Translations under genes and position numbers: made by a program
NCBI RefSeq assembly: GCF_032229285.1
Contig: NZ_CP135084.1
Coordinates: 3,038,001-3,102,000 of the forward strand
Length of the DNA: 64,000 nt
DNA from: Rheinheimera sp. MMS21-TC3
GTDB taxonomy: Bacteria > Pseudomonadota > Gammaproteobacteria > Enterobacterales > Alteromonadaceae
Direction of reading: 5' to 3'
Shown here: one piece after another, positions 1 through 64,000 of the stretch
Position numbering within the stretch: the stretch's first letter is position 1
Layout of the letters: each line of letters begins with the position of its first letter
Notes under the pieces: model-generated
Databases searched by the model: none
What the model was told of the DNA's origin: nothing
The model's input: only the letters and a program-made list of their open reading frames with translations

Positions 1-620
1 ACATACTCCATATAGTTTACCAGATCTGCAATGGTTTGGTCATATTCTTCACTATTTAGCGCGCCAGTACCGTCAGTTTTCAAACCAACATAGACTTGCT
101 TCTGTTCACCATCAACCAAACGGGTCTCATATGCCTTATAAGGCATACCTTGTAAGCTTTGCAAAACATGCGGCATACCCACTAACGGGAACACCGTATT
201 ATTAACCCCAAATGGCCGACTTGGATCCGCATAAAAGCTACGCAAATAAGTGTATAGCCAATCAGGACCACGAACTCGAGCTACGTTGGTTAAATCTGGT
301 GGTGTAGCACCAAACCATTTCTCACCATCTTTAGCAGACATTGAGTTCGTAATGTGATCACCCACTTTCTCACCAGTAAACATTAAGTTTTCCATACCTA
401 CATCTTCAGGAATACCTAAGTCACTAAAAGTACGTGAATAACGCTGGTACTGCATTTGGTGACAACCTAAACAATAGTTTTGGAAGGTACGAGCACCTCT
501 TTGCAAAGATTCTTTATCAGTCAAATCAATAGGTGCTTTATCTAGGTGTACAGAGCCACTTGCTGCTAGTACTGCTGATGACGCTAGAAATGCAACCACA
601 GAAAATAAGGTTTTGATCAT
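1..620 (-). CDS. petC: Cytochrome c1 (ubiquinol-cytochrome c reductase), 3' end outside window
   Basis: Partial gene: about 206 N-terminal codons are present and the C-terminal membrane anchor lies beyond base 1. I translated it by hand from the ATG at 620-618. It opens with a Sec signal peptide (MIKTLFSVVAFLASSAVLAA), and a c-type haem site CLGCH falls at residues 50-54. In the bc1 complex, cytochrome c1 takes electrons from the Rieske centre and passes them to soluble cytochrome c in the periplasm. The start codon overlaps the petB stop in a TAATG junction, so translation is probably coupled. The methionine sixth haem ligand should lie downstream and was not checked. Confidence 0.95.
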   Translation of the reverse strand, partial: MIKTLFSVVAFLASSAVLAASGSVHLDKAPIDLTDKESLQRGARTFQNYCLGCHQMQYQRYSRTFSDLGIPEDVGMENLMFTGEKVGDHITNSMSAKDGEKWFGATPPDLTNVARVRGPDWLYTYLRSFYADPSRPFGVNNTVFPLVGMPHVLQSLQGMPYKAYETRLVDGEQKQVYVGLKTDGTGALNSEEYDQTIADLVNYMEY

Positions 621-1894
621 TAGCTTAACCTCTCTGGTAGCGGTTTAGTTTTCTCATTTTTACTGTAGAACCACAGTAGAATAAAGAAGCTAAAATAGGT
701 AAATGAGAAGATACGAGCCAATATTGTATATGTTTCTGTAGCTGGTAATACACCTAGCACACCTAAAGCAACAAAACTGACACAGAAAATAACTAAGTTT
801 ACTTTATGTAAGCCGCAACGGTAGCGGATTGAGCGTACTGTACCGCGATCTATCCATGGCAGTAAGGCTAAAGCAATAATAGCTAAAAACATAAATACAG
901 CACCTAACAATTGATCAGGTACGGCACGTAAAATTGCATAAAAAGGCGTAAAATACCACACAGGTGCAATATGCTCTGGTGTTTTCATTGGGTTAGCTGC
1001 TTCAAAATTTGGCGCTTCAAGGAAGTAACCGCCACCTTCTGGAGCAAAGAAAATAAACCATGCAAATATTAATAAGAAGCCAGCAACACCCACTAAATCT
1101 TTAACAGTGTAGTATGGGTGGAAAGGAATCGCATCAACGATAATTTTTTTACCACCTTTAGTGTAATATTGATGATAAGTAAACTTTTTATCGGCTTCGG
1201 TTTGCTTAACACTGCCATCGTTATCACGTTTAATTTCAATACCGTCTGGGTTATTTGAACCAACTTCATGTAAAGCCATTAAGTGTAAAAACACTAAAAT
1301 AACTAAAACTAAAGGTAACGCAATAACATGCAGAGCAAAGAAGCGGTTTAAGGTAGCACCTGAGATAACGTAGTCACCACGGATCCACAAAGTTAAATCT
1401 TCGCCAATACCAGGGATAACACCAAATATCGAGATAATAACTTGTGCGCCCCAGAAAGACATTTGTCCCCAAGGCAGCATATAACCCATAAAGGCTTCAG
1501 CCATTAAGACTAAGAAAATTAGCATACCAAAAATCCACAATAACTCGCGTGGTTTCTGGTAAGAGCCGTACATCATGCCACGTAACATATGTAGGTAAAC
1601 AACAATAAAGAATGCTGACGCACCGGTAGAGTGCATATAACGAAGCAACCAGCCGTAATCAACATCACGCATAATGTATTCAATTGAGGCAAAGGCGCCA
1701 TCAGCTGTTGGTACATAGTTCATGGTTAGCCAAACACCAGTGAGGATTTGGTTAACTAAAATTAACATGGCCAACGAGCCAAAAAAGTACCAAAAGTTAA
1801 AGTTTTTCGGTGCAGGGTACTGAGTGACATGCAGGTTCATTTTTTCCATGAACGGCATACGGTACTCAATCCACTCCATTAGATTTTTAAACAT
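620..1894 (-). CDS. petB: Cytochrome b of the bc1 complex
   Basis: Full-length 424-aa cytochrome b, with N- and C-terminal halves in one chain as in proteobacterial and mitochondrial bc1 rather than split as in b6f. It is an inner-membrane protein with about eight helices that oxidises ubiquinol at Qo and reduces quinone at Qi. Likely haem ligands are H88/H189 and H102/H204, with the expected spacing of about 101. The Qo motif reads PVWY (311-314) instead of the mitochondrial PEWY, a variant known in some proteobacteria. It sits between petA and petC with TAATG overlaps at both ends, indicating a tightly coupled operon. Confidence 0.97.
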   Translation of the reverse strand: MFKNLMEWIEYRMPFMEKMNLHVTQYPAPKNFNFWYFFGSLAMLILVNQILTGVWLTMNYVPTADGAFASIEYIMRDVDYGWLLRYMHSTGASAFFIVVYLHMLRGMMYGSYQKPRELLWIFGMLIFLVLMAEAFMGYMLPWGQMSFWGAQVIISIFGVIPGIGEDLTLWIRGDYVISGATLNRFFALHVIALPLVLVILVFLHLMALHEVGSNNPDGIEIKRDNDGSVKQTEADKKFTYHQYYTKGGKKIIVDAIPFHPYYTVKDLVGVAGFLLIFAWFIFFAPEGGGYFLEAPNFEAANPMKTPEHIAPVWYFTPFYAILRAVPDQLLGAVFMFLAIIALALLPWIDRGTVRSIRYRCGLHKVNLVIFCVSFVALGVLGVLPATETYTILARIFSFTYFSFFILLWFYSKNEKTKPLPERLS

Positions 1895-2484
1895 TAGACG
1901 CTCCCCTCATCTTCACCAATCATAATTGTGTTGTCATCGAGGAACATATAAGGCGGTACTTGAAGGTTTGAAGGTGCAGGTACACCAGAAAACACCCGAC
2001 CGGCTAAATCATAAGTAGAACCATGACACGGACAGAAGAAGCCTGACTGAACACCTTGAACATGAGCAGAAAAATCATTTGGAATATAAGTTGGTGAACA
2101 ACCTAAATGGGTACAAATACCGACAGCAACAAAAATTTCTGGCTTTTTCGAGCGATGAATATTTTGGGCATAGGCAGGTTGTTGATCAACTTTAGATTCT
2201 GGGTCAGCTAATTGATTATTTAACTTAGATAGCTGCTCTAACATTTCAGGACTGCGTTTTACTATCCAGACTGGCTTACCTCGCCACTCTACACGAATTA
2301 ACTGACCTGTTTCTAGCTTGCTAATATCAGCTGTCACGGCAGCACCAGCTTGTTTTGCACGTTCACTGGGGTTCCAGGACGCAATAAAGGGTACGGCAAC
2401 ACCGACAGCTCCTACACCCCCTACCACTGAGGTTGCAATGGTCAGGAAGCGACGGCGACCTTGATCTACGGGCGCATTGCTCAT
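1894..2484 (-). CDS. petA: Rieske iron-sulfur subunit of cytochrome bc1
   Basis: The 196-aa Rieske [2Fe-2S] protein that carries electrons from ubiquinol at Qo to cytochrome c1. A twin-arginine motif (GRRRFLTIA, residues 9-17) precedes a hydrophobic helix that stays as the membrane anchor, as usual for Tat-inserted Rieske proteins. Cluster ligands are in CTHLGC (124-129) and CPCHGS (151-156), giving C124, H126, C151 and H154, with C129 and C153 as the disulfide pair. First gene of petABC. A GGAG ribosome site lies 8 bases before the ATG, and the stop overlaps the petB start. Confidence 0.97.
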   Translation of the reverse strand: MSNAPVDQGRRRFLTIATSVVGGVGAVGVAVPFIASWNPSERAKQAGAAVTADISKLETGQLIRVEWRGKPVWIVKRSPEMLEQLSKLNNQLADPESKVDQQPAYAQNIHRSKKPEIFVAVGICTHLGCSPTYIPNDFSAHVQGVQSGFFCPCHGSTYDLAGRVFSGVPAPSNLQVPPYMFLDDNTIMIGEDEGSV

Positions 2485-2550
2485 CCACTCATCTCCAGGT
2501 TAATGCTTAAAGACAATTTAAGCATTTTTATAATTTAAAAAATATCGCTG

Positions 2551-2579
2551 ATCATAATGAAAAGCCTTGCTTTACACAA
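2551..2579 (-). promoter_or_regulatory. Candidate sigma70 promoter of petABC
   Basis: On the minus strand TTGTGT (2579-2574) and TATGAT (2556-2551) are separated by exactly 17 bases, about 65 bases upstream of the petA start. The -10 matches consensus at 5 of 6 positions and the -35 at 3 of 6. It lies downstream of the rpsI terminator, so petABC can be transcribed independently. Confidence 0.5.
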
Positions 2580-2673
2580 GGATTAAGGCAGCCTGAATTG
2601 GTATTATCTCACTGCTAAGTACTACATAGTAGTCATTTTTGCTTTGTTTTTACAGACTATTCGATTTTTAAGC

Positions 2674-2705
2674 AAAAAAAACCCGGAACATAAATCCGGG
2701 TTTTA
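2674..2705 (-). terminator. Rho-independent terminator after rplM-rpsI
   Basis: The inverted repeat AAAACCCGGA / TCCGGGTTTT with a 7-base loop is followed on the minus strand by a run of T (A residues 2674-2680 on the plus strand). It lies 16 bases past the rpsI stop and separates the ribosomal operon from petABC. Confidence 0.9.
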
Positions 2706-2720
2706 ATTTTATTAAAACGA

Positions 2721-3113
2721 TTAACGTTTTGAGAACTGTGGACGCTTACGTGCTTTACGTAGACCCACTTTCTTCCGCTCTACTTTACGTGCATCACGTG
2801 TTACAAAGCCTGCTTTACGCAATGCTGGACGCAAGGTTTCATCAAACTCCATCAATGCACGGGTAATACCGTGACGGATAGCGCCAGCTTGACCACTGAT
2901 ACCACCACCTTTAACAGTGATGTATAAGTCAAACTTTTCAACCATATCAACTAACTCTAATGGCTGTTTTACAACCATACAAGCTGTTTCACGACCGAAA
3001 TATTCAGTTAATACGCGCTGATTAACGGTAATTTTACCTGTACCAGCTTTGATAAAAACACGGGCCGTAGAGCTTTTACGACGACCAGTTCCGTAATATT
3101 GATTCTGTGCCAT
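2721..3113 (-). CDS. rpsI: 30S ribosomal protein S9
   Basis: A 130-aa protein of the usual S9 length. It opens with the conserved [15 protein letters not shown] block and ends in the basic tail [12 protein letters not shown], whose terminal Lys-Arg reaches the ribosomal P site and contacts tRNA. It is the second gene of the rplM-rpsI operon, 12 bases after rplM, and is followed by a strong terminator. Confidence 0.98.
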
Positions 3114-3125
3114 GATATGCTCCGA

Positions 3126-3554
3126 TTAAATATCTAATACTTGCGGTTGCTGAGCAGCATGTTGATGCTCTGCACCGGCGTAAACTTTTAACTTACGGAA
3201 CATAGCGCGGCCTAATGGGCCTTTTGGCAACATGCCTTTAATAGCAAGTTCCAAAACCATTTCTGGTTTTTTCGCGATCAATTTCTCGAAAGTGATTTCC
3301 TTTAAGCCACCTGGAAAACCAGAGTGCGAGTAGTATATTTTGTTTTGCGCTTTATTGCCTGTTACAACCACTTTTTCAGCGTTAATAACGATGATGTAAT
3401 CACCTGTATCAACGTGTGGCGTGTACTCTGGCTTATGCTTACCACGTAAACGGGCAGCGATTTCAGTTGAGATACGACCCAGCGTTTTATTCGCCGCATC
3501 AACAACGTACCAGTCGCGTGTTACGCTTTCTGGTTTTGCACTAAAAGTTTTCAT
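3126..3554 (-). CDS. rplM: 50S ribosomal protein L13
   Basis: A 142-aa L13, an early-assembly protein of the large subunit. Conserved landmarks are [21 protein letters not shown] near the N-terminus, [11 protein letters not shown] in the middle and [19 protein letters not shown] near the C-terminus. First gene of the rplM-rpsI operon. In E. coli L13 represses its own mRNA through the 5' leader; the leader here (3555-3690) is long and can fold, which fits such control. Confidence 0.98.
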
Positions 3555-3722
3555 TTAACTCTATCCAAATATAAACATAGTTACACCTGATACAGTGCAG
3601 GGCTATTGCATTCTGTATCGTTCGCGTACCCCTTCGAGTACATCACTACCGGGCTAACGGCAGTATAAGGCTGTAACGTAGGCCGGGCGCGGATTATATA
3701 TTAACCAATTTAAAAAATCAGC
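3555..3722 (-). promoter_or_regulatory. rplM promoter and structured 5' leader
   Basis: On the minus strand a -10 TATAAT (3698-3693) is followed by a GC-rich discriminator (CCGCGCCCGG), the signature of stringently controlled ribosomal promoters. The -35 is weak (CTGATT-like, 17-base spacing). The roughly 130-nt leader contains hairpins: GATACAG/CTGTATC (3613-3619 with 3589-3595) enclosing a TGCA/TGCA inner stem, and GTAC/GTAC (3638-3641 with 3626-3629). The larger hairpin ends about 35 bases before the rplM ATG. A role as an L13 autoregulatory site is inferred. Confidence 0.6.
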
Positions 3723-3759
3723 ATTGATTACAAAAATATCTGCATATTAATGAAAATAA

Positions 3760-4851
3760 TTAAGCTAAATGCTGTTTTGCCAGATATTCAACCGACTGCA
3801 TCTCTTGTAGTCGGCTTATAGTACGCTTAAATTCAAAATTAAGTATGCCATCTTGATACAGTTGCTCTAATGCTAGGTCAGCAGAAATAATTAGCTTTAC
3901 GTGTCGCTCATAGAACTCATCAACCATAGCAATAAAACGTCTGGCTACATCATCATTATGTCGGCCCATAGACTTCACATTAGCTATAAGCACAGTATGG
4001 TAGCATCGACTTAGCTCCATATAGTCATATTGACTACGTGCCGTTTCACAGAGTTCAGCAAAATCAAACCATATAACTCCATCTGCTTCTGCTTTAGCAG
4101 CAAGTTGCCTATTTGCTACAGCTATTTGCACATTAAAGCGTTGTGGCTCAGTTGATAATGCCAAAAAATATTGCTGTAAATTAAGCTCAGCTTGCTGATC
4201 AGCTGGAAAATGGTAAATGTTTGCTTTTTCTAAAGTGCGCAACCTGTAGTCAATACCACTATCAACATTAACAATTTGGGTATGTTGCTTAATTAATGCT
4301 ATAGCAGGTAAAAATCTAGCCCGCTGTAAACCATTGCGGTATAAGCCGTCTGGTTCAATATTGGACGTTGCCACTAAAGTGATACCACGGGCAAAGAGTG
4401 CCTGCAATAAGGTACCCAAAATCATAGCATCAGTGATATCTGATACAAAAAACTCATCAAAACATAAAATATCAGTTTCTTGTTTAAATTTATCTGCCAC
4501 TTTTTCCAAAGGATTGCTTTCCCCCGGCAAAAGCTTAAGCTCTTGATGCACCCGATACATAAAACGATGAAAATGAATGCGTAACTTACGTTTAGTCGGT
4601 AGACTTTGATAAAAGGTATCGACAAGATAAGTTTTACCTCGACCAACACCGCCCCAAAAGTATAGTCCTTGTAAGGGTTCTAAAGGTTTGTTGCCAGAGA
4701 TAAAGCGCCGCCACCATGAAGGGTTCTTGTTTTGGCTACTACAATAGTCATCATATAAGCGTTGTAATTGCTTAACGGCAAATTCCTGAGCGGCATCGTA
4801 CTGAAAATCGTCACGTTTTAAGTCTTGTTGATATTTTTCTATTGGTGTCAT
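3760..4851 (-). CDS. zapE: AFG1-family ATPase ZapE (cell division)
   Basis: A 363-aa P-loop ATPase of the AFG1/ZapE family. Walker A is GGVGRGKT (67-74) and Walker B is LCFDEF (129-134), followed by the family block FFVSDITDAMILG and the sensor-like VATSNIEPDGLYRNGLQR. In E. coli ZapE binds FtsZ and is needed for division under heat or low oxygen. Transcribed alone, between rplM and the divergent zapG. The same neighbourhood (zapE next to rplM-rpsI and the deg genes) occurs in E. coli, which supports orthology. Confidence 0.93.
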   Translation of the reverse strand: MTPIEKYQQDLKRDDFQYDAAQEFAVKQLQRLYDDYCSSQNKNPSWWRRFISGNKPLEPLQGLYFWGGVGRGKTYLVDTFYQSLPTKRKLRIHFHRFMYRVHQELKLLPGESNPLEKVADKFKQETDILCFDEFFVSDITDAMILGTLLQALFARGITLVATSNIEPDGLYRNGLQRARFLPAIALIKQHTQIVNVDSGIDYRLRTLEKANIYHFPADQQAELNLQQYFLALSTEPQRFNVQIAVANRQLAAKAEADGVIWFDFAELCETARSQYDYMELSRCYHTVLIANVKSMGRHNDDVARRFIAMVDEFYERHVKLIISADLALEQLYQDGILNFEFKRTISRLQEMQSVEYLAKQHLA

Positions 4852-4976
4852 TGAAATCTTGCTTGAAAGCTAATAGTTTTAACCCTAAATTCAGATTTCA
4901 ATTGTAACATGCCTTACCACTAGGCATAACAAGTTGGGTTACACTAAGTAAAAGAAATTATTCTTCTGGAGTTATT

Positions 4977-5429
4977 ATGGATTTTGTTGTTATCGCCATT
5001 GCTGCAAGCATAGGCTTAATTATTGGCGCTATTATTAGTCGCTTTGTTACATTGAGACAATTTAACCACGACAAACTGCAACAGGAACTGCAGCTAAGTA
5101 AAAGTCAGTTACATCAGTATCGGCAAGATGTCTCAACCCATTTAGAGACAACTAATCAGTTAATGACACAATTACAAGATAATTATGGCCGCATTGCTCG
5201 CCATATTGCCGAATCTAAAATGCAATTAGTGGCGCAACCTACTGCAAAGCCAGATGATGATGAATTAAATTACTTGTCGGGTGATATTGCTTCACATATT
5301 CGTCAATCTATAGATCAAATAGATGAAAAACGTCGCGTCTATTCTGATACGGTGCAGCAACCACGCGATTATTCAGGCCAGAGCAGTGGTTTAATTAAAC
5401 AAAAAGTAACTGACCAAAACAATAATTAA
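4977..5429 (+). CDS. zapG: Inner-membrane coiled-coil protein ZapG/YhcB (DUF1043)
   Basis: A 150-aa protein with one N-terminal membrane helix (residues 4-23, VVIAIAASIGLIIGAIIS) followed by a long Gln-rich coiled coil (about 30-85) and a polar, probably disordered tail. This is the layout of YhcB/ZapG, a conserved gammaproteobacterial protein linked to division, cell shape and envelope synthesis. An adjacent zapE and downstream degQ-degS match the E. coli order. The ATG follows a TGGAG site. Confidence 0.88.
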   Translation: MDFVVIAIAASIGLIIGAIISRFVTLRQFNHDKLQQELQLSKSQLHQYRQDVSTHLETTNQLMTQLQDNYGRIARHIAESKMQLVAQPTAKPDDDELNYLSGDIASHIRQSIDQIDEKRRVYSDTVQQPRDYSGQSSGLIKQKVTDQNNN

Positions 5430-5451
5430 TTGATGTTTTATTTAGCATAAC

Positions 5452-5480
5452 GGAACTTTTGTCACAGTTTGCGGTTCTTA
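5452..5480 (+). promoter_or_regulatory. Candidate sigmaE promoter of degQ
   Basis: GGAACTT (5452-5458) matches the sigmaE -35 consensus exactly. After 17 bases comes TCTTA (5476-5480), an acceptable sigmaE -10. The predicted start near 5486 leaves a leader of about 25 nt with a GGAG site before the degQ ATG. Control of this protease class by sigmaE is well known for degP in E. coli. The match is from consensus only. Confidence 0.6.
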
Positions 5481-5491
5481 ACCGCGAACTG
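5465..5491. repeat. 27-bp palindrome overlapping the degQ promoter
   Basis: Left arm 5465-5476 (CAGTTTGCGGTT) and right arm 5480-5491 (AACCGCGAACTG) pair over 12 positions, with one T/G (wobble) pair and a 3-base loop. There is no T tract after it, so it does not look like a terminator. It spans the proposed -10 element and transcription start. Confidence 0.75.
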
Positions 5492-5511
5492 TAATTGGAG
5501 ACTTTTGCGCT

Positions 5512-6861
5512 ATGAATAAGAAATTGTCATTAGTTAGTGCTGCTGTAGCAGCAAGCTTGATGTTGGCTAACCCTTTACCAGCTGACGCTAAAATCCCCTT
5601 TTTTTCTACTAGCGAGGAAATGCCTACTTTAGCACCTATGCTAGAACAGGCTACTCCTGCCATAGTCCATATTTCTGTTGAAGGTAGCCGCGAAGTACGA
5701 CAACGTTTACCTGAAGCCTTTCGTTATTTCTTTGGCCAGCGCGGGCCAAATGAATTACGCCAAGAGCAACCGTTTAAAGGTTTAGGATCTGGGGTTATTA
5801 TTGATGCCAGCAAAGGTTATATCGTTACTAATAACCATGTTATTCAAGATGCTGACAATATACAAATTAGGCTAAAAGATGGCCGTACTTTTAAAGCAAA
5901 AAAACTGGGTGCAGATCCGCAAAGTGATATAGCCTTATTACAAATTGAAGCTAAAAAATTAATCCAAGTCCCGCTGGCTAATTCAGATAAGATTAGAGTC
6001 GGTGATTTTGCCATTGCTGTTGGTAACCCTTTTGGCTTAGAGCAAACCGTTACCTCAGGTATTATAAGTGCCTTAGGTCGTGGTGGCCTTGGCATTGAAG
6101 GCTTAGAAGACTTTATTCAAACCGATGCTGCCATTAATAGCGGTAACTCTGGCGGTGCGCTATTAAACCTAAAAGGTGAGCTAATAGGCATCAATACCGC
6201 TATTCTTGGCCCAAATGGCGGTAATATTGGCATTGGCTTCGCCATTCCTACGAACATGATGAAAAACCTAGTTGACCAAATTGTTGAATACGGCGAAGTA
6301 AGGCCTGGTAGCTTAGGGATCCGTGGTGGTGACGTAACTGCTGATTTAACAGAAGCCATGAACTTAAAAGTTAGCCGAGGCGCTTGGGTTAATGAAGTTA
6401 TACCTGATAGCCCTGCCAGTAAAGCCGGCTTGAAGTCTGGCGACGTTGTTATCAGTATGGATGGCAACCGCATTAGCAACTTTAATGAATTAAGAGCTAA
6501 AGTTGCTACCTTAGGCGCAGGAAAAACAACAAAGCTAGGTATTTTACGTGATGGCAAAGAGCGTACCATATCAGTAACTTTGGGCAGCACAACTGAAACA
6601 ACAGTTGCTGCTAATGAAATGCACCCTATGTTGCAAGGCGCTTCTTTATCAAATACAGATCAAGGTGTAAAAGTTGACAGTGTTGAGCCTAATTCAGCAG
6701 CCGCCCGGATTGGCCTTGTCGCTGACGATATTATTATTGGCGTTAACCGTAAAGCGATTAACAACATTAATGATTTAAGAAAAGCGATAGAGAACCGCAA
6801 TGGTATAGCTGCACTTAACATCCAACGTGGCAACACTAATCTGTATGTATTAATTCGCTAA
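5512..6861 (+). CDS. degQ: Periplasmic serine protease/chaperone DegQ (DegP family)
   Basis: A 449-aa HtrA protease that degrades or refolds damaged envelope proteins. It has a Sec signal peptide (residues 1-26, ending PADA), a trypsin-like domain with catalytic triad H109 (TNNHV), D139 (SDIALL) and S213 (GNSGGAL), then two PDZ domains (about 265-355 and 365-449). The length and short N-terminal loop fit DegQ rather than DegP, though many relatives have a single gene doing both jobs. degS follows 95 bases downstream on the same strand. A sigmaE-like promoter precedes it. Confidence 0.93.
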   Translation: MNKKLSLVSAAVAASLMLANPLPADAKIPFFSTSEEMPTLAPMLEQATPAIVHISVEGSREVRQRLPEAFRYFFGQRGPNELRQEQPFKGLGSGVIIDASKGYIVTNNHVIQDADNIQIRLKDGRTFKAKKLGADPQSDIALLQIEAKKLIQVPLANSDKIRVGDFAIAVGNPFGLEQTVTSGIISALGRGGLGIEGLEDFIQTDAAINSGNSGGALLNLKGELIGINTAILGPNGGNIGIGFAIPTNMMKNLVDQIVEYGEVRPGSLGIRGGDVTADLTEAMNLKVSRGAWVNEVIPDSPASKAGLKSGDVVISMDGNRISNFNELRAKVATLGAGKTTKLGILRDGKERTISVTLGSTTETTVAANEMHPMLQGASLSNTDQGVKVDSVEPNSAAARIGLVADDIIIGVNRKAINNINDLRKAIENRNGIAALNIQRGNTNLYVLIR

Positions 6862-6956
6862 ATTTTGATTAGGTTAGGCAGGAGTTAACCGCTACTGCCT
6901 AACCTGAATTAGTGTTATGCTTAGCGCATTATATTCATGTACTATTTTGAGCAACT

Positions 6957-8039
6957 GTGCGCAAATTTTTATTATTTCTGCTAAAAAGTATCGCTTATGG
7001 TTTGGCTTTAGCCTTTGTTTTGCTATGGGCACTGCCTGCATTTAACCATTTAAGCCTACCAAGATTACACTCTTCCGCCAATGACAAACTGCCAGCCCCT
7101 ATCAGTTATAATCATGCTGTCAGACGCGCAGCCCCTGCTGTAGTCAATGTTTACACCCGTAGTACTTTAGTGGATCCTCGTGCTCTACGACCGCGTACTA
7201 TTGAACGCCAAGAGCTTGGCTCTGGTGTTTTAATGAGTGCTAAGGGTTATATCTTAACAAATTATCATGTGGTTTATGGTGCTGACCATATTGAGGTCGC
7301 TTTACAAGATGGCCGCTGGTTAGAAGCAGTATTAATTGGCCAAGATAAAATGACAGATTTAGCTGTACTTTATGTTCAAGCTGATAATTTACCTGCTATA
7401 CCACAAGATCCTGAACTTAAACCACAAGTTGGCGATGTAGTATTAGCCATTGGTAATCCATTAAATCTTGGTCAAACCATTACCCAAGGTATTATCAGTG
7501 CTAATGGCAATACAGGCTTAAGCTCACAAGGTAGTTACCGTGACTTTATGCGCATGGATGCGGCGATAAACCGTGGTAACTCAGGTGGTGCGCTAGTGAA
7601 TACCAATGGCACCTTAGTTGGTATCAATGCCGCAGCTTATCAATTAGAGAACCAAGATGTGCAAGGTATCTTTTTAGCTGTGCCTTATAAGCTTGCATTA
7701 AATGTTATGCAAAAAATTATCAAGCATGGCCGCGTCACTCGGAGTTATTTAGGTTTAGCCGGCGATGCAGTGCTTAATGCTTCTGGTGAACGTTTAACCT
7801 CATCGGGACAATTACTCTATGGTATTAGGATCACAGCCGTTAGCGTTAATGGCCCAGCAGCAGAAGCAGGTATTCAAGTCGATGATATAATTTTGGAAAT
7901 GGATGGCCAGCGCTTTGAAAATGTGCAAGCAGCATTAAACCTTATTGCAGAAACACCGCCCAACACTAAAGTTCAACTTACTATAGAGCGTAACTCACAA
8001 CGATTAACAATCACTGCGGTCACTCGCGAGGTTATATAG
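6957..8039 (+). CDS. degS: Membrane-anchored serine protease DegS (sigmaE activation)
   Basis: A 360-aa HtrA protease with one N-terminal membrane helix (about 10-28), a protease domain with triad H104, D134 and S209 (GNSGGAL) and a single C-terminal PDZ domain. In E. coli DegS senses unfolded outer-membrane porins through its PDZ and makes the first cut in anti-sigma factor RseA. The start is GTG: an in-frame TGA three codons earlier rules out a longer protein, and the ribosome site is weak. It follows degQ as in other gammaproteobacteria and is closed by a strong bidirectional terminator. Confidence 0.93.
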   Translation: MRKFLLFLLKSIAYGLALAFVLLWALPAFNHLSLPRLHSSANDKLPAPISYNHAVRRAAPAVVNVYTRSTLVDPRALRPRTIERQELGSGVLMSAKGYILTNYHVVYGADHIEVALQDGRWLEAVLIGQDKMTDLAVLYVQADNLPAIPQDPELKPQVGDVVLAIGNPLNLGQTITQGIISANGNTGLSSQGSYRDFMRMDAAINRGNSGGALVNTNGTLVGINAAAYQLENQDVQGIFLAVPYKLALNVMQKIIKHGRVTRSYLGLAGDAVLNASGERLTSSGQLLYGIRITAVSVNGPAAEAGIQVDDIILEMDGQRFENVQAALNLIAETPPNTKVQLTIERNSQRLTITAVTREVI

Positions 8040-8052
8040 TATATGTAGCGGC

Positions 8053-8095
8053 TTAAACAATAACGGCTTGCCAATGGCAAGCCGTTATTGTTTAA
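8053..8095. terminator. Bidirectional terminator between degS and murA
   Basis: A perfect 20-bp inverted repeat with the 3-base loop AAT. The arms start TTAAACAATAACGGCTTGCC and end with its complement. A/T-rich ends on both sides and the position between convergent genes indicate termination in both directions. Confidence 0.9.
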
Positions 8096-8119
8096 CGAGG
8101 TTAATCGGTTATCTCAGCA

Positions 8120-9388
<1,269 letters not shown>

Positions 9389-9646
9389 CTACGCTGGCGG
9401 ATTAAGAAGTTTTTCTCTACGCCATTGTGTCGGCGTAAAGGTCTTGATGCTAACAGCATGAATAGTGCCATCAGCTATTGCGTCCATTAAAGGGCCATAA
9501 ACCATTTGCTGTTGTTTTACCCGACTAATATCAGCAAAACAGTCACCTACAGCTATTACATTATAGTTGGCACCTTCCGCCTTAACATAGACTTCTGTTA
9601 GCGCCAGTTGTTCTAATAATAATTGTTCTAATTGCTTAATATCCAA
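9389..9646 (-). CDS. ibaG: BolA-family protein IbaG
   Basis: An 85-aa BolA-fold protein. The hallmark FTPTQWRREKLL helix and a conserved Cys (C33 in VGDCFADI) are present; in this family a Cys/His pair with a monothiol glutaredoxin can hold a [2Fe-2S] cluster. It corresponds to E. coli YrbA/IbaG, an acid-stress protein. The start is TTG with an AAGG site 7 bases upstream; no ATG gives a sensible product. It lies between mlaB and murA in one operon. Confidence 0.9.
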   Translation of the reverse strand: MDIKQLEQLLLEQLALTEVYVKAEGANYNVIAVGDCFADISRVKQQQMVYGPLMDAIADGTIHAVSIKTFTPTQWRREKLLNPPA

Positions 9647-9655
9647 AGTTTAACC

Positions 9656-9949
9656 TTACTCAACAATTGGCAATAATGCTCTTACTGCACTCACATCAGC
9701 TAATGATAACAGCTGCTGCGGGACATTACATAATTCAATTTTCAAGCTAGTATCTCGAGCCTGCGCTAGCTGTTGTAACAGCCAAGCCAAACCTGCAGTA
9801 TCTATAGCTGTCAATGCAGCAAAATCGAATTGTATAGTACCAGTTAACGTATTTAACAACTTAAAGGGTGAATACAGTATTAACGTATCACGATTTAAGA
9901 CGCCTTCAAACTGAATGCTATTAGCTACAGCTGTAATCTTAAGTGTCAC
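9656..9949 (-). CDS. mlaB: MlaB, STAS-domain subunit of the Mla ABC transporter
   Basis: A 97-aa cytoplasmic STAS-domain protein. The FAALTAIDTAGLAWLLQ stretch is the STAS core, including the conserved Thr of the D-T/S-A-G motif. MlaB binds the MlaF ATPase and is needed for assembly and activity of the MlaFEDB complex that moves phospholipids between the inner and outer membranes. The start is GTG, overlapping the mlaC stop (GTGA). Sequence similarity is low, as usual for MlaB, and context makes the call. Confidence 0.9.
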   Translation of the reverse strand: MTLKITAVANSIQFEGVLNRDTLILYSPFKLLNTLTGTIQFDFAALTAIDTAGLAWLLQQLAQARDTSLKIELCNVPQQLLSLADVSAVRALLPIVE

Positions 9950-10617
9950 TTCTGCTCAGCCTTTTCAGCTTGGTCTTTAGTATTACTAATCGGTGTTTTC
10001 GCTTTTTCTAATAAGAGGCTAGTCACATTTTTTAAGCCTTGCTGGCGAATAATATTACTTAATTCAGCTCGCTTACTATCTAACAACGAAATACCTTCTG
10101 CCACCATATCAAAGACTAACCAATTATCGCTGCCTTTACTCTGGCGTAATTTAAATTCAATATTAATATCTGGCTTACCAGGGTCAATCACTCTAGTTTT
10201 TACACTAATAATTTTACGATTACCTATATCAGATGCTGGTTCTATCATCACTTTTTGATCGCGATACTGGGTAAAGACCCCCGCATAAGTTGCTATCATA
10301 TACTCTTGAAAAGCATCAACAAAAGCAACTAAATCCTCTCTTGGCGTATTGCGTAAATCGGCAGCATTACCAATAACTCTTAACGCAGCATAACGGCTAT
10401 CTATATAAGGAATTAACTCCTCATTAACTACGACTCTTAAATAGTCAGGGTTATCTTCAATTTTTTTCTGATCTTTAGCGATACGAGTGAAAGTTCTATC
10501 GGCAACAACTTCAATCATTTTGAAGGGGTCGGTATAGGTTTCCACCTCTGCCAAAACAGGTAAAGCTAAGCTACAAACGCTAATAAGCATACCTAATAAA
10601 AGGGTTTTAAATTTCAT
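9946..10617 (-). CDS. mlaC: Periplasmic phospholipid carrier MlaC
   Basis: A 223-aa periplasmic lipid carrier (Tol_Tol_Ttg2 family). It has a signal peptide (MKFKTLLLGMLISVCSLALP, cleavage near LAEVE) and the conserved start PFKMIEVVADRTF. MlaC shuttles phospholipid between the outer-membrane MlaA-porin complex and inner-membrane MlaFEDB. The C-terminus is charged and Lys/Glu-rich. No mlaA is in the window. It lies 2 bases after the mlaD stop. Confidence 0.95.
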   Translation of the reverse strand: MKFKTLLLGMLISVCSLALPVLAEVETYTDPFKMIEVVADRTFTRIAKDQKKIEDNPDYLRVVVNEELIPYIDSRYAALRVIGNAADLRNTPREDLVAFVDAFQEYMIATYAGVFTQYRDQKVMIEPASDIGNRKIISVKTRVIDPGKPDINIEFKLRQSKGSDNWLVFDMVAEGISLLDSKRAELSNIIRQQGLKNVTSLLLEKAKTPISNTKDQAEKAEQK

Positions 10618-10619
10618 AA

Positions 10620-11084
10620 TTAGCTTCCACGATTAAATAAAAATTGACCGATTAACTCTTCAAGCACTATTGCCGACTTAGTATCTTCGATATAGTCACC
10701 ATCAGCTAATATTTCAACAGTTTCATCAATAAAACCAGGCTGCAAACCAAGATATTGCTCACCTAATAAACCTGATGTCAGTATTGCTAACGAGCTCGTT
10801 TCCGGAAAGTTACTGTAGTTACTATTAATAGCCAAAGTAACTACAGGTGTATAACGGTTAGTGTCTAAATTGATCGCAGTTACCCGCCCCACCACAACAC
10901 CACCTACTTTTACTGGCGAGCGAACTTTTAAGCCACCTATATTATCAAATCTGGCGTGTAATAAGTAGGTATCATTGCCACCGCCTACCCCGCTGTTAGC
11001 AACATTAAGTGCCAACATAAAAAATGCTGCTATAGCTAAAACTATAAAGCTACCTACCAATAATTCAATTTTCCGCGTGGTCAT
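10620..11084 (-). CDS. mlaD: MlaD, MCE-domain subunit of the Mla transporter
   Basis: A 154-aa protein with one N-terminal membrane helix (about 8-28) followed by a single MCE domain containing FDNIGGLKVRSPVKVGGVVVGRV. MlaD forms a hexameric periplasmic ring that channels lipids to and from MlaC. I start it at the ATG at 11084, one base after the mlaE stop, because MTTRKIELLVG aligns with the E. coli start; an upstream TTG would add four residues. Shorter than E. coli MlaD (183 aa) at the C-terminus. Confidence 0.94.
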   Translation of the reverse strand: MTTRKIELLVGSFIVLAIAAFFMLALNVANSGVGGGNDTYLLHARFDNIGGLKVRSPVKVGGVVVGRVTAINLDTNRYTPVVTLAINSNYSNFPETSSLAILTSGLLGEQYLGLQPGFIDETVEILADGDYIEDTKSAIVLEELIGQFLFNRGS

Positions 11085-11085
11085 T

Positions 11086-11868
11086 TTATCCACCAAACAT
11101 AATTGCAGTTAAAATAAAATCGAAAGCCAGCACAGTTAAAGATGCTGTTACGACCGTTTCAGTTGTGGCTCGGCTAATACCCTCAGAAGTGGGTACAGCG
11201 TCATAACCTTTATGTAAGGCAATCCAAACTACAATAATTGCAAATACAAAACTTTTAATGACGCCATTTAAAATATCTTGATATAAGTCGACGTTTGCTT
11301 GCATGGCTGACCAATAGCCACCACCATCTACACCTAACCAATCTACGCCGACTAAATGGCCCCCTAAGATACCAACCGCATTAAAAATTAATGCTAATAG
11401 CGGCATGCTAATAACACCGGCCCAAAAACGTGGGGCAATAATACGCCTAAGCGGATCAACAGCCATCATCTCCAAGCTTGATAACTGTTCCGTTGCTTTC
11501 ATTAAGCCTATTTCTGCCGTTAGCGCACTACCTGCTCGGCCAGCGAATAACAAGGCTGTCACTACAGGCCCTAGCTCACGTAGTAAGCTAAGTGCAACTA
11601 AAGGCCCAAGCATTTGCTCAGCACCAAATTTAACCAAAACGGTATAGCCCTGCAGAGCCAGCACCATACCTATAAACAGCCCTGAAACAACTATTATAAT
11701 TAACGACAATACTCCCACTACATACAACTGACGCATTAATAATGGGAAATTACGTCGTATATCGGGCTTGCCTACTAAGGCAGAAAACAGCATAGTGCCT
11801 GCTTTACCAAAGCCTTGCACAGTGGCTAATGCTGAATGCCCTAGTTGTTGAACTTTATTTACAATCAC
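11086..11868 (-). CDS. mlaE: MlaE, permease subunit of the Mla transporter
   Basis: A 260-aa multi-helix inner-membrane protein of the MlaE/YrbE family. The [24 protein letters not shown] block and the [24 protein letters not shown] loop near the C-terminus are diagnostic. It forms the membrane dimer onto which the MlaF ATPase docks. The start is GTG, overlapping the mlaF stop (GTGA), so the five mla genes form one tightly packed operon. Confidence 0.96.
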
Positions 11869-12668
11869 TTAGCCAACTCCATTAATTCATCCTCGTAAGG
11901 CGCAGCATTAAAATGGAAGGGTACAGGGCCATCAGCTTCACCTTTTAAGAATTGCTGAACTAGCGCTGAGGGATGCTTCAGTAACTCAGCAGGAGTACCA
12001 TGACCAACCACTGACTTTTCTGCGATGATATACACATAGTCAGCTATGCCCATCACTTCATGCACGTCATGGGTTACTACAACCGAAGTTAAACCTAAAG
12101 CATTATTAAGCGACTTAATTAACCGCACTATTACTCCCATTGAAATGGGATCTTGCCCAGCAAAGGGCTCGTCATACAAAATTAATTTAGGATCTAAAGC
12201 TATAGCTCGGGCTAAAGCAGCTCGGCGTGCCATACCGCCAGACAACTCTGCAGGCATTAAATCTCTTGCGCCCCTTAAACCTACCGCCTCTAGTTTCATT
12301 AGTACTATTAAACGGATTAAAGATTCGCTGAGTTTAGTGTGCTCCCGAATAGGAAAGGCAATGTTATCAAAAACCGACATATCACTAAACAAGGCACCGC
12401 TTTGAAACAGCATGCTCATTTTTTTTCGGGCTTGGTATAGCTCAGAGCGAGAAAGCGCAGGAATATCTTGGCCATCAAACATAATGTGGCCTTGGCTAGG
12501 CTTAAGTTGGCCACCGATTAAACGCAACAAAGTTGTTTTACCAATACCGCTAGGGCCCATAACAGCGATAACTTTGCCGCGGGGAAACTGCATATTTAAG
12601 TCGCGAAATATTACCCTATCACCTCGACTAAAATGCATATTTTGAATATCTATTATCCTATCCGACAA
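11865..12668 (-). CDS. mlaF: MlaF, ATPase subunit of the Mla transporter
   Basis: A 267-aa ABC ATPase. Walker A is GPSGIGKT (38-45), the signature is [14 protein letters not shown], Walker B is [13 protein letters not shown], and the H-loop is VVVTHDVHE. The ending [10 protein letters not shown] matches the conserved C-terminal tail of MlaF that contacts MlaB. The start is TTG with a GGAG site 8 bases before it; the first ATG would remove conserved N-terminal residues. First gene of the operon, divergent from yrbG. Confidence 0.95.
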
Positions 12669-12970
12669 ACTTTTTGCTCCGCATAACGAGCAGTATTAAT
12701 ACCGCATAAAAATTAGGTTGGCTTACCTTAAAACTACACTTAAAGATATTGCTCGCAATATACATACAACCTTGTATGTTTGCAATTAGCCTGTACCCTG
12801 AGCTTAGCTATTATCATTGTAAGCTGGTTCTAAGCTAAAGTCGTTAATAAAAATCGTTACAAACTGTGAAGAGATGCTAACATTTAGCTAATTAACAGCT
12901 TTTTTTTGCTTTTCAACCTGATAAGCTGGAAAATATGTTAACTATGCTATCACTGCCGAGGAATTAACAA
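12669..12970. promoter_or_regulatory. Divergent mlaF/yrbG intergenic region
   Basis: A 302-base AT-rich spacer that must hold promoters for mlaF (-) and yrbG (+). The clearest element is the palindrome ACATACAA-CC-TTGTATGT at 12762-12779, the kind of site bound by TetR-type repressors. I could not pick confident -35/-10 pairs. No open reading frame of note. Confidence 0.4.
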
Positions 12971-13945
12971 TTGTCACCTTTGCTTATCGCGATTATTGTG
13001 GTGTTTGTTGGTTTAGTGCTTCTGGTATGGAGCGCTGACCGCTTAATTTTTGGTGCTTCGACAGTCGCCCGCTACACAGGCATATCACCTATGCTTATCG
13101 GCTTGACTATAGTAGCACTAGGCACCTCTATGCCAGAAATTCTAGTTTCTTCTATTGCAGCCTATAAAGGCCATTTAAGCACAGCAGTTGGCAATGCCCT
13201 TGGCTCAAATATTATCAATATTTTATTAATTATTGGCCTAGCCGCTTTATTAAAACCTATCCGTGTCACCTCACTAACCATTAAACGTGAATACCCTTTA
13301 TTAGTTGCAGCAACGTTATTGGCTTACTTCTTTTTATCTGATCACTTTCTTAGTCGAATTGAAGGCTTAATATTAATAGCCGCTTTTTTCAGCTTTATAA
13401 TATTTATGGTGTATTGCGCTCGCACCATAGCAGTTGATGATCCGCTAATGCAGGATATCAATAACGAAGAAAGTCCACCTATTTCCTTAGGTCAAGCCAT
13501 TTTTTGGTTTGTGCTAGGTATGCTGCTATTACTTGCTGCTTCACAGTTATTGGTTCACGGCTCTGTATATATAGCACGCTATATAGGCGTTAGTGACTTA
13601 GTTATAGGCTTATCTATCGTTGCTTTAGGCACTAGTTTGCCAGAGTTAGCAACTAGTATTGTTGGTATAATAAAAGGTGAAGTGGATTTAGCCCTAGGTA
13701 ATATTATTGGCTCAAACATTATTAACATATTGGCCGTGCTAGGTATAAGTGCCATTATTGCTCCAGGCGTTATAGATCCACAAGCGAGTAACCAGGACAG
13801 TTATATTATGATAGCTGCAACTATTATCTTGCTGCTTATGTCGCTACGACACAGTCGGCAACCACGACTAAGTAAATTTGAAGGTCTATTTTTATTAACT
13901 GCATTTATTGCTTATCAATATTTTTTATTTTCATCCTTTGCTTAA
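12971..13945 (+). CDS. yrbG: Ca2+/cation:Na+/H+ antiporter family protein YrbG
   Basis: A 324-aa inner-membrane protein of the CaCA exchanger superfamily with about ten helices. The two alpha repeats are plain: ALGTSMPEILVSSIAAYKG in the first half and ALGTSLPELATSIVGIIKG in the second, each followed by a GN-LGSNI-type helix. The substrate is unproven for YrbG proteins. The start is TTG with a GAGG site 9 bases upstream. The position beside mla and kdsD is the same as in E. coli. Confidence 0.93.
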   Translation: MSPLLIAIIVVFVGLVLLVWSADRLIFGASTVARYTGISPMLIGLTIVALGTSMPEILVSSIAAYKGHLSTAVGNALGSNIINILLIIGLAALLKPIRVTSLTIKREYPLLVAATLLAYFFLSDHFLSRIEGLILIAAFFSFIIFMVYCARTIAVDDPLMQDINNEESPPISLGQAIFWFVLGMLLLLAASQLLVHGSVYIARYIGVSDLVIGLSIVALGTSLPELATSIVGIIKGEVDLALGNIIGSNIINILAVLGISAIIAPGVIDPQASNQDSYIMIAATIILLLMSLRHSRQPRLSKFEGLFLLTAFIAYQYFLFSSFA

Positions 13946-13955
13946 AGAGAGAACC

Positions 13956-14924
13956 ATGAGCACCGATTTTCGTATTCGCGCCAAAGAAGTTATTGCCATT
14001 GAAGCCAGTGCTGTAGAGCAACTAGCCCAATATATCGATGATGAATTCAATTATGCCTGTGAACTTATTATTAATAGTAAAGGTAAAACCATAGTATCGG
14101 GTATGGGTAAATCTGGGCATATCGCTAATAAAATAGCAGCCACACTGGCCTCTACAGGTACTCCCGCTTTTTCTATCCATCCAGGCGAAGCCAGCCATGG
14201 TGACTTGGGCATGCTATCTGCGGAAGATGTGGTTATTGCAATTTCTAATTCTGGTGAAACAGCAGAAATGTTAACTATAGTGCCGGTTATCAAGCGGCGC
14301 GGCATTAAACTTATCGCTATCACTGGCAATCCTGACTCTACTTTAGCTAAATTTGCTGATGCCCACTTATGTGTAAAAGTTGACCAAGAAGCCTGCCCGT
14401 TAGGTTTAGCTCCTACTTCCAGCACAACGGCAACCTTAGTTATGGGTGATGCCCTTGCTATGACATTACTAGATGCCCGCGGCTTTTCAGCAGATGATTT
14501 TGCCTTATCACACCCTGGTGGCAGCCTAGGCCGCAAACTATTACTGCGTTTAGACGATGTGATGCATAAAGACGATAAGGTACCTATAGTTAGTATTAAT
14601 GCCACTATTAAAGATGCCTTATTAGAGATTTCGAAAAAAGGCTTAGGAATGACAGCTATAGTCGACCAAGAAGGTGTATTAGCCGGTATTTTTACTGATG
14701 GCGATTTAAGGCGTATTTTAGATCAACGCTTAGATATCCATAGTTCATTAATTAGCGATGTTATGACTAGGCATTGCATTACGGCTAATAGCCAAATGTT
14801 AGCCGCAGAAGCTTTACAAGTATTACAGCAGAAAAAAATTAATGGTTTAATTGTTGTCAATAGCACTAACATCCCTGTGGGAGCCATGAATATGCACGAT
14901 TTATTACGTGCTGGGGTGCTATAA
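13956..14924 (+). CDS. kdsD: Arabinose-5-phosphate isomerase
   Basis: A 322-aa enzyme converting ribulose 5-phosphate to arabinose 5-phosphate, the first step of Kdo synthesis for LPS. The N-terminal SIS domain holds SGMGKSGHIANKIAATLASTG and SHGDLGM, followed by two CBS domains (about 205-322). I use the ATG at 13956 preceded by AGAGAG, matching the length of E. coli KdsD (328 aa); a longer frame runs back into yrbG. It is directly followed by kdsC. Confidence 0.95.
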   Translation: MSTDFRIRAKEVIAIEASAVEQLAQYIDDEFNYACELIINSKGKTIVSGMGKSGHIANKIAATLASTGTPAFSIHPGEASHGDLGMLSAEDVVIAISNSGETAEMLTIVPVIKRRGIKLIAITGNPDSTLAKFADAHLCVKVDQEACPLGLAPTSSTTATLVMGDALAMTLLDARGFSADDFALSHPGGSLGRKLLLRLDDVMHKDDKVPIVSINATIKDALLEISKKGLGMTAIVDQEGVLAGIFTDGDLRRILDQRLDIHSSLISDVMTRHCITANSQMLAAEALQVLQQKKINGLIVVNSTNIPVGAMNMHDLLRAGVL

Positions 14925-15479
14925 ATGTCGCTATTTTCTCAGCTATATCAAGATATAAGCGATAACGTTATTGCTCGGGCTGCTAATATAAAACTATTAA
15001 TTTGCGATGTTGATGGTGTGTTTTCTGATGGCCGTATTTATCTTGGCAATAATGGTGAAGAATTAAAAGCTTTTCATACCCGCGATGGCTATGGCATTAA
15101 AGCTTTACGTAATGCAGGTATTGAGGTCGCCATTATTACTGGGCGAACTTCAACAATAGTCCAACAAAGAATGACATCCTTAACCGTCCCCTATATTTAC
15201 CAAGGCCAAGAAAATAAAATCGCCGCTTTTACTGATATTCAATCACAGCTGCAACTTAGTCCCAACCAAATTGCCTACATAGGCGATGACTTAGCTGACT
15301 GGCAAGTCATGCAGTATTGCGGTTTAGCCGTAGCAGTAGCTGATGCTCACCCTTATTTGCGAGTAAATGCTCACTATAACACTAGCTTAAATGGCGGTTT
15401 TGGCGCTGTCCGCGAATTATGCGATTTATTATTAATTAGTCAAAATAAATTTATGCTCTTTGATGGTAGCAGCACATGA
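14925..15479 (+). CDS. kdsC: 3-deoxy-D-manno-octulosonate 8-phosphate phosphatase
   Basis: A 184-aa HAD-superfamily phosphatase releasing Kdo from Kdo-8-phosphate. Motif I is DVDGVFSDG (nucleophile Asp and acid/base Asp) and motif III/IV is YIGDDLADW. It has the compact, cap-less fold of the KdsC tetramer family. The ATG follows the kdsD stop with no gap and the end overlaps lptC (ATGA), so Kdo synthesis and LPS export genes are coupled. Confidence 0.95.
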   Translation: MSLFSQLYQDISDNVIARAANIKLLICDVDGVFSDGRIYLGNNGEELKAFHTRDGYGIKALRNAGIEVAIITGRTSTIVQQRMTSLTVPYIYQGQENKIAAFTDIQSQLQLSPNQIAYIGDDLADWQVMQYCGLAVAVADAHPYLRVNAHYNTSLNGGFGAVRELCDLLLISQNKFMLFDGSST

Positions 15480-16030
15480 GAAAGCTATTGGTATTATTAG
15501 TTTTAGCTCTGGTTTTAACCGCCAGTTATTTATGGTTTAAACCTGACAACAACACAGCCCTAGTGTCTGCTGATCAAAAATTACAACCCGATTATATTGC
15601 CAGTGAAATCAGCCGAACCTTATATAACGATCAAGGCTACAAAACTGACTCTGTAACAGCAGTACGTTTAGAACATTTTGACCAGCTAGGTTTTACCCAT
15701 TTTGAGCAGCCTATTTATACCTTATATAACAACCAGCATCAGCCTAGTTGGACGGCACATAGCCAAACAGCAACTTGGTACCCTGAAGATAGAATAATTC
15801 TAGAACATAAGGTTATTATTGAAAGCTTATTGCAGAATGAACTGATAGAACGCATAGAAACAGATACACTAGAAATGCTATTCCCTGACAACCGTTTACA
15901 AAATAATCAACCAGTGCGTGTAATAGGTAAAGGTTTTATTATTGAAGGTGTAGGCATTCAGGCAGACTTAACCAACAAAACCTTACACTTATTACAACAT
16001 AATAAAACGGTATACCAAAATGAAAGCTAA
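15476..16030 (+). CDS. lptC: LPS export protein LptC
   Basis: A 184-aa bitopic inner-membrane protein with one N-terminal helix (residues 3-20) and a periplasmic beta-jellyroll (OstA-like). It takes LPS from the LptB2FG transporter and passes it to LptA. Sequence conservation is weak, but the WTAHSQTATWYPEDRIILEHKV region and the position between kdsC and lptA are typical. It overlaps kdsC by 4 bases and lptA by 11. Confidence 0.93.
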   Translation: MRKLLVLLVLALVLTASYLWFKPDNNTALVSADQKLQPDYIASEISRTLYNDQGYKTDSVTAVRLEHFDQLGFTHFEQPIYTLYNNQHQPSWTAHSQTATWYPEDRIILEHKVIIESLLQNELIERIETDTLEMLFPDNRLQNNQPVRVIGKGFIIEGVGIQADLTNKTLHLLQHNKTVYQNES

Positions 16031-16511
16031 CTATATTACAGCCACAGCTATATTGTTAATAACATTTAGCTCTATTGCCGCTGTTCCAGATTACAAGCAA
16101 CAAATTCAAATTGACGCCGATAACTTATCTTCGATCAAAGAAGATGTTTTGACATACCGCAACAATGTCATTATTACTCAAGGCTCAATGAAAATGACTG
16201 CTGATCTATTAGAGATTGATGCCAGTGCTGGTAAAGGTAATGAAGTCTATCTTGCTACTGGCCAACCAGTAAAATATTCACAACGAATGGAAGATGGCAA
16301 ACTCGTTACTGCTGAAGCTAAAAGCATGCGCTATGAACCATCAACACGCATCCTAACTCTTAGTGGCGACGCCGAGCTGGCACAGAGTGGTAGCGTAGTT
16401 CAAGCATCAACTATTCGTTATAACGTTGAAAAACAGCAATTGAATGCCGATAGTAATAAGACCAAGCGCGTAACAACTATTTTTACGCCAGAGGAAAAAG
16501 ATAACCCATGA
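16020..16511 (+). CDS. lptA: Periplasmic LPS-bridge protein LptA
   Basis: A 163-aa periplasmic protein with a signal peptide ending near SSIAAVPDY, then an OstA/LptA beta-jellyroll of repeated strands. LptA oligomers bridge LptC and outer-membrane LptD for LPS transit. Its start lies inside the lptC end and its stop overlaps the lptB ATG by 4 bases. Slightly shorter than E. coli LptA (185 aa). Confidence 0.94.
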
Positions 16512-17230
16512 AGTTAGTCGCAGCACATCTGGCCAAAAGCTATAAAGGCCGACAAGTAGTAAAAGATGTCAGCCTAGAGGTCAATGCCGGCCAAATAGTT
16601 GGCTTACTCGGCCCCAATGGTGCCGGAAAAACGACAACTTTTTATATGATAGTAGGCTTAGTCCCCTCAGATAAAGGCAGCATAACCCTTAATAATGAAG
16701 ATATGACTTTTGAGCCTATTCATGCCAGAGCCAGAAAAGGCATAGGTTATTTACCTCAAGAAAGCTCTATTTTTAGAAAGCTTAGCGTGTATGATAATTT
16801 AATGGCTATTTTACAAACGCGCAAATCTTTAAGCCGCGCTAAGCGTGAAGAAATAGCAGATGAGCTATTAGAAGAATTTCATATTGGCCATATCAAACAT
16901 AATTTAGGTATGAGCTTATCGGGTGGTGAGCGGCGACGAGTAGAAATTGCTCGCGCTTTAGCAGCCGAGCCTGCTTTTATTTTATTAGATGAGCCTTTTG
17001 CTGGCGTTGACCCTATTTCAGTTTTAGATATCAAAAAAATTATTCAACATTTAGGCCAACGTGGTATAGGTGTCTTAATTACCGATCATAACGTACGCGA
17101 AACACTAGACGTCTGTGAAATAGCCTACATAGTTAGTCATGGTGAACTGATTGCCTCTGGGCCACCACAACAAGTGCTAGCTGACCAAAAAGTACGAGAT
17201 GTATACTTGGGTGAGCAATTCAGGCTATAG
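16508..17230 (+). CDS. lptB: LPS export ATPase LptB
   Basis: A 240-aa ABC ATPase powering LPS extraction from the inner membrane with LptF and LptG, which are not in the window. Walker A is GPNGAGKT (35-42), the signature is [15 protein letters not shown], and Walker B is [13 protein letters not shown] with the switch His in ITDHNVRE. Last gene of the kdsD-kdsC-lptCAB group before rpoN. A near-duplicate of its last codons sits just past the stop (see findings). Confidence 0.97.
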
Positions 17231-17310
17231 TTTTAAGGCAATTCAGGTATAGTTAGTTAAAGCTAGCCAATACCAATATCACTTGTGTTTCAGGAGATTA
17301 GTAGAAGTAA

Positions 17311-18789
17311 ATGAAGCCATCTTTGCAACTTCGCTTAGGACAACAGCTGACCATGACCCCTCAGCTGCAACAGGCTATTCGCTTATTGCAGCTATCCACT
17401 ATTGAGTTACAGCAAGAGATCCAAGAAGCTTTGGATGCGAATCCTTTATTAGAAGCAGATGACGATGCAACACCCTCAGCGGATGAGTCTTTACAGCAAC
17501 ACAGCCAAAAATCAGATGACAACTCAATAAGCAACGACACTAAAGTTGACAGCTCTGAAACAGATGCCAGCGAAGCCTTAGCAGATCAAAATATTAAAGA
17601 AGACTTACCCTTAGACAACGACTGGGACAACTTAGTTAGCGCCACTCCCGTTAGCTCTGGCAGTAGTGGTAGTGATGATGATACCGCTTACCAAGGTGAA
17701 ACTAGCGAAAGCTTACAAGATTACCTACGTTGGCAAATGTATTTAACGCCTTTTTCTGAAATAGACTTAGCTATAGCTGAAGTAATTATTGAAGCTATCG
17801 ATGACAGCGGCTTACTCACCATCAGCTGTGACGATATTTTACAATCGCTTGCTATTCCAGGCATAGAGGCCGATGAAGTAGAAGCTGTGATTAAACGGAT
17901 CCAGCTATTTGACCCTATTGGCGTAGGCGCTCGCACGGTGCAAGAATGTTTGCTGGTGCAATTGCGTCAATTTTCAGCTGATACGCCATTTTTAGCCGAA
18001 GCCCAGTCTTTATTATTAGAACATAGTGACTTATTAGCTAATAGGGACTTCCGTTCTTTGATGCGAGTGACTAAACTCAAAGAAGACGAACTAAAACAGG
18101 TGATGCAACTTATTCAAAGTTTAAACCCACGGCCAGGCGCCGATGTGATAAAACAAGAACAAGAATACGTCATCCCTGATGTTAGCGTCAAAAAAGTAAA
18201 AGGCCGCTGGCAAGTCGAGTTAAATGTTGACGCCATGCCTAAAATTAGAGTTAATCAGCAGTACGCTGCCATGTCTAGAACAGTAAAAAGCAGTGCCGAT
18301 AGTCAATTTATACGTTCACATTTACAAGAAGCAAAATGGTTTATAAAAAGTTTAGAAAGTAGAAACGAAACCTTATTAAAAGTGTCTAACTGTATAGTAC
18401 AACAACAACAAGCATTTTTTGAACATGGCGAAGAAGCCATGAAACCAATGGTATTAAATGATGTTGCAGAAATGGTCGGTATGCATGAGTCAACCATTTC
18501 ACGCGTTACAACCCAAAAATACATGCATACACCTAGAGGAATATTTGAACTTAAGTTCTTTTTCTCTAGCCATGTAAGCACCGAAAGTGGCGGTGAGTGT
18601 TCTTCTACTGCAATTCGGGCTTTTATTAAAAAATTAGTGGCGGCGGAAAACCCGGCCAAACCATTAAGCGATAGCAAAATGGCCGAAATTCTTTTAGAAC
18701 AAGGGATAAACGTTGCAAGGCGCACTATAGCCAAGTATCGTGAGTCATTATTTATTCCACCGTCAAACCAGCGCAAAACCTTGATGTAA
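17311..18789 (+). CDS. rpoN: RNA polymerase sigma54 factor
   Basis: A 492-aa sigma factor for -24/-12 promoters that need enhancer-binding activators (nitrogen, motility and other functions). The Gln/Leu-rich region I (residues 1-50) is followed by an acidic region II (about 50-120), the core-binding domain, a helix-turn-helix and the diagnostic RpoN box [10 protein letters not shown] (469-478). It lies between lptB and hpf as in E. coli and most gammaproteobacteria. Confidence 0.98.
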
Positions 18790-18814
18790 GTAAGCCAAAA
18801 AAAGGAATATGTCT

Positions 18815-19102
18815 ATGCAAATCAATCTAACTGGTCGTCATGTTGAAATCACACCCGCATTAAAGGAATATGTAGACACTAAGTTCGCAAAATTAGCTCG
18901 ACACTTTGAGCACATCACCAATATAAATGTGGTTCTCACTGTAGAAAAACTAAAGCAAATTGCTGAAGCTAAAGTTAATTTAAGCGGCGCAGAAGTATTC
19001 GCTATCTCAGATGATGAAAACATGTATGCAGCCATTGATCAGCTTATCGACAAGCTTGATCGACAAGTCATTAAACACAAAGAAAAGTTAATTCGACACT
19101 AA
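18815..19102 (+). CDS. hpf: Ribosome hibernation promoting factor
   Basis: A short (95-aa) Hpf/YfiA-type protein that binds the 30S decoding region in stationary phase and promotes 100S dimers. It contains TGRHVEITPALKEYV at the start and MYAAIDQLIDKLDRQVIKHKEK near the end. Lacking the C-terminal dimerisation domain, it is the short form, typical where rmf is also present. I start at the second ATG (MQIN, as in E. coli), 8 bases after AAGGA; the ATG two codons earlier (18809) is also possible. Confidence 0.95.
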   Translation: MQINLTGRHVEITPALKEYVDTKFAKLARHFEHITNINVVLTVEKLKQIAEAKVNLSGAEVFAISDDENMYAAIDQLIDKLDRQVIKHKEKLIRH

Positions 19103-19109
19103 TTAAAAT

Positions 19110-19580
19110 ATGATCAATTTAACCACCATGCTTACGGAGAACTGCACTAGAAGTGCAGTTCTTTTTAATAGTAAAAAGCGTATTTTGGAATATATTGCCG
19201 AGCTAGCACAACAGCAATTACCTGAGATAACTGAATACAGTATTTTAGAAGCCTTAATGGCGCGAGAAAAATTAGGTTCTACAGGTATAGGTGGTGGTAT
19301 TGCTATCCCCCACGGTAAATTAAGCAGCGTGGTTAAGCCAATATTAGTCTTTGTTGTTAGCAAAGAGCCTATTGCTTTTGATGCCGTTGACAACCAACCT
19401 GTCGATATTTTCTGTGGTATTTTAATCCCAGAAGATCAATGCCAAACCCATTTAAGCACTTTATCTAGCCTAGCTAAATTGCTAAGCCAGAAAGAGCTAA
19501 CCAAACAAATTCGTAATGCAGAAACTAATCAACAATTATATCAATTACTAATAGATTATTGTGAGGCGAATGCAGAATGA
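19110..19580 (+). CDS. ptsN: PTS IIA-like nitrogen regulatory protein (EIIA-Ntr)
   Basis: A 156-aa EIIA domain of the nitrogen-related PTS, which receives phosphate from Npr and regulates potassium transport and other targets rather than carrying sugar. The phosphorylated His is H68 in GGGIAIPHGKL. It lies 7 bases after hpf and overlaps rapZ. Codons 10-18 also encode a perfect 11-bp hairpin followed by T5, unusual inside a coding region (see the terminator entry). The peptide there, ENCTRSAVLF, is conserved with E. coli (RECTRSRVHC), so it is real coding sequence. Confidence 0.96.
   Translation: MINLTTMLTENCTRSAVLFNSKKRILEYIAELAQQQLPEITEYSILEALMAREKLGSTGIGGGIAIPHGKLSSVVKPILVFVVSKEPIAFDAVDNQPVDIFCGILIPEDQCQTHLSTLSSLAKLLSQKELTKQIRNAETNQQLYQLLIDYCEANAE
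19138..19166 (+). terminator. Terminator-like hairpin inside the 5' end of ptsN
   Basis: The arms AGAACTGCACT (19138-19148) and AGTGCAGTTCT (19152-19162) pair perfectly over 11 bp with the loop AGA, and T19162-T19166 form a T tract on the plus strand. By sequence this is a standard intrinsic terminator, yet it starts 28 bases into ptsN. It may terminate part of the rpoN-hpf transcripts. Activity is untested, and translating ribosomes would disrupt it. Confidence 0.65.
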
Positions 19581-20443
19581 TGAAACTGTTAGTGGTAAGT
19601 GGTCGCTCTGGTTCAGGCAAATCTGTTGCGTTACGAGTAATGGAAGATCTAGGTTATTACTGCGTAGATAACATCCCTGTTAATTTACTGCCTACTTTAG
19701 CCACAGCTGTCATGGGCCAATATGAACGGGTTGCTGTCAGTATTGATGTGCGCAACTTGCCAGAAGATCCTGATGATTTAACAGAAATTCTCTCCTATCT
19801 ACCACACAAGGTAGAACTACATATTTTATATTTAGACGCCGATCACAGCACTTTAATTCGCCGCTTTAGTGAAACGCGCCGTATGCACCCTTTATCACAC
19901 AAGGCTATGTCGTTAGACGAAGCCATTCTGCGTGAGCAGCAACTACTTGACCCCGTCGCTAGCAGTGCAGACTTATATATTGATACCACAGAGCTAAATG
20001 TGCACCAGCTAGCAGAGCAATTACGGGAACGTATACTCGGCCAAAAAACTGGGCGCTTAGTTATATTATTTGAATCTTTTGGCTTTAAATACGGCATACC
20101 CAAAGATGCCGACTATGTGTTTGACGCCAGGTTCTTACCCAACCCACACTGGAACCCAGACTTAAAACCACTAACCGGATTAGACCAACCGGTAAAAGAG
20201 TTCTTTGCCGCCCAGCCCGTAGTCGCTAAATATATTTGGCAAATAAATAGCTTTATTAGTAGCTGGTTACCACAACTAGAGCGCAACAATCGCAGCTACC
20301 TTACCATCGCCATAGGCTGCACTGGCGGTCAACACCGCTCGGTATATATAGCAGAATGCTTAGCAGAAAGCTTTCGCAACCAACGCGACGACGTACAGCT
20401 ACGCCACCGTGAATTAGTGCGTCATCACCAACGCCAATATTAA
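19577..20443 (+). CDS. rapZ: RNase adapter protein RapZ
   Basis: A 288-aa protein with an N-terminal P-loop (GRSGSGKS, 9-16) and the C-terminal domain GCTGGQHRSVYIAE. In E. coli RapZ binds glucosamine-6-phosphate and the sRNA GlmZ and delivers it to RNase E, setting GlmS levels for envelope precursor synthesis. The ATG overlaps the ptsN stop (ATGATGA; the second ATG is an equal candidate). Npr follows 3 bases later, as in E. coli. Confidence 0.96.
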   Translation: MMKLLVVSGRSGSGKSVALRVMEDLGYYCVDNIPVNLLPTLATAVMGQYERVAVSIDVRNLPEDPDDLTEILSYLPHKVELHILYLDADHSTLIRRFSETRRMHPLSHKAMSLDEAILREQQLLDPVASSADLYIDTTELNVHQLAEQLRERILGQKTGRLVILFESFGFKYGIPKDADYVFDARFLPNPHWNPDLKPLTGLDQPVKEFFAAQPVVAKYIWQINSFISSWLPQLERNNRSYLTIAIGCTGGQHRSVYIAECLAESFRNQRDDVQLRHRELVRHHQRQY

Positions 20444-20446
20444 TTT

Positions 20447-20716
20447 ATGCGCTGCAAACAAACTGTCACTATAGTCAACCAACTAGGCCTACACGCCAGA
20501 GCCGCCACTAAACTCGCTCAGCTATGCCAGCAATTCAGCGCCAAAATAGAGTTAATCCAAGACAAGCAAACCGCCGACGCCAACAGTGTATTAGCCTTAC
20601 TCATGCTAGCCAGCAGTAAAGGCAAAACCCTACAAGTTGCCACCGAAGGCACAGACGCCCAACAAGCCTTAGACGCCGTAGTTAATTTAATTAACAACGG
20701 CTTTGATGAAGACTAA
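20447..20716 (+). CDS. ptsO: Phosphocarrier protein NPr of the nitrogen PTS
   Basis: An 89-aa HPr-family protein. The phosphorylation site is H16 in LGLHARAAT, and ANSVLALLMLASSKGKTLQV is the conserved helix around the HPr Ser-46 position. NPr takes phosphate from EI-Ntr (PtsP) and passes it to PtsN. Last gene of the long rpoN operon, ended by a terminator 45 bases later. Also called npr. Confidence 0.95.
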   Translation: MRCKQTVTIVNQLGLHARAATKLAQLCQQFSAKIELIQDKQTADANSVLALLMLASSKGKTLQVATEGTDAQQALDAVVNLINNGFDED

Positions 20717-20758
20717 CTCCTGAAATTATTAATTAATACAAAGCATTATTTCTTGTAT

Positions 20759-20790
20759 AAAAAAATAGCGCCTATTGGCGCTATTTTTAT
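20759..20790. terminator. Bidirectional terminator between ptsO and greA
   Basis: AAAAATAGCGCC and GGCGCTATTTTT pair over 12 bp with the 4-base loop TATT, with T runs on both strands. It lies between two convergent operons. Confidence 0.92.
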
Positions 20791-20815
20791 TATGTTGCAG
20801 ATTTTAAGCTTAGAT

Positions 20816-21292
20816 TTATAGGTATTCTACAGCGACTATTTCATACTCTACTACGCCGTTTGGTGTTGTAATATTAACAACGTCGTCTACTGACTTTCCT
20901 ATTAAACCTCGGGCTATAGGTGAGTTGACTGATATTAAATTGTTTTTAATACTCGCTTCATCATCACCTACTATACGATAAGTAACTTCTTGGTCAGTAT
21001 CTACATTAAGGATAGTTACTGTGGTACCAAAAATTACTTTACCGGTATTTTTCATCTTGCTAATGTCTATAATTTGCGCATTAGACAATTTAGCTTCGAT
21101 GTCTTGAATTCTACCCTCGCAAAATCCTTGCTGCTCACGAGCTGCGTGGTATTCCGCGTTTTCTTTTAAATCACCATGCTCACGTGCAGTTGCAATTGCT
21201 TGAATAATAGCCGGTCTTTTAACCGACTTTAATTCATGCAATTCTAAGCGCAGGTTTTCTGCACCCTGCACCGTCATTGGGATCTGACTCAT
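20816..21292 (-). CDS. greA: Transcription elongation factor GreA
   Basis: A 158-aa factor, the same length as in E. coli. The N-terminal coiled coil carries the acidic tip [20 protein letters not shown], which enters the RNA polymerase secondary channel and stimulates cleavage of backtracked RNA. The C-terminal FKBP-like domain follows (about 80-158). Its ATG overlaps the carB stop by 4 bases, the familiar carAB-greA linkage. Confidence 0.97.
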
Positions 21293-24200
21293 GCGTTTAC
21301 TCTCTTATGTAATTCTTGTACCGACACAACACTTTCAAATGCGCTGGCTGCGGTAGATTCTACTGTAGCAAAAGCAGCATTAAGTGTGGTGGTATAATTG
21401 GTTTTATACTGCAAGGTACCACGGCGAATTGCTTTAGAATCTTCTATTGCTTTACGGCCTTCGGTTGTATTAACCACATAGCTGTATTCGCCGTTTTTAA
21501 TTCTATCTAGAATATGTGGACGGCCTTCTGATACTTTATTTACCGTACGGCATTCGATACCTGCTGCTTGTAATGCTTTAGCTGTACCACCAGTTGCATC
21601 TAACTCAAAGCCTTTAGCAACCATTAGTTTAGCTAAATCTATCATTCGCACTTTATCGCTGTCACGCACCGAAAGCAAGGCTCTACCACCAGTTGGGATA
21701 TCACAGCTAGAACCTAACTGACCTTTTGAGTATGCCATGCTAAAGGTTTCGCCTACACCCATTACTTCACCGGTAGAACGCATCTCAGGGCCGAGTATAG
21801 GGTCAACACCTGGGAATTTATTAAACGGGATCACCACTTCTTTTACTGAGAAGTAAGGCGGGATAATTTCTTTAGTAATACCTTGCGAGGCTAATGATTG
21901 GCCAACCATGCAACGAGCACCTATTTTAGCAATAGCCACGCCAGTAGCTTTTGATACAAAAGGCACAGTACGGGCAGCACGTGGGTTTACTTCAATTAAG
22001 TAAACTTCGTTATCTTTAACTGCGAACTGGGTATTCATTAAACCAACAACGCCAAGCTCTAAAGCTAGTTTGCGCACTTGGTCACGCATTACATCTTTAA
22101 TTTCAGCCGACAAGGTATGAGGTGGTAATGAACAGGCAGAGTCACCTGAGTGCACACCTGCTTGTTCGATATGCTCCATAATGCCGCCAATTACGACGTC
22201 AGTGCCATCACAAATAGCATCAATATCCACTTCGATAGCATCGTCTAAGAAGTTATCTAATAACACTGGCGAGTCGTTAGACACGCTTACGGCATCAGTC
22301 ATATAACGGCGTAAGTCTTGCTCGTCATAAACAATTTCCATCGCGCGTCCACCTAGTACATAAGATGGACGTACTACCATTGGAAACCCAATATCTGCTG
22401 CTGAATTAATGGCTTCTTCCACACTGGTTACCGTAGCATTTTTTGGCTGTTTTAAACCTAAACGTACTACAGCTTGTTGGAAACGCTCACGGTCTTCAGC
22501 ACGGTCGATAGCGTCAGGTGAGGTACCAATAATTGGCACTCCATTGGCTTCTAGGGCGCGGGCTAATTTTAGTGGTGTTTGGCCACCATATTGCACTATT
22601 ACGCCTTTTGGCTTTTCTTTAGCAACAATTTCTAATACATCTTCTAATGTAATTGGCTCGAAGTATAGGCGGTCTGAAGTATCATAATCTGTTGAAACCG
22701 TTTCTGGGTTACAGTTGATCATAATGGTTTCATAGCCATCTTCGCGCAAAGCTAACGCAGCATGCACACAGCAGTAATCGAATTCGATACCTTGACCAAT
22801 ACGGTTTGGGCCACCGCCGATAATCATAATTTTATCGCGATCAGTTGGGGCTGCTTCGCACTCTTCATCATAAGTGGAGTACATATAAGCCGTATTAGAG
22901 GCAAATTCTGCCGCACAGGTATCAACTCGCTTATATACTGGGTGAATATCAAAGCTATGGCGCTTTTTGCGCACTTCGTTTTCGCTTACACCTAATACAT
23001 CTGCAATACGTTTATCAGCAAAACCTTTGCGTTTTAAGCGGGCAATAGCGGCTTTATCTAAGCCAGCAAAACCGGCTGCACATAAGGCTTGCTCTTCTTT
23101 TATTAGGTCTTCAATTTGCACTAAGAACCAAGGGTCTATCTTAGTTAGAGCAAAAATATCATCAATTGACATACCAAAACGGAAGGCATCGCCTATATAC
23201 CAAATGCGCTCGGCACCGGGTTCTTTTAATTCACGAATTAGAATATCTTTAGCGTCGGTTCGAGTTAAATCAAGAATAGGATCTAAACCAGACATACCGG
23301 TTTCTAGGCTGCGTAACGCTTTTTGTAGTGATTCTTGCTGGTTGCGGCCAATAGACATTACTTCACCAACAGATTTCATCTGAGTAGTTAAGCGATCATT
23401 GGCGCCAGCAAATTTTTCAAAGTTAAAACGCGGCACTTTGGTTACTACATAGTCGATACTAGGCTCGAACGATGCTGGTGTTTTACCACCTGTTATGTCA
23501 TTGGCTAGTTCATCTAAGGTAAAACCCACTGCTAACTTAGCCGCCACTCGGGCAATTGGAAAGCCAGTAGCTTTAGAGGCTAAGGCTGATGAACGTGATA
23601 CCCGTGGGTTCATCTCAATGATAACCATACGGCCGTTTTCAGGGTTAATACCAAACTGAACGTTAGAGCCACCGGTTTCGACACCAATTTCACGCAGTAT
23701 CGCCAACGATGCACTGCGCATAATTTGATATTCTTTGTCGGTTAAGGTTTGTGCCGGCGCTACTGTGATAGAGTCACCGGTGTGCACACCCATAGGGTCG
23801 AAGTTTTCAATGGCACAAACAATAATACAGTTATCGTTTTTATCACGCACCACTTCCATTTCGTATTCTTTCCAACCTATTAATGATTCATCAATCAATA
23901 ATTCTTTGGTTGGTGACAAATCTAAGCCATTAGCACAGATTTCTTCAAACTCTTCGCGGTTATAAGCTATACCACCGCCAGAACCACCCATAGTAAATGA
24001 CGGCCGAATAATACAAGGGAAGCCAATATCTTCTAAAACAGCAAAGGCTTCTTCCATTGAATGAGCAAAACCTGCCCGCGGGCAAGATAAACCTATAGCG
24101 CGCATTGCTTCATCAAAGCGACTGCGGTCTTCTGCTTTATCAATGGCATCAGCTGTAGCGCCAATCATTTCCACATTATATTTTTCTAGCACGCCATGGC

Positions 24201-24510
24201 GCTCTAAATCTAGTGCGCAGTTCAATGCAGTTTGACCACCCATAGTAGGCAGTACCGCACAAGGACGTTCTTTTTCTATTATTTTTTCTACAACTCGCCA
24301 GTGAATTGGCTCGATATAAGTAGCATCGGCCATTTCTGGATCAGTCATAATAGTAGCTGGGTTAGAGTTAACTAAAATAACTCTATAGCCTTCTTCTCTT
24401 AAGGCTTTACAGGCTTGGGCACCTGAATAGTCAAACTCACAAGCTTGACCAATAACGATAGGGCCAGCGCCTAAGATTAGAATACTTTTTAAGTCGGTAC
24501 GTTTTGGCAT
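21289..24510 (-). CDS. carB: Carbamoyl-phosphate synthase large subunit
   Basis: A 1073-aa enzyme with two homologous ATP-grasp halves. The first (1-400) makes carboxyphosphate and carbamate, the second (about 550-935) makes carbamoyl phosphate, and the C-terminal domain (about 936-1073) binds allosteric effectors. It starts with [22 protein letters not shown], and the matching second-half motif is [19 protein letters not shown]. It supplies arginine and pyrimidine synthesis with CarA, whose gene lies 30 bases upstream. Confidence 0.98.
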
Positions 24511-24540
24511 TGCGTCTGAGTCTCCGTAATTCGTGTTAGC

Positions 24541-25671
24541 TTAGGCTGAATGTTTACGCATCAGCGCAATAAAATGGTCGAATAGCTCAGCGGCTTCATA
24601 CGGGCCTGGGCTTGCTTCAGGGTGGCCCTGAAAACTAAAGGCAGCTTTATCTGTCCGCTCTAGGCCTTGCAAGGTACCATCAAATAATGACTTATGGGTG
24701 GCACGTAAGGTATCTGGCAAGCTGGCTTCATCAACCGCAAAACCATGATTTTGCGCAGTAATCATTACTCGTTTACTGTCTAAGCTTTGCACCGGATGGT
24801 TAGCGCCATGGTGGCCAAACTTCATTTTTATTGTGCTAGCACCACTTGCTAAGGCTAATAGCTGATGGCCCAAGCAAATACCAAAAATAGGAATATCAGT
24901 TGTTAAAAATGTTTTGATAGCTGCAATAGCATAATCACAAGGAGCAGGATCACCAGGACCATTGGACAAGAATATGCCATCTGGATTCATAGCTAATACA
25001 TCTGCTGCTGAAGTTTGTGCTGGCACTACAGTAATTTTACAGCCACGCTCAGCTAAAGAGCGCAAAATATTACGTTTTACGCCAAAGTCGTAGGCAACAA
25101 CATGAAACTCACCGGTATTAGTTTGATTAAAACCTTGGCCTAACTGCCATGTACCTTCTGTCCATGAATAAGATTCTTTAGTGCTGACTACTTTGGCTAA
25201 GTCCACGCCATTTAAGCCAGAAAAATCTTTAGCTAATTGTAGTGCTTTGCTTTCGTCAAGATCATCTATGGCCATAATACAGCCATTTTGCGTGCCCTTT
25301 TCTCGCAGTATTCGGGTTAATTTACGAGTATCAATATCAGCGATGCCAAGGATATTGTGCGCATTTAGATAATCTGTTAATGATTGTTGATTACGGAAGT
25401 TACTAGCAAGTAACGGTAAGTCTCTTATAACTAAACCTTTAACCCAAACCTGGTTAGATTCTTCATCTTCAGAGTTAGTACCGGTATTGCCGATGTGTGG
25501 ATAAGTAAGAGTGACGATTTGTTCTGCGTATGAGGGATCAGTTAATATTTCTTGATACCCCGTCATAGAAGTATTAAACACTACCTCTCCAACAGAAACT
25601 CCTTTAGCGCCAATGGCTGTACCGCGAAATACGGTGCCGTCTTCCAGTACGAGCAGGGCGGACTTAGACAA
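24541..25671 (-). CDS. carA: Carbamoyl-phosphate synthase small subunit (glutaminase)
   Basis: A 376-aa class I glutamine amidotransferase that feeds ammonia to CarB. The nucleophile Cys is in [10 protein letters not shown], and the catalytic His and Glu are in [12 protein letters not shown] start at the TTG at 25671, 6 bases after a strong GGAGG site. This gives [13 protein letters not shown], matching E. coli carA, which also starts with TTG. A TTG four codons earlier would place the ribosome site inside the gene. Confidence 0.96.
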
Positions 25672-25868
25672 AATAACCTCCAAACAGCAGAAAACAAGTT
25701 AAAACCACTTAAGATTTAGTACCTGTTTTGACCCAAAAAATGATACCCGAATTTGCCTTAGGCAAACCTGACTATTCTATGCGATTTGCGGCTTTTTTTC
25801 TATGCTTTTTTTGCTTTTAATAAAAACATTGGCTTTACGGCTATTTATGCACTTAACCTTGCATAAAG

Positions 25869-26678
25869 TTATGCTAAATCGGTTAATCCAAGCACTTGCT
25901 GCATAGTATAAAGTCCAGGCTGTTTGTTTTTCAACCAGACAGCAGCACGCATAGCTCCTTGGGCAAAGGTCTCACGACTAGAGGCTTTATGAGTTATTTC
26001 CAGTCTTTCGCTTAAATTAGCAAACAATACGGTATGGTCACCAATAATATCTCCACCACGAATAGTCGAAAACCCTATCGTTTGTTGCTCTCGTTCACCG
26101 GTATCTCCTTCTCTGCCATATACAGCAACCTTAGCTAAATCTCGGCCTAAGGTTTTGGCAATATTATTACCTATAGCCAATGCTGTACCTGAAGGAGCAT
26201 CTTTTTTAAATCTATGATGTGCTTCTATAATTTCTATATCCGCATCAGCACCCATCACTTTAGCGGCGGTTTGCACTAAGTGTTGCAACAAGTTAATGCC
26301 AACACTCATATTCGGCGCCCACACAATAGGAATAGACTTACTGGCGTGCTGGATCTGCTCGTATTGGTCATTGGTTAAGCCTGTTACCCCAATAACCATC
26401 GCTTTTTGCGCAGCTACGGCTAATTGTAAATGGCCTAACATTGGCTCGGGTAAGGTAAAATCTAGCCAAATTTCTGCCTGCTTAATGCTGTTAGCACTTA
26501 CCTCAGTTAAAGGTAAGGCTAATTTACCGCAACCCGCTAACTCACCAGCGTCAATACCCACTAAAGATGAACCTTGACGCACAGTAGTAGCTGTTAGGTT
26601 AAGCTGTTGTTGGCTAGCTACATTAATTAATGCTCGGCCCATGCGACCATTAGCGCCTAAAATTCCAATTGTTGGCAT
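25869..26678 (-). CDS. dapB: 4-hydroxy-tetrahydrodipicolinate reductase
   Basis: A 269-aa NAD(P)H-dependent reductase of lysine and diaminopimelate synthesis. The N-terminal Rossmann motif is GILGANGRMGRALI, and the active-site block EAHHRFKKDAPSGTAL carries the catalytic His and Lys. It precedes carA, with a 197-base gap, in the common dapB-carAB-greA order. The gap contains a TTTGCC/GGCAAA inverted repeat (25753-25767) and probably the carA promoter. Confidence 0.96.
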   Translation of the reverse strand: MPTIGILGANGRMGRALINVASQQQLNLTATTVRQGSSLVGIDAGELAGCGKLALPLTEVSANSIKQAEIWLDFTLPEPMLGHLQLAVAAQKAMVIGVTGLTNDQYEQIQHASKSIPIVWAPNMSVGINLLQHLVQTAAKVMGADADIEIIEAHHRFKKDAPSGTALAIGNNIAKTLGRDLAKVAVYGREGDTGEREQQTIGFSTIRGGDIIGDHTVLFANLSERLEITHKASSRETFAQGAMRAAVWLKNKQPGLYTMQQVLGLTDLA

Positions 26679-26750
26679 ATTTTCACCCTAGTAAACGTTA
26701 ATCTTAACCCGCATTAGAGCAAAAGCCCCGCTTGGTATAAAGCAAAAAAA

Positions 26751-27905
26751 TTAAAGAGCCTGTTGTAATATTTGTTTAGCTATTTGTGGCGTAATATCGC
26801 CATGCTCACCTAACTTAAGCATATTATGCTGCACTAGCTTTGCCTCTACCGCAGCAATTGCTGCAGCACCTAACTTATAATCGCTAAGTTGAGTGGCTAC
26901 ACCCATCTGTTGAAAAAATGCTTTTGTAAGGGCTATAGCCTCATCAATCACTTGCTCTTCATTGCTATAGGATAGCTGCCAGACTCTGCGGCCATATTGC
27001 AGTAGTTTTGCTCTTTTTTGTTCGCGCTGTTGCTGTAATAAAGCGGGTAATATTATAGCCAAGGTTTGGGCATGATCTAAGCCATAACAAGCTGTTAATT
27101 CATGCCCTATCATGTGTGTTGCCCAATCTTGAGGGACACCTTGGCCAATTAAGCCATTTAATGCCATAGTTGCCGCCCACATAATATTTGCCCGCACATC
27201 GTAATTTTCTGGCTCAGTTAATGCCAGTGGCCCTTGCTCGATAAGTGTTTGTAACAAGCCTTCGGCAAAGCGATCTTGCACAGCAGCATTAACCGGATAG
27301 GTTAAGTATTGCTCTATAACATGAACAAAAGCATCTACCACACCATTAGCCACTTGCTTAGTGGGCAAGCTAAAGGTCACGCTAGGATCTAAAATAGCAA
27401 ACTGGGGATAGACTAGCGGGCTAGAAAAGCCTAATTTTTGTTGTGTTTCATAACGGGTTACAACCGAGTTACCGTTACTTTCGCTACCGGTTGCCGGTAA
27501 AGTTAGTACGCAACCTAAAGGAATAGCTGATGTTACCTTAGCGCCCTCGGCTAAAATTTGCCAAGCATCACCTTCAAACACTGCTGCTGCGGCAATAAAT
27601 TTAGCGCCATCTATAACGCTGCCACCGCCTACAGCTAATAGAAAATCAATTTTTTCACGACGTACTAAATCAGCCGCTTGCATTAAAGTTTCAAAACTAG
27701 GGTTTGGCTCAATACCGGAAAACTCTAGCCAACTAAAATCACTTAATGCTTGACTAACTTGTTGATAAACTCCATTGCGCTTAATAGAGCCAGCACCATA
27801 CAGCAACAATACTTTACTGTTTTTTGGGATATTATTTGTCAGAGTGGCAATTTGCTCTTTACCAAAAATAATTTTGGTTGGGTTTTGAAAACAAAAATTA
27901 AACAT
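26751..27905 (-). CDS. yqhD: NADPH-dependent aldehyde reductase / iron-containing alcohol dehydrogenase, YqhD-like
   Basis: A 384-aa group III metal-dependent alcohol dehydrogenase, nearly collinear with E. coli YqhD (387 aa). The nucleotide-binding motif GGGSVIDGAKFIAAA and the metal-binding region, with D and H residues in ANGVVDAFVHVIEQY, MIGHELTACYGLDHAQTLAI and nearby, are present. YqhD reduces toxic short-chain aldehydes from lipid peroxidation and glyoxals using NADPH. It stands alone 72 bases from dapB; the E. coli regulator yqhC is not adjacent here. Confidence 0.92.
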   Translation of the reverse strand: MFNFCFQNPTKIIFGKEQIATLTNNIPKNSKVLLLYGAGSIKRNGVYQQVSQALSDFSWLEFSGIEPNPSFETLMQAADLVRREKIDFLLAVGGGSVIDGAKFIAAAAVFEGDAWQILAEGAKVTSAIPLGCVLTLPATGSESNGNSVVTRYETQQKLGFSSPLVYPQFAILDPSVTFSLPTKQVANGVVDAFVHVIEQYLTYPVNAAVQDRFAEGLLQTLIEQGPLALTEPENYDVRANIMWAATMALNGLIGQGVPQDWATHMIGHELTACYGLDHAQTLAIILPALLQQQREQKRAKLLQYGRRVWQLSYSNEEQVIDEAIALTKAFFQQMGVATQLSDYKLGAAAIAAVEAKLVQHNMLKLGEHGDITPQIAKQILQQAL

Positions 27906-28065
27906 GTCATTACACCATTACGTAAATTGCTTAGGATCGGAACAGAACCTCTATAGCTACCTTTATAGGATCAACATAAAGCAATTCAAGCGCAGCTGGG
28001 AGCTTACTGCGCTAAACAACAACCATCATCAGTTGATTAGCTGCAACTAGAGCATAAACTCCCTA

Positions 28066-29931
28066 TCAATCAGCAAATAGCTGTTTAACTTTTTGCTCTA
28101 AACCAGCTGCAGTTACGCTAGCTGCTGCCACTGTTGGCGCCGCTTCAAGCTCCACCACTGACCAAAAGCGACCTTTAAACTTAAAGGCGCCATTACCTTG
28201 ATGGCTAAAAAATGATCCCCATAAGCCCTTTAATGCCATAGGCACAACAGGCACTGGGCTTTCAGTCAAAATACGCTCTATACCTGGACGAAAGCTATCT
28301 ATGGTGCCGTCTTTTGTTAAGCGGCCTTCAGGAAAAATACAAACTAAGTGCCCGTCGGCTAATGCCTGTTTAATCTTAGCAAAAGCAGCTTCATGTACTT
28401 GCTCATTTTTCTGCTTGCTGCAAATAGGAATGGTTTTAGCAGCTTTAAATAATTTATTTACCAAAGGTAAGTCATAAATAGCTTTTTCCATCACAAAACG
28501 AATGGGCCTTCTAACTGCACCTGCAATCACTAAGGCATCAACATAGCTAATATGATTAGCCACTAACACCGCAGCACCTTGTTCAGGAATATGCTCTAAG
28601 CCTTTTTTTTGTACCCTATACATAGTGTGACTTAGTAAATATATAACAAAACGCAACACAAACTCTGGCATCTGAGAGTACACATATAAGGCCACTGCTA
28701 TATTCATTAAAGCTAAGACTAAAAAGTACTGACTAATTGACAGCCCTAGTACCGATAAAAACAAGATACCAGCCAAAGCGCTAGCAACCATAAATAAAGC
28801 ATTAAAAATATTATTTGCCGCTATAACCCGCGCTCGTTGATGTGACTGGGCACGTTGTTGTAATAACGCATACAAAGGCACGATAAATAAACCGCCAAAC
28901 ACACCAATTAAACTTAATGCCATTAGCAACCACCAACCATAAGCAGTAGCTAAAAACTGACTTAAATTTATTTCTGCTGTAGGGGCAAACGATGGACTAG
29001 TTAAATACAAGGCGATGCCAAAGATAGTTAACCCAACCGAGCCAATAGGTACTATTCCAAGCTCTACTTTATCGCCAGATAAACGCTCACAAAGCATAGA
29101 GCCAATACCCACGCCCAATGAAAATGCAACTAATAGCGCAGTTACCACTGTATTATCACCGCCTAGCACTGTTTTAGTATAGTTGGGAAATTGGGTTAAA
29201 TAACTAGCGCCTAAAAACCAAAACCAGCTAATGGCCATAATAGATAAATATAAATCTCTATTGGTGTAACTAATACTTATTGCTTTTTTGGTTTGCTGCC
29301 AAGGTGCAAAACTAAATTTTTGAGCCGACTCTACTTTACCCACTTTTGGTATATAGCGGCTAACTAGGTAACCTATAACTGAAAACAATACGACTACGGT
29401 ACCTATCCACAGCTCTGCCTGATTAAAGCCAACAATAAGACCACCTAATACAGTTCCCAATAAAATTGCCACAAAAGTGCCCATCTCTACCCAAGCATTG
29501 CCCGCTAATAATTCTTTAGGTGTTAGTAGTTGCGGTAATATTGCATATTTAACGGGGCCAAAAAAAGCCGACTGAGTACCCATTAAAAATAAAATAGCCA
29601 ACAGTACTAAATATTGCTGAAAATAAAATGCTAGCGCAGCCGCCAGCATCAAACCGATTTCTATCAGCTTTAAACCTCGGATTAATGCTGTTTTACAACT
29701 AGCATCGGCCAAAGCGCCTGCAGTAGCAGAGAACAATAAAAACGGTAAGATAAATAAGCCAGCCGCCAGATTCATTGTGATATCAATCGACCAGGGCAAG
29801 GCATTAGCTGCGGTAAAAGCCAGAGCTAACATTAAGGCATTTTTAAATACATTGTCATTAAAAGCGCCTAGCGCTTGGGTTAAAAAGAACGGCATAAACC
29901 GCATGCTACCTATAATTTTCAACCCTGACAT
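28066..29931 (-). CDS. Fusion of an LplT-like MFS transporter with a PlsC-type acyltransferase
   Basis: A 621-aa protein. Residues about 1-410 form an MFS permease with about 12 helices, starting FFLTQALGAFNDNVFKNALM as in lysophospholipid flippases (LplT). Residues about 430-621 are a glycerolipid acyltransferase with NHISYVDALV (459-468; H460 and D465 catalytic) and FPEGR (533-537). Related proteins carry an additional acyl-ACP synthetase domain; it is absent here. A likely role is to bring lysophospholipids inward and re-acylate them, an inference from the two domains. Confidence 0.85.
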   Translation of the reverse strand: MSGLKIIGSMRFMPFFLTQALGAFNDNVFKNALMLALAFTAANALPWSIDITMNLAAGLFILPFLLFSATAGALADASCKTALIRGLKLIEIGLMLAAALAFYFQQYLVLLAILFLMGTQSAFFGPVKYAILPQLLTPKELLAGNAWVEMGTFVAILLGTVLGGLIVGFNQAELWIGTVVVLFSVIGYLVSRYIPKVGKVESAQKFSFAPWQQTKKAISISYTNRDLYLSIMAISWFWFLGASYLTQFPNYTKTVLGGDNTVVTALLVAFSLGVGIGSMLCERLSGDKVELGIVPIGSVGLTIFGIALYLTSPSFAPTAEINLSQFLATAYGWWLLMALSLIGVFGGLFIVPLYALLQQRAQSHQRARVIAANNIFNALFMVASALAGILFLSVLGLSISQYFLVLALMNIAVALYVYSQMPEFVLRFVIYLLSHTMYRVQKKGLEHIPEQGAAVLVANHISYVDALVIAGAVRRPIRFVMEKAIYDLPLVNKLFKAAKTIPICSKQKNEQVHEAAFAKIKQALADGHLVCIFPEGRLTKDGTIDSFRPGIERILTESPVPVVPMALKGLWGSFFSHQGNGAFKFKGRFWSVVELEAAPTVAAASVTAAGLEQKVKQLFAD

Positions 29932-30153
29932 TGCCGCTCCATTAATTATTAGTATCTGTTTATAAAGCCAACAGCATAATAAAAAGCCATTAACTTCACC
30001 AGCAAATAGATTTACTGACTAAAACAGTTAATATGATGATAACTAATTTAGCCTTGCGCTTAGCAACTAAGATTGACAGGAAGTCTAGCCGTCTATATAT
30101 TTGCAACTTATGTTTGCACGTTGCAGTAATGAATCATTTTTGTAGGTACTATT

Positions 30154-31473
30154 ATGTCTTCAGTTTCACTAGCCCCCATTGGTGCTAAACGCTCATTACT
30201 GCCGTTATTGTTTTTTGTGATGCTATTTCTGGGCACTGGCTTGTATTTACAAAGCCAAGATGTGGCTTATGCGTTTTACCAACTACCAGGTCATGTTGCT
30301 ATTATTCCAGCTTTAATTTTAGCGGTTTACTTACACCGAGCACCATTAACAGAGTCTATTGACGTTATGATCAAAGGTGCAAGCAATCATAATATTATTA
30401 CTATGTGTATTATTTATTTGCTTGCTGGTGCCTTTGCTAGTGTAGCTACTGCAACGGGAGGCGTAGATGCGGCCGTTAATGCTGGTTTAAGTTTAGTCTC
30501 GGCCAGCTGGTTGTTACCGGGCTTATTTGTTATTGCTGCTGTTATTGCTACCGCTATGGGTACTTCAATGGGCACTATTGCTGCTTTAGCACCTATTGCA
30601 GTGAATTTAGCAAGCCAAGCTAATTTAGAGCCTGCCTTAGTAGCAGGCGTACTGCTAAGCGGCGCCATGTTTGGTGATAATTTATCTATTATTTCTGATA
30701 CCACTATTGCCTCCACCCGCACCCAAGGTGCCAAGATGGCAGACAAGTTTAAAGAAAATATTAAAATTGCCCTACCTGCCGCAATTATCACCTTAGCGTT
30801 GTATATTTTTTTATCATCTGATGGCGCTGTTATTACGCACGAAGCCGTTAATTGGACCGGCGTACTGCCCTATGCTGCTATTTTAATTTTAGCTATTTTG
30901 GGCCTAAATGTCTTTGTAGTGCTATTACTGGGTGTGGTGCTAGCCGCCGCCCAAGGGGCATTTTTTGCCAATTATAATATAGCTAACTTAGGTCAAGATA
31001 TTGCCAGCGGTTTTGCCAATGTCCAAGAAATTTTTATATTAGCTATGTTAGTAAGTGCTTTAAGTGAGTTTATTAAACAACAAGGTGGCTTAGAGTGGAT
31101 TGCCATAAAAATTCAATCAGCAGCCAGCAAGCTTAAACTAGCTGGCAATAAAGCTCAGCAACTTGCCATAGCAACCTTAGCCTTTAGCAGCAATTTGTGT
31201 ATTGCTAATAATACTGTTGCTATAGTATTAACCGGTGACCTTAGTAAAACCCTAGCCAAACAACACCATATTAGCCCTAAACGCAGTGCAAGCTTATTGG
31301 ATATCTTTGCTTGTGTTAGCCAAGGCTTAGTGCCTTATGGCGCACAAGCCTTATTGTTAGGCGCTAGCTTTGGTTTATCACCTTGGCAAGTGGTAACAAA
31401 AAGCTATTATTGTATGATTTTATTAATAGTGGCTATTAGTGTAGTGATATTGCGCAGTAGCAAGCATAGCTAA
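30154..31473 (+). CDS. NhaC-family Na+/H+ antiporter
   Basis: A 439-aa integral membrane protein with 10-12 predicted helices. The GAMFGDNLSIISDTTIASTRTQGAKMADKFKEN stretch, cited here only as a landmark around residues 170-202, is the NhaC-family signature. It probably exchanges Na+ for H+, or an organic acid couple as in malate/lactate relatives. A 222-base spacer separates it from the divergent acyltransferase fusion. It converges with the 31.5-34.3 kb cassette without a visible terminator. Confidence 0.85.
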   Translation: MSSVSLAPIGAKRSLLPLLFFVMLFLGTGLYLQSQDVAYAFYQLPGHVAIIPALILAVYLHRAPLTESIDVMIKGASNHNIITMCIIYLLAGAFASVATATGGVDAAVNAGLSLVSASWLLPGLFVIAAVIATAMGTSMGTIAALAPIAVNLASQANLEPALVAGVLLSGAMFGDNLSIISDTTIASTRTQGAKMADKFKENIKIALPAAIITLALYIFLSSDGAVITHEAVNWTGVLPYAAILILAILGLNVFVVLLLGVVLAAAQGAFFANYNIANLGQDIASGFANVQEIFILAMLVSALSEFIKQQGGLEWIAIKIQSAASKLKLAGNKAQQLAIATLAFSSNLCIANNTVAIVLTGDLSKTLAKQHHISPKRSASLLDIFACVSQGLVPYGAQALLLGASFGLSPWQVVTKSYYCMILLIVAISVVILRSSKHS

Positions 31474-31503
31474 GTTAAAAACAGTAATTATTAGCCACAC
31501 TTA

Positions 31504-32574
31504 TCAGTATACTTTAGGCTGTTTATTTTTTTTAAACATTAACAGCAGTTGGTTTATCGGTTTAGCAGCAAAATGGTATAGCAAAATATACCATTTTAAC
31601 TTTAAAAAGTGGCCTCGCACAAACCAGATTTGTTTAGCAAAAGAGTACTTGTCTGGTTCAGCCGCTAGCACTTTTAACATTAATTTACAGACAAACTTAT
31701 TAGGCGCTAAAGTATTTCGTTGCTGTAAATACGCGCTGGCTTCTTGGTTAGAAAATACCTTGCTTATAACAAAGGCAGCGTTAGATACTGCTGCTTCAGC
31801 ACCAATCAACTTAGCTTCTTGTTGTAGCGAAGCTAAACCACTTTGCTCCATTACATGATTAAACAATTGATTAATATCAATAATATCTTTAACTGTACGA
31901 TGCGTTTCTTCTTGAAAAAACAAATGCACTGCAGCATGAATAAAGAGATGCTCGATACAAGGCAGATACAAATTGGAACCGGAGATCTGCACTGCCCGCT
32001 TAAAAAATGGTGCTATATTCAGTTTTAATGCTGATGCTGTTGGATATATTTGATGGTGCAAATCTATAACTGTATGGCGCTCAAAATGTTGAACTGGCGG
32101 GCTTTGATGCGACCACTTCATATAGTAATGGCGATCATAATCTGATATTTGCGGTTCATAAAAGCCCTGAAAGAACAGCTTACTGCGCATAGTTAAAAAA
32201 GATTTTTCTGGTACTAAAATATCAATATCACTAAATAATCGACCATAGCTCATCGGTAACGCTAAAGCCCTATAAGCGGCGCCTTTAAGTAACAAACAAG
32301 GAAAATCTAGCTCTGCGGCTAAATCCTCTAATAACAATAACTCATAAAATAAGCTCTGCTGCTGTTTATCAGCATACTTAGCACCAGCATTTAAGTGCTT
32401 AGCTACTACTGCTGGCGGCTCTAAACTCGGGTTATGTAAATGCAGTTGGTAGTAGGCTTTAGCTAATAAACCATAACGGCGTAAATCGACTAATAACTGC
32501 CGCCAATGCTCAGGCTTTGCTTGCTGATAAAAGGCTTGCGTATCTCGAAAGAAGTCTAATACTATAAAACTCAT
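31504..32574 (-). CDS. Nucleotidyltransferase-fold protein (NTP_transf_5 family) of the HprK-related cassette
   Basis: A 356-aa cytoplasmic protein. LLLKGAAYRALAL (95-107) followed by GRLFSDIDILV (111-121), with D116 and D118 as the likely metal-binding pair, and the later IDLHHQIYP and EHLFIHAAVHLFF blocks, place it in the uncharacterised nucleotidyltransferase family often found with HprK-related kinases, PqqD-like proteins and lasso-peptide genes. Its substrate is unknown. The ATG overlaps the kinase stop (ATGA), so the two are translationally coupled. The C-terminus is basic and aromatic-rich. Last gene of the cassette. Confidence 0.75.
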   Translation of the reverse strand: MSFIVLDFFRDTQAFYQQAKPEHWRQLLVDLRRYGLLAKAYYQLHLHNPSLEPPAVVAKHLNAGAKYADKQQQSLFYELLLLEDLAAELDFPCLLLKGAAYRALALPMSYGRLFSDIDILVPEKSFLTMRSKLFFQGFYEPQISDYDRHYYMKWSHQSPPVQHFERHTVIDLHHQIYPTASALKLNIAPFFKRAVQISGSNLYLPCIEHLFIHAAVHLFFQEETHRTVKDIIDINQLFNHVMEQSGLASLQQEAKLIGAEAAVSNAAFVISKVFSNQEASAYLQQRNTLAPNKFVCKLMLKVLAAEPDKYSFAKQIWFVRGHFLKLKWYILLYHFAAKPINQLLLMFKKNKQPKVY

Positions 32575-33428
32575 ATTAGCTCGTCCAACAAAGCTAAAGC
32601 ATGATCAGAGTCAGCATAAATTAATTCAAATGCCTGGGTTGAATTAACCAGTTGACTTAAAGCATTGAAGCCTTCTACCCCTAACACAGAATAATTAAAA
32701 GAGTTTATTGCTAATTGCATAAAACTATTACTGGGCGTTAAACGATTAAAGGTTGTTGATTCAGCTCCAGCTTGGTACAGCGGAAAAATGATATGAGTTG
32801 CTCTACAGGCTTGATTAGCTTGCTGCCAGCTTAATTCACTGGGTAATAGGTAACCTATAGTGCCTTTAATGGTATTAGTAATATTAAACAGTACCGGCGC
32901 ATCTGCATAGCGCTGTTTTATTACCTGTAAAGAATGATTTTTTAAACTAATAGGCCTCACACTAGGTAGCACGGCTCCGCTTAAAGTATCAATAAAGCAG
33001 GTTTCATCAGATAATAGCCGCCACCCTTCTAGCATTAGCATAGCCGCTAAGGTACTTTTACCTGAACCTGGTGCAGCTGGCATTACTAACGTCACAGCAC
33101 CTTTTTGCAGCACAGCAGCATGGATAGATAAATAATGATGCTGAAAAGAGGCCACACTCCAATTAAATGCCCATTCAAAAATGGCCGGCAGATGCGCTGG
33201 CTCTGACATTCTAAAATGCTCTGATGCAGAACCAACATAAAACTCAGCCCCTAATAAGCGCCGACGCTTTTTAATGTTTAAATCAAAGTCATAAAACTGT
33301 TGTAGATCAAAAGGCTGAAACACTTCTGCAGGGTATAGCTGTTTTATAGCATGATAAAGCGCACTAGATTGATTAGTAACAGCAAGCGAGAAAGGGTAAG
33401 TATGTAAGGAAAAATTATATGCTGTCAT
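32571..33428 (-). CDS. HprK-related kinase A (HPr-rel-A system)
   Basis: A 285-aa protein resembling the C-terminal kinase half of HPr kinase. It has a P-loop PAAPGSGKST (117-126), a following acidic SDET (140-143), RPISLKNHSL in the middle and the family-typical NSFNYSVLGVEGFNAL near the end. These landmarks match the family I know as HprK-related kinase A, whose substrate is not established. No HPr of the canonical serine-phosphorylated type is adjacent. The ATG abuts AGG with poor spacing, but an in-frame stop upstream fixes this start. Confidence 0.85.
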   Translation of the reverse strand: MTAYNFSLHTYPFSLAVTNQSSALYHAIKQLYPAEVFQPFDLQQFYDFDLNIKKRRRLLGAEFYVGSASEHFRMSEPAHLPAIFEWAFNWSVASFQHHYLSIHAAVLQKGAVTLVMPAAPGSGKSTLAAMLMLEGWRLLSDETCFIDTLSGAVLPSVRPISLKNHSLQVIKQRYADAPVLFNITNTIKGTIGYLLPSELSWQQANQACRATHIIFPLYQAGAESTTFNRLTPSNSFMQLAINSFNYSVLGVEGFNALSQLVNSTQAFELIYADSDHALALLDELI

Positions 33429-33502
33429 CCTGACTTATTTAACTATATAACAGGCTAACGAGTGGTTAAGCCTATTAGTTATTAACTGTTCTAGATCAGT
33501 AT

Positions 33503-33688
33503 CTAGGGCTGCGACTCCTGCTCTAATGTAGTTTCATGACTAACAAGGTTAAACCTTAATCGAAACTCATCAGGCTCGTTATCTTCAACAAAAGTTAACG
33601 CTTGTTCAATATAACCTGATTGTTCAACATTAGCCAGCGCTAGCCATTTGGCATAATCCATTGCGTAAATAGCTGTTTCAGCTTGCAT
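33503..33688 (-). CDS. Small acidic protein of unknown function in the HprK-related cassette
   Basis: A 61-aa protein I do not recognise. It is strongly acidic (12 Asp/Glu against 3 Lys/Arg), has no Cys, signal or membrane segment, and is predicted to be a helix (about 5-34) followed by a short beta-like segment (EFRLRFNLV). A TAAGG site lies 7 bases before the ATG. It sits between the Tat protein and the kinase, the slot a PqqD-like peptide chaperone would fill in related cassettes, but it shows no PqqD motif. Good ribosome site and operon position favour a real gene. Confidence 0.6.
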   Translation of the reverse strand: MQAETAIYAMDYAKWLALANVEQSGYIEQALTFVEDNEPDEFRLRFNLVSHETTLEQESQP

Positions 33689-33720
33689 ACTTTAGCCTTA
33701 GGTTTTGAAGTTAAGCAGAG

Positions 33721-34287
33721 TTATCTACCGCCTCTGACATAAAAAGCGACTAAATTCTTTAAGTCCTTCCTCTTTTGCCCTGTTGTATTTTGATAGGCAT
33801 TTACAAAGTCTTCTGGTGCTGGAAAATTAGACCAACGGCCATAATAATACTTAAGGTAAAGAGCATATAAAAAGCAATAAGCAATATTTCTATCAAAATA
33901 GCTATCACTATAATTTACTATTAAGCTACTTATTGGCATACGAAGATTTTTGTTAAATATCTGACTAAAAGTAGTATGCTCATTAACGCACACACCTCTA
34001 AAGTAATAAGCACGCCTTCTTGAGTTAAAGCAGCCATTCCAGTAGCTAAAGTAGTCTATAGCACAAACATCAGGAATGTCAGTTTCTACGCACTCTTTAC
34101 CAGTATTTGCAGTAACTGAGGCTATTTGTGATGCTGTAGCACTTAAACCACAATTTAAACTTGAACTGCCCCAAGTAGCACGGCTTTTAAAAGACATTAA
34201 CAACGGCACCGAAGCAGTCGCCGTAGTTAGAAACTTACGGCGGCTAGTTTGAGTCGACTTCACTTCCTTATTATCAATAGGTTCCAT
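33721..34287 (-). CDS. Tat-exported Cys-containing protein, likely substrate of the HprK-related cassette
   Basis: A 188-aa protein. The twin-arginine signal SRRKFLTTATASVPLLMSF (15-33) ends near SRATWGSS, as in the small Tat proteins I associate with HprK-related kinase loci. The mature part has six Cys (46, 66, 75, 86, 100, 138), a FSYWNGC block (80-86), TFSQIF (106-111) and a Tyr-rich helix (FLYALYLKYYYG) before a basic tail. No enzyme motif is seen. An AGGA site lies 7 bases before the ATG. It heads the four-gene run (33-base, 74-base and overlapping junctions). Export and modification are inferred. Confidence 0.7.
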   Translation of the reverse strand: MEPIDNKEVKSTQTSRRKFLTTATASVPLLMSFKSRATWGSSSLNCGLSATASQIASVTANTGKECVETDIPDVCAIDYFSYWNGCFNSRRRAYYFRGVCVNEHTTFSQIFNKNLRMPISSLIVNYSDSYFDRNIAYCFLYALYLKYYYGRWSNFPAPEDFVNAYQNTTGQKRKDLKNLVAFYVRGGR

Positions 34288-34381
34288 AATTTCATCCTAA
34301 AGCTTACAGCATACTAGTAGCTATTTATTACATATAACCGTTAACATGCACAATTTATACCAGCAGCATAACTTACTGAAT

Positions 34382-34414
34382 ACAATGGCAGTACTTGCTT
34401 TATACTGCCATTGT
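34382..34414. terminator. Hairpin between the LoiP-like gene and the Tat-protein cassette
   Basis: ACAATGGCAGTA (34382-34393) and TACTGCCATTGT (34403-34414) pair perfectly over 12 bp with a 9-base loop. No clean T run follows on the minus strand, so it may be a weak terminator, an mRNA-stabilising hairpin or an operator for the cassette. Confidence 0.5.
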
Positions 34415-34444
34415 TATTCATTTTTGTAAAAAAAACTGACAGCT

Positions 34445-35245
34445 TTACAAGCGACATTGTGGTAGTGCAGTAGCTGCCTTACGTTCATTATAAGTTCGCA
34501 TTGCATTTGGCATTTTTTCTCGCAATGACGTTATACGATTTTGTGGCAATGGGTGGGTAGATAAAATTTCTAGTGTCCCTCCGCTACCCGCTGCAGCCAT
34601 ATTTTGCCATAAGTTAACTGCTTGCCTTGGCTCAAACCCGGCTTTAGCCATTAAATCTAAGCCCATAATATCGGCTTCTGTTTCGTGTGCTCGGCTAAAG
34701 GGTAAAGTTACGCCTATTTGTGCCCCTAAACCAAATGCCGTCATTAATTCGTTTTGATATTGCACTTGGTAGGCTTTCATAGCCGTGCTGCTTAAGGTTA
34801 GCGCAGTTTGTACAAACTGGTTAGTTGATAAACGCTCATTGCTATGGCCTGCCATAACGTGGGCGATTTCATGGCCAACAACAGCTGCTAACTGAGATTG
34901 ATTTTCCGCTACCTTTAATAAGCCAGTATAGATACCAATTTTACCACCAGGTAAGGCAAAAGCATTAACCTGTTCACTATCAAATACTACCACTTCCCAA
35001 TTCTGCCGCGCATACTCAGCAGGTGTCACATTGATTAATGCGCCAGTGATACACTGCACATATTGGATTGTATTACGATCTTTTGAAATTGGCGTTTCAG
35101 CTTTTAACTGCTCAAAAGTTTGCGCACCCATTTTACTTAGTTCGGCATCATTAAATAACATAATTTGGTTGCGCCCAGTAGGCGATTGCGCACATGCTGC
35201 CAACACTAGTGCTGTTGCGGCAACAAGCGCCGATGCTTTTAACAT
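34445..35245 (-). CDS. loiP: M48-family metalloprotease lipoprotein, LoiP/YggG-like
   Basis: A 266-aa lipoprotein with the lipobox LVLAAC and lipidated C18, followed by a peptidase M48 domain. Zinc motif HEIAH is at 125-129, the third ligand Glu is in HETEADIMGLDLM, and a conserved STHPLPQNRI block lies near the end. E. coli LoiP (YggG) is an outer-membrane protease induced by low osmolarity. I use the ATG at 35245 with AAGGA 7 bases upstream; a TTG six codons earlier is less likely. Transcribed alone. Confidence 0.85.
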   Translation of the reverse strand: MLKASALVAATALVLAACAQSPTGRNQIMLFNDAELSKMGAQTFEQLKAETPISKDRNTIQYVQCITGALINVTPAEYARQNWEVVVFDSEQVNAFALPGGKIGIYTGLLKVAENQSQLAAVVGHEIAHVMAGHSNERLSTNQFVQTALTLSSTAMKAYQVQYQNELMTAFGLGAQIGVTLPFSRAHETEADIMGLDLMAKAGFEPRQAVNLWQNMAAAGSGGTLEILSTHPLPQNRITSLREKMPNAMRTYNERKAATALPQCRL

Positions 35246-35316
35246 TGTAATATCCTTATGCAAGTTATTTATGACTATAAAAACTTAATTATAGGTAATT
35301 TTATCTGCTACTGAAT

Positions 35317-35342
35317 AAAAAACCACCCGCAGGTGGTTTTTT
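35317..35342 (-). terminator. Terminator after dnaK-dnaJ
   Basis: AAAAAACCACC (35317-35327) and GGTGGTTTTTT (35332-35342) pair over 11 bp with a 4-base loop. T runs on both strands; on the minus strand it ends the dnaJ transcript 12 bases after the stop. Confidence 0.92.
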
Positions 35343-35353
35343 ATTTTAATGGT

Positions 35354-36493
35354 CTAACTAGTTAAGTCATCAAAAAACTTTTTTACACCATCAAAAAAGC
35401 CTTTTGATTTGGGCCTATGCTTAGCTTCGGCATCACCGGCCATGCTATCACCTAGCTGTCGTAATAACTCTTTTTGTTTATCACTTAGGTTAACTGGCGT
35501 TTCAATGACGACTTTACAAACTAAGTCGCCCACAGCTCCACCACGGACAGACTGCACACCTTTTCCTCGCAAACGGAACATTTTTTCTGTTTGCGTTTCA
35601 GCTGGCACTTTCAACTTAACACGGCCATCTAAGGTTGGTACATCAATCTCTCCGCCTAAGGCTGCTGTAGTGAAGCTAAGCGGGACATCACAATATAAAT
35701 TGCTGCCTTCGCGTACAAAAATTGCGTGCTCTTTTACATGTACTTGTACATATAAATCACCCGCTGGAGCGCCATGCATACCAGCTTCACCTTCACCTGT
35801 TAAGCGAATGCGGTCTCCGGTATCTACTCCTGCAGGTATTTTAACCGAGAGGGTTTTAGTCTTTTCAATCCGGCCATCACCATGACACTTTTTACAAGGA
35901 TCTGAAATAACCTTACCGCGGCCACTACAAGTTGGACAAGTTTGCTGCACAGCAAAGAAGCCTTGACGCATAGTTACTTGGCCGGCCCCATTACAGGTTG
36001 AACATGATTTAGCCGATGTGCCTTTTTTAGCGCCAGAACCATCACAGATATCACAGCTGGCCATAGTAGGTATTTTAATGTCAACCGACTTACCACGAAC
36101 CGCTTCTTCTAGGCTTAACTCTAAATTGTAACGTAAATCAGATCCGCGTTGGGCTCTGGATTGGCCACGACGACCACCGCCACCGAAAATATCACCAAAC
36201 ACATCACCAAAAATATCGCCAAAATCAGCATTTCCGCCGCCGCCAAAACCACCGCCGCCACGATTAGGATCGACACCGTCATGACCAAAGCGATCATAGG
36301 CAGCCCGCTTTTGCTCATCCGACAATATCTCATAAGCTTCTTGGACTTCTTTAAACTGCTCTTCCATGGCCTTATCACCCTTAGTTCTGTCAGGGTGTAA
36401 CTTCATAGCCAGCCGTCTATAAGCCTTTTTGATATCTTTTTCGTCGGCGTCTTTTGCGACACCTAATACTTCATAATAGTCACGCTTCGACAT
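35354..36493 (-). CDS. dnaJ: Chaperone DnaJ (Hsp40)
   Basis: A 379-aa co-chaperone that delivers unfolded proteins to DnaK and stimulates its ATPase. In order: J domain with HPD (33-35), Gly/Phe-rich linker (about 75-115, GGGGFGGGG), a zinc domain with four CxxCxGxG-type repeats starting at CDICDGSG, then the substrate-binding C-terminal domains. Co-transcribed with dnaK from a sigma32 promoter; the 60-base gap holds no terminator. Confidence 0.98.
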
Positions 36494-36553
36494 AGCTTAG
36501 TGCTAACTTCTTATGTTGAGGGGCTGAGTAAACTCAGCCCAGTTAAACTTAAC

Positions 36554-38470
36554 TTACTTTTTATCATCTTCTTTAACTTCTTCAAACTCGGCATCAACGA
36601 CGTCGTCATTTGAATCAGCTTGCTGACTTGCACCAGCACCTTGCTCAGCTTGTGCTTTAGCTTGCGCAGCTTCCATCAGCTTTTGTGATGCTTGCATTAA
36701 AGCCTGAGACTTCTCGTCAATAGCTTCTTTATCACCGTCTTTTAACACAGCTTCTAAATCTGCAATAGCGCTCTCAATAGCTGTTTTATCATCGGCAGCT
36801 AAATTGTCGCCAGCTTCTTCTAACTGCTTACGAGTTGCATGCACCATAGCATCAGCTTGGTTACGTGTTTGCACTAACTCTTCAAACTTTTTATCGTCTT
36901 CAGCATGTGCTTCAGCGTCACGTACCATTGCTTCGATTTCTTCATCCGTTAAGCCTGAGTTAGCTTTAATGGTGATCTTCTGTTCTTTACCTGTATCTTT
37001 ATCTTTTGCCGATACATGTAAGATACCATCAGCATCTAAGTCGAAAGTTACTTCGATTTGTGGCTCGCCACGACGTCCTGCGCGAATACCTTCTAAGTTA
37101 AACTGACCCAATGATTTGTTATCTGATGAACGTTTACGCTCACCTTGTAACACATGGATAGTTACCGCAGATTGATTATCTTCAGCTGTTGAGAACACTT
37201 GCGACTTCTTAGTTGGAATAGTCGTATTTTTCTCAATTAAAGCTGTCATTACGCTACCCATAGTTTCAATACCTAAGGATAAAGGCGTTACGTCTAATAA
37301 TAATACGTCTGTTACATCACCTGATAATACCGCACCTTGAATAGCCGCGCCTACTGCAACTGCTTCGTCAGGGTTAACGTCTTTGCGTGGCTCTTTACCA
37401 AAGAACTCTGTAACGACCTCTTGCACTTTAGGCATACGGGTTTGACCACCAACTAAAATAATATCGTTGATGTCAGCAACCGTTAAATCTGCGTCTTTTA
37501 ACGCTTGTTTTAATGGCTCTAAAGTACGCTGAATTAAATCATCAAGTAATGATTCTAATTTAGCCCGTGTTACTTTAATGTTTAAGTGTTTTGGACCTGA
37601 TGCATCAGCTGTGATGTATGGCAGGTTCACTTCTGTTTGCGATGCTGAAGATAATTCAATTTTCGCTTTTTCTGCAGACTCTTTTAAACGCTGCATAGCT
37701 AGCGGGTCATTTTTTAAATCAACACCTTGCTCTTTTTTGAACTCTTCAACTAAATAATTGATTAAACGGTTATCAAAGTCTTCACCACCTAAGTGAGTAT
37801 CACCATTAGTCGCTAGTACTTCAAAAGTTTGCTCGCCGTCTAAGTCATCAATTTCAATAATTGAAATATCGAAAGTACCACCACCTAAGTCATAAACTGC
37901 AACTTTAGTGTCGCCTTTCTTTTTATCCATACCGTAAGCTAACGCAGCAGCTGTTGGCTCGTTAATAATACGCTTAACATCTAGACCCGCAATACGGCCG
38001 GCATCTTTAGTAGCTTGACGTTGCGCATCGTTAAAGTAAGCAGGTACCGTAATAACAGCTGCTGTTACCGCTTCACCTAAATAGTCTTCAGCGGTCTTTT
38101 TCATCTTTTTCAATACTTCTGCTGATATTTGCGGAGCAGCTAATTTTTTACCTTTAACTTCAACCCAAGCATCACCATTATCAGCCTTAACTATTGAGAA
38201 AGGCATGATTTTAATATCACGTTGTACTTCTTCGTCTTCAAAACGACGACCTATTAAACGCTTAATTGCGAATAAAGTGTTTTTAGGGTTGGTTACTGCT
38301 TGGCGTTTCGCCGGCTGACCTACTAAAACTTCACCGTCTTCGGCATAAGCGATAATTGAAGGAGTGGTACGTGTACCCTCAGCGTTTTCTAGTACCCGAG
38401 GTTTATCACCATCTAATACTGCTACACAAGAGTTTGTTGTACCTAAATCTATACCAATAATTCTACCCAT
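36554..38470 (-). CDS. dnaK: Chaperone DnaK (Hsp70)
   Basis: A 638-aa Hsp70. ATPase-domain signatures [14 protein letters not shown] (N-terminus), [15 protein letters not shown] and [13 protein letters not shown] are present, followed by the linker [15 protein letters not shown], the peptide-binding domain, the helical lid and the EEVKEDDKK acidic tail. It acts in protein folding and in feedback control of sigma32. First gene of dnaK-dnaJ; grpE is about 4 kb away in the hrcA operon. Confidence 0.98.
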
Positions 38471-38519
38471 AACTGCTCTCCATTTTTATTCTGAACAATT
38501 AAAAATTGCGTTGAACAGT

Positions 38520-38548
38520 TAATGGGGATAACCCTTGTTCCATTCAAG
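38520..38548 (-). promoter_or_regulatory. sigma32 heat-shock promoter of dnaK
   Basis: On the minus strand CTTGAAT (38548-38542) and CCCCATTA (38527-38520) are separated by 14 bases, matching the sigma32 consensus CTTGAAA / CCCCATNT at nearly all positions. It lies 50 bases upstream of the dnaK start. No CIRCE repeat is visible around it. Confidence 0.88.
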
Positions 38549-38637
38549 GTTATTCAATTAATTTTTTTGTTTTATACTAAAAATTAGCAAAAACATTGCT
38601 GTTAGTACGAAATTAAAGCCTTAAATAGTAAAAGCGG

Positions 38638-38667
38638 TTAACTTATTAGGCCTGACCTGACTATAAT
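38638..38667 (+). promoter_or_regulatory. Candidate sigma70 promoter of luxS
   Basis: A perfect -10 TATAAT at 38662-38667 is preceded by TTAACT at 38638-38643 with an 18-base spacer, a moderate -35. It lies 36 bases upstream of the luxS ATG. Confidence 0.55.
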
Positions 38668-38702
38668 GGCCACTAATGTTGAGCTAATAAAAAGGTTTTT
38701 TT

Positions 38703-39212
38703 ATGCCATTACTGGATAGTTTTACTGTCGATCATACCATTATGAAAGCGCCAGCTGTGCGCGTTGCAAAAACAATGCAGACCCCTAAAGGTGATGCTAT
38801 TACCGTTTTTGATTTACGTTTTTGTGTGCCTAACGAAGAAATTCTGTCAGAAAAAGGCATTCATACTTTAGAGCATTTATTTGCTGGTTTTATGCGTGAT
38901 CATTTAAATAGTGATGATATCGAGATTATCGACATTTCCCCTATGGGTTGTCGTACTGGTTTTTATATGAGCTTAATTGGCACTCCTGATGAAGTAACTG
39001 TTGCTACCGCATGGCAAGCTGCTATGCGTGATGTATTAAAAGTGTCCAAGCAAAGTGATATCCCTGAGCTGAATATTTATCAGTGCGGTACGGCGCAAAT
39101 GCACTCTTTAGATGAAGCTAAACAAATAGCTGAAAATATTATTAATCGTGGTGTTGGTATTAACCAAAACGATGAATTAGCCCTGCCAGAAACCATTTTA
39201 AAAACCCTATAA
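38703..39212 (+). CDS. luxS: S-ribosylhomocysteine lyase (autoinducer-2 synthesis)
   Basis: A 169-aa metalloenzyme splitting S-ribosylhomocysteine into homocysteine and DPD, the AI-2 precursor, in the activated methyl cycle. Metal ligands H54 and H58 (HTLEHLF) and C128 ([10 protein letters not shown]) are present, as is the catalytic Cys C83 ([10 protein letters not shown]). It stands alone between the dnaK and ydiJ-like genes, with its own promoter and a 13-bp stem-loop downstream. Confidence 0.97.
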
Positions 39213-39221
39213 GCCAAGCCG

Positions 39222-39256
39222 TTACTCAGCAACGACATTAGGCCGTTGCTGAGTAA
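39222..39256. terminator. Stem-loop between convergent luxS and the D-lactate dehydrogenase-like gene
   Basis: TTACTCAGCAACG (39222-39234) and CGTTGCTGAGTAA (39244-39256) pair perfectly over 13 bp with a 9-base loop, starting 9 bases after the luxS stop. There is no strong T tract, so termination may be partial. Confidence 0.6.
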
Positions 39257-39314
39257 TAAGTTAGCAAAACAAACAGTCACCTCTCTGCTTTAACTCAACA
39301 ATCAACATTCAACA

Positions 39315-42071
39315 TTATTTTGCGCAGCTATCTAGCAAATAGGCGATATGCTGATACTCAATGCCACTGTGTCTAGACAGCCCTATCTCGCAGCTTCGAC
39401 TGCTAGAGACACCTTGAACACAAGCTGCAACTTGTGGTTTTAAACTATCTAAGGCAGAAGCATTAAGCTCTGGTAGTACAAAGCCTTTATCACCAGCAAA
39501 GCCGCAACAACTAATGCCTTCTGGGATCACTAGCTGTTCAGTACAGGCTGCCACTAACAGTTTTAGCTTATCGGCTTGGTTAAGTTGACTGGCACTACAG
39601 GTTAAATGCAAGGCGACTGGGGTTGATAACTTAGTGAGTTGTAATTTAGACAGCACACAATCTGCTAAAAAGTCGACGCTGTCATACAGTTTTAAGCGCG
39701 CATCTAGCTTAGCCTTTAAGGTTAAGCTACAGGGGCTGCTATCAGAAAAAATAGGTAACCTTCCCTTGTCGCTAACCTTAAGTAACCATTGCTCAAGCTG
39801 TTGCTGTTTTTGCTCGGCTGCGGCAAATTGGCCCTTAGAATGAAACGGCATGCCGCAACATTGACTATCAATACCTTCTGCGAGAATAAGCTGATAACCC
39901 GCTTTGGCTAACAATGATTGCATTACCTCAATTAAACTACGCTTATTTTGGCTAGTTGCCGCCGGCCCCATAACTCGCCCTGTGCAGCTGGCCAGATAAA
40001 TAATAGGAATAAGCTCATCTGTTAATTTAGTAGTAATTTTGTGCTGATTTGCCTGCATATAATGAGCACTAGGCATAGCCTGATGCCAAAAAGGCAGTAT
40101 TTTATGTAAAGTATTGCCAAAGCTTAAGCCATAGCGCGCAGCTTGAGCCATAAGGCTAAATTGGCTAGCCATTAGCTTAGCCAGCCCCTGCCAGCGTCGG
40201 TTATTAGTTGCCCTTAACTGGCGAGTTAAATCACCGGTGTTTATCCCCACCGGGCAAGCGGTTTGACACATACCACAAGCAGCGCAGCTATCATTGCCTT
40301 GATATTCATAAGCTTTAGTTAGCTGCTTTACGCGCTGTTTATTAGCCCCCGTTCGGTTAAGACTGGCGATTTCACGCTGAATTACAATGCGCTGCCTTGG
40401 TGTTAAGGTAAGCTTACGTGACGGACAAACCGGCTCACAGAAACCACATTCAATGCATTTATCGACTATAGGCTTTGTTGCCGGTAAAGGCTTTAAGCTT
40501 TGTAAATGAATTTGCTTGTTATGACTTAACACCACATCGGGATTAAGCAGTGATTGCGGATCGAGCAGCTGCTTAATTTGCCACATAAGCTGATAAGCGT
40601 CGCTGCCCCATTCTAATTCAACAAAAGGCGCCATATTACGGCCAGTGCCATGTTCGGCTTTTAATGAGCCGTTAAACTCTACCGCCACTAATTGGGTTAC
40701 AGCCTGCATAAAGGCAGCATATCTGCTTATTTCTTGCGGTTGCTCAAAGCTTTGGCTAAAAACAAAATGCAAATTGCCCTCAAGGGCATGACCAAAAATA
40801 ATTGCCTCATTATAATGATACTGCGCAAACAGCTGCTGTAACCTAAATACCCCTTGGGCTAGTTTTTCAACCGGAAAGGTAACATCTTCAATAATAACCG
40901 TAGTGCCGGTTTCACGCATAGCGCCAACAGCGGGGAAAGTGCCTTTACGAATAGCCCATAGCTGATTGTAGATCTTAGGATCAGTACTAAACCCAACTTT
41001 TTGTTCAAGCGCATATCCTTGCAGTGCTGTGTTTATTTGTTGTATTTGCTGTTGTAACCCAGTTGCTGAGGCGGCTGTGGTTTCAATAAGTAAGGCACTG
41101 GCTGAATGAGACAATTGCTTTATCCACGCAGGCATGCCGGCTTTTTGCTCAATAGAGCTTAAGCTGCGCCTATCGAGCAATTCAACGGCTACTACCGGTT
41201 GTTGCTTTAACAGCCTAACCGCTTCGCAGCATTGCTCTATATTAGCAAACACTAACAAGGCAGTAGCACGATTAGGATAATCTGGCACTGTATTTAAGGT
41301 TACTGAGCTAATAAAACCTAAGCAGCCTTCTGAGCCCACCATTAAATGCAGCAATATATCGATAGGATCGGTAAATTCAGTTAGCGCATTCAGCGAAAAG
41401 CCGGTGGTATTTTTTAAACGATACTTATGTCGAATTTTAGCCGTTAATGCTGTATTAGCCTTGGTTTGCTCGGCTAAATGACTTAATGCGGCTAATAAAC
41501 TGGCATGGCTTTGCCTAAATGCCGTAACGCTAGCGGCATCTTCGCTGTCTAGCACTGTGCCATCGAACAACACTAGCCGCATACCAGCTAAAGTTTGAAA
41601 GCTATTTTGCGCCGTACCACAACACATACCACTGGCATTATTAGCAATAATGCCGCCAATTTTGCAGCTATTAATTGATGCGGGATCGGGGCCAATTTTG
41701 CGCTGAAACTTGCGCAGTACGGTATTGGCATCAGTGCCAATTACCCCAGGCTGCAAGCGAATTTGCTCACCTAAGCCTCGTACTTCTCGCTGCTGCCAGT
41801 TTTCGCCTAATACAATTAATACTGAATCAGTAACGGCCTGCCCCGACAAACTAGTGCCAGCAGCACGAAATGTAATAGCAACTCGGTGCTGGTAGGCTAA
41901 TTTAATAAGACTGATTACTTCAAGTTCAGTCTCTACCCGCAGCACCAATTTAGGAACTAAGCGATAAAAGCTAGCATCAGTGCCATAAGCGAGCCTAGCT
42001 ATAGCATCATCAAAATAGCGCTCGCTTGGGATTACCCCTTTAACTGATTTTATAAACTGCGGGGATAACAT
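39315..42071 (-). CDS. FAD-binding and [4Fe-4S] D-2-hydroxyacid dehydrogenase (Dld-II / YdiJ-like)
   Basis: A 918-aa single-chain oxidoreductase. In order: FAD-binding PCMH domain (about 35-260, with RAAGTSLSGQA and IANNASGMCCG), C-terminal FAD-oxidase domain (about 270-510), two [4Fe-4S] motifs (C539/542/545/549 and C596/599/602/606) and a CCG cysteine-rich domain (CCGMPFHSKGQ, CCGFAGDKGF). This layout is shared by quinone-linked D-lactate dehydrogenase Dld-II of Shewanella and by E. coli YdiJ, a D-2-hydroxyglutarate oxidase. No lldEFG genes are adjacent, so I cannot separate D-lactate from D-2-hydroxyglutarate. Confidence 0.85.
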   Translation of the reverse strand: MLSPQFIKSVKGVIPSERYFDDAIARLAYGTDASFYRLVPKLVLRVETELEVISLIKLAYQHRVAITFRAAGTSLSGQAVTDSVLIVLGENWQQREVRGLGEQIRLQPGVIGTDANTVLRKFQRKIGPDPASINSCKIGGIIANNASGMCCGTAQNSFQTLAGMRLVLFDGTVLDSEDAASVTAFRQSHASLLAALSHLAEQTKANTALTAKIRHKYRLKNTTGFSLNALTEFTDPIDILLHLMVGSEGCLGFISSVTLNTVPDYPNRATALLVFANIEQCCEAVRLLKQQPVVAVELLDRRSLSSIEQKAGMPAWIKQLSHSASALLIETTAASATGLQQQIQQINTALQGYALEQKVGFSTDPKIYNQLWAIRKGTFPAVGAMRETGTTVIIEDVTFPVEKLAQGVFRLQQLFAQYHYNEAIIFGHALEGNLHFVFSQSFEQPQEISRYAAFMQAVTQLVAVEFNGSLKAEHGTGRNMAPFVELEWGSDAYQLMWQIKQLLDPQSLLNPDVVLSHNKQIHLQSLKPLPATKPIVDKCIECGFCEPVCPSRKLTLTPRQRIVIQREIASLNRTGANKQRVKQLTKAYEYQGNDSCAACGMCQTACPVGINTGDLTRQLRATNNRRWQGLAKLMASQFSLMAQAARYGLSFGNTLHKILPFWHQAMPSAHYMQANQHKITTKLTDELIPIIYLASCTGRVMGPAATSQNKRSLIEVMQSLLAKAGYQLILAEGIDSQCCGMPFHSKGQFAAAEQKQQQLEQWLLKVSDKGRLPIFSDSSPCSLTLKAKLDARLKLYDSVDFLADCVLSKLQLTKLSTPVALHLTCSASQLNQADKLKLLVAACTEQLVIPEGISCCGFAGDKGFVLPELNASALDSLKPQVAACVQGVSSSRSCEIGLSRHSGIEYQHIAYLLDSCAK

Positions 42072-42239
42072 TTCTACCTCGGTGACCAGTAAGCCATTAT
42101 GATCAATAATAGTAAGCAGGCTAACTTTGCTTGTATAAATTTTGATTGTAAAGCAACAAGGCAGAATTAACTTAGAAGGCGAAACAGACTTAACAGGATA
42201 AAAAAATAAAGAAAGGATGACAAGCTAACTAAGGTTAGC

Positions 42240-42291
42240 AAAAAAACGACAACCTGACTTGTCAGCTTTAGCCGCAAGTCAGGTTGTCGTT
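42240..42291 (-). terminator. Strong terminator after hrcA-grpE
   Basis: A perfect 16-bp stem (42247-42262 with 42276-42291) with a 13-base loop, followed on the minus strand by a run of eight T residues. It lies about 57 bases past the grpE stop and isolates the downstream dehydrogenase gene. Confidence 0.92.
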
Positions 42292-42348
42292 ATTAATATC
42301 ATTTTTTACTACAAGGTACTGCTTAACTTATTGCTAATAACCGCAGAT

Positions 42349-42921
42349 TTATTCTGGCGCTTTAGCAACACCTACCATTGCGGGGCGTAATAAACGACCA
42401 TTTAATTCATAGCCCTTTTGCATAACAAAAGTAACAGTGTTTGGCGCAAACTCTGTTGTTGGCATAGTAGTCATAGCTTCATGCAAGTCTGGGTTAAAAG
42501 GCTCACCTTGTGGGTTAATTTGATTAACACCATACTTAGCTACTACATCTAAAAATCCTTTTAAGGTTAAATCTACCCCTTCAGCAAAGCCTTTAAGTTG
42601 CTCATTTTCACGATCAACAAACTCTAAAGCCCGCTCTAAATTATCAGCTACAGATAGCAAATCTGCAGCGAACTTTTCTAGAGCAAATTTATGGGCTTTT
42701 TCAACATCTAAAGATGCGCGGCGACGGGTATTTTCAGCATCAGCTTTTATCCGCAGCATTAAATCTTTTTGTTCGGCCAATTGCGCTTGAGCCTGATTTA
42801 ATTCTGTTTCTAATTTAGTAATAATATCTTGCTCAGCCGACAATTCGACTGGTTCACCTTGTTCATTCCCTGGCTGAGTCTGCTCAGTATGGATATCGTT
42901 TGGCTGTTTTTGCTCTGTCAT
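42349..42921 (-). CDS. grpE: Nucleotide exchange factor GrpE
   Basis: A 190-aa DnaK co-chaperone releasing ADP. A long N-terminal coiled coil (about 30-90, LETELNQAQAQLAEQKDLML) is followed by the diagnostic RRASLDVEKAHKFALEKF and, in the beta domain, VTFVMQKGYELNGRLLRPAMVGVAK. The first 25 residues are polar and Gln/Glu-rich. Second gene of hrcA-grpE, 42 bases after hrcA. Confidence 0.97.
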   Translation of the reverse strand: MTEQKQPNDIHTEQTQPGNEQGEPVELSAEQDIITKLETELNQAQAQLAEQKDLMLRIKADAENTRRRASLDVEKAHKFALEKFAADLLSVADNLERALEFVDRENEQLKGFAEGVDLTLKGFLDVVAKYGVNQINPQGEPFNPDLHEAMTTMPTTEFAPNTVTFVMQKGYELNGRLLRPAMVGVAKAPE

Positions 42922-42963
42922 GTGTTACTACTCCCAAATTATGTAGGTGTATTATGGGGATCC

Positions 42964-43980
42964 TTACTGCCGATTCAAGTGCAAACTTAATTGTCTTGCA
43001 CAGGCGCTTACCAGCGGAATTAAACGGCCATAATCCATTCTTCTGTGTCCTAGCAAAGCGACAAAACGCTGCGGCTCAGCCTGATATCGTTGCGTTATAA
43101 TACTGACATTTGCTAATTCTGCAAAACCCGATTCTTTGCCTAATAATAACTTAGGATGGTCATCTTTGGTTATGGTCTGCAATAAAGACATTAACCCTTC
43201 AGGATAATCCAACAACTGCATGACTTGCTGTAAGGCTGGGCTTTGTTGATAATCTGGCGTTAATAACAATTGATGTTGACCAAAAATAATAGGTTGGTGC
43301 TGCTGTAACTCATCTAAACTTAACTGACCCAATACTTTTCGTAATAATGCTTGGCATAAATCATTTTCATTACGCACCACATTGCCTAAACGCTCTATGC
43401 CTTCCTGCCACTGGCCGCCACTTAGGGCAGCATTTAATAAACATAAAACCTTACTTAAAGTGGCATTATCAATAGTGTGTTCGCAGTGTAAAATTCGGTG
43501 TAAAATATCGCCATCTTCGTCTATTACTACTAATAATAAGCGATCGCTGGCTAAACGCACTAAATCAATTTGCCGTACCATACGGGTTTCAGCTTTAGGT
43601 GCGCTAATAATAGCAACAAAACCTGTTAAGTTGGTGAGTAACTGGCCGGCTTGTTGGCATAATAAGGAAACTGGCAACTGGGCGGTTAATTTACGTTGCA
43701 GCTCTGTACTCCACATGGCAGATAACGGCTGCAGCCGCATTATTTTATCTATAAAAAACCGGATGCCTTTAGTGGTAGGAATACGACCTGCTGAAGTATG
43801 TGGCGAACGAATTAAGCCTTGCTGTTCAAGCAACATCATGGAGTTACGCACCGTTGCTGAACTTACAGCTAACTCAGCATGCTGCGCCAACAACTTAGAT
43901 GAAACCGGCTGACCATCTAATAAATACTGTTCAACAATCAATTTAAGTATTAAATCAGAGCGATTTAGCGATAATGTCAT
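42964..43980 (-). CDS. hrcA: Heat-inducible transcription repressor HrcA
   Basis: A 338-aa winged-helix repressor. SSATVRNSMMLLEQQGLIRSPHTSAGRIPTTKG spans the recognition region (about 47-80; named here by its ends only), and the C-terminal GAF-like domain contains the QIDLVRL and GHRRMDYGRLIPLV blocks. HrcA binds the CIRCE repeat to repress chaperone genes and needs GroEL to fold. The ATG at 43980 is preferred over a TTG six codons upstream because the sigma32 start would leave that codon without a usable leader. No CIRCE is seen in this window. Confidence 0.93.
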   Translation of the reverse strand: MTLSLNRSDLILKLIVEQYLLDGQPVSSKLLAQHAELAVSSATVRNSMMLLEQQGLIRSPHTSAGRIPTTKGIRFFIDKIMRLQPLSAMWSTELQRKLTAQLPVSLLCQQAGQLLTNLTGFVAIISAPKAETRMVRQIDLVRLASDRLLLVVIDEDGDILHRILHCEHTIDNATLSKVLCLLNAALSGGQWQEGIERLGNVVRNENDLCQALLRKVLGQLSLDELQQHQPIIFGQHQLLLTPDYQQSPALQQVMQLLDYPEGLMSLLQTITKDDHPKLLLGKESGFAELANVSIITQRYQAEPQRFVALLGHRRMDYGRLIPLVSACARQLSLHLNRQ

Positions 43981-44009
43981 GCCTAGTTCCCAATACAAAT
44001 GTAAGCTTT

Positions 44010-44037
44010 ATATGGGGACGTTTGACAGTTATTCAAG
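44010..44037 (-). promoter_or_regulatory. sigma32 heat-shock promoter of hrcA-grpE
   Basis: On the minus strand CTTGAAT (44037-44031) and CCCCATAT (44017-44010) are 13 bases apart; the -10 matches the CCCCATNT consensus fully. Predicted transcription starts about 23 bases before the hrcA ATG. Confidence 0.88.
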
Positions 44038-44106
44038 CTACAATTGCTACTAGTGTCTGGCTAAGGCTACCGCTATACTAAATACAAGCTGTGTAAGGAA
44101 CCTACT

Positions 44107-44988
44107 ATGTCTGACGCTTTTACAACTATTGGCCTAATTGGCAAACCGCATCATGCCGGAGCTAATCAAACTCTACTTAGCCTATATCAGTTTCTCCAAG
44201 ACCGTGGTTTAACCGTATTTATAGAACAAAGAGTAGCCGATTCATTAAATTTACCAGAAGCTAAAGTGCTAGATTTAGTAGAACTTGGTAAGCAGTGTGA
44301 CTTAGCTATAGTGGTTGGCGGCGATGGTAATATGCTTGGTGCAGCAAGAGTACTAGCTAGATTTGATATTGCTGTTTTAGGCGTTAACCGCGGTAACTTA
44401 GGCTTCTTAACCGATTTAGCCCCAGAAAGCTTTCAGCAACCTTTAAATGAAGTACTCGCCGGCAATTTTGTCACTGAGCACCGCAACTTACTGGAAATAA
44501 CAGTGCATCGACATGGCATTGTTAAAAGCAGTAATAGCGCAGTTAACGAGGCGGTGTTACACGCTGATAAAGTCGCCCATATGATTGAGTTTGAAGCTTA
44601 TATCAATGATGAATTTGTGTTTTCGCAGCGCTCTGATGGCTTAATTATTAGTACTCCTACCGGTTCTACAGCTTATTCACTTTCTGGTGGCGGGCCTATT
44701 TTAACCCCAGATTTAGATGCAGTTAGCTTAGTACCCATGTTTCCACATACTTTAAGTAGCCGGCCCTTAGTGGTTTCAGGTAACAGTGAAATTCGCTTAA
44801 AGGTTGCGAGTACCAATGACGCTCACCTACAAATAAGTTGCGACAGCCATGTAATTTTAGCCGTTATGCCTGGCGACGATATTTATATTCGTAAACATCC
44901 TACGCCATTACGCTTAGTTCACCCGCCTGGTTATAGTTACTTTCACGTCTTACGAAATAAACTTGGCTGGGGCAGCAAACTTTATTAA
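44107..44988 (+). CDS. nadK: NAD kinase
   Basis: A 293-aa ATP-NAD kinase making NADP+. The GGDGN motif ([15 protein letters not shown], about 63-77), the NE/D region [10 protein letters not shown] and the [23 protein letters not shown] block are all in order. The gene is divergent from hrcA and followed by recN; the grpE/nadK/recN neighbourhood is common in gammaproteobacteria. Confidence 0.97.
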
Positions 44989-45025
44989 AAACTGACTTGC
45001 TAAGAATTAATTTCCGATATAAAGT

Positions 45026-45045
45026 TACTGTATAAATAACCACTG
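45026..45045. promoter_or_regulatory. LexA (SOS) box upstream of recN
   Basis: TACTGTATAAATAACCACTG agrees with the E. coli LexA consensus TACTGTATATATATACAGTA at 15 of 20 positions; the left half-site is perfect and the right is degenerate. It lies about 77 bases before the recN start and overlaps a possible -10 (TATAAA). Confidence 0.65.
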
Positions 45046-45121
45046 TTATTTTAATCAGCCTTCCTAGTGCTTTTTGCTAATAGTTTATAGGCTGCAACAT
45101 GGATTGAAACGGGAGCCTTAT

Positions 45122-46795
45122 ATGCTGTGTCATTTGCACATTAGTAACTTTGCTATAGTACGCGCATTAGAAATCGATTGGGCTGATGGCATGAGCACCA
45201 TCACCGGAGAAACCGGTGCCGGTAAGTCAATTGCTATTGATGCTTTGTCATTATGCTTAGGTGAGCGCGCTGATGCCAGCGTTGTTAGGCCAGGTGCTGA
45301 TAAAGCCGATATTGTTGCTACTTTTGATGTTAGCAAGCTCACTGCTGCACAAAAATGGCTAACCGATCAAGACTTAGCTATGGCTAATGACTGTATAGTT
45401 CGCCGAGTGATCAGTAGTGAAGGCCGCTCTCGTGGTTATATTAACGGCGTACAAGTGCCAGCGCAGCAACTAAAAACCCTTGGCCAGCATTTACTAAGCA
45501 TTCATGGCCAACACGCTCATCAACAATTATTAAAAAGTGATTACCAGCGCCAACTAATCGACAGTTTTGCTGGCCACCAAGTTGCCATTAACAACACTAA
45601 AGAGGCATGGCGGCAATGGCAGCAATTACAAGCTGAATATGCCGAATTAGAGCAATCAAAACAACAACGAGACGCTCAGCGCCAATTATTAGAATATCAA
45701 GTCGCCGAGTTAGATAGCTTTTCTCCCGCTGCTGACGAATATGCTAATTTAGAAGCTGAGCACAACTTACTTAGCCATGGCCAAACCTTGTTAAGTCAAA
45801 GCCAACAAGTTGTGCAACTACTGTATGATGACGAGCAACAAAATATCTACCAAGCCTTATCGGCTGCGCATAGTCAACTAGAACAGCTCTGTATACTCGA
45901 CCCTAGCCTTAGCGGCATTAGCCAAATGCTAAATGATGCCTTAGTCCAAACCGAAGAAGCCAGTCGAGAATTGCGGCGCTATAGTGACAAAATGGAGCTT
46001 GACCCAGAGCGATTAGACTTTATTGATCAGCGACTTGGTCAATGGTTAGCCTTGGCTCGTAAGCACCAAACTAGCAATGAAGAGCTACCCGCATTACACC
46101 AGCAACTTAGTAGTCAATTGGCAGAGCTAACTTGTAATGATGAACGCTTAGCAATGTTGGCAGATAGTATTGAACAAGCAAAACAGCATTATGCTGAGCA
46201 AGCACAATTGTTAAGTAAGCAACGTCAAGCTGCTGCCGAGCAATTAAGCCAAAAAATTAGTGCCAGCATGCATGAACTAAGTATGAGCAATGCAAAGTTT
46301 AACATTCAACTAACAGAGTTAACCTTAAACCAAGCCAGCATTAACGGCATTGATGCTGTTGAGTTTCAAGTATCCACCAACCCAGGTCAACCATTACAAG
46401 CAATGCAAAAAGTAGCTTCTGGCGGTGAGTTATCACGGATAAGCTTGGCCATCCAAGTAATTTTGGCCGACAAAGTAACTACACCTACCTTAATATTTGA
46501 TGAGGTCGACGTAGGCATTAGTGGCCCCGTCGCTGCTGGGGTGGGTCGCTTACTTAGACAGTTAGGCGAAAAAACACAAATTATTTGTGTTACCCATTTA
46601 CCTCAAGTTGCCAGCCAAGGCCATCAGCAACTTTTTGTTGAAAAGTATACCGACGGCGTAAACACCGAGACTCGTATGCTTACCTTGAATGACGAGCAAC
46701 GTATTGGAGAAATTGCTCGTTTATTAGCGGGTGAAAACATCAGTGCCAGCGCCTTAGCTAATGCTAGAGAACTTTTATGTGCACCTGTAGTCTGA
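45122..46795 (+). CDS. recN: DNA repair protein RecN (SMC-like)
   Basis: A 557-aa SMC-family ATPase in double-strand-break repair. Walker A GETGAGKS (29-36) is followed by a long coiled coil (about 155-370, with many Gln/Glu), the ABC-type signature KVASGGELSRISLA and Walker B TLIFDEVDVGISG. I start at ATG 45122, giving MLCHLHISNFAIV as in E. coli (MLAQLTISNFAIV); the frame is open for another 16 codons upstream. A LexA box lies upstream. Confidence 0.97.
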   Translation: MLCHLHISNFAIVRALEIDWADGMSTITGETGAGKSIAIDALSLCLGERADASVVRPGADKADIVATFDVSKLTAAQKWLTDQDLAMANDCIVRRVISSEGRSRGYINGVQVPAQQLKTLGQHLLSIHGQHAHQQLLKSDYQRQLIDSFAGHQVAINNTKEAWRQWQQLQAEYAELEQSKQQRDAQRQLLEYQVAELDSFSPAADEYANLEAEHNLLSHGQTLLSQSQQVVQLLYDDEQQNIYQALSAAHSQLEQLCILDPSLSGISQMLNDALVQTEEASRELRRYSDKMELDPERLDFIDQRLGQWLALARKHQTSNEELPALHQQLSSQLAELTCNDERLAMLADSIEQAKQHYAEQAQLLSKQRQAAAEQLSQKISASMHELSMSNAKFNIQLTELTLNQASINGIDAVEFQVSTNPGQPLQAMQKVASGGELSRISLAIQVILADKVTTPTLIFDEVDVGISGPVAAGVGRLLRQLGEKTQIICVTHLPQVASQGHQQLFVEKYTDGVNTETRMLTLNDEQRIGEIARLLAGENISASALANARELLCAPVV

Positions 46796-46862
46796 AAGAA
46801 GGTTTTTATCGGCACGCCGGATAGGGTATGATGAACGCATTCAGTAAGAGTAGACAGAACAT

Positions 46863-47216
46863 ATGAAAGCAGTTTTAACCACAGCATTACTAATTATTGG
46901 CCTTAGCAGCCTAAGCGCATGCAGCAGTTGGGTATATCGGATTGATATACCTCAAGGCAACTTTTTAGAACAAAAAGACATTAATAAGTTACGGGTAGAA
47001 ATGACTAAAGAGCAAGTGCTATATGTTTTAGGCAGCCCAGTTGCTAGTAATGCCTTTGATAATGATACTTGGCACTATTTTTATTCATTAAAAAGTGGCA
47101 TGGGTAATAATGATTTTAAAAAGCAGCTGATTATTACTTTTAATCAAAACAGATTACAAGATATCAGTGGCGACTACGAAAAATCTGAAAACTTTAACCA
47201 GCCTTTAGATATTTAA
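46863..47216 (+). CDS. bamE: Outer-membrane assembly lipoprotein BamE
   Basis: A 117-aa lipoprotein of the BAM complex that inserts beta-barrel proteins. The lipobox LSSLSAC gives lipidated C20. Then come YRIDIPQGNFLEQKDINKLR, MTKEQVLYVLGSPV and DTWHYFYSLKSG, the conserved BamE (SmpA/OmlA) core. The recN-bamE / rnfH-ratA / smpB order matches E. coli and Vibrio. It is followed by a terminator shared with rnfH. Confidence 0.96.
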   Translation: MKAVLTTALLIIGLSSLSACSSWVYRIDIPQGNFLEQKDINKLRVEMTKEQVLYVLGSPVASNAFDNDTWHYFYSLKSGMGNNDFKKQLIITFNQNRLQDISGDYEKSENFNQPLDI

Positions 47217-47230
47217 GCTTAATTATAAAC

Positions 47231-47267
47231 AAAACGTTTAAACTTATATAAATAGTTTAAACGTTTT
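47231..47267. terminator. Bidirectional terminator between bamE and rnfH
   Basis: AAAACGTTTAAACT (47231-47244) and AGTTTAAACGTTTT (47254-47267) pair over 14 bp with a 9-base loop, with T runs on both strands. It overlaps the last codons and stop of rnfH. Confidence 0.88.
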
Positions 47268-47598
47268 TGTTATCCGCTAATCTACCACCCGTCACCTTAT
47301 CGGCGCGGCCTTCTTGTTTGGCTTTTTCAGCACGCCTGCGGCGTAAATCCTTAGGATCAGCAATTAATGGCCTATATATTTCTATTCTGTCGCCTTCTTT
47401 AACAGTATCAGTCAGCTTTACTGTTCTACTCCAAACGCCAACTTTTTGTTGCGACAAATCAATTTCTGGATATTGCTGCAAAATACCAGATAAGGCAATA
47501 ATCTGCTCTACGGTGGCATCTGCTGCTACCGATATGGTTAATATCGTTTGCTTTGTAGGCAAGGCAAAAGCCACTTCAACCATCAGTTGATCAGCCAT
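47257..47598 (-). CDS. rnfH: RnfH-family ubiquitin-like protein
   Basis: A 113-aa protein of the RnfH/RatB (UPF0125) family with a beta-grasp fold. [37 protein letters not shown] covers the diagnostic C-terminal part (about 55-92). The function is poorly understood. It overlaps ratA by 8 bases, the pairing seen in E. coli (ratA-ratB). Confidence 0.9.
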
Positions 47599-48034
47599 TT
47601 ACTTCTCCGTATACTTGCTTAGCGCGTATAGTAAAAGCATTAACCATAGAGGCGGCTAATTCGCCAAACACTTTACCAAACGCAAATTGAACTAATTTAT
47701 TTGAGAATTCAAAATCTAATTTAAGCACAACTTTACAGGCCTTGTCATTTAGTGGGATAAACTCCCAAGCACCCTGTAACTTTTTAAATGGACCATCAAC
47801 TAAATGCAGATCAATTCTCTGATAAGGGTGAAAGGTATTGCGAGTAGTAAAAGTATGGCTAATTCCGGCCTTGGAAACTTGCAATGACGCCACCATCTCT
47901 TGTTCAGACTGATTAACAATACGTGCAGCAGTACAGCCTGGTAAAAACTGTGGATATTCCGGTACTCTATTTACCAAGTCAAACATCTGTTTAGCGCTAT
48001 AAAAAACCAAAGCACTGCGCTCAATTTGTGGCAT
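47591..48034 (-). CDS. ratA: RatA, START/polyketide-cyclase family protein
   Basis: A 147-aa START-domain protein. [21 protein letters not shown] and [13 protein letters not shown] are the conserved opening. In E. coli RatA is reported to bind 50S subunits and block subunit joining; related COQ10 proteins bind ubiquinone, so a quinone role is also possible. Divergent from smpB, as in many gammaproteobacteria. Confidence 0.92.
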
Positions 48035-48140
48035 ACTCTATCCCCTTTATTGTCGCGGCAGATTGTAACAGAATAACGGGCTGCAACAAGGCTAGCACCA
48101 AAGCAATTCATTAATACAGGGCCGTAAATACTGGCAAATT

Positions 48141-48623
48141 ATGACTAAAAAAACTAAAAGTAAAAATACAAACGGTACTATAGCGCTTAATAGAAAAGCG
48201 CGGCACGAGTACTCTTTAGAAGATCGCTTTGAAGCGGGTATCAGCTTACAAGGCTGGGAAGTAAAGAGCATTCGCGAGGGTAAAGTTAACTTGTCTGATT
48301 CTTATGTCATCATTAAAAATGGCGAAGCATTTTTATTTGGTGCTCAGATTCAACCGTTAAACAATGCCTCTACTCACGTTGTATGCGATCCAGATCGCAG
48401 CCGTAAACTGCTGTTGCATAAGCGTGAATTAAGTAAGCTAATTGGCCTAACAGAACGCGAAGGCTATACCCTTATTACTACTGCTATGTATTGGAAAGCC
48501 TGCTGGGTAAAACTTGAATTTTATTTAGCTAAGGGTAAAACAAATTACGATAAACGCGATGATATTAAAGATCGTGACTGGTCGCGTGAAAAAGAGCGGA
48601 TGATGAAGCATTCTCGCCGTTAA
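48141..48623 (+). CDS. smpB: SsrA-binding protein SmpB
   Basis: A 160-aa tmRNA-binding protein for trans-translation. Conserved [39 protein letters not shown] and the basic C-terminal tail [20 protein letters not shown] are present; the tail mimics a codon-anticodon duplex in stalled ribosomes. Its RNA partner ssrA lies 150 bases downstream on the same strand. Confidence 0.98.
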
Positions 48624-48772
48624 TAAGCGTAAGCAGGACTTGAATTATTAATATTCATCCCCATATATATAGCAGTTGGTAAACATAGTAAGTTGTAATG
48701 GTGCTTGTATAAGTAACTACTGCAACGTACAATGTATAAACACTAAGAGTGTAAGTGTTTCACACAGAATTC

Positions 48773-49133
48773 GGGGCTGATTCTGGATTCGACGAGATTC
48801 ACGACCTCCTAAGTGCATGCCGAGGTGCGGTAGGCCTCGTAAAAAAACCGCAAAAAACTAGTCGCAAACGACGAAACGTACGCAATCGCTGCTTAATAGG
48901 CAGTAGATAGCTCTTCCCCTCACGCATGCCTGTAAGCTGAGACTCTGGAAGATCACCCCCAACAGGATCGCGTCGCGTCTTCGCCTGGAGACAAACCGTT
49001 AAAACCAATCAGGCTCGCCCGACGATAGCCTGCCATTCGGCGCTCATAGGGTTAACTAAATGAATGTGCTAAGCATGTAGTACTGAAGAGCTAGGTTTTT
49101 CGGACGCGGGTTCAACTCCCGCCAGCTCCACCA
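48773..49133 (+). ncRNA. ssrA: Transfer-messenger RNA (tmRNA)
   Basis: A 361-base one-piece tmRNA. The 5' end GGGGCTGATTCTGGATTCGACG pairs its first seven bases with CAGCTCC at the 3' end, which is followed by the encoded CCA (49131-49133). The T-arm GGTTCAACTCC is present. The resume frame at 48864-48896 reads A-N-D-E-T-Y-A-I-A-A then TAA, against ANDENYALAA in E. coli, keeping the C-terminal AA that ClpXP and other proteases recognise. It adjoins smpB, and a terminator follows. Confidence 0.97.
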
Positions 49134-49167
49134 AAACACAGACCTAGACAGTCTCTAAACGTCCACT

Positions 49168-49195
49168 AACCCAGCGTAACTGCTGGGTTTTTTAT
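49168..49195 (+). terminator. Terminator after ssrA
   Basis: AACCCAGC (49168-49175) and GCTGGGTT (49182-49189) pair over 8 bp with the loop GTAACT, followed by a T run on the plus strand. Confidence 0.92.
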
Positions 49196-49245
49196 TAGTT
49201 GTAAACTAAAGTTTGATTATTAAGGCTGATGAGGTAAGTTGGCTT

Positions 49246-49650
49246 TTAAGGTTGTGGAGTTTCTTTATTGTTTTCTGCACTACTATCTGTGGTTTTATCC
49301 GCTTCTGCTATCAAGGCATTGTCGCCTATGTTCTCTAAACCTTGAGTTTTATCTATAGCCTTAAGTTGGTGGTGAATTGCAGCTTTAATTAGCATATGAG
49401 CGCTAATAGGTGCGGTAATTAGCAAGAAAATAGTAATTAATAACTCATGAGCACTGTAATTACCGTGGCTGCTAAAAAAGAAAATAGCACCAAGTAAAAT
49501 TCCACCCATTCCTACTGTAGTGGCTTTAGTTGGCCCATGTAAGCGCATAAAAAAATCGGGCATTCTGGTTAAACCTATAGAGCCTATTAGCACAAAAACA
49601 CCACCAATAAGTAAAAAGAACACCACTACCCATTCCATAAACTGTAGCAT
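49246..49650 (-). CDS. mrpG: Mrp Na+/H+ antiporter subunit G
   Basis: A 134-aa protein with three membrane helices and a charged C-terminal tail. GLTRMPDFFMRLHGPTKATTVGMGG is the MrpG/PhaG signature region (about 31-55). I start at ATG 49650 (MLQFMEWVVV) with AGGAG 9 bases upstream, 8 bases after mrpF; a longer frame would overlap mrpF. Last gene of the six-gene operon. The tail (about 90-134) is polar and probably disordered. Confidence 0.93.
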   Translation of the reverse strand: MLQFMEWVVVFFLLIGGVFVLIGSIGLTRMPDFFMRLHGPTKATTVGMGGILLGAIFFFSSHGNYSAHELLITIFLLITAPISAHMLIKAAIHHQLKAIDKTQGLENIGDNALIAEADKTTDSSAENNKETPQP

Positions 49651-49658
49651 ACTGACTC

Positions 49659-49928
49659 CTATTCTATTATGTCGCCACGTAGCAAAAACTTGCATATAGC
49701 TACTGTACTAACAAAACCTAACATAGCTATTAAGAGTGCTGCTTCAAAATATAGCCAAGAACGCATTAACAAACCGTATAACGAAATCAACGCAATACTG
49801 TTGATATACATGGTGTCTAATGCCAATAAACGATCGGGTAAGCTAGGACCACGCAATAAACACCAAATATTTAACAGCAAAGCCAGGCTAATCATGGCAA
49901 ATACTAATAATATGACGTTATTTAACAT
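49659..49928 (-). CDS. mrpF: Mrp Na+/H+ antiporter subunit F
   Basis: An 89-aa protein with three membrane helices. RGPSLPDRLLALDTMYINSIALI is the MrpF/PhaF core with the conserved Asp of the DR-LALD motif. It overlaps mrpE by 7 bases and precedes mrpG. Small subunit of the hetero-oligomeric antiporter. Confidence 0.94.
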   Translation of the reverse strand: MLNNVILLVFAMISLALLLNIWCLLRGPSLPDRLLALDTMYINSIALISLYGLLMRSWLYFEAALLIAMLGFVSTVAICKFLLRGDIIE

Positions 49929-50446
49929 TGAAATATTTCCTTTAAAGGCGCTTCATACCTTTGCTTAATCGATGCAATTAATTCAGCTTCATCAGTTAAA
50001 TCTAGCACATGTATTAACAACCAGCGTTGTGGTAATGGCTGGTTGGGATCAATCGAGTCAGCATGAGGATAAACATCAGCACTTACTGTGCCTGGTGTCA
50101 TAGACACAGTATTAGCCAATATGGTTAAAGGTAAAGTATGGTGCAAATCAATGGGAACACGCACAAAAGCAGGTTTTAATTTATGTTTAGGGCCAAGAAT
50201 AATAATAGCGACTTGCAAATTAGCCGTGACTATATCGCCTAACACCCTAATAAAATATCGCACAGCTAATAATGGCCGTTTGATTTGTGGCTGTTTATCA
50301 CGAAACCTAGTAGTTATTAAGGGTAAAATAACCGCTAAGATTAAACCAAAAAACAGATGAATTAACTCAACACTTTGGTTTAGTAATAGCCAAACTATAA
50401 ATAATATTAAGCTGCTAAAAGGAGCCGGTAACCAACGGTTATACAT
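49922..50446 (-). CDS. mrpE: Mrp Na+/H+ antiporter subunit E
   Basis: A 174-aa protein with two N-terminal hydrophobic helices (about 8-40) and a cytoplasmic domain. VRVPIDLHHTLPLTILANTVSMTPGTVSAD is the MrpE/PhaE signature region (about 96-125). A TAATG overlap links it to the mrpD stop. Subunit of the Mrp complex. Confidence 0.94.
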   Translation of the reverse strand: MYNRWLPAPFSSLILFIVWLLLNQSVELIHLFFGLILAVILPLITTRFRDKQPQIKRPLLAVRYFIRVLGDIVTANLQVAIIILGPKHKLKPAFVRVPIDLHHTLPLTILANTVSMTPGTVSADVYPHADSIDPNQPLPQRWLLIHVLDLTDEAELIASIKQRYEAPLKEIFQC

Positions 50447-51999
50447 TAATCGTCTCCTTTAATGTTTTTAAGGGGGGCTTCAGTAAGCGAATTAGAGACA
50501 GGGCTGCCTAATACCCGCTCGGTTAGGCTATTAAGATCATATAACTGACTCGCCGCATTTTTGCTTAGTTGGGTCAGGGGGCCAGCAAACACGACTAACA
50601 AGACACTAGATAGCAGCAACCAAGTTACCGCAACAACTTGTAAAGGTTTTGCATGTTCACCATCTGAATCTGAGCCACTTACCCGCCAAAACAGCATAGA
50701 CCCTGCTCGTGATAAACCAATAATGACCAATAAAGTACAGCTTAAAGCAACGCCCCATAACATCAACTTTTGGCTAGGTTGTTCTACTGCTTGCAAAATC
50801 ATTAACTTACCAATAAAGCCAGAAAAGGGTGGAATTCCGGTTACACTTAAGGCTGCTATTAAAAATAGTGTACCCAATAAGGCTGGTTGAGCAATACGTC
50901 GACCTGGCACTAAGCGGTCTCCTACTTTACCGCGCTGATTTGCTACTAGATCGGCTATTAAAAATAAAGCGGCGCAAACTAAAGTGGAATGAACGCTATA
51001 AAAAACCACCGCACTTGCTGAGGCGGGTGTTTGCACTGCCACTAATGCCACTAAAGTGCCTACAGAAATAAGCACTAAATGAGCAACAACACGACGAAAG
51101 TCTTGGCTAGATACTACTCCCACTGCACCAATAACAATAGTTGCTAACCCCACCGGCCATAACCAAGCTGAGGCAATGCCCGCTAATGGGCCTGCATGCT
51201 CACCAAATATAGTGCTATAAACTCGCAGTAATCCATAAACACCAATTTTAGTCATAACAGCAAATAACGCTGCCACAGAGGGTGATGCCGAAGAATAAGC
51301 CGCCGGCAACCAAAATTGTAGTGGTAAAATGGCTGCCTTTAATGCAAAGACAATCATCAACAGTAAGCCACCTGTTTTAACTAACATTAAGTCTTCAGGC
51401 GCTACATTAGCCACTTTAGCTATCATATCGGCCATATTTAAAGTGCCTAAGGTGCCATACAACACGGCTAAAGCAATAAGAAAGACTGCTGAACCGGTTA
51501 AGTTAATGATGACATAGTGCAATGCAGCTTTCGTTTTGTTCTTACCGCCAGCATGTACTAACAAGGCGTATGAAGCGATAAGTAATACTTCAAAGAACAC
51601 AAACATATTAAACAAGTCGCCAGTTAAAAAGGCCCCATTAATCCCCATCACTAAGAATTGAAATAACGGATGAAAGAATGAGCCCTTTTCATCTTCGCCC
51701 GCGCTACCATAGATAATAGCGCCAGCAGCCAAAAAGCTGGTTAGGCAGACCATAGTTACTGACAGCGTATCTGCTACTAGCACTATACCAAAGGGTGCCT
51801 GCCAATTACCTACTGCATAGTGCAGTATGCCTAACTGTTGAACTTGTAATAACAAAGCAATCGTAATTACAAACTGGATAACTGCCGAAACCATGCTCAG
51901 CCAACGACGATGCGTGGCACGGCGATGGATAGGCGGCAAAATAATCAGCAACGCCGTTAACATTGGCAAAATTATAGGTAATACCACCAAGTGCCACAT
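50446..51999 (-). CDS. mrpD: Mrp Na+/H+ antiporter subunit D
   Basis: A 517-aa, roughly 14-helix protein homologous to the proton-pumping NuoL/M/N subunits of complex I. FVFFEVLLIASYALL holds the conserved helix-5 Glu, and AAILPLQFWLPAAYSSASPSVAALFAVMTKIGVY carries the conserved Lys and the TKIG-type helix. It probably provides one ion path of the complex. Overlaps mrpC by one base (TAATG). Confidence 0.95.
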   Translation of the reverse strand: MWHLVVLPIILPMLTALLIILPPIHRRATHRRWLSMVSAVIQFVITIALLLQVQQLGILHYAVGNWQAPFGIVLVADTLSVTMVCLTSFLAAGAIIYGSAGEDEKGSFFHPLFQFLVMGINGAFLTGDLFNMFVFFEVLLIASYALLVHAGGKNKTKAALHYVIINLTGSAVFLIALAVLYGTLGTLNMADMIAKVANVAPEDLMLVKTGGLLLMIVFALKAAILPLQFWLPAAYSSASPSVAALFAVMTKIGVYGLLRVYSTIFGEHAGPLAGIASAWLWPVGLATIVIGAVGVVSSQDFRRVVAHLVLISVGTLVALVAVQTPASASAVVFYSVHSTLVCAALFLIADLVANQRGKVGDRLVPGRRIAQPALLGTLFLIAALSVTGIPPFSGFIGKLMILQAVEQPSQKLMLWGVALSCTLLVIIGLSRAGSMLFWRVSGSDSDGEHAKPLQVVAVTWLLLSSVLLVVFAGPLTQLSKNAASQLYDLNSLTERVLGSPVSNSLTEAPLKNIKGDD

Positions 52000-52343
52000 T
52001 AACGCTGCCCCTTACCTGTTTCTGGTAACTTACCATCAACATGGTCATTACCTAAATCCGCTCGTGCTCTTATGGCAAGAATGACTAAAAATGCGGTCAT
52101 CGCAAAGCCGATAACAATTGCAGTTAACACTAAGGCTTGCGGTAAAGGGTCTGCATATTGCTCTGAGCTCCCTAATACTGCTGCGCCACGTAGTGTCAGT
52201 CGGCCTGACGAAAATATAAATAAATTAACCGCATAAGACAGCATAGTTAAACCCATCATTACCGGAAAGGTTCGACCGCGTAATATTAAAAACACGCCGC
52301 AACTGGTTAAAAAGCCAATACAACTGGCAAACAATGTTTCCAT
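51999..52343 (-). CDS. mrpC: Mrp Na+/H+ antiporter subunit C
   Basis: A 114-aa three-helix protein homologous to complex I NuoK. YADPLPQALVLTAIVIGFAMTAFL contains the conserved DPLPQALVLTAIVI motif. It lies between mrpAB and mrpD with one-base TAATG overlaps at both ends. Confidence 0.95.
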   Translation of the reverse strand: METLFASCIGFLTSCGVFLILRGRTFPVMMGLTMLSYAVNLFIFSSGRLTLRGAAVLGSSEQYADPLPQALVLTAIVIGFAMTAFLVILAIRARADLGNDHVDGKLPETGKGQR

Positions 52344-55138
52344 TAGATTGTTTCCTTATGTACAGGTCTATGGCTAGTGGTCATTTTGCCTAAGTTAGCC
52401 AAAATTAATAAAGTTGCACCTACTACCGTAATGTACACCCCTAAATCAAAAGCTATTGCACTAGCTAATTCAATTTCGCCTAATAACGGTAAATGGTAGT
52501 AATCAAACCAAGAAGTTAAGAATGGCTTATTAAACAACATACTGCCTATACCTGTTACTAAAGCTATGGTTAAACCGATAGCAATTACCCGCTGATATTC
52601 AACTTCCATTCGGGTTTTCACCCAATCGACTCCGTGGGCAATATATTGCAAGATAATAGCTACTGCCGTGACTAAGCCAGCAATAAAGCCGCCACCTGGT
52701 AAGTTATGGCCACGGAAGAAAATAAATACCGACACCATTAGCGCTAACGGCAATAGCACTTGAGATACAGTCGCTAACAACATGGAATGGCGTTCGGTAC
52801 TCCAAGGTCGACCTTCACCGTCGCTACTGGGTTTAAATAACGGAATACGCGTTAGCAATTTGAAAATACCCAAAGCTGCTATACCTAAAACGGTAATTTC
52901 ACCTAAAGTATCAAAGCCACGGAAGTCGACTAAAATAACGTTTACCACGTTAGTACCACCGCCACCAGTTTTAGCGTTAGCAATAAAGAAATCAGAAATA
53001 GTAGTAAAGGGTCGGGTCATTAAGGCATAGCTTAAGCTACCTACTATCACCCCGACCATACTGGCTATAGCAACATCAAACAACACCCGCCCTGCGCTGG
53101 ATTGTTTGGGCGTTTTATGGGGTAAAAAGAATAGCGCCAGCATTAATAAAATAATGGTCACTACTTCAACTGATAATTGCGTTAAGGCTAAGTCTGGCGC
53201 AGAAAAACGGGTAAAGGCAATAGACACCATTAAGCCTACTACAGATATCATTAATAATGCCATTAACCGAAAACGATGCAGTACCGTAGTAGCAAAAGCA
53301 CCAATTAATAGCATGGTTACCCCCGCTAGGTTAACAACGTCAACCGGTAGCTCGGCACGGCCGCCCCATAAGGTATCTAGGTTTATTAAAGGCAGACCTG
53401 CCAGCACAATAAAACTTAACAGTAACAGCTTCATATAGCGTTGTAATGAGCCATTATCTAGCCAGTTATAAGCAGCAGTACAAGCCTTGATAAATTTAGC
53501 AATGTATAACTCAAAGGTTTCCAGGACATCTATACCCGGCAGCATATGCTGAAAATCAAATAAGTGCTTGCGGTTGACATAGATTACAGTGCCTCCAATA
53601 AGTGCTAGTACACTCATTAGCAACGGTAGGTTAAAACCATGCCAAATTGCCACACTGTACTGAGGAATCGGCCCACCTAATACAGCAACGGCAGCTGAAT
53701 TTAAAATATCTTGAATAAAGTAGCCAGGGAAAATACCGACTAAAATACAAAGTGCAACTAAGACTTCAACCGGCACCCGCATATAGCGTGGCGGCTCTTT
53801 TGGCGTTTTGGTTAAGCCTTTAGGTTGGCCATTAAAAAATACGTCATGAATAAAGCGCATTGAATAAGCAACCGAAAAAATACCTGCTACGGTTGCCAAT
53901 ACAGGGATCACCCAAGATAACGAGCCTAATAAGTGCTGATGCAAGGTTTCAGTAAAGAACATTTCTTTAGATAAAAAGCCGTTTAATAATGGCACACCAG
54001 CCATAGCGGCAGCTGCTACCATAGCTAAAGTGGCGGTTATGGGCATAAATTGCCATAAGCCATTTAGCTTGCGCATATCGCGTGACCCTGATTCATGGTC
54101 AATAATGCCCGCAGCCATAAATAAAGACGCTTTAAAGGTAGCATGATTAATAATATGAAAAATACCGGCAATAGCAGCTAAGTCTGAGCCAATGCCAAAC
54201 AACATAGTAATTAAGCCTAAATGGCTAATAGTGGAATAGGCTAGCAAACCTTTTAAGTCGTGTTTAAATAAGGCTAAATAGGCACCAATTAGCAGAGTAA
54301 TTAATCCTGTTAAGCTAACAATAACAAACCACAGCTCGGTACCCGACATAACCGGATAAAAGCGAGCTAATAAAAAGATACCGGCTTTAACCATAGTGGC
54401 TGAGTGTAAGTAAGCACTTACCGGAGTTGGCGCTGCCATGGCATTAGGTAACCAAAAATGGAATGGGAATTGCGCCGATTTAGTAAAACAGCCAATTAAA
54501 AATAACACGAGCATCACTGGGTATAAATGATGCTGCAAAATAATATCTTTACTGGCCAGTACCTGATCTAAATCATAGCTACCAACCGCTTGGCCAATTA
54601 ATATAAAGGCTGCTAATAAAGCTAAACCACCGGCACCTGTTACCGTTAAGGCCATGCGTGCTCCTTGTCGCGCCTCGGTTTGATGCCACCAAAAACTAAT
54701 TAATAAAAATGAGCTTATGCTGGTTAATTCCCAAAATAACCAGAGTTGTAAAATATTACCCGATAGCACTATGCCTAACATCGCTGTCATAAATAACATT
54801 AAATAAGCATAAAACCGAGGCATGGAGTCTTGCACTGACAGGTAATAGCGCGCATATAAAATAATCAGCAAGCCAATACCTAAGATCAATAAACTAAATA
54901 AATAGGCTAAACCATCCAGCCTAATAACAATCTCTAAGCCTAAAAGCGGTACCCAGTCTAAGCCAAAACGTAACACTTCGCCGCTAAACACCGTTTGGGT
55001 TAAGGATAACAGTATGGCTAAAGCTAAAGCTGGCGGAATAGCTGTTAATAGCGCGCAAGTACTCCTACTTGTTTTGGCACTTAATACTGGCACTAAAGAG
55101 CCCAGCATGGGTAACAGCAAGATCCATAAAAGTGTCAT
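52343..55138 (-). CDS. mrpA: Mrp Na+/H+ antiporter fused subunit A/B
   Basis: A 931-aa membrane protein. Residues about 1-490 are the NuoL-like MrpA core ([51 protein letters not shown] region), followed by the MrpA C-terminal domain (about 610-770, [17 protein letters not shown]) and a C-terminal MrpB domain (about 790-920, [17 protein letters not shown]). The A-B fusion makes this the six-gene (group 2) operon type of many proteobacteria, as in Sinorhizobium pha. First gene of mrpABCDEFG; exchanges cytoplasmic Na+ for H+. Confidence 0.95.
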
Positions 55139-55486
55139 AGTTACAACCTGTCCTTATCGCGGTTAGCGAATGAGAGCCATCACGCGCGAAGGCGGTCTTG
55201 GCAATGCATAACTTTTTATAATAAACCGCTTTCTAAACATAATAGGCGACTTGTAGTCATAACGACGGTAAATAGCAAAAAACAGAAGTCATTATGCCAA
55301 CATTTATACCGCTATCTTAGCAAAATGTCTATAAACGCTATGACTTAAGCTGTAGTTTTAATCTCAGCAAACAAGCTGTTTAACGAAGGTTTCTGTGCAT
55401 ATTTTAATCAAACTACCTAGCTTGATTTTTGCTATGCTTAGTCAACAATCATTAATTTAAAACTATAAACGTTTTTTGGCGGCCAG
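55139..55486. promoter_or_regulatory. Divergent mrpA/fumC intergenic region
   Basis: A 348-base spacer that should hold both promoters. It contains an interrupted palindrome, AATCAAACTA-CC-TAGCTTGATT (55406-55427), 9 of 10 arm bases paired, about 60 bases before the fumC start. TATGCT (55433-55438) just downstream is a possible -10. The rest (55139-55400) shows no open frame or strong repeat. Confidence 0.4.
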
Positions 55487-56866
55487 ATGAAAACTAGAAC
55501 CGAACGCGACAGCATGGGCGAACTACAAGTACCTGTAAACGCTTTATATCAAGCACAAACACAACGAGCTGTACAAAATTTTCCTTTTAGCGATCTGTTA
55601 TTTCCTAAGCAGTTTATTGCTGCATTATTAAAAATTAAATTAGCGGCAGCACAAGCAAACAAAGAACTTGGTTTATTAGAGGCCAATATTTGCCAAGCCA
55701 TTTGCCAAGCAGCTAAGCAACAATTAGCAGATATAGACATGCAACATTACCCGATTGATCTGTTTCAAACAGGCTCGGGCACTAGTACCAACATGAACGC
55801 CAATGAAGTGCTTGCTACCTTAGCATCTAAAAACTTGGGCAAAACCGTACACCCTAACGACCATGTAAACTTAGGTCAAAGCAGTAACGATACTATTCCT
55901 ACTGCTATTCATGTTAGTGCAGCTTTAGCTATTAACAACCAGTTATTACCGGCCTTAGAGCAACTTCAGCACAGCCTAGCTAATAAAATCCAGAAAATTG
56001 GGCATATTGTTAAAACTGGCCGCACTCACTTAATGGATGCCATGCCGGTAACCTTTGAGCAGGTTTTAACCGGCTGGTCTAGCCAACTTAAGCTGAATCA
56101 ACAACAACTCAAGCAACAATTACAGCAACTACTTGGCTTAGCTCAAGGCGGTACAGCTGTTGGTACAGGTATTAATGCTCACCCCGACTTTGCTAAGCTA
56201 TTTTGCCAACAGCTAAACTCACTCACTGATATGCAGTTTAGACCTGCAGATAACTTATTTGCCGCTATTGGCTCACAAGATAGCGCTGTTGCTTGCTCGG
56301 GTAGCTTAAAAACCTTAGCCGTAACTATAATGAAAATTAGTAATGACTTACGCTGGATGAACTCTGGACCTCTGGCTGGTATAGCTGAAATTGAGCTAGC
56401 GGCTATTCAACCAGGGTCATCTATTATGCCTGGCAAGGTTAACCCTGTTATTCCAGAAGCCACTGCTATGATTTGTGCTCAAGTAATAGGTAATGACAGC
56501 ACTATCACAGTTGCCGGCCAATCAGGTAACTTTGAGCTAAATGTTATGTTGCCAGTTATAGCTTATAATTTACTGCAAAGTATTAACTTACTTAGTACTG
56601 CCTGTCATGAGTTAGCTAGCCAAACAATAGATAGTTTTACCGTACTTGAAGATAATATTGATCAAGCCCTAGCTCGTAACCCTATTTTAGTTACTGCTTT
56701 AAATCCACTTATTGGCTATAGCAAAGCAGCGACTATAGCCAAACAAGCTTATCAACAGCAAAGACCCGTTATCGATGTTGCCTTAGAGCATACTGAATAC
56801 AGTAGAGCCGAACTGGCTGAGTTACTGGACCCCAAAACACTAACCAAGCAAGCAATACCTAAGTAA
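55487..56866 (+). CDS. fumC: Fumarate hydratase, class II
   Basis: A 459-aa TCA-cycle enzyme hydrating fumarate to malate, iron-free and oxygen-stable. GSGTSTNMNANEV (97-109), the catalytic-His region TGRTHLMDAMP (178-188) and the superfamily signature GSSIMPGKVNP (310-320) are present. The last matches fumarase rather than aspartase in spacing and context, although aspartase cannot be fully excluded by eye. Single gene with its own upstream region. Confidence 0.93.
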   Translation: MKTRTERDSMGELQVPVNALYQAQTQRAVQNFPFSDLLFPKQFIAALLKIKLAAAQANKELGLLEANICQAICQAAKQQLADIDMQHYPIDLFQTGSGTSTNMNANEVLATLASKNLGKTVHPNDHVNLGQSSNDTIPTAIHVSAALAINNQLLPALEQLQHSLANKIQKIGHIVKTGRTHLMDAMPVTFEQVLTGWSSQLKLNQQQLKQQLQQLLGLAQGGTAVGTGINAHPDFAKLFCQQLNSLTDMQFRPADNLFAAIGSQDSAVACSGSLKTLAVTIMKISNDLRWMNSGPLAGIAEIELAAIQPGSSIMPGKVNPVIPEATAMICAQVIGNDSTITVAGQSGNFELNVMLPVIAYNLLQSINLLSTACHELASQTIDSFTVLEDNIDQALARNPILVTALNPLIGYSKAATIAKQAYQQQRPVIDVALEHTEYSRAELAELLDPKTLTKQAIPK

Positions 56867-56952
56867 AGGCCTTAGCTAGGAATTAAGTTTACCGATTTCG
56901 TTACTACAAATTTATTGTTATAGTTGCGCAACTATTTTAGAGGTTATTGTTT

Positions 56953-58611
56953 ATGTCAGTATTTTCTCGTTGTGCTGTAATCGCTTTATTATTTAGCGCC
57001 AGCAGCTTAGTTGCCGCACCCGTTGTGCTAACTAATATTCATGGCTATGGCTTTAATGCCGAGCGTGAGCTCAGTCCTTTTCAAGTGCTGGTATTTGATG
57101 ACGCAACTGGCAAAGTATTAGCTCGAGGTGATAGCAGTATTGCCAAACAATATGCCAAGGCTAAAACCATAGACGGTAAAGGCAAAACCTTATTACCCGG
57201 ACTCATTGACGGCCATGGCCACGTTTTAGGCTTAGGCTTTAACTTGTCAATGACAGAGTTGCGTGGCAGCCAAAGTGAACAAGCTGCTGTACAAAGGGTT
57301 GCTGAATTTGCCGCTAACAATCCAGAGTTAAGCTGGATTAGAGGCCGCGGTTGGAATCAAGTATTATGGCCAGAAAAACAATTTCCCACTACGGCATTAT
57401 TAGATGAAGCTGTCGCAAATAAGCCCGTTTGGTTACGGCGGGTTGATGGTCATGCTGGCTGGGCTAATAGTCAAGCTCTTGCAATAGCTGGCATAACTAA
57501 AGAAACCTTAGATCCTGCTGGTGGTGAAATTATTCGTGACGCTAAAGGTAACCCTACCGGCGTGCTAATAGATAATGCTATGGCATTAGTTGAACGCCAT
57601 ATTCCAGACAGCACAGAGAACGAAAAACGCCTAGCGTTAAAAGCAGCTTTTCAACACTTATTGGCTTTAGGCATTACCAGCACTCATGATGCCGGTGTCA
57701 ATACCGATACAGTCAAGCTGTACCAACAATTAGCCGCTGAACAAGCTTTGCCTATACGCATTTACCCTATGCTGTCAGCCAGTGATCCACAGCTAGCACA
57801 ATGGCTAAAAGCCGGTATTATTGACGACCCCACAGACTTTTTGGATATTCGTTCAGTAAAAATCTATGGCGATGGTGCTTTAGGTAGCCGTGGCGCGGCT
57901 TTAATTAAACCTTATAGCGACCAGCCGGAGCAGAGCGGTTTATTAGTAACAGCACCTGAGCAACTGCAGAGCTTAATGCAGCAAACTATTAATGCTGGTT
58001 TTCAAGCTAATGTGCATGCCATAGGCGATTTATCTAACCGCTTAACCTTAGATATGTTTGAACAACTTGTACCAGCCGAGCAACGTTTAGCCAGTAGGCA
58101 TAGAATTGAGCACGCACAAATAGTGGCACCTGAAGATATTCCTCGCTTTGCTAGCCTTGCCGTCATCCCTGCTATGCAAGCAGTGCATGCCACTTCTGAC
58201 AAAAACATGGCCGCTGATCGTCTAGGCGAAGCACGCTTAGAAGGGGCTTATGCTTGGCGCACTTTTTTAGATCAAGGCAGCATTATAGTTGGTGGCTCAG
58301 ACTTCCCTGTCGAATTAGCCGAACCTTTTCATGGTATCCATGCCTCTGTTACCCGCCAAGATCAGCAAAATCAGCCCAAAGGTGGCTGGCTACCTCAGCA
58401 AAAATTAACCTTAGTTGAAGCCTTGCGTTCATTTACTCAAGACGCCGCTTATGGTGCCTTTCAAGATCAGATGATGGGCACCTTAGCACCTGGTAGCTGG
58501 GCCGATTTTATCTTAATTAATCGCAACATTTTCACTATTCCTGAAACTGAACTGTGGCAAATTGGCGTTGAGCAAACTTGGGTTAATGGTCAACAGGCAT
58601 TTCAAAAGTGA
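56953..58611 (+). CDS. Secreted amidohydrolase (YtcJ-like, amidohydrolase 3 family)
   Basis: A 552-aa metal-dependent hydrolase with a Sec signal peptide (about 1-22, ending LVAAP). Metal site HGH is in LIDGHGHVLGLG, with further ligands in HAIGDLSNR, RHRIEHAQIV and GGSDFPVELAEP. Substrates of this family are mostly unknown. I start at the ATG at 56953, 9 bases after AGAGG, rather than the TTG two codons earlier. Its stop overlaps the GTG of the next gene. Confidence 0.85.
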   Translation: MSVFSRCAVIALLFSASSLVAAPVVLTNIHGYGFNAERELSPFQVLVFDDATGKVLARGDSSIAKQYAKAKTIDGKGKTLLPGLIDGHGHVLGLGFNLSMTELRGSQSEQAAVQRVAEFAANNPELSWIRGRGWNQVLWPEKQFPTTALLDEAVANKPVWLRRVDGHAGWANSQALAIAGITKETLDPAGGEIIRDAKGNPTGVLIDNAMALVERHIPDSTENEKRLALKAAFQHLLALGITSTHDAGVNTDTVKLYQQLAAEQALPIRIYPMLSASDPQLAQWLKAGIIDDPTDFLDIRSVKIYGDGALGSRGAALIKPYSDQPEQSGLLVTAPEQLQSLMQQTINAGFQANVHAIGDLSNRLTLDMFEQLVPAEQRLASRHRIEHAQIVAPEDIPRFASLAVIPAMQAVHATSDKNMAADRLGEARLEGAYAWRTFLDQGSIIVGGSDFPVELAEPFHGIHASVTRQDQQNQPKGGWLPQQKLTLVEALRSFTQDAAYGAFQDQMMGTLAPGSWADFILINRNIFTIPETELWQIGVEQTWVNGQQAFQK

Positions 58612-59357
58612 TTAGTCAGAAATGGAGTAAGTTGATCCGCAGCTTGCAGCAAAAAAAACAACGTAAGCTTGAACAATGTTTTATTGTTGAAGGTGAAAAA
58701 GCAGTATTAGAATTATTAGCCTCAAAGTGGCAAGTAAAAGCCTTATTTGCCACAGAGCGTTTTTTACAGCAGCATGCTGCAGCTGTTGCCCCGCTAGATT
58801 TAGTGCAAAGTTGCAGCAGTGAAGAATTAGCCAAAGTAGGAACTTTCAGCACTAACGATGCCGCCTTAGCCGTAGTTGTTATGCCAGAGGCCAAAGCCTT
58901 CACCAGCACTCAACCTAACTGGGTGCTAGTTTTAGACCAAATTAATGACCCAGGTAACCTTGGCAGTATTATTCGTATTGCCGATTGGTATGGTATTAAA
59001 CATATAGTCTGCTCACCTGACACCGCAGATATGTATAATCCTAAAGTGATTGCCGCAGCCAAAGGTTCGTTTTTGCGGGTCAATTTATATTATCAACCCT
59101 TAGCCCCCCTTTTAGCTCAACAGCAGCAACCGATTTTTGGTGCTTATTTAGGCGGCGAATCGGTGCACGCTTTAACGCTAAGCTCACCTAATGGTTTTAT
59201 TGTCATGGGCAATGAAGCTAATGGTATTAGCCCAGAACTTAGCGGCTTTATTAATAAGAAAATTACCATTCCTGGCTATGGCAATGCTGAATCACTAAAT
59301 GTCGCTATCGCCACCGCTATTATCTGCGACAATTTATGTCGTTTAAGTCAAGCTTAG
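58608..59357 (+). CDS. TrmH/SpoU-family RNA 2'-O-methyltransferase
   Basis: A 249-aa SPOUT methyltransferase. An N-terminal substrate-binding domain (about 1-95, with QCFIVEGEKAVLELL) precedes the knotted SAM-binding domain with motif 1 LDQINDPGNLGSIIRIADWYG, motif 2 IVMGNEANGIS and motif 3 IPGYGNAESLNVAIATAI. The target, rRNA or tRNA, is not known; it resembles the MRM3-like or RlmB-like group. The start is GTG, overlapping the amidohydrolase stop (GTGA). Confidence 0.88.
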   Translation: MISQKWSKLIRSLQQKKQRKLEQCFIVEGEKAVLELLASKWQVKALFATERFLQQHAAAVAPLDLVQSCSSEELAKVGTFSTNDAALAVVVMPEAKAFTSTQPNWVLVLDQINDPGNLGSIIRIADWYGIKHIVCSPDTADMYNPKVIAAAKGSFLRVNLYYQPLAPLLAQQQQPIFGAYLGGESVHALTLSSPNGFIVMGNEANGISPELSGFINKKITIPGYGNAESLNVAIATAIICDNLCRLSQA

Positions 59358-59373
59358 GCCTATAGCCTAAGCT
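59351..59373 (+). terminator. Short stem-loop over the TrmH-like stop codon
   Basis: AGCTTAGGC (59351-59359) and GCCTAAGCT (59365-59373) pair over 9 bp with a 5-base loop. A short GTTTGTT follows, so it may be a weak terminator. Confidence 0.45.
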
Positions 59374-59564
59374 GTTTGTTAACAGAATTTGGGCTAAAAG
59401 CAAAACCACCCATTCGCTTAGCCGACAGCCGAAAGCGTTATGGTTTGCCTATTTATCGGCCACATCATGCTGTTACCGATGCTATTGCTTGTGCCGAGTT
59501 ATTGCAGGCCCAGATTGCCGATCGCTTTGAGCCTAGTACGGCAATAGAGCAACTCTGGCGTTAG
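59358..59564 (+). pseudogene. C-terminal remnant of a DnaQ-type 3'-5' exonuclease
   Basis: About 62-68 codons read IRLADSRKRYGLPIYRPHHAVTDAIACAELL, cited by parts: RYGLPIYRPH and HHAVTDAIACAELL. The latter contains the ExoIII-epsilon motif HxAxxD of DEDDh exonucleases. The ExoI (DxE) and ExoII motifs and about 130 residues that should precede it are absent; an in-frame stop lies at 59355-59357 within the TrmH-like gene end. There is no good start or ribosome site. It looks like the tail left by a deletion that brought the upstream gene next to it. Confidence 0.7.
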
Positions 59565-59636
59565 CTGAAAGTTGCTGCTAGTTGTAAGTACTAGCATAAG
59601 CTATAGTAGGGATAACTAAGTAGGGCGGAGAGCTAG

Positions 59637-60530
59637 ATGAAATCATTGCTTAATCGTATCGCTAAAACTCGCGGCCAGCGCATACTGTTATTGCTATTGA
59701 TTTTAGCTTTATTTAGCACCGCCATTTACAGCGGCATCTTGCAGCAGCGTATTATTAATCCTTTATTAGCGCCGCTTGATAATAAAGCGCATAGTGCTTT
59801 AAAACAAAGCTTAATCTTAAGTAGCGCTTCCTTTGCTACGGCTCGCTTAATAGATCGTGGTATTGCTTTTGTATCTGAAGCTGAAGTTGGTGTTGGCGTG
59901 GCTAGCATAAAACCCGGCCAACTGCTTAAACCTTTGCAAGATATGGCCGTGCGCTATTCAGATTTAATGGTGCTAGCCATGACATCGGTTGGCATGCAGC
60001 TATTTTTACTTGAGTTTGGTAAAGTTGCTGCTTTGCCTTTATTTGGCAGTGGCATTATCGTTATGCTTTTAGCGACTGGACTCGGGCCTCGGGCGTGGCG
60101 ACAAAACTCATTATTTTTACTGCGTATTTTTATCGCTCTATTAATCATAATTCGCATTGGGATCCCAATAGCAGCTTATGGCGTAGCCTCATTATCTACC
60201 TGGGTGCTAGAGCCGCAGCGAGTAGAGGCACAAGCAGCATTAAGCGGCGCAACAGCGCACTTAAATACTGAGCCTGCTTTACCAGCAGAAGATAGTGGCG
60301 CTCTAAGCTGGTTAAAGTCCAGTGCCAGCAGCGCTAATGAAGTCTTTAATGCCGTAAAACACTTTACAGATGGCATGGTAGAAAACTTGGTGCAACTAAT
60401 AGTTGTCTACACTTTACAAACTCTTGTATTTCCACTGCTCTCGCTATGGCTACTCTGGCACTTAGGTCGCTGGTTTGTACTGCAATCTCGCTTAATGCCG
60501 CGTACCTCTGAAGCAGCACTAACACACTAA
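59637..60530 (+). CDS. Conserved inner-membrane protein of unknown function
   Basis: A 297-aa protein I cannot assign to a named family. It has an N-terminal helix (about 17-36), a soluble stretch (40-108), three helices (about 109-185), a polar periplasmic or cytoplasmic loop (about 190-250) and a final helix pair (about 252-282). No catalytic motif is seen. A GGAG site lies 5-8 bases before the ATG. Flanked by the exonuclease remnant and the ThrE-like exporter. Confidence 0.65.
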   Translation: MKSLLNRIAKTRGQRILLLLLILALFSTAIYSGILQQRIINPLLAPLDNKAHSALKQSLILSSASFATARLIDRGIAFVSEAEVGVGVASIKPGQLLKPLQDMAVRYSDLMVLAMTSVGMQLFLLEFGKVAALPLFGSGIIVMLLATGLGPRAWRQNSLFLLRIFIALLIIIRIGIPIAAYGVASLSTWVLEPQRVEAQAALSGATAHLNTEPALPAEDSGALSWLKSSASSANEVFNAVKHFTDGMVENLVQLIVVYTLQTLVFPLLSLWLLWHLGRWFVLQSRLMPRTSEAALTH

Positions 60531-60708
60531 GGTATAAACACAACTTTGACTATTAATTATTAACACCAAATATTTTTGTAGCTTAGCTGCAATATAGGGT
60601 TAAAAGTTGTATAATAAATGCAACTTTAGCCTAAATTGTTATATTTTTGTTGTTATTACTATTTAGTATTACAATATCACTTTGCTCCATCGCAACCGAG
60701 ACACACTA

Positions 60709-61935
60709 TTGGATAGCGCCGATTTTATTCAAAAACGTAAGTTTATTGTCAAACTTGGCAAGATGCTGCACAAATATGGCACTCCTGCCTATCGCTTAGA
60801 AGCACACCTTAAAGAATTAACTCAGCATTTACAGCTTAAAGGCTCCTTTATTATTTCGCCCACAGCAATGACCTTTGTTATTTGGAGCGAAGGCCATGAG
60901 CAAGAATATACCCACGCTGAGCGTGTTGATCCTGGCGGTATTGACTTAGGCTCATTATCGCGCTCGGATGATTTAGTAGAAAAGCTGCTTCGTGGCGAAA
61001 TTAGCATCCAACAAGCTGATGCTATGCTAGACATTATTAATGATCGGCCAAGCTCATACGGCCATCTTGCAACCGCTTTAGCCATGGTTTTATCAGGTGG
61101 TGCTTTTGCTTTACTGATGGCCACTAGTTGGAATGATGTTTTATGGTCGTCAGTATTATCATTAATGGTTTATCTATTTATGGTATGGGCCGAGCGTTCT
61201 ATCCGTATCGCCCACATGTTAGAGCCCTTAGTTGCCATGGCAGCAGCTATAGCAGCTTGCGCTATTAGCCGTTACATTGACCCTGGGGTTAATATTCGCT
61301 TAGTAGTGTTATCGGCTATAATCGTCTTTATTCCTGGCTTGGCTTTAACCTTAGGCTTTGCTGAGTTGGCCGCTAGACATTTAGTGTCGGGTAATGCCAG
61401 AGTAATGGACGCCTTAATGCTGTTATTTAAGCTTTATTTTGGTGCCTTTATAGGGATAGAAATTGGCTTTAGTGTTTTTGGCCAAGTTGACTTTATAAAG
61501 CCTGAGCCTATACCCGATGTGATGGCATGGCTAGCAATTGGTATTTTAGGCTGTTCGTTAATGGTGCTATTTAAAAGCCGTGGTAAATATACGATCTGGT
61601 CACTTGCTTCTGGTTTTATTGCTTATGGCGTTAGTATTACCGGCGCAACTTTTTTTGATTATACCTTAGGCGCGTTTTTTGGTGCTTTTGCCGTTGGTAT
61701 CTATAGTAATTTATTTACCCGTTTTGCTAATGCACCCGCTGCTATAGTGGCGACTCATGGTTTAATCGTCTTAGTGCCTGGTAGCAAAGCCTATATCGGT
61801 TTAAATACACTTATTTCTGGCCAAGAGTTTGTTGTCTCAACGGGAATTGGCCAGCAAACTTTTTTAATTTTTATGGCATTAGTTGCTGGTATTATTTTTG
61901 CTAACGTTGCTTTACCGCCCCGTAAAAGCTTGTAG
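60709..61935 (+). CDS. ThrE-family threonine/serine exporter-like protein
   Basis: An inner-membrane protein of about 408 aa. A cytoplasmic N-terminal domain (GKMLHKYGTPAYRLEAHL, the DUF1212/ThrE opening) is followed by about ten helices, the ThrE and ThrE_2 (DUF3815) domains fused in one chain. ThrE in Corynebacterium exports threonine and serine; transport here is inferred. The start is uncertain: I use the TTG at 60709 with GAG 8 bases upstream, but TTG 60682 or ATG 60763 are possible. sulP follows 8 bases later. Confidence 0.8.
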   Translation: MDSADFIQKRKFIVKLGKMLHKYGTPAYRLEAHLKELTQHLQLKGSFIISPTAMTFVIWSEGHEQEYTHAERVDPGGIDLGSLSRSDDLVEKLLRGEISIQQADAMLDIINDRPSSYGHLATALAMVLSGGAFALLMATSWNDVLWSSVLSLMVYLFMVWAERSIRIAHMLEPLVAMAAAIAACAISRYIDPGVNIRLVVLSAIIVFIPGLALTLGFAELAARHLVSGNARVMDALMLLFKLYFGAFIGIEIGFSVFGQVDFIKPEPIPDVMAWLAIGILGCSLMVLFKSRGKYTIWSLASGFIAYGVSITGATFFDYTLGAFFGAFAVGIYSNLFTRFANAPAAIVATHGLIVLVPGSKAYIGLNTLISGQEFVVSTGIGQQTFLIFMALVAGIIFANVALPPRKSL

Positions 61936-61943
61936 GAGTTAAA

Positions 61944-63677
61944 GTGTCTAATCGTAGTTATTTACGTTCATTACGCTTAGGTTATGCGCTACGTGAAACC
62001 TTGGCAGAAGGCTACAGCCGACAAAAATTTATAAAAGATATGTTAGCTGGCGTAACAGTGGGTATTATTGCTATTCCATTAGCAATGGCCTTAGCTATTG
62101 CCAGTGGCGTTGCACCGCAATATGGCTTGTATACTGCTATTATTGCTGGCTTTATTATTGCCCTAACCGGCGGTTCGCGCTTTAGTGTCTCAGGCCCTAC
62201 TGCCGCTTTTGTTGTTATTTTATATCCCGTTGCCATGAAGTATGGTTTAAGCGGTTTGCTTATCGCTACTGTCTTATCCGGTATTATGTTATTGCTAATG
62301 GCTATGTTCAGGCTAGGCCGTTTAATTGAATATATTCCTGCGCCTGTCACCTTGGGCTTTACTAGCGGTATAGCCGTGGTTATTGCCATTTTACAGATTA
62401 ATGATTTTTTTGGCTTAGCCATCACCGATTTACCTGAAAGCACTCTAGAAAAAGCACTATTGCTTGTTAGCAACTTAGTCAATACATCTTGGCCTACTTT
62501 AACTGTAAGTGCCGTTACACTTGCCGTTATGCTGTTATGGCCACGTTTAAAAACAGCTTTACCTGCGCATTTACCTGCTTTATTTTTAGGTACTTTACTG
62601 GCTTTAATCTTTATGCAGCTAGGCTTAGAGCTAGATACTATTGGCTCACGTTTTAGTTACCTAACACCTGAAGGCGAGATTGGTAGCGGGATCCCCGCCT
62701 ACTTACCCAGCTTTGTTTGGCCTTGGCAACAGCTTGGCCCCGAAGGTGTTGGCTTAACGTTTAGCTGGCCATTAGCAAAAGATCTACTGGCCGCCGCTTT
62801 TGCCATGGCAATGCTTGGTGCTATTGAATCATTACTCTGTGCCGTAGTATTAGATGGTATGTCGGGTCGCCGTCATAGTGCTAACAGCGAGTTATTTGGT
62901 CAAGGCTTAGGTAATATCATTGCTCCGTTTTTTGGTGGTATTACTGCTACCGCCGCTTTAGCCCGCTCGGCTGTAAACTATAAAGCAGGGGCTCAATCAC
63001 CTATTGCTGCTATGGTGCATGCGTTAGTCTTGTTACTAGCCTTAGTATTATTAGCGCCTTTATTATCTTATCTGCCTATGGCAGCTTTGGCCGCACTGTT
63101 AATTGTTGTTGCTTGGAATATGAGTGAGGCTAAAAAGGCCCTACAATTAATTAAAACTGCGCCTATTAGTGATATTTGGGTATTTTTCTGCTGTTTTTCT
63201 TTAACTGTACTCTTTGATATGGTTATTGCCATCACCGCCGGTATTGTATTAGCAGCATTATTGTTTATGAAAGAAATTGCCGCTATGACCAAAGTTACCG
63301 ATATCAGTCAACAGCGCAAACATATTCCAGCGCCATTACCGGAACATTGGTTAGCATTAAAGATTAGTGGGCCCTTATTCTTTGCCGCTGCCGATCGGGT
63401 TTTTGCAGATATTGGTAACTTAACCCAACATAGCAAAGGCATAATTTTATATATGGACGGCGTGCCATTATTAGATGCTGGTGGGCTAGCGGCTTTAACC
63501 AAGCTGATTAAGCAATGCCGAGCAGAAAATACCCAGTTGTATATAGCAGACTTACAGTTTCAACCGTTAAAAACACTGGCCAGAGCCCAGATAAAACCAG
63601 AGCCAGGTGTTGTAGTTTTTTACCCTACATTGCACGAGGCTTTAGAGGCAATTAACAACGCTAAGACTACAACTTAA
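61944..63677 (+). CDS. SulP-family anion transporter with STAS domain
   Basis: A 577-aa SLC26/SulP transporter. About 12-14 helices (about 30-440) begin with VGIIAIPLAMALAIASGVAPQYGLYTAIIAGF and include SGPTAAFVVI; a C-terminal STAS domain (about 460-560, GIILYMDGVPLLDAGGLAALTKL) follows. Substrates in this family are sulfate, bicarbonate or dicarboxylates such as succinate (DauA), and cannot be chosen from sequence. The start is GTG, 6 bases after AGGAG, probably co-transcribed with the ThrE-like gene. Confidence 0.9.
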   Translation: MSNRSYLRSLRLGYALRETLAEGYSRQKFIKDMLAGVTVGIIAIPLAMALAIASGVAPQYGLYTAIIAGFIIALTGGSRFSVSGPTAAFVVILYPVAMKYGLSGLLIATVLSGIMLLLMAMFRLGRLIEYIPAPVTLGFTSGIAVVIAILQINDFFGLAITDLPESTLEKALLLVSNLVNTSWPTLTVSAVTLAVMLLWPRLKTALPAHLPALFLGTLLALIFMQLGLELDTIGSRFSYLTPEGEIGSGIPAYLPSFVWPWQQLGPEGVGLTFSWPLAKDLLAAAFAMAMLGAIESLLCAVVLDGMSGRRHSANSELFGQGLGNIIAPFFGGITATAALARSAVNYKAGAQSPIAAMVHALVLLLALVLLAPLLSYLPMAALAALLIVVAWNMSEAKKALQLIKTAPISDIWVFFCCFSLTVLFDMVIAITAGIVLAALLFMKEIAAMTKVTDISQQRKHIPAPLPEHWLALKISGPLFFAAADRVFADIGNLTQHSKGIILYMDGVPLLDAGGLAALTKLIKQCRAENTQLYIADLQFQPLKTLARAQIKPEPGVVVFYPTLHEALEAINNAKTTT

Positions 63678-63764
63678 TATTTGTTAAAGATTGTTAGTCG
63701 ATCTTAAAAGTTGTTTTTAAAGTTGCTAGACTAACTTGAGCTATTGCTTTAATTAAGGTGTGCC

Positions 63765-64000
63765 GTGCGTTATCTCGTTATTTTACTCTGGTTCTGTTCG
63801 TTAAGCTTAAGTGCAGACGAAGTAGCTGACTGTAATGACGAAGGTTGTATAACAAACCCAGATTTTATGTTTAGCCTAAGCTTAGGTTATGGTCAGCGTT
63901 CTAATCCATTATATGGCGGAGCAGAGTTACCTTTAGTTGTGTTACCCGACTTTTACTATTATGCAGAATATTGGTTTTTTGATAACGGTAAATTAGGCTT
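63765..64000 (+). CDS. OmpV/MipA-like outer-membrane protein, 3' end outside window
   Basis: Partial: the first 78 codons, read by hand from the GTG at 63765 with an AAGG site upstream. A signal peptide (MRYLVILLWFCSLSLSADE) is followed by FSLSLGYGQRSNPLYGGAELPL and VLPDFYYYAEYWFFDNGKLG, the pattern of the first strands of MipA/OmpV barrels. The truncation at the window edge prevents a firm call. Confidence 0.65.
   Translation, partial: MRYLVILLWFCSLSLSADEVADCNDEGCITNPDFMFSLSLGYGQRSNPLYGGAELPLVVLPDFYYYAEYWFFDNGKLG

Follow-up and report, generated by a model that had tools for sequence, protein, structure and literature searches.

What do an HprK-related kinase and a nucleotidyltransferase-like enzyme act upon when they are encoded beside a protein carrying a twin-arginine signal? 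The question is raised by a cassette of four minus-strand open reading frames at positions 31504-34287 of the window, by which we mean the whole 64,000-nucleotide stretch of Rheinheimera DNA that was analyzed. An open reading frame check recovered all four genes, as follows.

33721..34287, minus strand: Tat protein, 188 aa; the likely substrate or precursor, judging from its open reading frame and the linkage of its family to the kinase
33503..33688, minus strand: small acidic protein, 61 aa, occupying the PqqD/RRE slot
32571..33428, minus strand: HprK-related kinase A, 285 aa (TIGR04352; H103, P-loop 117-126, D141-E142)
31504..32574, minus strand: nucleotidyltransferase-like protein, 356 aa (PF14907; K97-G98, R112, D116, D118, D171-x-H173)
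26751-38470: six flanking genes, for an Fe-alcohol dehydrogenase, an MFS/acyltransferase, a Na+/H+ antiporter, an M48 peptidase, DnaJ and Hsp70

The Tat and 61-aa genes are separated by 32 bp and the 61-aa and kinase genes by 74 bp, while the kinase and transferase genes overlap by 4 bp, which agrees with the short or overlapping junctions described in an earlier, sequence-only reading of this DNA. On the same strand, 157 bp upstream of the cassette, is the gene for the M48 peptidase. No RNA element reached Rfam gathering scores in the cassette region, and its promoter-like (11 versus 10.3 in shuffles) and terminator-like (5 versus 3.0) sites were not used further.

Recurrence of the cassette

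Recurrence was assessed across 196 genomes from the same bacterial family, 85 of which encode a TIGR04352 kinase above the cut-off and 111 of which do not. A member of the Tat protein family lies within 1.4 kb of the kinase in all 85 kinase genomes, a presence that is partly by construction because these 196 genomes also supplied the sequences for the Tat profile (A1). Its near absence from the kinase-less genomes, where partial or weak matches were found in 3 of 111, is the real test of the linkage. Of 86 over-cut-off kinase loci examined, 84 have the Tat, kinase and transferase genes side by side on one strand; for the remaining two, a whole-genome search located the Tat gene, intact in one and in pieces in the other. 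With a transferase homolog in 89 of 89 loci examined, the recurrent pairing of kinase A and this transferase family asserted by the sequence-only reading is confirmed, and the co-occurrence in other genomes that it had set as its test was found nearly without exception.

A second set comprised 80 named kinase loci, of which a few come from genera also represented in the first set and some may be from identical strains. The transferase is the next gene in 80/80 of these loci, a PqqD-slot match is present in 63/80 and a leader-like open reading frame sits immediately upstream in 67/80; eight more profile matches (E < 1e-3) in these loci lay outside the position limits or on the opposite strand. 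Across the phylum, 61 of 398 sampled genomes encode a kinase that passes the TIGR04352 cut-off. All four genes are genuine and form a unit, their association not being due to chance, and the cassette is a widespread, little-studied bacterial gene set.

The two enzymes and the small acidic protein

Among the profiles proposed by the sequence-only reading, those for the kinase (TIGR04352, 251.2 bits versus a curated cut-off of 200) and the transferase (PF14907, 133.9 bits versus 31.2) scored above their cut-offs, but no PqqD model matched the 61-aa protein. The P-loop kinase and D116/D118 transferase that it had described are both present and conserved in 85 aligned relatives each: G121, K124, S125 and T126 of the kinase P-loop (PAAPGSGKST, residues 117-126) are invariant in 85/85, and the transferase retains D116 in 84/85 and D118 in 85/85, with K97-G98, R112 and D171-x-H173 also conserved. 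Profile alignment of the kinase with HprK (hhalign, probability 84%, E 7.9e-6) aligns the P-loops and pairs H103 with the catalytic His of HprK and D141 with its ADD; on this alignment the kinase is distantly related to HprK and keeps an HprK-like His, P-loop and Asp. A weak match to solved HprK (E 0.25) was obtained, a single-sequence PDB search returned nothing at E ≤ 1 and the kinase has no PF07475 match; nor was a match to classical HprK (PF07475) found in the genome at E ≤ 0.001. For the transferase, no solved structure was found at E ≤ 1, and a search of open-licence papers returned none on the substrate of PF14907.

The 61-aa protein is indeed acidic (12 D/E, 3 K/R, pI 4.1), and it matched no family at E ≤ 10, TIGR04353 (PqqD) included. 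Of 75 relatives given for this slot, 54 were scanned, with TIGR04353 matching 15 at E ≤ 0.1 and failing to match 39. Profile comparison with the PqqD-slot family (hhalign, E 1.9e-4, probability 48%) and a structure model comprising a helix and three strands (pLDDT 68) point to a possible minimal or degenerate RRE of unproven kinship.

The exported protein and its serine motif

Two features of the 188-aa protein stand out in an alignment of 84 Tat proteins:

34168..34287, minus strand: N-tail and twin-arginine signal peptide, residues 1-40 (TSRRKFL, basic residue 36, W39-G40 at the likely cleavage site)
34117..34143, minus strand: S-x3-S-x3-S (S49, S53, S57), the proposed modification site, from column counts and shuffling

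The twin arginine is retained at R16 in 83/84 and at R17 in 84/84 sequences, followed by F19 (68/84), L20 (63/84), K or R at position 36 (67/84) and W39 (69/84). With a short h-region and a basic c-region, both judged by eye, this SRRxFLK-like signal fits a Tat substrate; the predicted cleavage site was also placed by eye. A basic residue near the end of the signal is a Sec-avoidance feature, and TatC is encoded in the Rheinheimera genome. In profile searches for TAT signals the window protein fell below the cut-off (best PF10399, E 0.027, 14.3 bits versus 24), and TIGR01409 matched 9/84 relatives at E ≤ 0.01. Neither Pfam nor NCBIfam has a family for the body of the protein, and across the Tat family these databases returned only Tat-signal and a few stray matches; two plasmid records inspected annotate it as 'hypothetical'. 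A PDB search gave no useful structural match, and no family match to a PEP-CTERM sorting signal was found in the window protein or, at E ≤ 0.01, in the 84 aligned sequences.

Conservation of the serines is pronounced. S49 is present in 82/84, S53 in 80/84 and S57 in 76/84 sequences, and the exact S-x3-S-x3-S pattern occurs in 74/84 against 8.4 expected from shuffling and in 9/281 background windows. In the second set the pattern was found in 46/67 leader-like frames against 4.7 expected from shuffling, a count that leans towards the motif because it is part of the profile by which these upstream frames were selected (E ≤ 1). An alternative choice, in which RR candidates were taken by a motif-free pattern, a match to the first-set Tat profile raised a candidate's rank and the wrong frame was sometimes chosen, gave 46/75. 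Identity between the window protein and seven relatives is 88-100% over residues 41-57 and 28-51% over residues 58-188, so that the conserved parts of the exported protein are the RR signal or leader and the serine motif, the rest being poorly conserved. The long C-terminal part averages ~30-35% pairwise identity in 19 relatives, and residues 71-188 are predicted to fold (block-mean pLDDT 66-91). A serine pattern this close to invariant, in a protein that varies elsewhere, is difficult to account for unless it is modified; its presence makes the exported protein the probable target, with S49/S53/S57 as the likely modification site.

Several other features were considered and dropped. The sequence-only reading had emphasized a twin-arginine protein with six Cys; the twin arginine and the six Cys are there, but only C46 (58/84) and C66 (51/84) are widely kept, and since the other four are not conserved, Cys richness is not the conserved feature of this protein. 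Inspection by eye led us to reject C46 as a lipoprotein Cys, since its spacing from the signal varies and the lipobox is not kept. Nor does a single serine motif serve for all precursors, distant ones often carrying a C-terminal [ST]C[WFY]xS[FLI] (23 of 29 distant loci, out of 40, picked as having a precursor).

Exopolysaccharide loci, precedents and the proposed modification

A high-scoring, XrtA-like exosortase is encoded in 84/85 kinase genomes versus 24/111 others, and 46 of 56 exosortase-kinase pairs on the same contig lie no more than 80 kb apart. Among 40 distant kinase loci, 19 have stp1-, stp2- or TIGR03108-like genes within ~5 kb. Strict dependence on an exosortase was discarded as an explanation, 16 of the 40 distant kinase genomes having no exosortase match; in 13 of these 16, phmmer matched polysaccharide genes of the XrtA type within the fetched stretch, which ties the cassette to the polysaccharide locus and not to sorting. 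In one other genome (L150) the cassette sits within an XrtA/PEP-CTERM locus, with stp2 (TIGR03088) on one side and the amidotransferase (TIGR03108) on the other, whereas in Rheinheimera (L189) these two genes are adjacent, with no cassette between them, at a locus 1.68 Mb away. This link, the serine site and an HPr homolog in the same window had been passed over by the sequence-only reading.

The kinase falls within the HPr-rel-A system (TIGR04352 kinase and TIGR04353 PqqD-family peptide chaperone), for which our search of open-licence papers found no target. In relatives the corresponding slot holds a PqqD gene, and the transferase adjoins the kinase here, but the small gene of the window matches no PqqD model and its serine-motif partner has no Pfam or NCBIfam family of its own. 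The closest described system is that of the linear polyphosphorylated peptides (LPP) of Bacillota (PMC13381572). As described there, LPP clusters combine an HprK-like kinase, an NTP transferase and an RRE, often within capsular polysaccharide loci, and the kinase LppK polyphosphorylates Ser3 just behind the leader of precursors of 35-200 aa with a conserved N-terminus and a variable C-terminus. The Rheinheimera cassette shares the enzyme pair (judged by family profiles), a precursor of comparable build and candidate serines just behind the leader. It differs in its Pseudomonadota host, its truncated or absent RRE, and its Tat-like leader, from which the YxxPxVLxHQxIxFETxxS motif of LPP precursors is absent by eye; moreover, its six flanking genes encode neither an SpI-like peptidase (LppS) nor an MsbA-like exporter (LppD). 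In paeninodin and pseudomycoidin lasso peptides, too, an HprK-like kinase and a nucleotidyltransferase act on a ribosomal peptide Ser, yielding for pseudomycoidin phospho-Ser plus hexoses (PMC8498205); the target there is at the C-terminus, and no macrolactam cyclase or B2 peptidase is encoded in the four cassette and six flanking genes here. With such precedents in print, the earlier claim of 'new biology' was overstated.

That the kinase and transferase modify the Tat protein before export, as the sequence-only reading proposed, is the best-supported reading, although the modification itself is something we infer. We lean, with some reserve, towards a cassette that modifies a ribosomally made protein and sends it through Tat to the surface matrix, a reading that draws on gene linkage, signal-peptide features, the serine motif, catalytic-residue conservation and exopolysaccharide association. 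The N-terminal region of the precursor would double as Tat signal and leader, held in most relatives by a PqqD/RRE-type protein and here perhaps by the 61-aa protein in that slot. The kinase would phosphorylate at least one of the three serines, just behind the predicted cleavage site, and the PF14907 enzyme would add a sugar-phosphate, nucleotide or glycosyl group onto the phosphoserine. Tat would then export the folded, modified protein, signal peptidase would free its modified N-terminus, and the product would act at the cell surface with XrtA-type exopolysaccharide. A bolder version, in which the (poly)phosphorylated triad is extended with sugar or sugar-phosphate in the cytoplasm and the exported N-terminus joins the exopolysaccharide covalently as a phosphodiester-linked matrix proteoglycan, we consider unlikely. 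The analysis names a target family, a short serine motif, an export route and a process for the HPr-rel-A kinase; if true, HprK-type peptide phosphorylation would not be confined to small peptides but would also reach folded proteins that Gram-negatives export by Tat, and the system may reveal what fastens matrix proteins to slime polysaccharide, with a bearing on biofilms.

The strength of the polysaccharide-gene link also suits an arrangement in which the two enzymes have their substrate in the exopolysaccharide pathway, be it a sugar, lipid or nucleotide, and the Tat protein is an unmodified, co-transcribed partner with a separate action, such as a matrix protein or periplasmic factor; the lack of hits on a PF14907 substrate in the open-licence papers searched and the fact that modification of the Tat protein is deduced suit it too. 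The peptide-binding type of gene found in the slot of relatives, the near-invariant serines and HprK-like precedents that target a peptide serine (PMC13381572, PMC8498205) argue against it, and we rate it as somewhat unlikely. The same precedents (PMC13381572, PMC8498205), the RiPP-like set of RRE slot, kinase and transferase, the conserved leader and motif, and the M48 peptidase as a putative partner could instead mean that the Tat protein is a mere carrier whose modified N-terminal piece is cut out to serve as a natural product of the RiPP type or as a signal. Its long C-terminal part, with a predicted fold and the identity it retains among relatives, and six flanking genes encoding no ABC exporter or lasso-type peptidase, make this distinctly unlikely.

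Anti-phage and toxin-antitoxin modules can pair kinase and nucleotidyltransferase-like genes with small partners. A module of that kind sits poorly with an exported partner and the polysaccharide link, and among the four proteins PADLOC matched the kinase alone, at E 0.06, and PHROGs none at E ≤ 0.1; we dropped this extremely improbable explanation. That the kinase is a regulatory HPr/NPr kinase, controlling metabolism by phosphorylating an HPr homolog of the window, is very improbable. The kinase is distantly HprK-related and, contrary to the earlier statement that it lacks its usual HPr partner, the window does encode such a homolog (PF00381, 91.6 bits; NPr/ptsO by name), in which the region of HPr Ser46 contains a serine. 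This homolog lies outside the cassette, in which the Tat protein and the transferase are what regularly accompanies the kinase, and is encoded on the plus strand at 20447-20716, after the sigma-54 and RapZ genes.

Gene content of the cassette and its conservation as a unit

The sequence-only reading had described a cassette of four co-directional minus-strand genes, which analysis of the window confirmed:

33721-34287, minus strand, twin-arginine (Tat) protein of 188 aa (open reading frame)
33503-33688, minus strand, acidic small protein of 61 aa (open reading frame)
32571-33428, minus strand, HprK-related kinase A (over the TIGR04352 cut-off)
31504-32574, minus strand, nucleotidyltransferase-like protein (over the PF14907 cut-off)

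In this order, the genes are separated by a 32-bp gap, a 74-bp gap and a 4-bp overlap. The Tat and 61-aa proteins reached no family cut-off in the family profile search and, at E ≤ 0.1, matched nothing in PADLOC or PHROGs; no RNA family reached its gathering score in the cassette region. The six flanking genes (Fe-alcohol dehydrogenase, MFS/acyltransferase, Na+/H+ antiporter, M48 peptidase, DnaJ and Hsp70) are ordinary. The M48 peptidase gene (34445-35263, minus strand) lies on the same strand as the Tat gene, 157 bp upstream of it, and a similar protein, as judged by eye, is encoded upstream in Rheinheimera hassiensis (locus L192). An HPr homolog (PF00381; 20447-20716, plus strand), which we take to be of the NPr/ptsO type and which has a serine around the presumed equivalent of HPr Ser46, follows the sigma-54 and RapZ genes ~11 kb from the cassette.

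A TIGR04352 search of 196 genomes from the same taxonomic family returned matches in 100, 85 of them over the cut-off, and neighborhoods were compared for 85 further over-cut-off loci (86 with the window) and three weaker loci. The transferase follows the kinase in all 86 over-cut-off loci, and a Tat-family protein is encoded ahead of the kinase on the same strand in 84. At one exception (L039, genome G030) the Tat gene turned up in a later genome-wide profile search; at the other (L086, contig C34 of genome G035) the kinase is represented by two matches in separate frames and the Tat-family gene is fragmented, apparently a decaying cassette. The small-gene slot holds an open reading frame of at least 55 aa in 75 loci, and 15 of the 54 scanned out of these 75 matched TIGR04353, the PqqD-family peptide chaperone of the HPr-rel-A system, at E ≤ 0.1. 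Genome-wide, the Tat-family profile matched in 85/85 kinase genomes, at a distance of 779-1379 bp between its match start and the kinase. Among the 111 genomes with no kinase over the cut-off it matched in three, partially at the edge of a contig in G156 and weakly in G169 and G181. Since the profile was made from these same loci, its near absence from kinase-less genomes is the informative half. The genes are a conserved unit, and the lack of co-occurrence that would have refuted the sequence-only reading was not seen. The three weaker kinases (L087-L089) are HprK-like, longer (389-396 aa) and under the TIGR04352 cut-off, and perhaps represent a sister subtype; a transferase-like gene lies downstream in 3/3, and no Tat-family gene was found at these loci.

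The exported protein and its serine motif

Among 84 members of the Tat protein family, the only positions conserved at ≥ 90% apart from Met1 are the twin arginine (R16 in 83, R17 in 84) and three serines (S49 in 82, S53 in 80, S57 in 76). An exact S-x3-S-x3-S, 20-55 residues behind the arginine pair, occurs in 74/84 members against 8.4 expected when the same stretch is shuffled, and in 9/281 background windows. Compared with seven relatives (188-202 aa), the window protein is 88-100% identical over residues 41-57, 28-38% over 58-110 and 42-51% over 111-188. Its signal is near the Tat consensus, with a basic residue close to its end (position 36 is K or R in 67/84); the window protein passed no Tat profile cut-off, 9/84 relatives matched TIGR01409 at E ≤ 0.01, and TatC is encoded in the window genome. 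The C-terminal part is predicted to form a small, mostly helical domain with no useful PDB match. In these sequence features the exported protein resembles a precursor; it is quite probably the target of modification, and the serine motif is somewhat more likely than not the site.

The picture is the same in a second set of named genomes (80 loci retained out of 324 confirmed), including Rheinheimera, Arsukibacterium, Massilia, Methylomonas, Methylobacter, Thiobacillus, Nitrotoga and others. The transferase is present in 80/80, a PqqD-slot match in 63/80 and a leader-like open reading frame immediately upstream in 67/80 (lenient E ≤ 1; at least 700 bp of upstream sequence in 77 loci). S-x3-S-x3-S occurs in 46/67 candidates picked by a motif-including profile (4.7 expected) and in 46/75 picked by a pattern not requiring the motif; by eye, most of the 21 misses among the 67 retain a shorter SGxxS-like piece. 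Loci L211 and L216 have two leader-like open reading frames apiece outside the usual upstream position, and are possible multi-precursor loci. Plasmids carry the cassette too, as in two of the ten records found, one from Vibrio alfacsensis and one from Sphingomonas parapaucimobilis; both annotate its first gene as 'hypothetical protein'. In the Vibrio precursor CSITSCMSGNAS follows the RR signal, and between the genes lies an 84-aa open reading frame without annotation that looks PqqD-like by eye and is absent from the PLSDB table; no polysaccharide gene is annotated within ~12 kb of this cassette (L297).

Forty distant kinase loci (L149-L188) were drawn from 61 over-cut-off genomes of the phylum, and 29 were selected as having an RR precursor. 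A [ST]C[WFY]xS[FLI] motif starts 6-18 residues from the C-terminus in 23 of these 29, one of the 23 also having the S-x3-S-x3-S pattern. Since lasso-peptide HprK homologs target a C-terminal serine, according to PMC8498205, this motif may by analogy be an alternative modification site.

Enzymes and proposed modification

Invariant among 85 aligned sequences are H103, G121, G123, K124, S125, T126, D141 and E142 of the kinase and K97, G98, R112, D118, H156, H173, H217 and H334 of the transferase, in which D116 (84/85) and D171 (83/85) are near-invariant. Profile comparison with ten HprK sequences aligned H103 with the His and D141 with the ADD motif of HprK (84% probability, E 7.9e-6); a sequence search reached solved HprK at no better than E 0.25, and the window kinase had no PF07475 match. 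Judging from these residues, both enzymes look active.

A precedent is provided by the linear polyphosphorylated peptide (LPP) clusters of Bacillota. According to PMC13381572, the HprK-like LppK adds multiple phosphates to Ser3, directly after the leader, of RRE-presented precursors of 35-200 aa with a conserved N-terminus and variable C-terminus; deletion of lppN, the NTP transferase gene, did not change the detectable product, and the clusters are frequent within capsular polysaccharide loci. By analogy, the window kinase would phosphorylate S49/S53/S57 and the transferase would then extend the phosphate, both steps preceding Tat export; whether the transferase acts on phosphoserine we consider evenly balanced. 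The earlier proposal that kinase and transferase modify the Tat protein before export is supported in part, by co-occurrence and the near-invariant serines. The likeness to LPP is in the way of working, but the cassette is not an LPP member: the flanking genes include neither the dedicated peptidase nor the exporter, and the leader motif is missing. The kind is known, HprK/NTP-transferase tailoring of ribosomal precursors; the new element is that the presumed precursor is a Tat-type exported protein with a link to exopolysaccharide.

Association with exopolysaccharide genes

Exosortase matches occur in 151/196 family genomes, 108 of them at ≥ 196 bits (next listed score, 166). The window genome's exosortase is XrtA (TIGR03109, 292.6 bits); elsewhere the high-scoring class is defined by score alone. 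This class is present in 84/85 kinase genomes, the exception (G120) being a 78% complete genome in which the hits are split. The class occurs without the kinase in 24 genomes, and both are missing from 87 (Fisher p 7e-32, uncorrected for kinship). Kinase and exosortase share a contig in 56/85 genomes, lying ≤ 80 kb apart in 46 of those.

No stp1, stp2 or TIGR03108 genes were found within ~5 kb of the family loci except one weak edge hit (L044). The window genome's XrtA/PEP-CTERM exopolysaccharide locus (L189, G000:C1:1386000-1405900, outside the window) has stp2 adjoining the amidotransferase gene with no cassette between, the cassette lying 1.68 Mb away. Among the distant loci, 19/40 have an stp1, stp2 or TIGR03108 amidotransferase phmmer match within ~5 kb, and at L150, where NCBIfam confirmed all three, the cassette sits between stp2 and the amidotransferase gene. 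Exosortase matches are lacking in 16/40 distant genomes, 13 of which have polysaccharide genes near the cassette, which links the system with the polysaccharide locus and not with sorting. We lean slightly towards a surface or matrix role for the system.
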